From a virus, in the IMG/VR virus record IMGVR_UViG_3300037224_000012, positions 1 through 27,431 of that record: a DNA stretch of 27,431 nucleotides; one strand, 5' to 3'. Shown here in pieces: positions 1-27,431 of this stretch. The notes under the pieces were generated by a model, which was given only the letters and a program-made list of their open reading frames with translations, searched no databases and was not told where the DNA came from. The stretch's first letter is position 1; every line of letters begins with the position of its first letter. The translations under genes were made by a program, and so were the position numbers.

Positions 1-21
1 TTATATATATTTAATAGTAAC

Positions 22-30
22 TTTTATATA
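22..30 (+). promoter_or_regulatory. Possible archaeal TATA box for the HNH endonuclease remnant
   Basis: The stretch TTTTATATA matches the archaeal TATA-box pattern and lies about 36 bases upstream of the ATG at 66, with a GAGGTG ribosome site at 53-58. This is the arrangement expected of a self-contained plus-strand homing gene. The surroundings are very AT-rich, so the match could be chance. Confidence 0.35.
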
Positions 31-65
31 GGTTGAATGCATAGTATATATCGAGGTGCAATACT

Positions 66-277
66 ATGATTGAAGTTGTTTTGACTCAGGGAAAAGTAGC
101 CCTGATAAAAGAAATACTCAGATGACAAATGGAAAAAGGATAACAATTAGAATGCATCAAATTATTCTCGAAAGGATGTTAAAAAGAGGTTTAGTTAATG
201 GTGAGAAAACCGATCACATAAATCATGATGGACTCGATAACCGAAGAGAAAACCTGAGGCTAGCTAAACTTTCCTAA
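66..277 (+). pseudogene. HNH(-AP2) homing endonuclease remnant, broken and truncated
   Basis: Two short reading frames carry pieces of one HNH endonuclease. Positions 66-125 encode a 19-residue peptide containing LTQGKVAL, the usual opening of HNH-AP2 phage and mobile endonucleases. Positions 122-277 encode 51 residues with MHQIILERML, then DHINHDGLDNRRENLRL, the HNH core. The frames overlap in ATGA. Compared with intact relatives of roughly 160-190 residues, the segment between the two pieces is shortened and out of frame, and everything after the HNH core is missing because of a stop. It lies on the strand opposite to all virion genes, between the tail chaperone gene and whatever follows to the left. 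Nuclease activity is unlikely. The rest of positions 1-300 holds only a possible TATA box and the terminator of the neighbouring gene. Confidence 0.8.
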
Positions 278-283
278 ATAAAC

Positions 284-334
284 AAAAAAACCGGCATATA
301 CTAAGACGATTTTTTGTCTTTTATATATACCGGT
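284..334 (-). terminator. Strong hairpin terminator after the tail chaperone gene
   Basis: On the minus strand an ACCGGTATATATAAAAGAC arm pairs with GTCTTAGTATATGCCGGT across an A-rich loop, followed at once by seven T residues (290-284). The stop codon of the chaperone frame (301-303) lies inside the second arm. The plus strand can form the same hairpin just after the HNH remnant, so the element may work in both directions. Confidence 0.75.
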
Positions 335-627
335 AGATCTACACCATGCTCTTTTAGACTCTCTTTAAAGTCTTGTTTTTCTGGTTCTTCGGATGTTTTA
401 TTATATTCGTTCCATGTAGGATACGATTTTGGATTCATTAAAGCTATATTTATTAGTTTTGGAACTTCCCAATTTGACCAGCGTTGATTTTCCATAGTTT
501 TTGATAATCTTTGAGAATACCAAGCTACCTCAAGCATAGTTAAATCGTCAAATTCCCAAGGCATTAAACCTAATTCCATTGCTAATTTGTCATAAAATCC
601 CCAATTTATAGGAGTATGACAATTCAG
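301..627 (-). CDS. Tail assembly chaperone T domain, expressed as a -1 frameshift fusion (G-T)
   Basis: This frame has no convincing independent start near its beginning, but it is open back to the end of the upstream G gene. After a -1 slip at the CCCAAAC heptamer it adds 108 residues, giving a G-T fusion of about 243 residues. The first residues after the slip include NWGFYDKLAMELGL and then a Trp/Glu-rich helical stretch, as in lambda-type gpT domains (W..dfY..la...G). The first internal ATG is at 577-579 and has no good ribosome site. In known siphoviruses G and G-T guide assembly around the tape measure protein. Gene order (major tail protein, G, G-T) fits that role. The frame ends in TAG inside a terminator hairpin. 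Confidence 0.75.
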   Translation of the reverse strand: MNCHTPINWGFYDKLAMELGLMPWEFDDLTMLEVAWYSQRLSKTMENQRWSNWEVPKLINIALMNPKSYPTWNEYNKTSEEPEKQDFKESLKEHGVDLPVYIKDKKSS

Positions 628-1031
628 TTTGGGCTGTCGGTTTTCTTCTCAGATTCCTTTGCCATTTCCTTAAGCTTTTCTGAGTCGATACCATATCCTG
701 CAAAGAGTGGAATCATTAATTCATCGGCTAATTTGCCGGATCTTGTTCCGTTGTCAAGTTCCATTGCAAGATAATTGTCTATCATATCATCAATAGAGTC
801 CTCATCCATAGCCTCATCCTTAGACCATGCAAGACCCCAGAAGATAACCCAGGATAATACAGTTCTAAGGCCTATGGCCCTAGTAATGTCGTTTAACGCG
901 ATCCTGCCGAGGTAATGCTCTCCATAGATTACCTTTCCGCCAGATGCTTCCATTTTCTTAATTATCTTAGTAGGGAATTTAAAGGCTTTAACCATCTTTC
1001 CATCATTGGAAAAGTTTATTACATGTACCAT
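624..1031 (-). CDS. Tail assembly chaperone G
   Basis: The product has 135 residues from the ATG at 1031, chosen because GAGGAGA lies 9 bases upstream; an open stretch reaches back to 1094 but runs into the upstream spacer. It begins MVHVINF and is mostly charged and helical, with an acidic middle and a Lys/Glu-rich end. It directly follows the large tail-tube-like protein, and its last sense codons form the slippery heptamer C CCA AAC just before TGA. Small size, position before the presumed tape measure gene, and the overlapping -1 frame together identify it. No single residue motif does, so the call rests on context and the frameshift. Confidence 0.75.
   Translation of the reverse strand: MVHVINFSNDGKMVKAFKFPTKIIKKMEASGGKVIYGEHYLGRIALNDITRAIGLRTVLSWVIFWGLAWSKDEAMDEDSIDDMIDNYLAMELDNGTRSGKLADELMIPLFAGYGIDSEKLKEMAKESEKKTDSPN
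627..633 (-). promoter_or_regulatory. -1 ribosomal frameshift site CCCAAAC
   Basis: The heptamer is read as C CCA AAC in the G frame and CCC AAA C after a -1 slip, which keeps good pairing for both tRNAs. It is followed immediately by the G stop codon TGA (626-624). The -1 frame then continues for 108 codons. X XXY YYZ heptamers at this place are the standard way to make G-T tail chaperones in long-tailed phages. Confidence 0.75.
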
Positions 1032-1107
1032 TTCTAACAATCTCCTCTTAGTTTTAAGCCGAGAACCCGCTCGGCTACGGTTTTTGAATATCATTTCATA
1101 ACGTCCT

Positions 1108-2064
1108 TTAGCTTAATCTATACCATAGAGCATCATCACTTTGGAAAGTGAGTGTACCTTTGATAACTTCTGCAGGTGGAAAACTATTATCTGCCGATTC
1201 TAAATAGCAGTAGCCTTCGTACCTCATATGAGCGGATTCTACATCATAAATTATCGCTATGAGTGGTACTCCAAATTTTGCATGATTATCTTCGATATCA
1301 AGACCACCGACGAAGTTTTGCACTGTGAAAGCTACCGGTACTCCAGTACCATCACTGCCGGATGCTAAGTCAACGTGTACTCCGATAGCTCTAACTGCAG
1401 GTGATAAGTTTGCTAGTGCCATGATTTCGTTAGCTGTCCTAGATGTTCCTATAGATACAGTGATATTGGTTCCGACTACTGCCACTCCGAAAGTTCCGGC
1501 TGCATACGTTATCGTGCAGGAATTTCCAGCTACTCCACCAGGCATATGCCACCAAGTTAAATCCTTGTTAGAGGCCTGAGCTGTGCTATATGCTGCATTG
1601 GTGAGCATAATAAACTCATCCAGGGTAAGACTCCATGATCTTAATGTCGGATATCTCCGAGTGAATAAGTCTCCTAATAGTGGTATTGCTACTAGATTAA
1701 CTTTGTCTGCTATTTTTGCCACTGAGCCGCCTATCGCTTTTGTGATAGTCGTGTAATAGGTTGCTGTGCATGATACGGTGTCGTTTACTGATAACGCTGG
1801 AATTACTATTCTTCCGCCTGCATATTGAACTTCAGAAGGTGTTAGTGCTAACCATGATCCTGTACCGCCAGCCTTATACCAGAAAGTCGCGGCTGCAGTT
1901 CTTACCAAATACCGCTTAGTGGGATCGGTAATCTCATAACAAGTATGCACCGCGTAGTATGGATCTGCTCCTATCTCATTCATAGGCTCGTTTGTTAAAG
2001 ACCCTGTTGCACCTTTAACGGAATAAACGGCACTTGTCGCGCCGGTCCTCGGCGTGGCTACCAT
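1108..2064 (-). CDS. Large tail tube-like protein, paralogue of the major tail protein with extra domains
   Basis: The 318-residue product shares clear motifs with the 131-residue tail protein at 3357-3752: GDLFTRRYPTLRSW (132-144) against GDAFTRRFPTIEDW, and a closing GYCYLESADNSFPPAEV (284-300) against GYVESFDKTFDPSGV. Between these lies about 85 extra residues (175-262) with GTNITVSIG and TANEIMAL, a beta-rich segment type common in phage tail proteins. The first 105 or so residues form another beta-rich addition. The fold assignment is by similarity to the neighbour; a role as a second tube protein or tube-end protein is inference. The ATG at 2064 is preceded by GAGGAATTCAT. The gene ends 76 bases before the G start. 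Confidence 0.7.
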   Translation of the reverse strand: MVATPRTGATSAVYSVKGATGSLTNEPMNEIGADPYYAVHTCYEITDPTKRYLVRTAAATFWYKAGGTGSWLALTPSEVQYAGGRIVIPALSVNDTVSCTATYYTTITKAIGGSVAKIADKVNLVAIPLLGDLFTRRYPTLRSWSLTLDEFIMLTNAAYSTAQASNKDLTWWHMPGGVAGNSCTITYAAGTFGVAVVGTNITVSIGTSRTANEIMALANLSPAVRAIGVHVDLASGSDGTGVPVAFTVQNFVGGLDIEDNHAKFGVPLIAIIYDVESAHMRYEGYCYLESADNSFPPAEVIKGTLTFQSDDALWYRLS

Positions 2065-2131
2065 ATGAATTCCTCATATTTAATGTATTTAATCATTTGA
2101 TTCATCTCCAAAAAATTTAAAAGTTCAAGGT

Positions 2132-2989
2132 TTATGGGCACCTTGAATCTATACTCATAGTTTGCCCGCCTACAACTGTTATAGGTAATCCACATATCTT
2201 AGTAGGCCATGGGCTCAAGTTTGGAAGAATTACACCATTTTGGTTTATCTTTGTCCAAAACGCTATCTGTCCATTTGTAGGTTGAACTATTTGCCCTTGC
2301 AAATTATACTGAGCCCAACCTATACGGCCCCAACCTAATGCATAATAATTATGCTCCGGGTACCCGCCGCCCGAAGAGTTAGGAGTCCAAATAACTCTTA
2401 TTACCGGTACACTTCCTAAATCCCCGCCAACGTTCATCATACCAGCAAAATCGAGTTTTGTAGTCATAGGCCAAAACCCATTATCTCGTATGAAAGCGTG
2501 CGTATATGTATCATAATAATACATATTCCAGTTTTGATAAGTTACTGTTTGACCAACAGTCATATATCGTGGGCACCATTTAGCACCTTGTGCTTGAGTT
2601 CTTCCTTCATTTACATGTACGGCAGTATCAAAATTTTGAACTCCGTTAATAGTATCTCCGGTTGATGTGCATCCCATCCCATAAAACATTTTATCTGCAT
2701 CAATATATTTCATGTATGCCCAACGGATAGGTTCGTTATCTAATGTTTCAAACATAGTTATATCTCCATTGGGATATTCTAGCGTTACGGTTCTAGCTTT
2801 AGGTTTACCCCATACAGGTAAATCATTTGTATTATTAAGTGCTTTATTACCATTTGCTACACTTGATATAAAATACGGCAATAAATCAATCAAAGCCGTT
2901 GTGATTGGAACGGTTTTAGTTCCAAAGTTACAAGTACTTTGAGCCTGTTGGATGCTAAACGCTTTTGTTCCAAAATTGCAGCTAGACAT
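2132..2989 (-). CDS. Unknown protein in the tail gene cluster with a CNFGTK repeat
   Basis: The start is set at the ATG at 2989, 285 residues, because GGGGTG lies just upstream and the stop codon of the preceding gene overlaps the first codons by 8 bases. The N-terminus carries CNFGTK twice (near residues 4 and 20). The rest is rich in Trp, Tyr, Asn and Gly and has no membrane segment, which suggests a beta-rich secreted or virion protein. It sits between an Ig-like small protein and the large tail tube paralogue, so a tail decoration, tip or host-binding role is possible. I do not recognise the family. Confidence 0.6.
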   Translation of the reverse strand: MSSCNFGTKAFSIQQAQSTCNFGTKTVPITTALIDLLPYFISSVANGNKALNNTNDLPVWGKPKARTVTLEYPNGDITMFETLDNEPIRWAYMKYIDADKMFYGMGCTSTGDTINGVQNFDTAVHVNEGRTQAQGAKWCPRYMTVGQTVTYQNWNMYYYDTYTHAFIRDNGFWPMTTKLDFAGMMNVGGDLGSVPVIRVIWTPNSSGGGYPEHNYYALGWGRIGWAQYNLQGQIVQPTNGQIAFWTKINQNGVILPNLSPWPTKICGLPITVVGGQTMSIDSRCP

Positions 2990-3311
2990 AATACACCCCG
3001 CCGTTAGTAGGTATCGAGACTGCATAAATATGCATTCTTGCGGTATAAGTTCCAGGTGTTGCAAACGACCTACTAAATATTACTGTAACGTTTGCAGTCG
3101 TTTGATAGTTCTGTTGGGCTCCTCCGATCCAATACCAATTAGCATCATCACTCCAATCATACAATACTGAATAAGGTAGCGTTCCACTACTCTCAGTTGT
3201 CCACTTGAAATAATAGAGTACACCCGTTACCGGTGAGGTTACAAGCTGAGTACATCCACTATCGCTAAACGGTCCCTGTATTTGATTACTTACTGTATAT
3301 ACATTTGGCAT
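2982..3311 (-). CDS. Small Ig/PKD-like beta protein of the tail cluster
   Basis: The 109-residue product has an alternating beta pattern with YDWSDDANWYW in the middle and ATPGTYTARMHIY near the end, which resembles the last strands of PKD or Ig-like domains. There is no signal peptide. It follows the major tail protein by about 45 bases and overlaps the next gene by 8 bases, so the two are probably translated together. In many siphoviruses Ig-like domains are exposed on the tail tube; the same role here is inference. Confidence 0.55.
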   Translation of the reverse strand: MPNVYTVSNQIQGPFSDSGCTQLVTSPVTGVLYYFKWTTESSGTLPYSVLYDWSDDANWYWIGGAQQNYQTTANVTVIFSRSFATPGTYTARMHIYAVSIPTNGGVYYV

Positions 3312-3356
3312 ATTTTATTCTCCTATTAAACATCTTGTTTAAAGACTAATTTATTT

Positions 3357-3752
3357 TTAAGTGTAAACTAATGCGCTGTTGCACTGTATTACTATTGATG
3401 CCTTAGTTACTCCACTCGGATCAAAGGTCTTGTCGAAGCTTTCCACATAGCCTGTGCCAGTGTAGTAATGCGTGCCTGTTGCATCCATGTTAATAACGCA
3501 TACTATCGTGGTCTTAGCCTTCCATGCTGTATGAATAGCGGCCTGAGCCACATCGTTAACGATATCCATAACCACATCTGCAGATATGGACCAATCTTCA
3601 ATAGTCGGGAATCTTCGGGTAAATGCATCACCCTGGCTTGTGATATCTACCAGAGTATATTTATCGGGCACCTTCAGAGAAGTACATAGACCGACTGTAG
3701 ACCCGTTTACCTGCCATTTCGTATTATAGACCGGTGTTGCTGCAACTACCAT
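3357..3752 (-). CDS. Major tail (tube) protein
   Basis: The 131-residue product has the length and composition of siphovirus tail tube proteins. It carries GDAFTRRFPTIEDWSIS (41-57), and near the end GYVESFDKTFDPSGVTKASI, a pattern seen in the phage tail-tube families where a bulged beta sandwich stacks into hexameric rings. It lies directly after the tail terminator gene and before the chaperones, which is the standard place. The ATG at 3752 is preceded by GGAGAGATAATT. A larger paralogue is encoded at 1108-2064. Confidence 0.75.
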   Translation of the reverse strand: MVVAATPVYNTKWQVNGSTVGLCTSLKVPDKYTLVDITSQGDAFTRRFPTIEDWSISADVVMDIVNDVAQAAIHTAWKAKTTIVCVINMDATGTHYYTGTGYVESFDKTFDPSGVTKASIVIQCNSALVYT

Positions 3753-3776
3753 AATTATCTCTCCTTATATTTTTAT

Positions 3777-4151
3777 TTATTTAAATGTTGTGAAATTGCA
3801 TACCGCGAGATATCTTAGTTTTGCATCAGAACCCATTAAGGTGCAATGCGATTGTGCGCAATCTATCAAAGTATATCCTGTAATTACTGTATTTTTGGTG
3901 AATAATACTCTGATATTTTCGCATAGATCTATCGCGTCAGTAGCGTTCGTATTTCTTACGAGTACTTGGAATCCAGGCTTATTAATATTAGTTCCACCTA
4001 GTATACTAATAGGTATTTGGCCTGATGTTCCAGTTACCACTATCACATTATCCGGCGTGTCTAACGGCGCATTCCTAAAAATATCAACGCCGCCTGTGGC
4101 ATATCCAGCCGAAATAATCGCGGCCATCATATCCTCTGCTATGTCTATCAT
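3777..4151 (-). CDS. Tail terminator / tail completion protein
   Basis: The 124-residue product starts with a helix (MIDIAEDMMAAIISAG) followed by a beta core that includes NKPGFQVLVRNTNATDAIDL (about 57-76), a pattern typical of phage tail terminator or minor capsid proteins, where the conserved P-x-x-Q-V-x-V-R strand precedes a long helix. The length fits. The start overlaps the stop of the upstream HK97-gp10-like gene in ATGA, so translation is probably coupled. The family call is by pattern recognition and position. Confidence 0.7.
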   Translation of the reverse strand: MIDIAEDMMAAIISAGYATGGVDIFRNAPLDTPDNVIVVTGTSGQIPISILGGTNINKPGFQVLVRNTNATDAIDLCENIRVLFTKNTVITGYTLIDCAQSHCTLMGSDAKLRYLAVCNFTTFK

Positions 4152-4483
4152 TGCATCGCCTCTACGCCTTCTTTTATGATATCTATAATATTTTGTTTAT
4201 TTCTATTAAATGGGTCTTCAAGGTACTTGGCTTTTCCGACCGGGTGATAGAAGTACATTACTTCATGCTGCATGAGAGCATAATCCACCATGCCGCCGCC
4301 GAATTTAATTAGCACATCGTCGCCTTCATCCTCGATCCGGCCCGTTGCCCTCATCATGCCAGACTTTACCGGGCTTTCTCCTTGGGCTTCTTCTAGGACT
4401 ATTTGCGCTCCTTCATGCATTTTAGCTTTTAGTAATGCTTTTATATCCTCTTCTAAGTGATCGTTCCATTTAATTTCAGCCAT
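4148..4483 (-). CDS. HK97 gp10-like neck / minor capsid protein
   Basis: The 111-residue product contains GESPVKSGMMRATG (35-48), then FGGGMVDYALMQHEV (61-75) and GKAKYLEDPF, which is the characteristic run of HK97 gp10 and related minor capsid proteins (P-x-x-S-G-x-(L/M)-R, Y-A-x-x-Q-H-E, K-Y-L). These small proteins help join the tail to the head. Its place between the head-closure candidate and the tail terminator agrees. The ATG at 4483 has GGGGATC upstream. Confidence 0.8.
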   Translation of the reverse strand: MAEIKWNDHLEEDIKALLKAKMHEGAQIVLEEAQGESPVKSGMMRATGRIEDEGDDVLIKFGGGMVDYALMQHEVMYFYHPVGKAKYLEDPFNRNKQNIIDIIKEGVEAMQ

Positions 4484-4492
4484 GAAGATCCC

Positions 4493-5023
4493 CTACTGTG
4501 GGACCGCCGGGTTCGTCACAAATGGAAGCTGTGGAGTTATCTGAGTTACTACTTTTACTTCTCCAGGGTAAGGTGTTGCTGGTGCTGGTACGTCAGGTGT
4601 TGGGTTTGCCATAGGTGGTATATCCTGTTTGGCTACTTCCACCAGTGCGGGTACGACTACTTTAGCTTCCTCTACGATAGGTGCTACTATTGGCTCCAGG
4701 TTTAAGATCTCTGAAGCTGAAGGGAGTTTGCCTGCTTTAAATTCGCTTACAATAGCCTGTCCCTGAGTGCTTAAGTAAGCTGCCTGAGAATTTTTAACCA
4801 GTTCCATTAACTGATCATTGAGTGCGCTATTTCTATGAGATGTAAAGTACTGCAGTGCACAAGCTGTTAAAGCTCCACCAATTGTAGTCTTAATGGTTAC
4901 GTCTACATTTGGCATAACTGCCAGTGCTATAGTTGCTACTATGCAAAGAATAGCTCCAATAAATCCCTTAAGAGACTCGATTAAAGCTAATAATTTTCCC
5001 ATTTTACTATTATCATCTGCCAT
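4493..5023 (-). CDS. Membrane protein with proline-rich tail, holin-like architecture
   Basis: The 176-residue product has a short charged N-terminus, a hydrophobic segment at about 20-38 (FIGAILCIVATIALAVM) and a second weaker one at about 43-60 (TTIGGALTACALQYF). A charged helix follows, then an Ala/Pro/Val-rich C-terminal third. Two closely spaced membrane helices in a small viral protein recall holins, but its place among neck genes is unusual for lysis genes. It could also be a membrane-anchored assembly factor. No family is recognised. The ATG at 5023 follows AGGAGCTGAATAATA. Confidence 0.5.
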   Translation of the reverse strand: MADDNSKMGKLLALIESLKGFIGAILCIVATIALAVMPNVDVTIKTTIGGALTACALQYFTSHRNSALNDQLMELVKNSQAAYLSTQGQAIVSEFKAGKLPSASEILNLEPIVAPIVEEAKVVVPALVEVAKQDIPPMANPTPDVPAPATPYPGEVKVVTQITPQLPFVTNPAVPQ

Positions 5024-5036
5024 TATTATTCAGCTC

Positions 5037-5414
5037 CTAATATCCATCGATTGTTTCCTTTGTTGGAAGTCCACTTGTTTTCGTAGCGGTAAATTCCGTA
5101 TACTCTACTAAGTCGGTACCAAGCTGGAAGTGCTTATCTACTTCGCTGTTAACTTTCCAGGCTCCATTTTGTCCACCGATATAGAATACATCGTTAAGAT
5201 TAACGTTAATATCCTCGTCGATCCTAACTTTGAATATATTTGTTGCATCCAGACCTTTAGTCAGTTGTGAAAACGCTGTCCGTTGGCCTACTCTATGCAC
5301 CATGCCGTCATAATAAATATAAGAAGTAGTCCAGGTTAGCGGCTCACCGATACGGTTTACCGTTGCTACTGATTTAACCGGGAATACTAGCTTATTATAT
5401 GTGCCGCCTATCAT
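5037..5414 (-). CDS. Probable head-closure (stopper) protein
   Basis: The 125-residue beta-rich product includes IYYDGMVHRVGQR (33-45) and later NLNDVFYIGGQNGAWKV, which resembles the small barrel of SPP1 gp16 / head-tail joining proteins, where a D-x-x-x-I-x-x-x-W/Y-x-V pattern is common. Position fits: upstream of gp10-like and tail terminator genes. The start overlaps the stop of the upstream secreted-protein gene in ATGA. The assignment is tentative because the sequence signature is weak. Confidence 0.5.
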   Translation of the reverse strand: MIGGTYNKLVFPVKSVATVNRIGEPLTWTTSYIYYDGMVHRVGQRTAFSQLTKGLDATNIFKVRIDEDINVNLNDVFYIGGQNGAWKVNSEVDKHFQLGTDLVEYTEFTATKTSGLPTKETIDGY

Positions 5415-6214
5415 GCTTTCGCCACAGTGCTATTTTTTACTAAGGTTCCGTCTTTCTTTGCTGTATATCCATCTGGAATCTTTACCACGTTTCCGTCTGC
5501 GTTAACTGTATAACCAGGCGGTGCTATATAAACTGCAGATGGAACGGTTTTATCTAATATTAGATCATGATCCAATTGTATACAGAATTGCAGATAATCC
5601 TCGGCTGTTGCTACCGCTGGCGTACTTGGATCTGCAGTTAAATGTAGTTCCTGATTGATAATGAACTTTCCGAGTGCCAGTGTTTCAGATTGCGTTATCG
5701 GATGCTTTGCGGTTCCTGTAGTGATAACACTTCCCTTAAATTCTGCATTTCCATTTCGGGAATCCATCATTACTACTGCATCGGTCGTTACTCCTAATAC
5801 CAGAGCAAAGTTTGCGCTACCTGAAAAATTTCCTTTAATGTTAGTTGCTTCCAATTTATACTTATACCCATCCAAAGCAGAATATACTCCCACCTTGTAG
5901 GTGTTGCTATATGGCATACCCTTTACGGTCTTAGCATCCGTCACCATGAATGACGAATTGAATGTTAATGGTAATGCCTTACTGTTATCATCAAAACCCC
6001 ATTGAGCATCCGCCTTATAGTTTACTGTGCCGTCTGCTACTGAGGCTATATCTGTCATACCGTTAAAGTTGCTTCGTTGTTCAAATGCGCCTACGCCTAC
6101 TATGGTATTACTAAACGTGTTGCTGTGGCCTAGTAATGCTCCTATTGCTAAGAATACAAAAATCATCACACATAATGAAAAGAGTGTCTTAGCATCGTTT
6201 AAACAAACTTCCAT
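5411..6214 (-). CDS. Membrane-anchored or secreted beta-rich protein
   Basis: The ATG at 6214 is chosen over the GTG at 6223 because GAGGTGA lies at good spacing, giving 267 residues. A hydrophobic segment at about 12-32 (LFSLCVMIFVFLAIGALLG) looks like a signal anchor or uncleaved signal peptide. The following 190 residues are beta-rich with many Asn, Thr and Gly. The end carries two short related units, PPGYTVNADGNVVKI and PDGYTAKKDGTLVKN, as in cell-surface stalk repeats. I do not recognise a family. A virion surface or host-envelope role is inference from the export signal. Confidence 0.6.
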   Translation of the reverse strand: MEVCLNDAKTLFSLCVMIFVFLAIGALLGHSNTFSNTIVGVGAFEQRSNFNGMTDIASVADGTVNYKADAQWGFDDNSKALPLTFNSSFMVTDAKTVKGMPYSNTYKVGVYSALDGYKYKLEATNIKGNFSGSANFALVLGVTTDAVVMMDSRNGNAEFKGSVITTGTAKHPITQSETLALGKFIINQELHLTADPSTPAVATAEDYLQFCIQLDHDLILDKTVPSAVYIAPPGYTVNADGNVVKIPDGYTAKKDGTLVKNSTVAKA

Positions 6215-6226
6215 CGTTTTCACCTC

Positions 6227-6310
6227 TTACCATGTTGGTGTCTGGGCTATTCCTACTATAATGAAAAACAGAATAGTAGAAGTAATACCCGTTAACCTAC
6301 TTAGAGTCAT
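6227..6310 (-). CDS. 27-residue single-pass membrane peptide
   Basis: A short frame with ATG at 6310 and GGAGGAAAGAAATA upstream encodes a peptide whose middle (ITSTILFFIIVGIAQ) is one membrane helix. The ATG shares a base with the stop of the upstream zinc-ribbon gene (TAATG), and the stop is followed closely by the next gene's ribosome site, as expected of a real gene in a packed operon. Function unknown. Its size makes chance possible. Confidence 0.45.
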   Translation of the reverse strand: MTLSRLTGITSTILFFIIVGIAQTPTW

Positions 6311-6447
6311 TATTTCTTTCCTCCAAAAGTTATTCTAGTTATCGATGAGTCACAATTAGGACATTTCGGCCCTGTTTGCTTCCACCGCTTGATATATTCC
6401 CGTGGCTTATACATGCAGCCACAACTCGGACATACGAAAATATTCAC
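6310..6447 (-). CDS. Zinc-ribbon microprotein (45 residues)
   Basis: GTG start at 6447 with the strong site AGGAGGATTATA upstream. The product has CPSCGC near residue 6 and CPNC at 29-32, separated by a basic stretch, which fits one zinc ribbon. It sits between two connector genes with almost no spacing. It may bind nucleic acid or a protein partner; nothing more specific can be seen. Confidence 0.6.
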   Translation of the reverse strand: MNIFVCPSCGCMYKPREYIKRWKQTGPKCPNCDSSITRITFGGKK

Positions 6448-6457
6448 TATAATCCTC

Positions 6458-6937
6458 CTAATTTTGTATTTTAATATCGTCAATAGGTAACTGAGTATTT
6501 CTCCAATCTGCAGGATAGTTCTGATAATCAGTATGCCTCACTATCGTCGTGTCAATTACTTTATTATCCTCGAAGAGTGCTTTATAGTTCTGCAGTGCAC
6601 CGCTTCCGGGTCTCGTTACCGAGTCGCCGCTACTGGATACCGAAGTTGCATTGAAGTCTTTAAACTTCCGTTCATATAGGTATTGAATCAGGTATGCGTA
6701 TGCCTGCAGGGTGTACTCATCATCAAGAGTTACGCCAGCTTTTGCCGAGTCCTTAGCTATTTGTAAAGTAGCCATAGCATAAAATCGTGTTGCATTACCT
6801 TGTCTCCGGCTGCTTGTAGCGTAGAGGATATTTGCGCTGGTGTTTGTCGGAGGTGTTGCTCCAGCTTCCGCGCTTGATTGCGCACTCAAATAAGTGTAAT
6901 CCTCGATTGCTTCTATTACATCGTCTAAGTCAACCAT
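6458..6937 (-). CDS. Possible head-tail adaptor protein
   Basis: The 159-residue product begins MVDLDDVIEAIEDYTY and is largely helical in its first 100 residues, with a longer polar linker (SVSSSGDSVTRPGSG) before the end. Small helical proteins with an acidic first helix at this position, first among the neck genes, are commonly head-tail adaptors (SPP1 gp15 / HK97 gp6 type). There is no decisive motif, so the call is mostly positional. The ATG at 6937 follows AGGCGGTAATC. Confidence 0.4.
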   Translation of the reverse strand: MVDLDDVIEAIEDYTYLSAQSSAEAGATPPTNTSANILYATSSRRQGNATRFYAMATLQIAKDSAKAGVTLDDEYTLQAYAYLIQYLYERKFKDFNATSVSSSGDSVTRPGSGALQNYKALFEDNKVIDTTIVRHTDYQNYPADWRNTQLPIDDIKIQN

Positions 6938-6946
6938 GATTACCGC

Positions 6947-7324
6947 CTACCTATAGAACACGTACACTGTAAACGTCTTAGATGTATCTCCACTCGTTAC
7001 CGTTGCTAACAGATAATCGTTAACAGCGAACTTTGCCCACTTGTTATCTCCGGCTACCGCGCCTGTTATTGCTGCATAAGGATACCTGTTAACGCTAGCT
7101 GTATTCACGTTGTAAGAGTCAATTGCTTCTCTTACTGTGCCTACTAGCGGCGTATATGATGTTAATGCGACTGTCGTAGCCGCGCCTACAGTGCCCTTAT
7201 CATAAGCGATTTTTAATATCTCACCATTAACAATATTTGCTGATTTTACTGCCGAGTTACCGGAGCCGTCAGTCGTTACTGTTATCGCTTCTACTTTTAT
7301 TGGGTCTATAATTTGTTTAGACAT
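6947..7324 (-). CDS. Small beta-rich structural protein of unknown role
   Basis: The 125-residue product is dominated by Thr, Val, Ala and Gly with alternating strands (EAITVTTDGSGNS, LLATVTSGDTSKTFTVYVFY). It lacks Cys and a signal peptide. The composition resembles capsid or tail decoration proteins. The start overlaps the upstream gene's end by 8 bases, so the pair is probably co-translated. No family recognised. Confidence 0.5.
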   Translation of the reverse strand: MSKQIIDPIKVEAITVTTDGSGNSAVKSANIVNGEILKIAYDKGTVGAATTVALTSYTPLVGTVREAIDSYNVNTASVNRYPYAAITGAVAGDNKWAKFAVNDYLLATVTSGDTSKTFTVYVFYR

Positions 7325-7748
7325 TTTCGGCTTCCTCCATTGCCTTTTGTGCTTGCTCTTTTTCTATCTCGAAAATTGATCTTACTATTGGCCGTGGCGT
7401 ATTAATTGAGCCATGCATCCGACCGCCGCCTCTTAAGATTCCCCGCCTCAGGAAGTCCTTGATTTGGGGTGTCATCTTTAGTTCATATGTTTTTCCGGGG
7501 TATAGTTTCATATCGTTATCTAATACTAGAACTCCAGCCTGGAATTCTTCTTCAGATACCATGCCATTTTCACGTTGTTCCAGCTTCAGAAATTTTAGTT
7601 TCCTGGAGTATTCCGGCATGTTTACAAAAACACTGATTCCTATATGAACCTTGTAAGCCTCCGGGTTTGTCTCTGCCATATATAACCCACTATCAGGTAG
7701 TTCCTGATCTAATAGTACATCCAGATCAATCCTATTCCGTCTCTTCAT
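7317..7748 (-). CDS. Unknown protein downstream of the capsid block
   Basis: The 143-residue product starts MKRRNRIDLDVLLDQE and has a mixed beta core with KLYPGKTYELKMTPQIKDFLRRG, a Gly/Arg loop (GGGRMHG), and a Lys/Glu-rich helical end. GGAGAG lies about 10 bases before the ATG. It is the first gene after a structured spacer (7791-7853), so it may open a separate transcript. I do not recognise it. Confidence 0.5.
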   Translation of the reverse strand: MKRRNRIDLDVLLDQELPDSGLYMAETNPEAYKVHIGISVFVNMPEYSRKLKFLKLEQRENGMVSEEEFQAGVLVLDNDMKLYPGKTYELKMTPQIKDFLRRGILRGGGRMHGSINTPRPIVRSIFEIEKEQAQKAMEEAENV

Positions 7749-7790
7749 GAAATTAATCTCTCCATAATTATTAATTATTCACTTAAAAAT

Positions 7791-7853
7791 CAAGGCTGAG
7801 AAAAATAATCCGAGATAAAATAGTACCTCGGAAGGTGTTAAAGTTTAGCCTTG
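7791..7853 (-). other. Structured spacer: nested inverted repeats, terminator or regulatory RNA
   Basis: The outer arms CAAGGCT and AGCCTTG pair perfectly over 7 bp, and inside them CCGAG pairs with CTCGG around a 12-base loop. On the minus strand the last arm is followed by GATTTTT. The element fills the spacer between the beta-repeat gene and the next gene. A terminator is the simplest reading, but two nested stems with AU-rich joints could also be a structured RNA. Confidence 0.5.
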
Positions 7854-7871
7854 GTCAAATGATAGGCCTGC

Positions 7872-8714
7872 TTAAGACCTCTTGAAGGTCAGCATTATAA
7901 TACCGCCTACCAAGCCGGTAAGTGTTGCACTAATATGAATGCCTACCTTATCTCCGACTGCTAAAACCAGGTTTGCGCCGGTTCCAGTAAGTGCCGGGCT
8001 TTGTGCGATGTTTGCGGTTGAGTCCATAGGTATTACTGCATTAAGCATAGTAGTACCGGACGTTGGTGCCGTTGTAGAGGCTGCTGCCGTCTTCTTGATA
8101 TCAACAGTCGTACCGCCTGCGGATGCTACTGTATGGATTTCTCTAACTGCCGTTAAGGTATATCCTACTAACGGTGTCATGAAAACCCATTCATCAACGG
8201 TAGCCGCGTTAATTGGTACGGCCACTTCAATAGCCTGAGGTACAATTACTGCTCCAACGGTTAACTTATCTGCATCAGTTACGATTAGGGTTTTTGCCGT
8301 TGCTATTGTCATAGTTCCATTAATAGCTACCGCGCCCGTGCCGGTGGTAAAGGTTGCAGCTCCAGACATTGCAAGATTCTTTGCGGCTGCGATTGTGACA
8401 TCACCATTAAGGGATACCGCGCCCGTGCCTGTGGTGAAAGTTGATGCACCAGACATAGTAAGATTCTTTGCGGCTGCTATGACTACGTTACCGCTCAGGG
8501 TATTGGTACCGGTTGCTGTAGTGAAAGTTCCAGCTCCACCGACATCCATAGTAAAGTTTTTACCGGCTGAAACAGTTACATCATTAGCGAAAGCAAGACC
8601 GCTATTGTAAAGGGTGTTGCCGTTAATCGTGGTTGCTGTTAAGGTTGTTATGGTTCCTGTGGTAGCGATTAATACCTTGCAGGAAAACCTATTCTTGATA
8701 TCTCTGTCATACAT
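7872..8714 (-). CDS. Beta-repeat virion protein, probably capsid fibre or decoration
   Basis: The 280-residue product follows the capsid gene and has a strong start (GGAGGAATTATAAA before ATG). Residues about 45-145 are built from 29-residue repeats of the type VxIAAAKNLxMSGAxTFTTG followed by TGAVxLNG, as in beta-helical fibre and adhesin stalks. The last 130 residues form a different beta domain with VPINAATVDEWVFMTPLVGY and end in TFKRS. There is no signal peptide. Position beside the capsid gene suggests a head fibre or surface spike, and the repeats would make a trimeric or helical shaft; both are inference. Confidence 0.6.
   Translation of the reverse strand: MYDRDIKNRFSCKVLIATTGTITTLTATTINGNTLYNSGLAFANDVTVSAGKNFTMDVGGAGTFTTATGTNTLSGNVVIAAAKNLTMSGASTFTTGTGAVSLNGDVTIAAAKNLAMSGAATFTTGTGAVAINGTMTIATAKTLIVTDADKLTVGAVIVPQAIEVAVPINAATVDEWVFMTPLVGYTLTAVREIHTVASAGGTTVDIKKTAAASTTAPTSGTTMLNAVIPMDSTANIAQSPALTGTGANLVLAVGDKVGIHISATLTGLVGGIIMLTFKRS
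8280..8582 (-). repeat. 87-bp in-frame tandem repeats inside the fibre-like gene
   Basis: Two units are closely similar at DNA level (sharing runs such as ttctttgcggctgc and accgcgcccgtgcc on the plus strand) and flanking units are more divergent. Each unit is 29 codons. The array can change length by slippage or recombination. Confidence 0.65.
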
Positions 8715-8745
8715 TTTATAATTCCTCCTTTATAAAGGGTAGGCA

Positions 8746-8767
8746 AAGGGGTTTAGGTTCACCCCTT
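8746..8767 (-). terminator. Hairpin just after the capsid gene
   Basis: On the minus strand AAGGGGT pairs with ACCCCTT around an 8-base loop, starting about 14 bases after the capsid stop codon, followed by only a short T run. It may end or slow transcription, or protect the 3' end of the abundant capsid message. Confidence 0.45.
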
Positions 8768-8781
8768 CACGATATGTAAGT

Positions 8782-9714
8782 TTATGCGCTGGCTCCACTG
8801 ATGAGGTAAATATTTGGAGTGCTGGTAGCGTGCCACTTTGGTACTGCTATGCAATCATAGCCGTGTCTTAAGGTGGTGATCCAGCCCTCATCGTGTAGTC
8901 TGGTTGTCTCAGACATAGGGACTGTGGCGGGTGGTATATACTGAGCCGCTCTAACTGTCTGTGCACCTTCCAAGAACATGACAGCGTTAGTGCTCAGAGC
9001 ATCGCTAGCGGTTAACTGCTCAATATCGATGTACTGCGCTCCGTCTGCATTCATGTATGGAGTATACGGGTACCAATTGATGTTCCAGGTATCCTTGAGG
9101 TAATCCTTCAGGTTTTGCTGCACGTTATGAATGAGATCAAGTTGATTGATTCCAGACATAATCTTGCTTGGGAATACCATGCCGTAAGCACTGGATTCCG
9201 GGTTTGTGCCTGTTTTGGACATTATGGTTTCAATACCTGTCATAATATCCTTCTCTACGTCTCCGGCTGCTACGTTCCAATATCCGGTAGCGGCGGAGGT
9301 GTTTTGATATCTAGCGACAAGCTCAGTTATCAGCTTATAGGTGTGGACTGCTCCGAAATATTTCAGAGCCATAGCCGCGCCTTCAGAGGCCATGTCATCT
9401 ACGTAGATGTTTGCCCTTGTGGAATCAAGAATCTTGTAGCTAAACTTCTGAATCTTGATATCCTTGGTGACTCTGGTTTTGTTCCACCTGGTGGTAACTG
9501 GCGGGGTCTCAAGAGCTACATCCATCTGGCCGGGGTTCCCGTGCGTGGTAAAGAACTCTATTCTCTGAATGTCTACAGTCTTGGAGGGAAAAGCCTTATC
9601 AAGAACAGATTCTACCTGCATATCCAGGTTAATCAGTTCAAGAGCCTTCGGACCCCATCCTCTGATGTACTTATCGAGCTGCGCGGTTGTCATTGCGCCC
9701 ATTTGCATAGCCAT
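8782..9714 (-). CDS. Major capsid protein, HK97 fold
   Basis: The 310-residue product lies after the protease-scaffold and decoration genes, the standard place and size. It has a helical N-terminal arm, an extended stretch (KTVDIQRIEFFTTHGNPGQ), a long helix region (DDMASEGAAMALKYFGAVHTYKL) like the spine helix, and AYGMVFPSKIMSGI in a P-domain-like segment, followed by a beta-rich end. The fold call is by these features and context, not a strict motif. The ATG at 9714 has GGAGAGATGAATT before it. Residues 5-20 (MGAMTTAQLDKYIRGW) recur at the start of the small protein at 11985-12251. Confidence 0.8.
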   Translation of the reverse strand: MAMQMGAMTTAQLDKYIRGWGPKALELINLDMQVESVLDKAFPSKTVDIQRIEFFTTHGNPGQMDVALETPPVTTRWNKTRVTKDIKIQKFSYKILDSTRANIYVDDMASEGAAMALKYFGAVHTYKLITELVARYQNTSAATGYWNVAAGDVEKDIMTGIETIMSKTGTNPESSAYGMVFPSKIMSGINQLDLIHNVQQNLKDYLKDTWNINWYPYTPYMNADGAQYIDIEQLTASDALSTNAVMFLEGAQTVRAAQYIPPATVPMSETTRLHDEGWITTLRHGYDCIAVPKWHATSTPNIYLISGASA

Positions 9715-9756
9715 AATTCATCTCTCCTTAATAATTTTGTTATTATGTATTTATGT

Positions 9757-10197
9757 TTAAGTGCTGCCTATTGGACAATCGAGAACGACTTCCATCATTA
9801 CCCCATCGGTATAGGCTTTGTTATCTTTTCCGACATAGTGACCTACTGCCTTAGGGGTGGAGGTTGTGGATGTATTCGCGTATCCGTTATTGGTTTGGCC
9901 TACGTAAACCTTGTCTCCAAACTGCATAGTTATAGATCCATCGCAGGGTACCAGAACGATAGCTCCAGACCCAATTAGGAAGAACGGATGATTATCCCCG
10001 ACTACCTTTGCTACTGCAGATCCTAGTTGAACATCTATACTAGAATAAGCTGCCACTACGAGGACTGTATCGGTTACACCGTTGCATACTGTCATTCTTC
10101 CGCTGCCGTCGTCTTTGTAGAGCTTACCCTCGTAGATAATTTCTGCAGCGCACGGCAGGCTCATCATTTTAACGCCTGTAAATCTTACATCTGCCAT
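9757..10197 (-). CDS. Decoration-like head protein, copy 2
   Basis: The 146-residue product is a paralogue of the next gene upstream: SLPCAAEIIYEGKLYK here against SLPCAAEAIVEGYVYK there, followed in both by a G-x-M-T strand, an AVGHYVG / PIGHYAG pattern late in the sequence, and an ending with EVVLDCPIG or EVYLDVQPG. Small beta proteins beginning with a P-A-x-x-I-x-x-G strand and lying between scaffold and capsid genes are commonly head decoration proteins. It follows the pattern, but the family is not certain. Confidence 0.6.
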   Translation of the reverse strand: MADVRFTGVKMMSLPCAAEIIYEGKLYKDDGSGRMTVCNGVTDTVLVVAAYSSIDVQLGSAVAKVVGDNHPFFLIGSGAIVLVPCDGSITMQFGDKVYVGQTNNGYANTSTTSTPKAVGHYVGKDNKAYTDGVMMEVVLDCPIGST

Positions 10198-10224
10198 ATG
10201 TTTAGTCTCCTTGTTTTATTTTGT

Positions 10225-10677
10225 TTAAGCTACGTTATCCGCGCCTGGCTGAACATCAAGGTAAACCTCAATGAGATCGCCGTCGCTAGAACTAGTTACT
10301 AATCCGCTTGGGCCTGCATAATGGCCTATTGGCCTGCTCGTAGCGTGAGCTGTATCTACCATGCCGTCAACCAAATCTGCCAGGTAAACCATCGGGTGTC
10401 CGGTCCAAGTTCTGGATGCTATGCTGGCTACAGTTACAATCATCTTGCAACCAAGTTCTGCGAAGCTCCAGTTATCGCCCGCTGTCAAAGTCTTTGCTGT
10501 AGCTAGCTGTGGATCTAAAGAGCTAGCGAGTGCGACCGCAAAAGCAGAGTCGCCCTTTGCCGTTATGATAGTCATATATCCGTCTGCAGTGTACTTGTAG
10601 ACATATCCTTCTACAATAGCTTCTGCAGCGCACGGTAAAGACCTACCAACCCGGCCCATATCTTTAATAACGCTCAT
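10225..10677 (-). CDS. Decoration-like head protein, copy 1
   Basis: The 150-residue product opens MSVIKDMGRVGRSLPCAAE and is a tandem paralogue of the protein at 9757-10197, with the same order of strands and a conserved GHYxG motif near the end. It follows the protease-scaffold gene by about 25 bases with GGAGGAATAGT before its ATG. Having two diverged copies suggests two surface positions on the capsid lattice, or one capsid cement and one specialised protein; this is inference. Confidence 0.6.
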   Translation of the reverse strand: MSVIKDMGRVGRSLPCAAEAIVEGYVYKYTADGYMTIITAKGDSAFAVALASSLDPQLATAKTLTAGDNWSFAELGCKMIVTVASIASRTWTGHPMVYLADLVDGMVDTAHATSRPIGHYAGPSGLVTSSSDGDLIEVYLDVQPGADNVA

Positions 10678-10700
10678 AGTACTATTCCTCCGGGTTTTGT

Positions 10701-11147
10701 TTAAGCTGCTCTATGCGCCCTCATAAGAGCTAGTGCGTCCTCTGTCTTAGGGAGAGCCGCGAGAACTTCATCAGCATTCTCTACAACGTCCTTAAGAGGA
10801 AGGTCTACGTGCTCCGCGCCTAAGGATACCGCTCCGTTAGTTACTGGTGCGGGTACTAAAAGTTCTCCGAGTCTCTTGGCGTGGTTCATTACCAGTTCCA
10901 TCGGGTCTTTCATGAAGACTGGCATAAGCTCAGTTTTCGCCAGCTCCCTAGTAGACTCCGGGAATTGAGCCAGGAATCCTGTTTCCTTAGCTGCAAGTTC
11001 ATACTTAGCTACTGCCGCCTTCGCGGTAATAAGTTCCTGGTTAACGGTCTCAATAGTCTTTGCCTGCTCAGTCATCTTTGCAGTCATGCTATTTACCTGG
11101 ATACCCATTGCTTCTAACTGCTTCTTCATATCTTCAATCTCTGCCAT
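10701..11147 (-). CDS. Scaffold protein from an internal in-frame start
   Basis: GGAGG (11160-11156) lies 8 bases before an in-frame ATG (11147-11145) that begins MAEIEDMKKQLEAMG, exactly where the coiled-coil scaffold domain starts. Translation from here would give a 148-residue scaffold lacking the protease. The same design is known in lambda (C and Nu3). Making the scaffold in excess over the protease fits head assembly stoichiometry. Confidence 0.6.
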   Translation of the reverse strand: MAEIEDMKKQLEAMGIQVNSMTAKMTEQAKTIETVNQELITAKAAVAKYELAAKETGFLAQFPESTRELAKTELMPVFMKDPMELVMNHAKRLGELLVPAPVTNGAVSLGAEHVDLPLKDVVENADEVLAALPKTEDALALMRAHRAA

Positions 11148-11855
11148 ATTATTTGCCTCCGTTTGTGAATTTTGTGAAACTACAACGTCAGAATCTTTTT
11201 TATCTGCCGCTTTTATTGCTTTTTTCTTTTTCATCTGGTTGCCTTCGTCGTCTAGCTTCGGACTTCCGTCTTCATTTAAGACTAGCTCTTCATCGTCGGC
11301 GCAATTGCATACTTTATCTTTCTTAGAATTCATCGATAAACCACATCCCTGATCTGGCGTACATGCCGGGTTAGCTACTATGGCAATGTTATTTGGCGCA
11401 TAGTTCTGCTCTTCTTTAATATATTTTACTCCGTCTAGTTCGCCTTTGGTATCTATTAAATCGCAAAAGTAAGTACCAGATACTCCTTTTACTTCTCCGT
11501 TTTCTATCGCAGTTAATAACCAATCCGGGCAAAGATCCTCATAAATGTGAGCATCTCCTACTATCTTTTCGCCCTTCATATCCCAATGCGCATTAGTAAC
11601 GGCTCCAACTCTGAAAGTTTTATTAGTAACTATAACACTATCAGGGTGGTCTTGTATGCTGGTTGCATCTTTAATTACAATTGGAATATTCCACCACCTA
11701 GCGGATTTTTCTAATGCTTTTGGTGTTTTTAGATAATCATTAAACACGCCTGCCTTCATGATGACAATAGGCTTAATAATTTCTCCATTTTTCTTTTCCA
11801 TTTTGTTTGAGTTAAGACAAATACTTTCACTAGATTCCACTTTTGTTATGATCAT
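10701..11855 (-). CDS. DUF2213-type capsid maturation protease fused to scaffold domain
   Basis: The ATG at 11855 is chosen because GGAGGTGAAAAG lies just before it, giving 384 residues. Residues about 28-180 contain IMKAGVFNDYLKTPKALEKSARWW, DHPDSVIVTNKTFRVGAVTN and NGEVKGVSGTYFCDL, in the style of DUF2213 phage proteins, a family of likely prohead proteases. A charged, Lys-rich linker follows. Residues 237-300 form a coiled coil (EIEDMKKQLEAMGIQV onwards) and the end is helical, as in scaffolds. An internal start before the coil is listed separately. The order protease, decoration, capsid supports the role. Confidence 0.75.
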   Translation of the reverse strand: MIITKVESSESICLNSNKMEKKNGEIIKPIVIMKAGVFNDYLKTPKALEKSARWWNIPIVIKDATSIQDHPDSVIVTNKTFRVGAVTNAHWDMKGEKIVGDAHIYEDLCPDWLLTAIENGEVKGVSGTYFCDLIDTKGELDGVKYIKEEQNYAPNNIAIVANPACTPDQGCGLSMNSKKDKVCNCADDEELVLNEDGSPKLDDEGNQMKKKKAIKAADKKDSDVVVSQNSQTEANNMAEIEDMKKQLEAMGIQVNSMTAKMTEQAKTIETVNQELITAKAAVAKYELAAKETGFLAQFPESTRELAKTELMPVFMKDPMELVMNHAKRLGELLVPAPVTNGAVSLGAEHVDLPLKDVVENADEVLAALPKTEDALALMRAHRAA

Positions 11856-11992
11856 CTTTTCACCTCCACTAAAATTGAGTGGCCGCAATAGTGCGGTTTC
11901 ATGCTGCATCCTATGCACCAGTGACGCGCATTGCAATTTTCGCAGCATAGTTTATGACAAATTAAGTCAGGATGCAGATCACATTTAAACAT
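11852..11992 (-). CDS. Cys/His-rich zinc microprotein (46 residues)
   Basis: The small frame has eight Cys and five His residues in 46 positions, including CDLHPDLICH, CCENC and CIGC. The spacing suggests two zinc sites packed as in B-box or small treble-clef modules. Its start overlaps the end of the upstream gene by 8 bases and its TGA overlaps the ATG of the protease-scaffold gene in ATGA, so translation is probably coupled to it. Function unknown; metal binding is inferred from the residues. Confidence 0.65.
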   Translation of the reverse strand: MFKCDLHPDLICHKLCCENCNARHWCIGCSMKPHYCGHSILVEVKR

Positions 11993-12251
11993 ATTTACCT
12001 CGTGTTCCTACTAATGATCTAGCGGCTAATACTCCTTTTGCGTGTTCTAGTTCATCAAAAGGCTTACTAGATCCTCCGCCTGAGCCTTCGCAAAACATGA
12101 GGTTCATATCGTGTTTAGCCTGCTCAATATGGCTATTCTTAACTGCTTCAAAATCAGGCCTGTTATTCTTCTTAGCTTTCCGCCTCATCCAGCCTTTAGA
12201 ATATCTGCCAATCTGAGCCGTTGTCATTGCGCCCATACCTGTATCACTCAT
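11985..12251 (-). CDS. Small protein sharing the capsid protein's N-terminal peptide
   Basis: The ATG at 12251 gives 88 residues; an in-frame TTG at 12260 would overlap the upstream stop. Residues 6-21, MGAMTTAQIGRYSKGW, match capsid residues 5-20, MGAMTTAQLDKYIRGW, and 17 bases (ATGGGCGCAATGACAAC) are identical. After that the proteins diverge: here a basic stretch (RRKAKKNNRP), a helical middle, a Gly/Ser linker and a short end. It could be a capsid-gene remnant fused to another sequence, or a protein that uses the same assembly peptide. No known family is evident. Confidence 0.6.
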   Translation of the reverse strand: MSDTGMGAMTTAQIGRYSKGWMRRKAKKNNRPDFEAVKNSHIEQAKHDMNLMFCEGSGGGSSKPFDELEHAKGVLAARSLVGTRGKYV

Positions 12252-12256
12252 AAAAA

Positions 12257-13027
12257 TCAACTCTTTGGTAATCCCATATTTACGACTGGTATACTTGAAG
12301 CATCCGATTTAGTGATCTTTACTAATGGATCGGCAATGGCAGATACATGCCAGCCTATCTTATCTCCTACTAGCACCTCATAGTTCCGCCTGGGCTTCAA
12401 GGGTATGATTAGATCTACCTGGCTACCAAAGCGCACGGCAGAGAACGGATAACCTTGAGCTATAAATTTATCATTTTCTTTGAAGGGAATTATAGCGCCT
12501 ACGTCTGCATCGGCTATTTGGACAATATAATATTCTTGTCCTATTTCGTTATCAAAAACCGTGTTAAGCATTCGCTCGTTATAAAAGAGGTACTCCATGC
12601 CTTCGGTATCGGGGTGATCATTTGCCTCTATGAGTGCCAGCTCTACAGATGTCATAGTCATATTATCAATCTTCAGCTTTGGAAGATCCTTAAACGACAG
12701 GTAGCCGGAACTTGGCATAAAATTAATATGCTCATCATACATTGTCATGAATATACCGATTACTATAAATTCATCATCATATAGATCGGTTCTAATCAAG
12801 TCTTTGATTTTCAAAGGGGTTCCATGAACATTTATGATTTCTTCCCGGTTTTTGATATGCTTAACGTAGAGGATAACACCGTTGGCTGGGCTAAATAATA
12901 CCTCTTTGTTGATGAAAATTGGAACTAGGCTTTCCCGGTGAAATCCTTTCTTTAAGATATCTGCCATAGACATCTTTCGGATTTCCGCTATCTCCGGGGA
13001 TACAAGCCAGTCCTTCAGAAGTTGCAT
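12257..13027 (-). CDS. Phosphatidylserine decarboxylase-like protein
   Basis: The ATG at 13027 is chosen because GAGGTATCCATA precedes it and it overlaps the upstream stop by one base, giving 256 residues. The family pattern is present in order: FSPANGVIL (45-53), VHGTPLKIKDLI (67-78), FMTMYDEHINFMPSSGYL (93-110) with His100, VGAIIPF (176-182) and RFGSQVDLIIPL (199-210), where Gly-Ser is the self-cleavage site that makes the pyruvoyl group. In known enzymes the SPxDG motif carries the catalytic Asp; here it is Asn49. Archaeal relatives decarboxylate archaetidylserine, and other relatives act on free amino acids, so the substrate is open. It is co-translated with the DDAH-like enzyme. Confidence 0.75.
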   Translation of the reverse strand: MQLLKDWLVSPEIAEIRKMSMADILKKGFHRESLVPIFINKEVLFSPANGVILYVKHIKNREEIINVHGTPLKIKDLIRTDLYDDEFIVIGIFMTMYDEHINFMPSSGYLSFKDLPKLKIDNMTMTSVELALIEANDHPDTEGMEYLFYNERMLNTVFDNEIGQEYYIVQIADADVGAIIPFKENDKFIAQGYPFSAVRFGSQVDLIIPLKPRRNYEVLVGDKIGWHVSAIADPLVKITKSDASSIPVVNMGLPKS

Positions 13028-13896
13028 TATGGATACCTCAGTTTTACTTTGTCGTAGGTAAGATGCATACACATGCAACTAAGAGCCGCGCCAGACTTAG
13101 CATATTCTGACAAATCGATGAAAACCGGCTGCAGGCCATACTTTCTGCAAATATTAACTACTTCGTTGTTCTGTGGATCTATTGCGTCGGTGTTAAAGTT
13201 GACTGCCGCGCTAGTGAAAAACACTCCGCCGATCCTTAAACTATTACACATAGAATCATAGGCAAATCTCTTAGAGACTGGTATGACAGTAGCAACTTTT
13301 TCAATTGTATCAATTGTCTTCTTATCAATAGTCTCAGTGCTTAAGAGAACGGTCTCAGTATCTAACATGAATATGCTACAATCAACGTGGTAGAGATAAG
13401 GATCAGATTCTTTGAGAGGAATAATTTTCATATCATATTTATCTTCCATCCAGTTAAGAGCCGCCTTAGATGTTCTTTGTCCAAAGCCTCCAACGTAAAT
13501 GTTATCTCGGAGCCACTTCAATTCAGCTTCGCCCTCAAAATCGTAGGGACACTGAATATAGTCATAGTCTAAGGCCTCTAATAGATCATCTACGACCTTT
13601 TCTTCCCCGGCCCTGCCTTCTGCCTTCCAGTTAGCTAAAACTGCCGTCTTATCGAGGTGAGGTAAGACACAAGCCACGTTAGCCACATAGACTTGATCCT
13701 GCAGGCCCTTCTTAGGTGGAAGTTGCCACACAAAAGCTTGCTGAGAAATAGCAGTATATAAATCCCAATATTGTTTCATTGCAATATCGATATTAACTTC
13801 TATCTCATCCTCCGGGTATGCCTTCATCCAATCATTATTTTTTATTTCACTAGACATATACTTCGGTGGACACATAACTATTTCTATTTTCGTCAC
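13027..13896 (-). CDS. DDAH / arginine-deiminase-superfamily (amidinotransferase fold) enzyme
   Basis: GTG start at 13896 with a near-perfect GGAGGTGA site. The 289 residues show the pentein pattern of guanidino-modifying enzymes: VYVANVACVLP (69-79), DFEGEAELKWL (119-129) in place of the F-E-G-x-G-D stretch, YVGGFGQRTSKAAL (134-147), DPYLYHVDCSIFML (165-178) with His170, and KSGAALSCMCMHL (267-279) with the likely nucleophile Cys274. Such enzymes hydrolyse or transfer amidino groups of arginine, methylarginines or related compounds. The substrate cannot be told from this sequence. It lies inside head genes, directly before the decarboxylase-like gene. Confidence 0.75.
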   Translation of the reverse strand: MTKIEIVMCPPKYMSSEIKNNDWMKAYPEDEIEVNIDIAMKQYWDLYTAISQQAFVWQLPPKKGLQDQVYVANVACVLPHLDKTAVLANWKAEGRAGEEKVVDDLLEALDYDYIQCPYDFEGEAELKWLRDNIYVGGFGQRTSKAALNWMEDKYDMKIIPLKESDPYLYHVDCSIFMLDTETVLLSTETIDKKTIDTIEKVATVIPVSKRFAYDSMCNSLRIGGVFFTSAAVNFNTDAIDPQNNEVVNICRKYGLQPVFIDLSEYAKSGAALSCMCMHLTYDKVKLRYP

Positions 13897-13900
13897 TCAC

Positions 13901-14047
13901 TCACCTCCCTGTAAACATTCCAAAGCAATCTTTGCATTCGTAGTGCTTCGGTAATCCTGTTTTTCCTTCATATTCCCTTTGTGGCAGTAGTACCACGTTA
14001 GCACTACCGCACTGAGGACATTTTAATATAACGTGGTCTACATACAT
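13901..14047 (-). CDS. Zinc-ribbon microprotein (48 residues)
   Basis: The product has CPQC at 10-13 and CKDC at 38-41 with a basic, beta-prone middle, which fits a single zinc ribbon. The ATG lies 1 base after the stop of the secreted protein gene, and its end supplies the GGAGGTGA ribosome site of the DDAH-like gene. Function unknown. Confidence 0.6.
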   Translation of the reverse strand: MYVDHVILKCPQCGSANVVLLPQREYEGKTGLPKHYECKDCFGMFTGR

Positions 14048-14048
14048 C

Positions 14049-14813
14049 TTAGTAACCTACTGCATGAAGTTGATTCACGTACCAAGTCCAAGCCACATTA
14101 ATATCTGTGGTACTGGATGGACCTATTTTGTGAGACATTATGTTAGTTTCATCGGTGGAGAATCTCATTCCGACCGCTGTTAATCCCATACTCATAGAAT
14201 ACTCATACTGTCCGGGGATCAGTGCACCGTAAGCATCATGCCCTGGCATACAAGTCACTGTTATTATGGTCGTGGGATCATTGGCCCATGTACCGGTATT
14301 AATATCAGTCTCTACCGTTCTCAGTGGAATAAGAGCCGCCTTAAATTGCGCTTCATTAAACACATTTGTAAACACCGGGGCTTTTAGATCCTGGTTTAGC
14401 ATTCCTGTTATGACTACCTTAGGTGATGTCGTATCGTAGCCGGTTGGAGTGACCATTGAGGTATCCACTGTTGCGGGTTTATCTTGTGTTGCTGGTGCTA
14501 CTGTTTTGGCCGGGGTGTTATTAACTGCGACTGTGGCCGGAGTCGCTGTAGTTGCAGTATTTGTTGGTATTTCGTATACTGTTTGCTCTGCTCCGGGGTC
14601 ATATATTCCTAGTGGTGTTGTCATTGATGTATCTATGCCAGGTGTTGCCACTACTGGAGTAACGTTATCAACTACTGGAGATACATTATCAACTACTGGT
14701 GACATTCCCGATAGAAATCCAGCTATTCCACTGGTATAGATATAATCATTATGCGCCGTTGCTGGCATACAGAACATAAACATAATCGCAATTAAAATTA
14801 TATACTTCATCAT
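14049..14813 (-). CDS. Secreted Thr/Pro-rich protein
   Basis: A signal peptide is clear: MMKYIILIAIMFMFCMPATA, with likely cleavage after residue 20. The next 110 residues are low complexity and rich in Thr, Pro, Ala and Val, with SPVVDNV twice in tandem (38-51) and DTSMTTPLG / DTSMVTPTG (61, 117). Such linkers are often glycosylated in archaea. The last 120 residues form a globular domain with NDPTTIITVTCMPGHDAYGA and a Trp-Tyr end. GAGGTGAA precedes a double ATG. It overlaps the upstream gene by 4 bases. A surface or virion role is inferred from export; the family is unknown. Confidence 0.65.
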   Translation of the reverse strand: MMKYIILIAIMFMFCMPATAHNDYIYTSGIAGFLSGMSPVVDNVSPVVDNVTPVVATPGIDTSMTTPLGIYDPGAEQTVYEIPTNTATTATPATVAVNNTPAKTVAPATQDKPATVDTSMVTPTGYDTTSPKVVITGMLNQDLKAPVFTNVFNEAQFKAALIPLRTVETDINTGTWANDPTTIITVTCMPGHDAYGALIPGQYEYSMSMGLTAVGMRFSTDETNIMSHKIGPSSTTDINVAWTWYVNQLHAVGY

Positions 14814-14917
14814 TTCACCTCATTAACTTCCTTAAACATAGTCATAATCATTTCTGCTTTGTTATCCTGGAAATGACTTAGTGCTACGTAGTGTACCATT
14901 GCTTCCTCTTCATACAT
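14810..14917 (-). CDS. 35-residue acidic microprotein
   Basis: A short frame starting MYEEEAMVHYVALSHFQ, with AAGTGAT upstream, forms one amphipathic helix rich in Met and Glu. It ends in TGA overlapping the ATG of the secreted protein gene, and its final codons contain that gene's GAGGTG ribosome site. This supports a coupled small gene, though function is unknown. Confidence 0.45.
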   Translation of the reverse strand: MYEEEAMVHYVALSHFQDNKAEMIMTMFKEVNEVK

Positions 14918-14922
14918 AATTA

Positions 14923-15060
14923 TCACTTCTTTAATTTCCTTATCCTGAATCCGTTGCAGGGAAATACCGGATTATTATTAATCTTTGGACATCTCCCTGG
15001 TAGATTTATTTTCCAGTAGCATAGTGCACAAGTTCCCCATAGGTTCTTAGGTACTTTCAT
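14923..15060 (-). CDS. Cys-containing microprotein (45 residues)
   Basis: The product has CALC at 11-14, then single Cys at 24 and 35, and a Lys/Arg-rich end. Four Cys suggest a metal site, but the spacing is not a standard ribbon. The start overlaps the end of the MuF-like gene by 14 bases. No family recognised. Confidence 0.45.
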   Translation of the reverse strand: MKVPKNLWGTCALCYWKINLPGRCPKINNNPVFPCNGFRIRKLKK

Positions 15061-15637
15061 CGATGTACTCCAGCCAGCATTTGCATCCTATTCCTTCAGG
15101 AATCATCAACCCATTACTAAAGGCCTCATTTAGTGGCCGGGATTCGCCCTCAATTAGGTGAGCCTCCCTCGGAACTATACTGTTTCCCCGGTGCCAGACT
15201 TTAGTAATTTTGGCGTCGGTTTCCTTAGCATAGTTTTGGACATAATCATCTGTGCCATTAACACTAGCGGTATGCTGCTCGTTATCCCAAATCAGTTTAG
15301 CACGTTCCGGGCTGCTTATAAAAGAGTTATCGAGAAGGGTTTGAAATTCCGGGAATGACATATCTTTGCCCTGCTCCAGCAAAAGCTTGAAGTTGGCCTT
15401 ATCCGTGTCATCGAGGGTTTTAACTAACTCTAAACCGTGCTCTTGATAGTATTTCATTACAGAGCTGGAGTTTAGAGAGTAATCGAGGTTAAGGCTTGCG
15501 GCCCCAACCTTTTGGCCGTCCATGTAATCCTGGGCTACTGATTTTTCCCAAACATAATTCCATACCTTTTCGTTAAGTTCGTTAACTTTATCCTTAACAC
15601 CTTTCCATAAATTATCGAAATTCAATATCACCAACAC
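15047..15637 (-). CDS. MuF / SPP1 gp7-like minor head protein
   Basis: The 196-residue product follows the portal gene, the standard place for this family. The C-terminal 55 residues carry [29 protein letters not shown] and [14 protein letters not shown], matching the W-x-x-x-x-x-x-V-R-x-x-H ... G ... P ... C-x-C pattern of the phage Mu F domain. The first 120 residues are helical. SPP1 gp7 binds the portal and helps DNA release. The start is uncertain: GTG at 15637, GTG at 15631 and TTG at 15625 all lie after an AAGGTG stretch. The start abuts the AP2 remnant on the other strand. Confidence 0.75.
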
Positions 15638-15645
15638 CTTCGCAA

Positions 15646-15768
15646 ATTAACGCTAACCATAAAGTTATTAATTTAGGTCAATTTGAATCTGAGATTGACG
15701 CAGCAAAAGCTTATGATAAAGCTGCTAAAAAATACTTTGGAGAATATGCTAGATTAAATAATATCTAA
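15646..15768 (+). pseudogene. AP2-domain remnant of a homing endonuclease
   Basis: This plus-strand frame reads [20 protein letters not shown] followed by [12 protein letters not shown] and a stop at 15766-15768. That is the second half of an AP2 DNA-binding domain, as found at the C-terminus of HNH-AP2 homing endonucleases. It has no start codon or HNH part here, so it is a truncated leftover. It fills almost the whole gap between the portal stop (15770) and the MuF-like start, and lies opposite in direction to all virion genes. Confidence 0.8.
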
Positions 15769-15769
15769 C

Positions 15770-17575
15770 TTAGCTCCAAGGATATTTTTCTTCTTCTGGT
15801 AAAAAACCGGCTTCTTTTGCCCATACTGCGAATAGGTGCGCTTTCTCTGCCATTAGCTTCTCCAGCTCGGCAGGGGTCTTTTTATCAGATGCATTAGTTA
15901 TAAAGTTTTCGACAAGAGAGTTTTTGAGTGGCTTCTCTTGTTTGTCTTTTACCACTTCTCCCTTGTCGGTCTTAACGTTCTTTCCGCCTTTGCCTTTAAC
16001 GTCTTTAGTTATAGTGACATCAACAGGTTTGACCTGAGTACCGACCGGGTTCTTTCCTGGAGGTACCGCGCCTTTCTTTTGCGCTAGTCCTGGCGGTACT
16101 TGGCCGGGTTGCCCTGGCGGTACGCCTGCCTTAGATGCTAAGGTCGCGTTAAACTGATCCTGCTTAGCTTGTGCGTCGGATGCATCCTTTTCTTCTTTGG
16201 CTGTTTTGTCTTCCTCGGACATTGGCGGTTTGCCTGCAATCTCCCTAATCTCATCCTCAGTGAATAGATTAGTCATACCAAAGGCTATTGCAGCCCGCTT
16301 GAATAGCTCGGTCTCATCTGTCGGGTCTAACTCTTTCCATTCAACTTCAACTGTCCAGCCCTCGTAGCCGTTCTCTTCTAATATGGTATTCCACATCTCA
16401 ATAAACGTCTTGGCTACTCGCTCTCTCCAGCCCTCGGCAATCATCATGAGTAGTTCGAGACCTGCAGCGTTAGACTTTCCGAGTCCACCACTTCCACCGT
16501 TTTGAGACTCTAAGAAGTCCCTCGGCACTAAAGCCTTTAAAACTCTCTCTTCATAACTCGTTATTACCTGCATAGGGTCTATACAGAGTTTATAATCTAG
16601 TGGCACCGGCGTTATGCATGATGGCGCTACCATAGCGTTATTTTTGCCGTGGTTAACTGCGATCTTCTTTCCCATTTCAAAAGCTGTAGCGGGACTCCAT
16701 AAGCCTTGACCCTGGGCTGCCGGGTTGTCTCTGTATTCTTCAATTTTGATCCAGAGTAACGGCGCACCGGCCCGGTGTACTGTTTCCATTAGTGCCATAT
16801 CTGCATAATCAAGCTTCCTGATTAGAGGCATTACTTTTTGAACAAATGAGTCGCCGTCTACTTGTTCTGAGATTTCATCCTTAAGATGAATCACATTTTT
16901 TGTCGGAATCTGGATAGGTACGGATATCTGGTTTTGCTTCTGCCAATACTCAAAGGTATTGGTCTGCTTGTCGAAGACAATACCATAAAGAATATCACCC
17001 GTTACATATCTCTGGATATCCATTCTTCCTATAGGTCTTTCACAAAAAGAATAAGCTGGAAGTCTCTTGAATATCACCGGGGCTGTCCAATCTTCAATTG
17101 TGCCCTCGATCCGCTCGAAAACCGCGCTGCCATAGATAAATTCGTCGTAAGTAGCCTGCCTCATTCTGAGAATAGTCTTTACTACTTTACTATCTATCCT
17201 ATCTATTTTGCTTTGGACTTCATCAATGTCATCCTCGGGAATGTCTTTTGCTTTATCCTCTGGAGGAATTGGTTTGATCTTTGCGCCACTAAATGCAAAG
17301 TCATCAATCTGTCTTAGTATTCTTGAAAGTAGATAGTGCTTCCCTGCGTGTCGCACAGTGTCCACCGTTATCAGTGGATTGATAAAGTAAATATCAGTAT
17401 TAGGGAATTCCATACCCAAAGAACTATTTTTATTCGCATTCATCAGTGCGTTTGGGTCATTTTTTATTGGTTCATAACGTGTACCATTTGGTAGCACTAA
17501 AACATAATCATCTGCAAGATTTGGCTGATTAATAGCCGGGTCGTGCGATTTCTGTTTAGCTATATTCCTTGGCAA
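15770..17575 (-). CDS. Portal protein
   Basis: TTG start at 17575, supported by AGGGGGTGAG at good spacing, giving 601 residues. The order TerL, portal, MuF is standard. The core (about 80-460) includes YGSAVFERIEGTIEDW, RLPAYSFCERP, NVIHLKDE and then GAPLLWIKIEEY, with a mixed alpha/beta clip and stem pattern and a long helix (VITSYEERVLKALVPRDFLE) before a Gly-rich loop, as in phage portals. The C-terminal 130 residues are an extension rich in Pro, Gly and Lys (GVPPGQPGQVPPG), likely flexible, ending in a helix. The portal forms the ring through which DNA enters and leaves. Confidence 0.8.
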   Translation of the reverse strand: MPRNIAKQKSHDPAINQPNLADDYVLVLPNGTRYEPIKNDPNALMNANKNSSLGMEFPNTDIYFINPLITVDTVRHAGKHYLLSRILRQIDDFAFSGAKIKPIPPEDKAKDIPEDDIDEVQSKIDRIDSKVVKTILRMRQATYDEFIYGSAVFERIEGTIEDWTAPVIFKRLPAYSFCERPIGRMDIQRYVTGDILYGIVFDKQTNTFEYWQKQNQISVPIQIPTKNVIHLKDEISEQVDGDSFVQKVMPLIRKLDYADMALMETVHRAGAPLLWIKIEEYRDNPAAQGQGLWSPATAFEMGKKIAVNHGKNNAMVAPSCITPVPLDYKLCIDPMQVITSYEERVLKALVPRDFLESQNGGSGGLGKSNAAGLELLMMIAEGWRERVAKTFIEMWNTILEENGYEGWTVEVEWKELDPTDETELFKRAAIAFGMTNLFTEDEIREIAGKPPMSEEDKTAKEEKDASDAQAKQDQFNATLASKAGVPPGQPGQVPPGLAQKKGAVPPGKNPVGTQVKPVDVTITKDVKGKGGKNVKTDKGEVVKDKQEKPLKNSLVENFITNASDKKTPAELEKLMAEKAHLFAVWAKEAGFLPEEEKYPWS

Positions 17576-17592
17576 TTATTCTCACCCCCTTA

Positions 17593-17712
17593 TTAATTTA
17601 GTTCGGTCCAGGCTATTGATATAGTGTCGACCTGATCATCGTGTTCTGTAATCGTTATAATAGGGTTAACGAAGTAGGCATTATCTCTTGATTTCATTTT
17701 ATTGTTTGGCAA
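17593..17712 (-). pseudogene. Chimeric mini-ORF: portal-like start joined to terminase C-terminal motif
   Basis: A 39-codon frame with TTG start lies between TerL and portal. Its leader GGTGAAAATAATTGCCAA nearly equals the portal's GGTGAGAATAATTGCCAA. The encoded AYFVNPIITI resembles portal residues 62-71 (IYFINPLITV). It then continues EHDDQVDTISIAW, matching TerL 381-393 (EHDDQIDAMSIAW), which contains the nuclease metal ligands. It therefore looks like a deletion scar: the front of a portal gene fused to the end of a terminase gene. It has its own ribosome site and may still be translated. Confidence 0.7.
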
Positions 17713-17730
17713 TTATTTTCACCTCAATTT

Positions 17731-19035
17731 TTATTCCGGCCACGGAACATCTTCAATGTCCATGCTACTATCATTACCGAAATCGCCTAAGCTTCCACTA
17801 TTACCAGAAAATACTCCAGTTATAGCGCCCGCTCCCTGGGGTATTCCTAACACGGCCCAGGCTATTGACATCGCGTCTATCTGATCGTCATGTTCTGCAA
17901 CAGGAAATCCAAAAAGCTCAGTCTCAAACTCTGGAGGAAGTCCTCTAACATGATAGACTTCTTTGCGCTCGTACCGGGCCTCTAAGGGAGCAAATCTAAA
18001 GATCTTATCCTTATTTGCTGGCACGCCTACGACAGCGTAGTTTGTGGCCCTGGATATAGTTTGAACCATAACGTCTTGGTACCCGACTTTCTCAATACCT
18101 ATATACGAGGGATTCCATTTATCTGCCTGTTGTTTGATAAAAGCAATTTGACTCTGAAATGATCCGCGCATTCTTCGGACATCCAAAACATAGACGCTGC
18201 CTTTGACATCCCGGCCCAGAATAGCACAAGCAGTATAATCCGCTGTTTTCTTCTCGGATATTGCCAGGTCAACACCCATTGATATTGACATCTGATCCAG
18301 AACGGATTTCTGAGGCATATCCAGGTAACGATCTTCGAGCCACGCACGTTGTATCCTCGCGCCTGCAGATGATACGAACTCTGCCATATACTCGCGGCGG
18401 AATGTAATGCTTGGAGTGTCTACCTTAACATCATCGATCTCAGAAGCATCTATAAAAGGATTAGTATAAGACGAATAACTCCAGCTCTTATACTGTGGAT
18501 TATCACCTTTTTGGCCTTTTAGCCAAAATTTATGAAACCACCCGTTTTCTATATTAGGAGTGGAAATTAAAATAGCGCCGCCTTTGTGGTCAACTAAAGT
18601 AGGACGTAGAACTTCGTTCCAGGTCTTACCGTTGTTCTCGGCTACTTCTTCAAGAAAGTCTGCTTCGTCTATAATCATATAATCCAGGCCCTCACCTCTC
18701 GAAAAATCGGCCCGGTTTGCTGACTTGAAGGCAATGAATCCCCCGTTAGGAAGTTCAATCTTCTTGGGTTTGGTTCTGCTAATGATTAACTTAGAATAGA
18801 GTGCGGGGATCTGCCTAAATAAAGCCTCGATCTCTCCAAAGCCCAGGTCACAAGCAGTATAGGACGGTGCAACCCACCAAACCTTTTTGCCACGCATAGC
18901 TTTATCGAAAGCGATAACGCTACACATTTTAGTCTTACCAAAACGCCGCCCTGCACATACTGCCTTAAATCGGGTTTTGTCAGCTACGATATCAGCCTGT
19001 TCCGGGTAAAGGTAAGGTGCTGTAATTGGTTGCAT
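17731..19035 (-). CDS. Terminase large subunit
   Basis: The 434 residues contain the ATPase and nuclease modules of TerL. Walker A is CAGRRFGKTK (27-36), Walker B is MIIDEADF (120-127) and the coupling motif is AILISTPN (154-161). The RNase H-like nuclease has GVDLAISEKKTADYTA with Asp256, IGIEK with Glu315, and HDDQIDAMS with Asp383/384 and Asp387. All catalytic residues appear intact. GGAGAATATA precedes the ATG at 19035. The motor pumps viral DNA into the head and cuts it. Confidence 0.95.
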   Translation of the reverse strand: MQPITAPYLYPEQADIVADKTRFKAVCAGRRFGKTKMCSVIAFDKAMRGKKVWWVAPSYTACDLGFGEIEALFRQIPALYSKLIISRTKPKKIELPNGGFIAFKSANRADFSRGEGLDYMIIDEADFLEEVAENNGKTWNEVLRPTLVDHKGGAILISTPNIENGWFHKFWLKGQKGDNPQYKSWSYSSYTNPFIDASEIDDVKVDTPSITFRREYMAEFVSSAGARIQRAWLEDRYLDMPQKSVLDQMSISMGVDLAISEKKTADYTACAILGRDVKGSVYVLDVRRMRGSFQSQIAFIKQQADKWNPSYIGIEKVGYQDVMVQTISRATNYAVVGVPANKDKIFRFAPLEARYERKEVYHVRGLPPEFETELFGFPVAEHDDQIDAMSIAWAVLGIPQGAGAITGVFSGNSGSLGDFGNDSSMDIEDVPWPE

Positions 19036-19060
19036 TATATTCTCCTAATGTTATATATTG

Positions 19061-19076
19061 TTAGGTAACTTCCTAA
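19061..19076 (-). other. Small inverted repeat before TerL
   Basis: TTAGG and CCTAA arms flank a 6-base loop about 26 bases upstream of the TerL ATG. The second part of a longer related sequence (CATTAGGAG) then provides the ribosome site. It might affect translation of TerL or be chance. Confidence 0.25.
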
Positions 19077-19094
19077 ACTCATAATTATAATACT

Positions 19095-19406
19095 TTAAAT
19101 ACTTTCAAAAATGGGTGAGACCGATGTGCATCTCATTATATTTTTCGTTTCAGGTGTTAATACGTTATTCGTATGGCCTGTTGGGGGTCCAATACCAGGT
19201 ATTCCGCTTAAGTTTAACTTAGTAGTAATCGGATTATTAACGCCTGATATAACGAATATAATGAGAATAATAATAATAAGGAAAAATAAAAGAGTAGTTT
19301 GGGTTCCGGTTTTGTGTTTGGAGTAGCACTTATTTAAGTGCTTCGTCTGCTCCAAATGTGTAAGTATCCTGCCAGTTTGCTCCAAATTTTGCTCCATATG
19401 CAGCAT
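19095..19406 (-). CDS. Small single-pass membrane protein
   Basis: The frame gives 103 residues from ATG at 19406. It has one very hydrophobic segment at about 39-54 (LLFFLIIIILIIFVIS) and a polar tail ending RCTSVSPIFESI. The first 25 residues overlap the 52-residue gene upstream in another frame, and no strong ribosome site is seen, so the true start is uncertain and may be one of the later TTG codons. Function unknown. Confidence 0.45.
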   Translation of the reverse strand: MLHMEQNLEQTGRILTHLEQTKHLNKCYSKHKTGTQTTLLFFLIIIILIIFVISGVNNPITTKLNLSGIPGIGPPTGHTNNVLTPETKNIMRCTSVSPIFESI

Positions 19407-19488
19407 CCGCCAAGTGTATTAAATCGTTATCATAGAATTGATCCATATCGATTAATAGGTCTATCATATTCATAAGCATATCACTCAT
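19330..19488 (-). CDS. 52-residue small protein
   Basis: It starts MSDMLMNMIDLLIDMDQFYD and ends with YGAKFGANWQDTYTFGADEA. The ATG overlaps the stop of the upstream 39-residue frame by 8 bases and uses GGGAGACATTAA as ribosome site. DMLMN near the start also occurs in the 84-residue protein at 19593-19847, which suggests a common origin. Function unknown. Confidence 0.5.
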   Translation of the reverse strand: MSDMLMNMIDLLIDMDQFYDNDLIHLADAAYGAKFGANWQDTYTFGADEALK

Positions 19489-19600
19489 TTAATGTCTCCC
19501 ACTCAATATAAAGTCCAAATCTTTTATAAAAGGCTTCTTCTACTAGTTGTCTCCACCCTTCAATTATCGTATTAACTACTAATAGATTGCTATTACTCAT
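19481..19600 (-). CDS. 39-residue small protein, related at its end to its upstream neighbour
   Basis: The last 11 residues, GLYIEWETLNE, match the end of the upstream 84-residue protein, GLYIEREPLNE, and the match continues at DNA level through the next start codon. The frame overlaps both neighbours by 8 bases with the same ATGAGTRA arrangement. It is probably a product of local duplication. Confidence 0.5.
   Translation of the reverse strand: MSNSNLLVVNTIIEGWRQLVEEAFYKRFGLYIEWETLNE
19483..19517. repeat. 35-bp direct repeat, copy B
   Basis: It matches copy A (19595-19629) at 31 of 35 positions, starting actcatttaatg. The repeat spans the end of one small gene, the ribosome site and the start of the next, so the duplication carried a complete gene junction. 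Confidence 0.75.
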
Positions 19601-19847
19601 TTAATGGCTCCCGCTCAATATAAAGGCCCAGGCTTCTAATGTCCTCGAATAGAGTCATATCAAAGTGATATATTCCATTAGGTCTACGCATAACGCACCT
19701 ATCAAAGTCGGTGGTTATATCGTCTAACTCAAGACGTTCTGATGCTTGTAGCACTCGCATAGTGCCATTTAGTAGCCTCTGTGCCGTGTTCATAAGCATA
19801 TCTGCAACTATGGTATTTGTTTTCATTTGCTCTTTAGTAAGTATCAT
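19593..19847 (-). CDS. 84-residue unknown protein between terminase genes
   Basis: The product starts MILTKEQMKTNTIVADMLMN with CCGGAGGATAATA upstream, and is helical with a central FDRCVMRRPNGIYHFD stretch. The C-terminus GLYIEREPLNE is repeated in the next gene downstream. No family is recognised. It is part of a packed cluster between terS and terL. Confidence 0.5.
   Translation of the reverse strand: MILTKEQMKTNTIVADMLMNTAQRLLNGTMRVLQASERLELDDITTDFDRCVMRRPNGIYHFDMTLFEDIRSLGLYIEREPLNE
19595..19629. repeat. 35-bp direct repeat, copy A
   Basis: See copy B at 19483-19517. The two are 112 bp apart in the same orientation. Confidence 0.75.
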
Positions 19848-19989
19848 TATTATCCTCCGGGAATTCTTCCTCTAATATGTTAACGTGGTCTATAACCTCA
19901 TTGAGCTTATCAATAGCCTCATTGAGTTTGATAAGCAATTGTATGGAACTTTCATTATATAAGGGTTTAAACGTCTCAATTTTCATCAT
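19834..19989 (-). CDS. Coiled-coil microprotein (about 51 residues)
   Basis: Three ATG codons in a row follow GAGGTG; the second (19989) has the best spacing. The middle LLIKLNEAIDKLNEVIDHV has a clear heptad of Leu/Ile/Val, so a short coiled coil is likely. Its start overlaps the terS stop and its end overlaps the next gene's start. A partner role for the terminase is possible only by position. Confidence 0.5.
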   Translation of the reverse strand: MMKIETFKPLYNESSIQLLIKLNEAIDKLNEVIDHVNILEEEFPEDNNDTY

Positions 19990-20387
19990 CATTCCACCTC
20001 ATCATTCTTGTCTTTAGAAAGCTGGTCAGCCCAAACTAACACGATAGGCTTCTCATCATCGCCGGATACTTCAATTTTTTCCTGCTTATTCCAGTGTTTG
20101 CTCATCCTTTCCAAAATCCAAGCATAAGCGTGCCAATCCTCTTTGACTGCTCCAAATTCTTTGATCTTCTCAAGAATTGCATCAACAGCTTCCGACTTTG
20201 CCTCGTCTATTGAGTCAGAAAAGCCAGTGTATCTAGCATCCCCATCGATCGATAAATTATACCACTTATAAAATGACGTATCGCTGCATCCAGACAACTT
20301 ACACGCATCATCTATGCTATGTCCATTCTTTAAATGCTCCACTAAGCGATTTTTTATCGCCTCATTATACGAAGTCTGCCTAGACAT
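19989..20387 (-). CDS. Terminase small subunit
   Basis: The start is set at ATG 20387, with GGTG 7 bases upstream, giving 132 residues; the frame remains open further upstream but into a promoter-like region. Residues 11-43 form a helix-turn-helix (RLVEHLKNGHSIDDACKLSG followed by CSDTSFYKWY) like those that bind pac/cos DNA. The middle is helical, and AWILERMSKHWNKQEKIEV (89-107) is the typical oligomerisation-to-C-terminal pattern of phage small terminases. It lies upstream of TerL with small genes between. Confidence 0.8.
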   Translation of the reverse strand: MSRQTSYNEAIKNRLVEHLKNGHSIDDACKLSGCSDTSFYKWYNLSIDGDARYTGFSDSIDEAKSEAVDAILEKIKEFGAVKEDWHAYAWILERMSKHWNKQEKIEVSGDDEKPIVLVWADQLSKDKNDEVE

Positions 20388-20406
20388 AACATAACACCAT
20401 GCTGTA

Positions 20407-20420
20407 ATATATATATAATT
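20407..20420 (-). promoter_or_regulatory. Candidate TATA-box promoter for the packaging/morphogenesis genes
   Basis: AATTATATATATAT lies 20-33 bases before the terS start codon. If used, transcription would begin very near the ATG, giving little or no leader, although a GGTG site is present. The region from the tRNA end to terS has no other long gene, which supports a promoter here. Confidence 0.4.
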
Positions 20421-20451
20421 AGTCCTAAAAATGTAAAGAATAGAAATAAAT

Positions 20452-20541
20452 TTATTTTCTCTTAGACATTGCTGCAAGTTTTGGTAGTACCTTAATGGCG
20501 TCAAAGTATTCTATGCCAGCATACCGTACTATCAAGGTCAT
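20452..20541 (-). CDS. Possible 29-residue peptide
   Basis: A frame beginning MTLIVRYAGIEYFDAIKVLP with GGAGAT just upstream lies between the tRNA and terS. It is basic at the end (SKRK). The only support is the ribosome site; it may be chance. Confidence 0.3.
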   Translation of the reverse strand: MTLIVRYAGIEYFDAIKVLPKLAAMSKRK

Positions 20542-20561
20542 TGATCTCCATTAAAGAGAAA

Positions 20562-20643
20562 TACCAGGTGAGAGAATTGAACTCCCTAAGTCCTTCGACA
20601 GCAGATTTTAAGTCAGCTCCGTTATCCAATCCGGCAACCTGGT
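20562..20643 (-). tRNA. tRNA-Leu (anticodon UAA)
   Basis: The 82-base gene folds as a class II tRNA. The acceptor stem is perfect over 7 bp (ACCAGGT with ACCTGGT), followed by discriminator A73 and no encoded CCA. The D arm is CCG / CGG around GATTGGATAA, with the conserved GG. The anticodon loop is CTTAAAA, anticodon TAA, in a 5-bp stem with one T-T mismatch (GCTGA / TCTGC). The long variable arm has GTC-GAAG-GAC, and the T arm is GGGAG / CTCTC around TTCAATT. The A73, long arm and anticodon agree on leucine. It begins 9 bases after the upstream gene. Confidence 0.85.
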
Positions 20644-20651
20644 GAAAAAAT

Positions 20652-21080
20652 TTAGTAATGAGTCTGGGCAAACTTCCAGCCTTGATACTTCAGCTCATCT
20701 CTCTTGGCTTTTACCTGCCGGGTATGCTCATACTCGGCTACAGTGTCAGCATATGGATCTCGTGGCTCATATCCGCACTCTATAAGCCTATCATAGTAAT
20801 AGAGGTAAAACTTGGCTTTGTATCCAGCCAGGAAATATTCATACTTGAATAATCCCTCTATTATTTTGTCTACTAGATCATCCCTATCAGATTTCTTAAG
20901 CCTGAAGATAAGCCCTGTCGCCAGCTTTGCTAAGTAGTCTTCGCTGGTTCTCTGCTTCCTGATTGCGTTCTCACCTACGACCGTATCGTTAAAGATACGG
21001 GTTCTGGCGTCTAGGTCGTCTATGATGACATCGCAATCCCCTACTACAATTTTCAGGTTTCCAATTTGTACTTCATGCAT
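20652..21080 (-). CDS. Unknown protein, 142 residues
   Basis: The ATG at 21080 is chosen because AAGGTGATAGTG precedes it and the earlier in-frame starts overlap the upstream gene. The N-terminus (MHEVQIGNLKIVVGDCDVII) is beta-like; the rest is helical and rich in Tyr, Lys and Glu, with YKAKFYLYYYDRLIECGYEP. No family recognised. It ends 8 bases before the tRNA. Confidence 0.55.
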   Translation of the reverse strand: MHEVQIGNLKIVVGDCDVIIDDLDARTRIFNDTVVGENAIRKQRTSEDYLAKLATGLIFRLKKSDRDDLVDKIIEGLFKYEYFLAGYKAKFYLYYYDRLIECGYEPRDPYADTVAEYEHTRQVKAKRDELKYQGWKFAQTHY

Positions 21081-21090
21081 CACTATCACC

Positions 21091-21483
21091 TTATCCATAT
21101 AAGATTCCATCGTGTACCGGTACCTTAGTAGTGTCATATGGTACTTCGCCAGGTGGTGATACTACTGCAGGTACTTCTTGTGGAGGAGCCATGTTTGCTT
21201 TCATAATAGCTGCAGTGATATTTGCCTTTAGCTGCAGGAATTGGCCGAAGGTAATATCTGGTACTGGCGCGAAATCATGCATTACAAGTAGTCCATCTAT
21301 CCTGGTTAACATTAATCTTCTGTTTTCCAGCTCTAACTCTTCTTGGCCTAGAATTACATTCCCAAGAAGCATTCCACCACCTATTAACACTGTGCATATA
21401 TCGCACTCATACCCTTTTCCGTTAGGAGCTTCTACCAGGCAGTTCTTATGAGGCAGTATTTCAGACATATCAATTTTTTCCAT
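21091..21483 (-). CDS. Unknown protein, 130 residues
   Basis: The ATG at 21483 fits the GGTGA site better than the GTG at 21492. The N-terminal half has two Cys (CLVEAPNGKGYECDIC region), a Gly-rich stretch IGGGMLLGN and a helix; the C-terminal 35 residues are Pro/Val-rich (PPQEVPAVVSPPGEVP). Function not recognised. Confidence 0.5.
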   Translation of the reverse strand: MEKIDMSEILPHKNCLVEAPNGKGYECDICTVLIGGGMLLGNVILGQEELELENRRLMLTRIDGLLVMHDFAPVPDITFGQFLQLKANITAAIMKANMAPPQEVPAVVSPPGEVPYDTTKVPVHDGILYG

Positions 21484-21542
21484 CCTTTTCACCTTACCTT
21501 AATAAATGCAATTATTCTATATGAATGTTTTGCTTCAGTATC

Positions 21543-22196
21543 TTATTCTCCTCCATTATCCCACCTGCATCTATCACACCATATCCCATCTACTTCATAA
21601 CGCATAGTACCGCCACATTTGCAAATGGCTCTCTGTTGACTCTTTTTTGGTTTAGGCTCACCTTCAATATCTTCCATTACTATTTGTTCAACCGCACATC
21701 CAACCCTAGACGAGTGCTCTGTCGCGAATACATGCCGCGATTTGTCCGGGTTTGTAGAGGAGCCAATATTATATCTCTGATTCCTCTTGCTCACTATACC
21801 AACGTTGTCTCCGCGCAATATTTCCTGCGATCTGATTATTACTATTTTTCCGTTTCTAATGCATTCCCAATAATGATTTCCATAATTATCCTTATATTTC
21901 AGGTATACTGCTTTGACTTTTCCGTAAGTCTTTCCAGCTTCCACCTTTGGCCGGGTATTTGTTATCCTTATCCATACTCTATAACTCTCAGTAGACTTTA
22001 AGATACATACTTTTTCAGTATCCGTATTAGATTTTGCTTTACATACTGATATATAATCACAATATGGACATATATTTATAACTATATCATTACTTATTAT
22101 TTTATTTAAATGCTTATCTGTGACATACTTATTTTGTAACCATGCATTATGTTCCAGTTCATATTTACTACAGAAATTTTTATTTTTATCACTCAT
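21543..22196 (-). CDS. Protein with two zinc-binding clusters, 217 residues
   Basis: The second ATG (22196) lies 6 bases after GGAGAG; the first (22202) would touch it. Near the N-terminus CPYC at 43-46 and Cys52 form one site; near the C-terminus CKCGGTMRY (192-200) and CDRC (207-210) form a classical zinc ribbon. The middle is beta-rich with YGKVKAVYLKYKDNYGNHYW and SQEILRGDNVGIVSKRN. Nucleic-acid binding is likely for such ribbons, but no family is recognised. Confidence 0.55.
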   Translation of the reverse strand: MSDKNKNFCSKYELEHNAWLQNKYVTDKHLNKIISNDIVINICPYCDYISVCKAKSNTDTEKVCILKSTESYRVWIRITNTRPKVEAGKTYGKVKAVYLKYKDNYGNHYWECIRNGKIVIIRSQEILRGDNVGIVSKRNQRYNIGSSTNPDKSRHVFATEHSSRVGCAVEQIVMEDIEGEPKPKKSQQRAICKCGGTMRYEVDGIWCDRCRWDNGGE

Positions 22197-22244
22197 CAAC
22201 ATCTCTCCGGCTTACTGGTATTTCCATTACATATACATCTCCCT

Positions 22245-22469
22245 TTATATTAGTATATAACTTTCTTGAACGTTCTTGCATCGCATGCACCGGTAAAACT
22301 TCTCTTGTTTTCCATCAGCTACTTTACCATAACTTATGAAGTGCGTTATCTGCATATTGCACCTCGGACAAAAGGTTATGGCCGACTCTTGGCGGGCCTT
22401 TAGAACATTTCGCCGGGTCTCTATGCTATGCTCATTTTTAATATAATAATCCCTCGAATATGTATTCAT
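22245..22469 (-). CDS. Zinc-ribbon protein (74 residues)
   Basis: CPRC at 34-37 and CMRC at 61-64 enclose a beta-prone segment (THFISYGKVADGKQEKFYR), a typical zinc ribbon of the transcription-factor type. The basic first 30 residues may contact nucleic acid. Its ATG overlaps the thyA stop in ATGA, so it is translated together with thyA. Confidence 0.6.
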   Translation of the reverse strand: MNTYSRDYYIKNEHSIETRRNVLKARQESAITFCPRCNMQITHFISYGKVADGKQEKFYRCMRCKNVQESYILI

Positions 22470-23170
22470 GATATTGCACCTCCATCTACTAAATGAACTC
22501 CATTAACCCGTTCAAATAACTTGTTGGCTTCAAGCATTCCATCTTTAAGACCGTATGCCAGTATGCACGCATCAGTTATTAGTGATACATAGATATGAGG
22601 TGCACTACTGATTGTTGTTATTCTTCCAATATCAATATGTCCTAGTACTTCCGTTGATATATACTTTGCCATCGCGGCTATTCCGTAAAAATTCTGAGGC
22701 CACGCTTGAAACATATCATTCGACCTGAAGTATACCGCCGTGCTTATTTTATCCCCGTATATCTTGAAGTCCATTAGCATCATACAGGGGGGATACTCAC
22801 TCATGTTATCTTGAACTGGTCGCCAGGTTATAGCTACTGCCTGCCTGCTTGCAGGATCGTTACGTAGCTTATTTATAACGCTATGTATTTGACCAAAGGC
22901 CTGCAACCTTGAGCCGTAGGTATAAACAAAACCACGATCATTAAACGGCTCTAGGTATTGATCTGCATAAAGCTCTAATTGATATTTATTCCACCCTGAG
23001 CCTTCAGGTATAATATCCTCCAACGGGTGAGATACCGACAGCATCAAAGGCTCATCCAGCTCTACAACGTACTGGTTATGATGAGGGATGTATTTTATAT
23101 CCCCCATACTAATAATCCTTCTTAAAGCTGGAGTCCAAACGTCGCCAATGGTCCTCCCTATTATCTCCAT
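22466..23170 (-). CDS. thyA: Thymidylate synthase ThyA
   Basis: The 234 residues carry the ThyA motifs: YGSRL (85-89), ASRQAVAITW (107-116) with the phosphate-binding Arg109, PPCMMLMDF (127-135) with catalytic Cys129, YFRSNDMFQAWPQN (147-160), and SSAPHIY (188-194). Asn160 is kept, which in this superfamily favours dUMP over dCMP. The short length and the FRSNDM..AW pattern resemble ThyA of methanogens rather than the bacterial form. It makes dTMP from dUMP with a methylene-folate or methylene-methanopterin donor. GAGG lies 14 bases before the start. It supports viral DNA synthesis together with PolB. Confidence 0.9.
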   Translation of the reverse strand: MEIIGRTIGDVWTPALRRIISMGDIKYIPHHNQYVVELDEPLMLSVSHPLEDIIPEGSGWNKYQLELYADQYLEPFNDRGFVYTYGSRLQAFGQIHSVINKLRNDPASRQAVAITWRPVQDNMSEYPPCMMLMDFKIYGDKISTAVYFRSNDMFQAWPQNFYGIAAMAKYISTEVLGHIDIGRITTISSAPHIYVSLITDACILAYGLKDGMLEANKLFERVNGVHLVDGGAIS

Positions 23171-23172
23171 GC

Positions 23173-23346
23173 TTATCTAGCCTCTTCAACAGATACTACA
23201 ACTCCAACGATATCAAGGGGATTGCGCTTTATTAAGGTATTCAGGAACTTATTAAGGCTCGCTCCAGTTACCATGTCAACTACATCAAAGTAGAGAGAGT
23301 CCTGAGTCTCCACCGCTCTGATTCTACCTAGAAATTCTACGCTCAT
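23173..23346 (-). CDS. Small unknown protein (57 residues)
   Basis: The ATG at 23346 follows GGTGAGTAGG and lies one base after the upstream stop; a longer in-frame reading overlaps that gene and is unlikely. The sequence is beta-rich (EFLGRIRAVETQDSLYFDVV, then DIVGVVVSVEE), perhaps a small OB-like or barrel fold. Function unknown. Confidence 0.5.
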   Translation of the reverse strand: MSVEFLGRIRAVETQDSLYFDVVDMVTGASLNKFLNTLIKRNPLDIVGVVVSVEEAR

Positions 23347-23347
23347 C

Positions 23348-23647
23348 CTACTCACCTTCATCGCTACCAGCTCCACAAGCCGGATTTCCACAGCTTCCAC
23401 ATTCATGCTCACCACAGTTATCAGTATCCGGTATGCTGTGATGGATTGCATCGGCTGCAGATAGCTTTGCGGCCTGGGCCTGCTCATGCAGGATATGCTC
23501 ATTTGCCAAAGATACTATGCAGTTAAGAAGATTATCATTCTTGCATCTGCATCTGCTAGCCTTGAATAGATCACATCCCGAGCATAGCGTTCTCTTGATT
23601 CTTTCATGCAACGATATAGCCATCATTTTATTTCCCATTTTATTCAT
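23348..23647 (-). CDS. Cys-rich protein with two clusters (99 residues)
   Basis: The first cluster has Cys22, 25, 33, 35 and 43 in a basic helix region; the second has Cys78, 83, 86 and 91 in an acidic Gly-rich end (CGEHECGSCGNPACGAG). Two zinc sites, or one Fe-S-like site, are possible. The start overlaps the upstream gene by 4 bases. No family recognised. Confidence 0.5.
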   Translation of the reverse strand: MNKMGNKMMAISLHERIKRTLCSGCDLFKASRCRCKNDNLLNCIVSLANEHILHEQAQAAKLSAADAIHHSIPDTDNCGEHECGSCGNPACGAGSDEGE

Positions 23648-23886
23648 TCCTCCTCATATTGTCTTACGAATCTGAATTTAAACATATTAATGGCACGATC
23701 CAAGTTATATGCTACATCAAAAGTAGTGTACTTATGGCCTGTTGCCGCAAAGAATCTTTCCATAGCATCATATTCCGCTGGCATTGCTAATTTTAATACA
23801 TCGACCACGAGCATACCTTGGTATTTTGCTATTTCCACAGTACCACGAGCTACTGCAAACTCGTATTTATCATAATGTTTAGTCAT
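23644..23886 (-). CDS. Unknown protein, 80 residues
   Basis: A mixed alpha/beta sequence with MLVVDVLKLAMPAEYDAMER and FKFRFVRQYEEE at the end. GGAGGAATG lies before the ATG, and both ends overlap neighbours. Function unknown. Confidence 0.5.
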   Translation of the reverse strand: MTKHYDKYEFAVARGTVEIAKYQGMLVVDVLKLAMPAEYDAMERFFAATGHKYTTFDVAYNLDRAINMFKFRFVRQYEEE

Positions 23887-23995
23887 TCATTCCTCCAAGC
23901 TTCCTTTTTTTTGCCTTTATCGCTTCTAGTTCTATAAGTGGTCCTGCATACATCGCCACTCTTTGACCTATGGATAAGTTTTTTTCCATCTTCAT
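23879..23995 (-). CDS. 38-residue basic microprotein, first gene of the thyA cluster
   Basis: ATG at 23995 with GAGGTAAA upstream. The product (MKMEKNLSIGQRVAMYAGPL, then a helix with EAIKAKKRK) is short and basic. The stop overlaps the next start by 8 bases. A TATA box at 24028-24037 lies about 35 bases upstream, so this is probably the first gene of a transcript. Confidence 0.45.
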   Translation of the reverse strand: MKMEKNLSIGQRVAMYAGPLIELEAIKAKKRKLGGMND

Positions 23996-24027
23996 TTTAC
24001 CTCAAATAGGTAGTATAGTAGAATGAG

Positions 24028-24037
24028 GATATAAAGG
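24028..24037 (-). promoter_or_regulatory. Candidate TATA box for the thyA cluster
   Basis: CCTTTATATC on the minus strand matches the archaeal TATA pattern and lies 33-42 bases upstream of the first start codon, leaving room for a short leader with the GAGGT site. It is in the only sizeable gap in this part of the window. Confidence 0.45.
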
Positions 24038-24051
24038 TTGCGGAAGGGGTA

Positions 24052-24075
24052 CCCTGAGCTAGATGTAGCTCAAGG
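24052..24075 (-). terminator. Hairpin directly after the PolB stop
   Basis: The arms CCTTGAGCTA and TAGCTCAGGG pair over 10 positions with one mismatch around a 4-base loop, beginning at the base after the PolB TGA. No T run follows; a second short palindrome GGGTACCC comes next. It may mark the 3' end of the PolB message or protect it. Confidence 0.4.
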
Positions 24076-26661
24076 TCAGAACCCTTCAAATGTTACATGC
24101 TTACCATTGAATCGACCCGTGGCGATATTGAAGTTTAACACTTTGAAAATTCTTTCCAAAGGTGGAGCTAGTTGCTTATTTATGTAATAGTCCTTATCGA
24201 TAGGCAAATTTTGTTCTATAACATAGTCTACTACTTCCGTTTTTGCAGTGGATTGCTTAACATGCTTATCGACCACATAGAACATAATCCGGTCTCCAAG
24301 GTGAATGCTTTCGTCTCCTCTAGCTTGTGCTCTCTTCAATGCCTCCATATGCATAGTTTTAACTTTATATTGGTCCACTGGTTTAGAGTACTTCTTACTT
24401 AGCACCAATTTGGCTAGTAGATCCGGGTCGTCAGTGACATATTGAAGCTTCGCGATCCGTTCGATCTGGGTTTTTGCATAGATTCCCGCCTTGGTTATGT
24501 CACCCTCATTTAAGAGAGTATCAAAAACTGTTGAAAGTGTCTCTTCCACATAATTGCACCAGTCTCTCCGGCGAGTCTCTATGCCTCGCTGCTTAATGGT
24601 ATATTTATCACCGTCTTCAGTTATTGCAATAGCGTACCTCTTTTTTGCAAGAAGTATACCACGTTTCCCGTATGCCTCGAATGCCAGGCTCATAGGTTTT
24701 GGAAGTAGTTCAGCCATTTCATCATGAATTGTTTTACCTATTCTGGTAGCATAGACAAACCTGTTAATATCAAACATCCGGTGATTCATTTCACCGTTGC
24801 CTACATGGATGAAAACGCTATCGGTATCCCCGGCTATTACTTTAAGACCTTTATGGGACTCTACTGTTTTCTTGGTTAACATTAGTGCATTCCGGCCTTC
24901 CTCCGTCACCTTGGCGGCAATGCTCATCTCAAACAGTCGACTTTTATCAAAGCCGAAGTACCCGTAAATTGAGTTTAGGAGTATCTTACATCCATACTGC
25001 TTGAGATTTAACTGAGCCTTAAGCTGCATATCGGTGGTGGTCTTCATCTCCTTTTTATAGGCAACTCTGGATTCATATAGCCTTTCTAAGATCTTAGGTA
25101 CTATCCCCTGGAAGTCCATCCTAAACTTAGCTTTCCCGTTCTCGTAGTATATGGTATCGGGGCTTAAGTTAAACGCACGCATAATCGAGGGATATAGGCT
25201 GGCAAAATCCATTATAACTATCCATTCCCATAGCCCTACTTCTGGCGGTAATACTAGACCTCCCTGGTATTGCACGCCGTCACTATCAGAGTATTCCTCC
25301 AGGTCTAAACCATCTAAAGTTTTCTGAATCTCCTTTAACTGGTTTTCATGCTCCTTTTGTTGCCCGAAAGACGGCCTCATAGGGATAAGTCTATCATACT
25401 TCTTGAATTCCCTTATCATGAGCATATCGATCATAGTGCTTTGGCCGCCGTTAAGGACATCCTGCAGTAGACACCCTGCCGCCTGAGCCAACGCTATGTA
25501 TTTGTCTAGCAGTTGCACCTTGTTTAGGAGTAGTGGCATTAACTCGGCGTCGCGCCTGGCGTATTCTATCATCCTGGGCCATTCATCGCTTTCCCATACC
25601 CTACGCATCTCTGAGGGCTTCATATCCAGCTTTTGTACCTCTAATAGCTGTGACGCTACATACTTAAGGGAATACTCCTTGAGGGGGTGTTTGAGGCTTT
25701 TAAACTCAGTAGGATTTACATGCTTCTTGATGAGGGGTAATAGATCTAAGTGAATCCGGCCCGGTATTTGCCAGGTGGTTTTATCTGGGCTTTCCCTGCA
25801 GAACCAGCTTCGGCCATTTCGACCCATATCATTCTTTAGTGATACTATATTTAACCTATCAGTGATATAGCCCATATCAAACTCATTGCCGTTGTAGTCT
25901 ACGATAATATCCGGGTCGTAGTCGTGAACTATTTGCTCCAGGTAGTCTAGTAGTTGATCCTCCCTCTCGAAGAGTCTAAGATACGGTGGTACTTGGCCTG
26001 GCATACCGTCTAATACGTCCGTGGCGCTCATTTTATGTACTGCCAGTACCATAGAGGCCCGGCCCTCAAAGAGTGGCTCAAATGCCAACGTAGCAATTAT
26101 AATACTACATTTATCTGCAGTCGGGAATCCACCTGTTTCAGGTATTTCTGTTTCAATATCCAGGCCCATTACCCGAAATGGCAAAATGCTTTCATCTTTT
26201 AGTACCTTAATCTCTTGGTAAGTGCATCTTTCTCCAGGTACTTCAATCCAATCAAAGCCTTTAATCCCTAGATCCACCATGAACCTATTCTTAAATAGGA
26301 TATCAGCCTCATAGACTTCTTTGACATATCCATCAGTAACTAGTCGCTCCCTGAAGTCCCTGGTATCTTGTGGATTAGTATAATTTATCACATATACTTT
26401 TCTAGGCCCTTCTTGGTATCCCATCGGAAGATATCGACTTACTATATTTATACTTAACTGAGGATATTCGTCCTCGATAATTATGCCTTCCTCATCCTCG
26501 CGACCAATATGCATAGGTAGCGCATAGAAGTATGGCCTAAAGCCACTAACATTTATTACCTGAGACTTACCTTCAGAGTCTTTCCCAAAAATTTGAATAA
26601 TTGGCTCTTTGGTCCTAAAATTGGTGTAGTAACTTACGTCTAAAATCTGGATTTTTACCAT
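24076..26661 (-). CDS. polB: Family B DNA polymerase
   Basis: The 861 residues contain the full set of motifs. Proofreading: Exo I GLDIETE (166-172), Exo II YNGNEFDMGY (256-265), Exo III YARRD (367-371). Polymerase: YxGG linker YQGGLVLPP (465-473), motif A DFASLYPSI (485-493), motif B KILLNSIYGYFG (559-570), motif C GDTDSVF (611-617), and KKRY (673-676). The N-terminal domain begins with a typical FRPYFYALP strand (41-49). No intein interrupts the motifs. GGTGAGGT precedes the ATG, and the start overlaps the upstream microprotein. It likely replicates the viral genome by itself or with host factors. Confidence 0.95.
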   Translation of the reverse strand: MVKIQILDVSYYTNFRTKEPIIQIFGKDSEGKSQVINVSGFRPYFYALPMHIGREDEEGIIIEDEYPQLSINIVSRYLPMGYQEGPRKVYVINYTNPQDTRDFRERLVTDGYVKEVYEADILFKNRFMVDLGIKGFDWIEVPGERCTYQEIKVLKDESILPFRVMGLDIETEIPETGGFPTADKCSIIIATLAFEPLFEGRASMVLAVHKMSATDVLDGMPGQVPPYLRLFEREDQLLDYLEQIVHDYDPDIIVDYNGNEFDMGYITDRLNIVSLKNDMGRNGRSWFCRESPDKTTWQIPGRIHLDLLPLIKKHVNPTEFKSLKHPLKEYSLKYVASQLLEVQKLDMKPSEMRRVWESDEWPRMIEYARRDAELMPLLLNKVQLLDKYIALAQAAGCLLQDVLNGGQSTMIDMLMIREFKKYDRLIPMRPSFGQQKEHENQLKEIQKTLDGLDLEEYSDSDGVQYQGGLVLPPEVGLWEWIVIMDFASLYPSIMRAFNLSPDTIYYENGKAKFRMDFQGIVPKILERLYESRVAYKKEMKTTTDMQLKAQLNLKQYGCKILLNSIYGYFGFDKSRLFEMSIAAKVTEEGRNALMLTKKTVESHKGLKVIAGDTDSVFIHVGNGEMNHRMFDINRFVYATRIGKTIHDEMAELLPKPMSLAFEAYGKRGILLAKKRYAIAITEDGDKYTIKQRGIETRRRDWCNYVEETLSTVFDTLLNEGDITKAGIYAKTQIERIAKLQYVTDDPDLLAKLVLSKKYSKPVDQYKVKTMHMEALKRAQARGDESIHLGDRIMFYVVDKHVKQSTAKTEVVDYVIEQNLPIDKDYYINKQLAPPLERIFKVLNFNIATGRFNGKHVTFEGF

Positions 26662-26822
26662 AGAAATACCTCACCAGCTAACCGGGCCATGTATCGGTTT
26701 TTTACGGTTTGATACCATGATTCCCGGCATTGATTACAATCGGGCTGAAGCTCTCCGAAAGTATCCGTAAACTCGGAGTCATCCTTTTCATCTTTGCATA
26801 CTACGCATATCGATCTTCCCAT
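26655..26822 (-). CDS. CxxC microprotein overlapping the polB start (55 residues)
   Basis: ATG at 26822 with GGAGGA 5 bases upstream. CVVC at 6-9 and CNQC at 29-32 fit a zinc ribbon with a helical basic tail (QTVKNRYMARLAG). The stop TAA overlaps the polB ATG by 7 bases, and the polB ribosome site lies inside this gene, so the two are probably coupled. Function unknown. Confidence 0.6.
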   Translation of the reverse strand: MGRSICVVCKDEKDDSEFTDTFGELQPDCNQCRESWYQTVKNRYMARLAGEVFLW

Positions 26823-26847
26823 AACATTCCTCCAAGAAAAAAAATAT

Positions 26848-27054
26848 TTAGATACCGTATCCGGCCCTGGTGCTGCAGGTCGCGCTTGTTGCTAATGCGC
26901 TAGCAATCCACTTTATCCAGTATTCGATTAAGCTGATAATCATTACAGCCACGAATACTATTACACCCATGCTTATCAAGGCCATGAGGAGACCTATTAA
27001 GTCCCATACTAAATTATAGGTACCATTAAACCCATACCAAAATGCTTCCATCAT
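26848..27054 (-). CDS. Small membrane protein (68 residues)
   Basis: Residues about 16-48 are strongly hydrophobic (LVWDLIGLLMALISMGVIVF onward), with room for one long or two short membrane helices, and a second amphipathic part (YWIKWIASALA). GGAGGT from the end of the upstream gene serves as ribosome site for the double ATG. Function unknown. Confidence 0.55.
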   Translation of the reverse strand: MMEAFWYGFNGTYNLVWDLIGLLMALISMGVIVFVAVMIISLIEYWIKWIASALATSATCSTRAGYGI

Positions 27055-27058
27055 TGTT

Positions 27059-27403
27059 TTATACCTCCACTACAAACTCACCATGCCACGCTTCTTCTAA
27101 TTTGGCGTTGCCTTCTTTCCTGATTTTGCCTAATCTGGTTCCTGCATCGATCATTAAATCGTTGAACTTCTGCAGTTCCTCGATATTCATTAAGTCACCA
27201 GAATAAAGATACCGTGTTGGTCCCTGGCCCTCGGCATATACCACGCCGCGCCCGGCGGCATTAAGTCTAACATATGTCCCGCCTTGCACATATTCGAGAG
27301 GCAAATCCTCGTATAATAGAACGTTTTTTTGTCCCAAATATTGCACCATTTTAACGCCTTTGACCACGATTCTCTTAAATTCAAACTCCATAGCTTTTAA
27401 CAT
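27059..27403 (-). CDS. Unknown protein, 114 residues
   Basis: ATG at 27403 with GGAGGT 5 bases before it. The N-terminal half is beta-rich (VKMVQYLGQKNVLLYEDLPL, GGTYVRLNAAGRGVVYAEG) and the C-terminal half is helical (MNIEELQKFNDLMIDAGTRL). No Cys and no membrane segment. No family is recognised. Confidence 0.5.
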   Translation of the reverse strand: MLKAMEFEFKRIVVKGVKMVQYLGQKNVLLYEDLPLEYVQGGTYVRLNAAGRGVVYAEGQGPTRYLYSGDLMNIEELQKFNDLMIDAGTRLGKIRKEGNAKLEEAWHGEFVVEV

Positions 27404-27404
27404 A

Positions 27405-27431
27405 TCATACCTCCGCCCAATATAGTAATGA
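27405..27431 (-). CDS. Possible C-terminal end of a further upstream gene
   Basis: One minus-strand frame is open from the window edge and ends in TGA at 27405-27407, overlapping the next gene's ribosome site (SLLYWAEV then stop). This fits the overlap style of the region, but only nine codons are visible. Confidence 0.25.
   Translation of the reverse strand, partial: SLLYWAEV

Follow-up and report, generated by a model that had tools for sequence, protein, structure and literature searches.

An arginine-dihydrolase-like gene and a phosphatidylserine-decarboxylase-like gene paired in viral head operons: a possible viral route from arginine to a small amine

The locus

The window, that is, the whole stretch of DNA analysed, is a virus record of 27,431 bases that is near-identical to part of a 61,939-base IMG/VR contig. 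Two genes on its minus strand are the subject of this analysis. Gene 1 (13027..13896; coding 13030-13896, stop 13027-13029) encodes a predicted arginine-dihydrolase-like, guanidino-group-modifying enzyme of 289 aa. It begins with a GTG at 13896, just 5' of which the Shine-Dalgarno-like stretch GGGAGGTGA can be read on the same strand (13901..13909), and ends with a TAA stop at 13029-13027. Gene 2 (12257..13027; coding 12260-13027, stop 12257-12259) encodes a putative PF02666 pyruvoyl-type decarboxylase of 256 aa, with its ATG at 13027-13025 and GAGGT, likewise Shine-Dalgarno-like, upstream; a 273-aa version in the ORF list, beginning at a TTG at 13078, simply reflects an upstream alternative start. 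The genes share one base, the final A of the gene 1 TAA, within a TAATG stop/start overlap (13025..13029, minus strand). Both ORFs and this overlap had been given in a preliminary description of the DNA, and ORF calls and the junction sequence agree with it.

Upstream of the pair lies a gene for a MuF-like head morphogenesis protein (15047..15637, minus strand), identified by a head morphogenesis PHROG (3e-6), while its Pfam Phage_Mu_F match of 0.04 is below the cut-off. Downstream is a DUF2213/head-maturation-protease-like and scaffold-like gene (10701..11948, minus strand), matched by DUF2213 and by head-maturation-protease PHROGs. The pair had been placed between these two genes. It is indeed in the head block, surrounded by terminase, portal, MuF-like and protease/scaffold-like genes, but two small genes (14049-14813 and 11985-12260) that had been left out also lie in between. 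The second of these is a 91-aa ORF that measures 214 aa in a sister contig, and short stretches of the window (11999-12094 and 15638-15803) are replaced or missing relative to sister contigs. The PHROG families matched by genes 1 and 2 are listed as being of unknown function.

Conservation of the pair

A three-sequence gene 1 alignment, run against 2.9 million viral contigs, returned 169 relatives, and 80 of these were retained; single-sequence scans returned only near-identical copies, and alignment-based scans were needed. Gene 2 lies downstream of gene 1, nearly always directly, in all 80 retained loci, which supports the earlier proposal that the two enzymes belong to a single pathway. Its profile matches in 79 of them, and the 80th contig ends 85 bases on, with gene 2 already starting (MAQYLEDWLETEVEKW...). 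In one locus (L077), the genes are parted by about 0.7-0.9 kb. Such pairing is far beyond chance.

The junction is also conserved. Exactly one base is shared in 76 of the 91 viral loci with both genes, some of which come from near-identical contigs, and TAATG is found at 43 of 50 distinct viral junctions. Shine-Dalgarno-like sequences occur at only two of these 50, suggesting that gene 2 may rely on ribosomes reinitiating once gene 1 has been read, although their scarcity could instead reflect hosts that do not use them. The pair is probably translation-coupled. Purifying selection acts on the two genes (median dN/dS 0.17-0.18). In trees, each family forms a fully supported clade, gene 1 apart from ArgZ-like outgroups and gene 2 apart from canonical phosphatidylserine decarboxylase (PSD) outgroups; relationships deep in the trees are poorly resolved, and the window copies sit on long branches.

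Among annotated phages, tblastn gave 47 records for gene 1 and 45 for gene 2; the deposited labels are amidinotransferase and phosphatidylserine decarboxylase. Both genes are present in Campylobacter Fletchervirus (about 40 records) and six Bacteroides phages, and gene 1 alone is represented by one distant Xanthomonas match. They are adjacent in Bacteroides phage SJC03. About 42 kb separates them in Fletchervirus NCTC12673, where gene 2 adjoins a homing endonuclease gene and lies some 8.5 kb from gp23. Side-by-side conservation, which the preliminary description had set against lone genes in random places, is therefore favoured, with Fletchervirus as the exception.

The surroundings of the pair differ between virus groups. 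A large uncultured group has the gene order terminase, gp20 portal, three small genes, gp21-type protease, scaffold-like gene, gp23 capsid, gene 1, gene 2, PhoH-like gene and neck genes, with Pfam matches identifying gp20 (2e-69), protease S77 (5e-24), gp23 (1e-77) and PhoH (1e-63). Of 87 loci, 65 have the T4-type capsid gene gp23 directly upstream of gene 1, and 64 have PhoH after gene 2. The pair in the window likewise lies within a head block, this one of MuF type and unlike the gp23 type, indicating that two unrelated head operons hold the same module. Nevertheless, this location is not universal, given the split in Fletchervirus and the nucleotide-metabolism setting in Bacteroides phages; in the latter, and in viral contigs L097 and L105, the pair is in a replication/nucleotide region rather than a head operon.

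Two loci carry an additional ORF between the module genes. In L096 this is a gene of the agmatine-deiminase/PAD family (9121-9981; PF04371, 1.7e-24) with a GGLLRC catalytic-type motif. In L105 it is a 176-aa ORF (9460-9987) with paired CxxC motifs, HNH-like by eye.

Gene 1 resembles arginine dihydrolases

Dimethylargininase and arginine dihydrolase models match gene 1 at 4e-27 and 2e-24, both under curated cut-offs; for the curated NCBIfam arginine dihydrolase model, the score is 86.2 bits against a cut-off of 450. Its only sequence relatives in the PDB are ArgZ/AgrE (1.4e-30). The AlphaFold model (pLDDT 88.5) has the GME alpha/beta propeller fold, as seen in its match to ArgZ/AgrE, which make up all 13 top matches (TM 0.74-0.84, E about 1e-20). 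DDAH (TM about 0.70) comes next, followed by amidinotransferases and arginine deiminase (TM 0.65 for the latter).

Alignment places the gene 1 active site at D67, N73, R95, E121, R141, H170, D172 and C274. Together with N21, these correspond to AgrE N22 (N21), D65 (D67), N71 (N73), R90 (R95), E118 (E121), R139 (R141), H168 (H170), D170 (D172) and C264 (C274). All eight, as well as N218, are invariant in 78 gene 1 sequences, and so is N21, bar one truncated row. The catalytic Cys, His and Glu (C274, H170 and E121) and the guanidino-binding Asp pair (D67 and D172) are thus kept throughout. N73 occupies the position of ArgZ Asn71, which a study of ArgZ reportedly found to be the determinant for dihydrolase activity; by its PDB title, 6juz is the N71S mutant. 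Residue roles in ArgZ/AgrE were taken in part from PDB titles and PMC11659421.

Arginine deiminases retain an Asp two positions past the catalytic His, where DDAH has Lys (PMC11659421). In gene 1 this residue is D172 in 78 of 78 sequences and the DDAH-type Lys is absent, which disfavours a DDAH role. The earlier assignment to a DDAH/arginine-deiminase fold was right about a guanidino-modifying enzyme, but the DDAH label gives way to an arginine-dihydrolase-like one in view of the PDB relatives, the fold and D172. Arg residues bind the substrate carboxylate in arginine deiminase and DDAH alike (PMC11659421), and by position the corresponding pair in gene 1 would be R95 and R141. Because this pair is kept, agmatine is disfavoured as the gene 1 substrate.

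Gene 1 therefore shares with ArgZ/AgrE of the cyanobacterial ornithine-ammonia cycle its fold and every active-site and substrate residue that was mapped, the one at Asn71 among them, but differs in being a stand-alone protein that lacks the fused ornithine cyclodeaminase domain and has about 22-24% identity. It also carries FEGEA(D/E) where ArgZ carries FEGAGD, with a family-specific E123 absent in ArgZ; this and the score below the dihydrolase cut-off suggest that its substrate may differ. Overall, gene 1 appears to encode a hydrolase of arginine or a close analogue that is more dihydrolase-like than DDAH-like, with moderate support for arginine itself as the substrate.

Gene 2 is a divergent relative of phosphatidylserine decarboxylase

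Gene 2 had been described as phosphatidylserine-decarboxylase-like, and a PF02666 match at E 1.8e-18 (67.4 bits against a gathering score of 22) supports this, as does an alignment to E. coli PSD (5e-11). Against the NCBIfam PSD/ASD models, the best score is 48.8 bits and does not reach the cut-off of 225. Only PSD and PsiD match the structural model (pLDDT 83.4) at E below 0.001, with TM values of about 0.4 that indicate a family-level and not a close likeness. The predicted pyruvoyl-forming residue is S202, in a GSQ motif, and H100, which aligns with E. coli PSD H144, is invariant. The preliminary description had suggested profile searches and structure prediction for both proteins and a look at their catalytic residues; C274 and H170 of gene 1 are invariant, as above, and G201-S202 of gene 2 is invariant in 71 sequences.

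With type II phosphatidyl-/archaetidylserine decarboxylases, gene 2 has in common the fold family, a PADG-like motif, an HxN motif and the GS pyruvoyl site. It differs in its separate clade, in a family-specific insert with invariant M125 and E129, in having DxDV (D173-x-D175) where type II PSDs have GxxARR, and in its missing membrane segment: no type II segment was found in 71 module proteins, whose hydropathy maxima are 0.84-1.42, while three intact canonical type II PSDs reach 2.29-2.60. Judged by its sequence, gene 2 is a soluble, Asp-rich offshoot of PSD. The loss of basic residues and gain of acidic ones would fit a switch of substrate, with a cationic amino acid taking the place of the anionic headgroup of a lipid, and D173-x-D175 may contact the substrate. 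A comparable case is PsiD, a PF02666 tryptophan decarboxylase and thus a PSD-family enzyme acting on a free amino acid, as proposed for gene 2. Its fold match is of low TM, its identity to gene 2 is 12-14%, and a different substrate class is expected. Ornithine is not a known substrate of any PF02666 enzyme.

The window copy of gene 2 has N49 where an Asp is usual (E. coli D90), as well as F103 where most members have Arg. These changes could impair its self-processing, D90 being part of the self-cleavage triad of E. coli PSD, although one canonical PSD in the comparison (L120) has His at the D90 position.

Bacterial copies

Cellular genomes seldom carry the module. Of some 1,000 bacterial genomes scanned, those of two phyla (347 and 396 genomes) had no copies beyond the seed genome. 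A third phylum gave one further copy, in a virus-like stretch, while the Xenorhabdus group gave nine strong matches in 30 genomes. A divergent adjacent pair in one bacterial assembly (L130, assembly G147) lies in a viral-looking stretch that also has a dUTPase-like ORF. Each of six module-bearing bacterial genomes that were checked has a second, canonical PF02666 gene. A MATE exporter adjoins the module in L112 and L113 and is one gene away in L111, and an ABC exporter follows it in Xenorhabdus; in L115, the next gene encodes a membrane protein that no NCBIfam model names. Exporters near most bacterial copies point to a small soluble product.

A proposed pathway and its alternatives

The two genes very probably serve one arginine-type small-molecule pathway. 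The evidence consists of homology, residue conservation, co-conservation, the junction, genomic location and purifying selection. In the reading we prefer, to which we give a probability of about 0.48, this is a virus-adapted pathway from arginine through ornithine to putrescine. The gene 1 product would hydrolyse the guanidino group of arginine (Cys nucleophile, His/Glu base), yielding ornithine and releasing two NH3 and CO2, and the gene 2 product, a pyruvoyl enzyme of PSD descent, would convert ornithine to putrescine. This chemistry is inferred. The third arginine-family enzyme between the genes in L096 argues for arginine chemistry, and the missing membrane segment and the change from GxxARR to DxDV argue for a cationic, soluble gene 2 substrate. 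The ornithine and putrescine steps are less firmly indicated than arginine as a substrate, and the gene 2 substrate is the weak step of the pathway. Nor is the MATE exporter beside some bacterial copies an obvious fit to a putrescine route.

The amine would be made late, as capsids fill, and would neutralise the charge of packaged DNA or sustain late DNA synthesis. Such timing is suggested by the genes' position, which in several virus groups is the late head operon, though late DNA synthesis or translation may just as well be what the amine serves. DNA packaging as the purpose, suggested by location and literature, is rated below the pathway itself. Polyamines are present in phage virions, including those of T4, and neutralise nucleic-acid charge; T4 DNA synthesis drops in polyamine-depleted cells, and normal DNA synthesis and maturation of T4 require polyamines (PMC7226272). 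A host mutant in spermidine synthesis does not support phage JG004 (PMC3120641). Arginine or polyamine chemistry with a possible DNA-condensing role, among the options in the preliminary description, is the best reading. There was no sign of an extended spermidine pathway in these viruses: neither AdoMetDC nor spermidine synthase genes were found in 12 viral records, many of which are possibly fragments.

Viral putrescine genes have been described, namely pyruvoyl-dependent ODC/ADC in phages and arginase with ODC in giant viruses, in a study that reports no arginase in phages (Li et al. 2023, PMC9992855). Those enzymes are AdoMetDC-derived, PLP-type or arginase, and neither a phosphatidylserine-type decarboxylase nor a dihydrolase is mentioned there (PMC9992855). 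No paper naming the gene 1/gene 2 pair was found in the literature searched, though papers beyond it may do so. The pair would be a variant of virus-encoded amine synthesis with an unusual genomic location and, probably, a new substrate class for the PSD family. In its fullest form, the proposal is a new pathway, mainly spread by viruses and wired into capsid operons, in which an arginine dihydrolase and a PSD turned soluble ornithine decarboxylase make DNA counter-ions at packaging; we hold this only tentatively, at well short of even odds.

Among the alternatives, the same pair could turn arginine or a close analogue into another small cationic metabolite (agmatine-derived, cadaverine-like or other) that bacteria export and viruses use otherwise. 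The exporters beside most bacterial copies, the family-specific E123 of gene 1 and the extra agmatine-deiminase-like gene in L096 speak for such a product, which we consider less likely than putrescine; retention of all mapped arginine-handling residues of ArgZ, including the carboxylate-binding Arg pair (PMC11659421), counts against agmatine as the gene 1 substrate. A role in lipid headgroup remodelling, another option raised initially, would make gene 2 a true phosphatidyl-/archaetidylserine decarboxylase altering host membranes, with gene 1 unrelated or feeding it. The PF02666 match, a weak AS_decarb match and the deposited phage labels are in its favour, but it is improbable in view of the absent membrane segment, the loss of GxxARR, the separate canonical PSD in all six module-bearing bacterial genomes and the strict pairing with an arginine-type enzyme.

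Arginine dihydrolases of the ArgZ family consume arginine and free two ammonia, and the pair might deplete arginine or release ammonia to take over the host or counter its defences, the decarboxylase serving to draw the reaction onward. This is highly improbable, as early takeover genes are not usually found in a late head operon and a PADLOC search gave no match; the same search disfavours a defence role for the pair. Supply of a precursor for a polyamine-type hypermodified base protecting viral DNA would suit the thymidylate-synthase-like gene of the window virus and the position of the Bacteroides phage pair among nucleotide genes. We rate its chances as slightest of all, since no base-modification enzyme was seen adjoining the pair and most copies are in head operons rather than DNA-metabolism clusters.

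The arginine-to-putrescine proposal makes a prediction that departs from the current separate labels, namely that the pair acts as one pathway turning arginine into a diamine. If true, this would give putrescine a new enzyme route, extend the PSD family to a new class of substrate and tie capsid filling to metabolite supply through gene order in unrelated viruses. It also cautions that viral PF02666 genes should not be read as lipid-metabolism genes.

Other features of the window and its sister contigs

The window encodes a thymidylate synthase (22466-23170) that scores near a methanogen-type model (168.5 bits against a cut-off of 174.6), which, together with a family B polymerase, hints at a methanogen host. 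In the 61.9-kb sister contig (L141:13222-15630), the anaerobic ribonucleotide reductase NrdD is divided into two ORFs (275 and 395 aa) parted by an HNH-like ORF, resembling an intron or homing-endonuclease insertion. A sister viral contig carries IS200/IS605 transposase and TnpB genes (L139:1687-3199) and a second TnpB-like ORF (L139:15738-16859).
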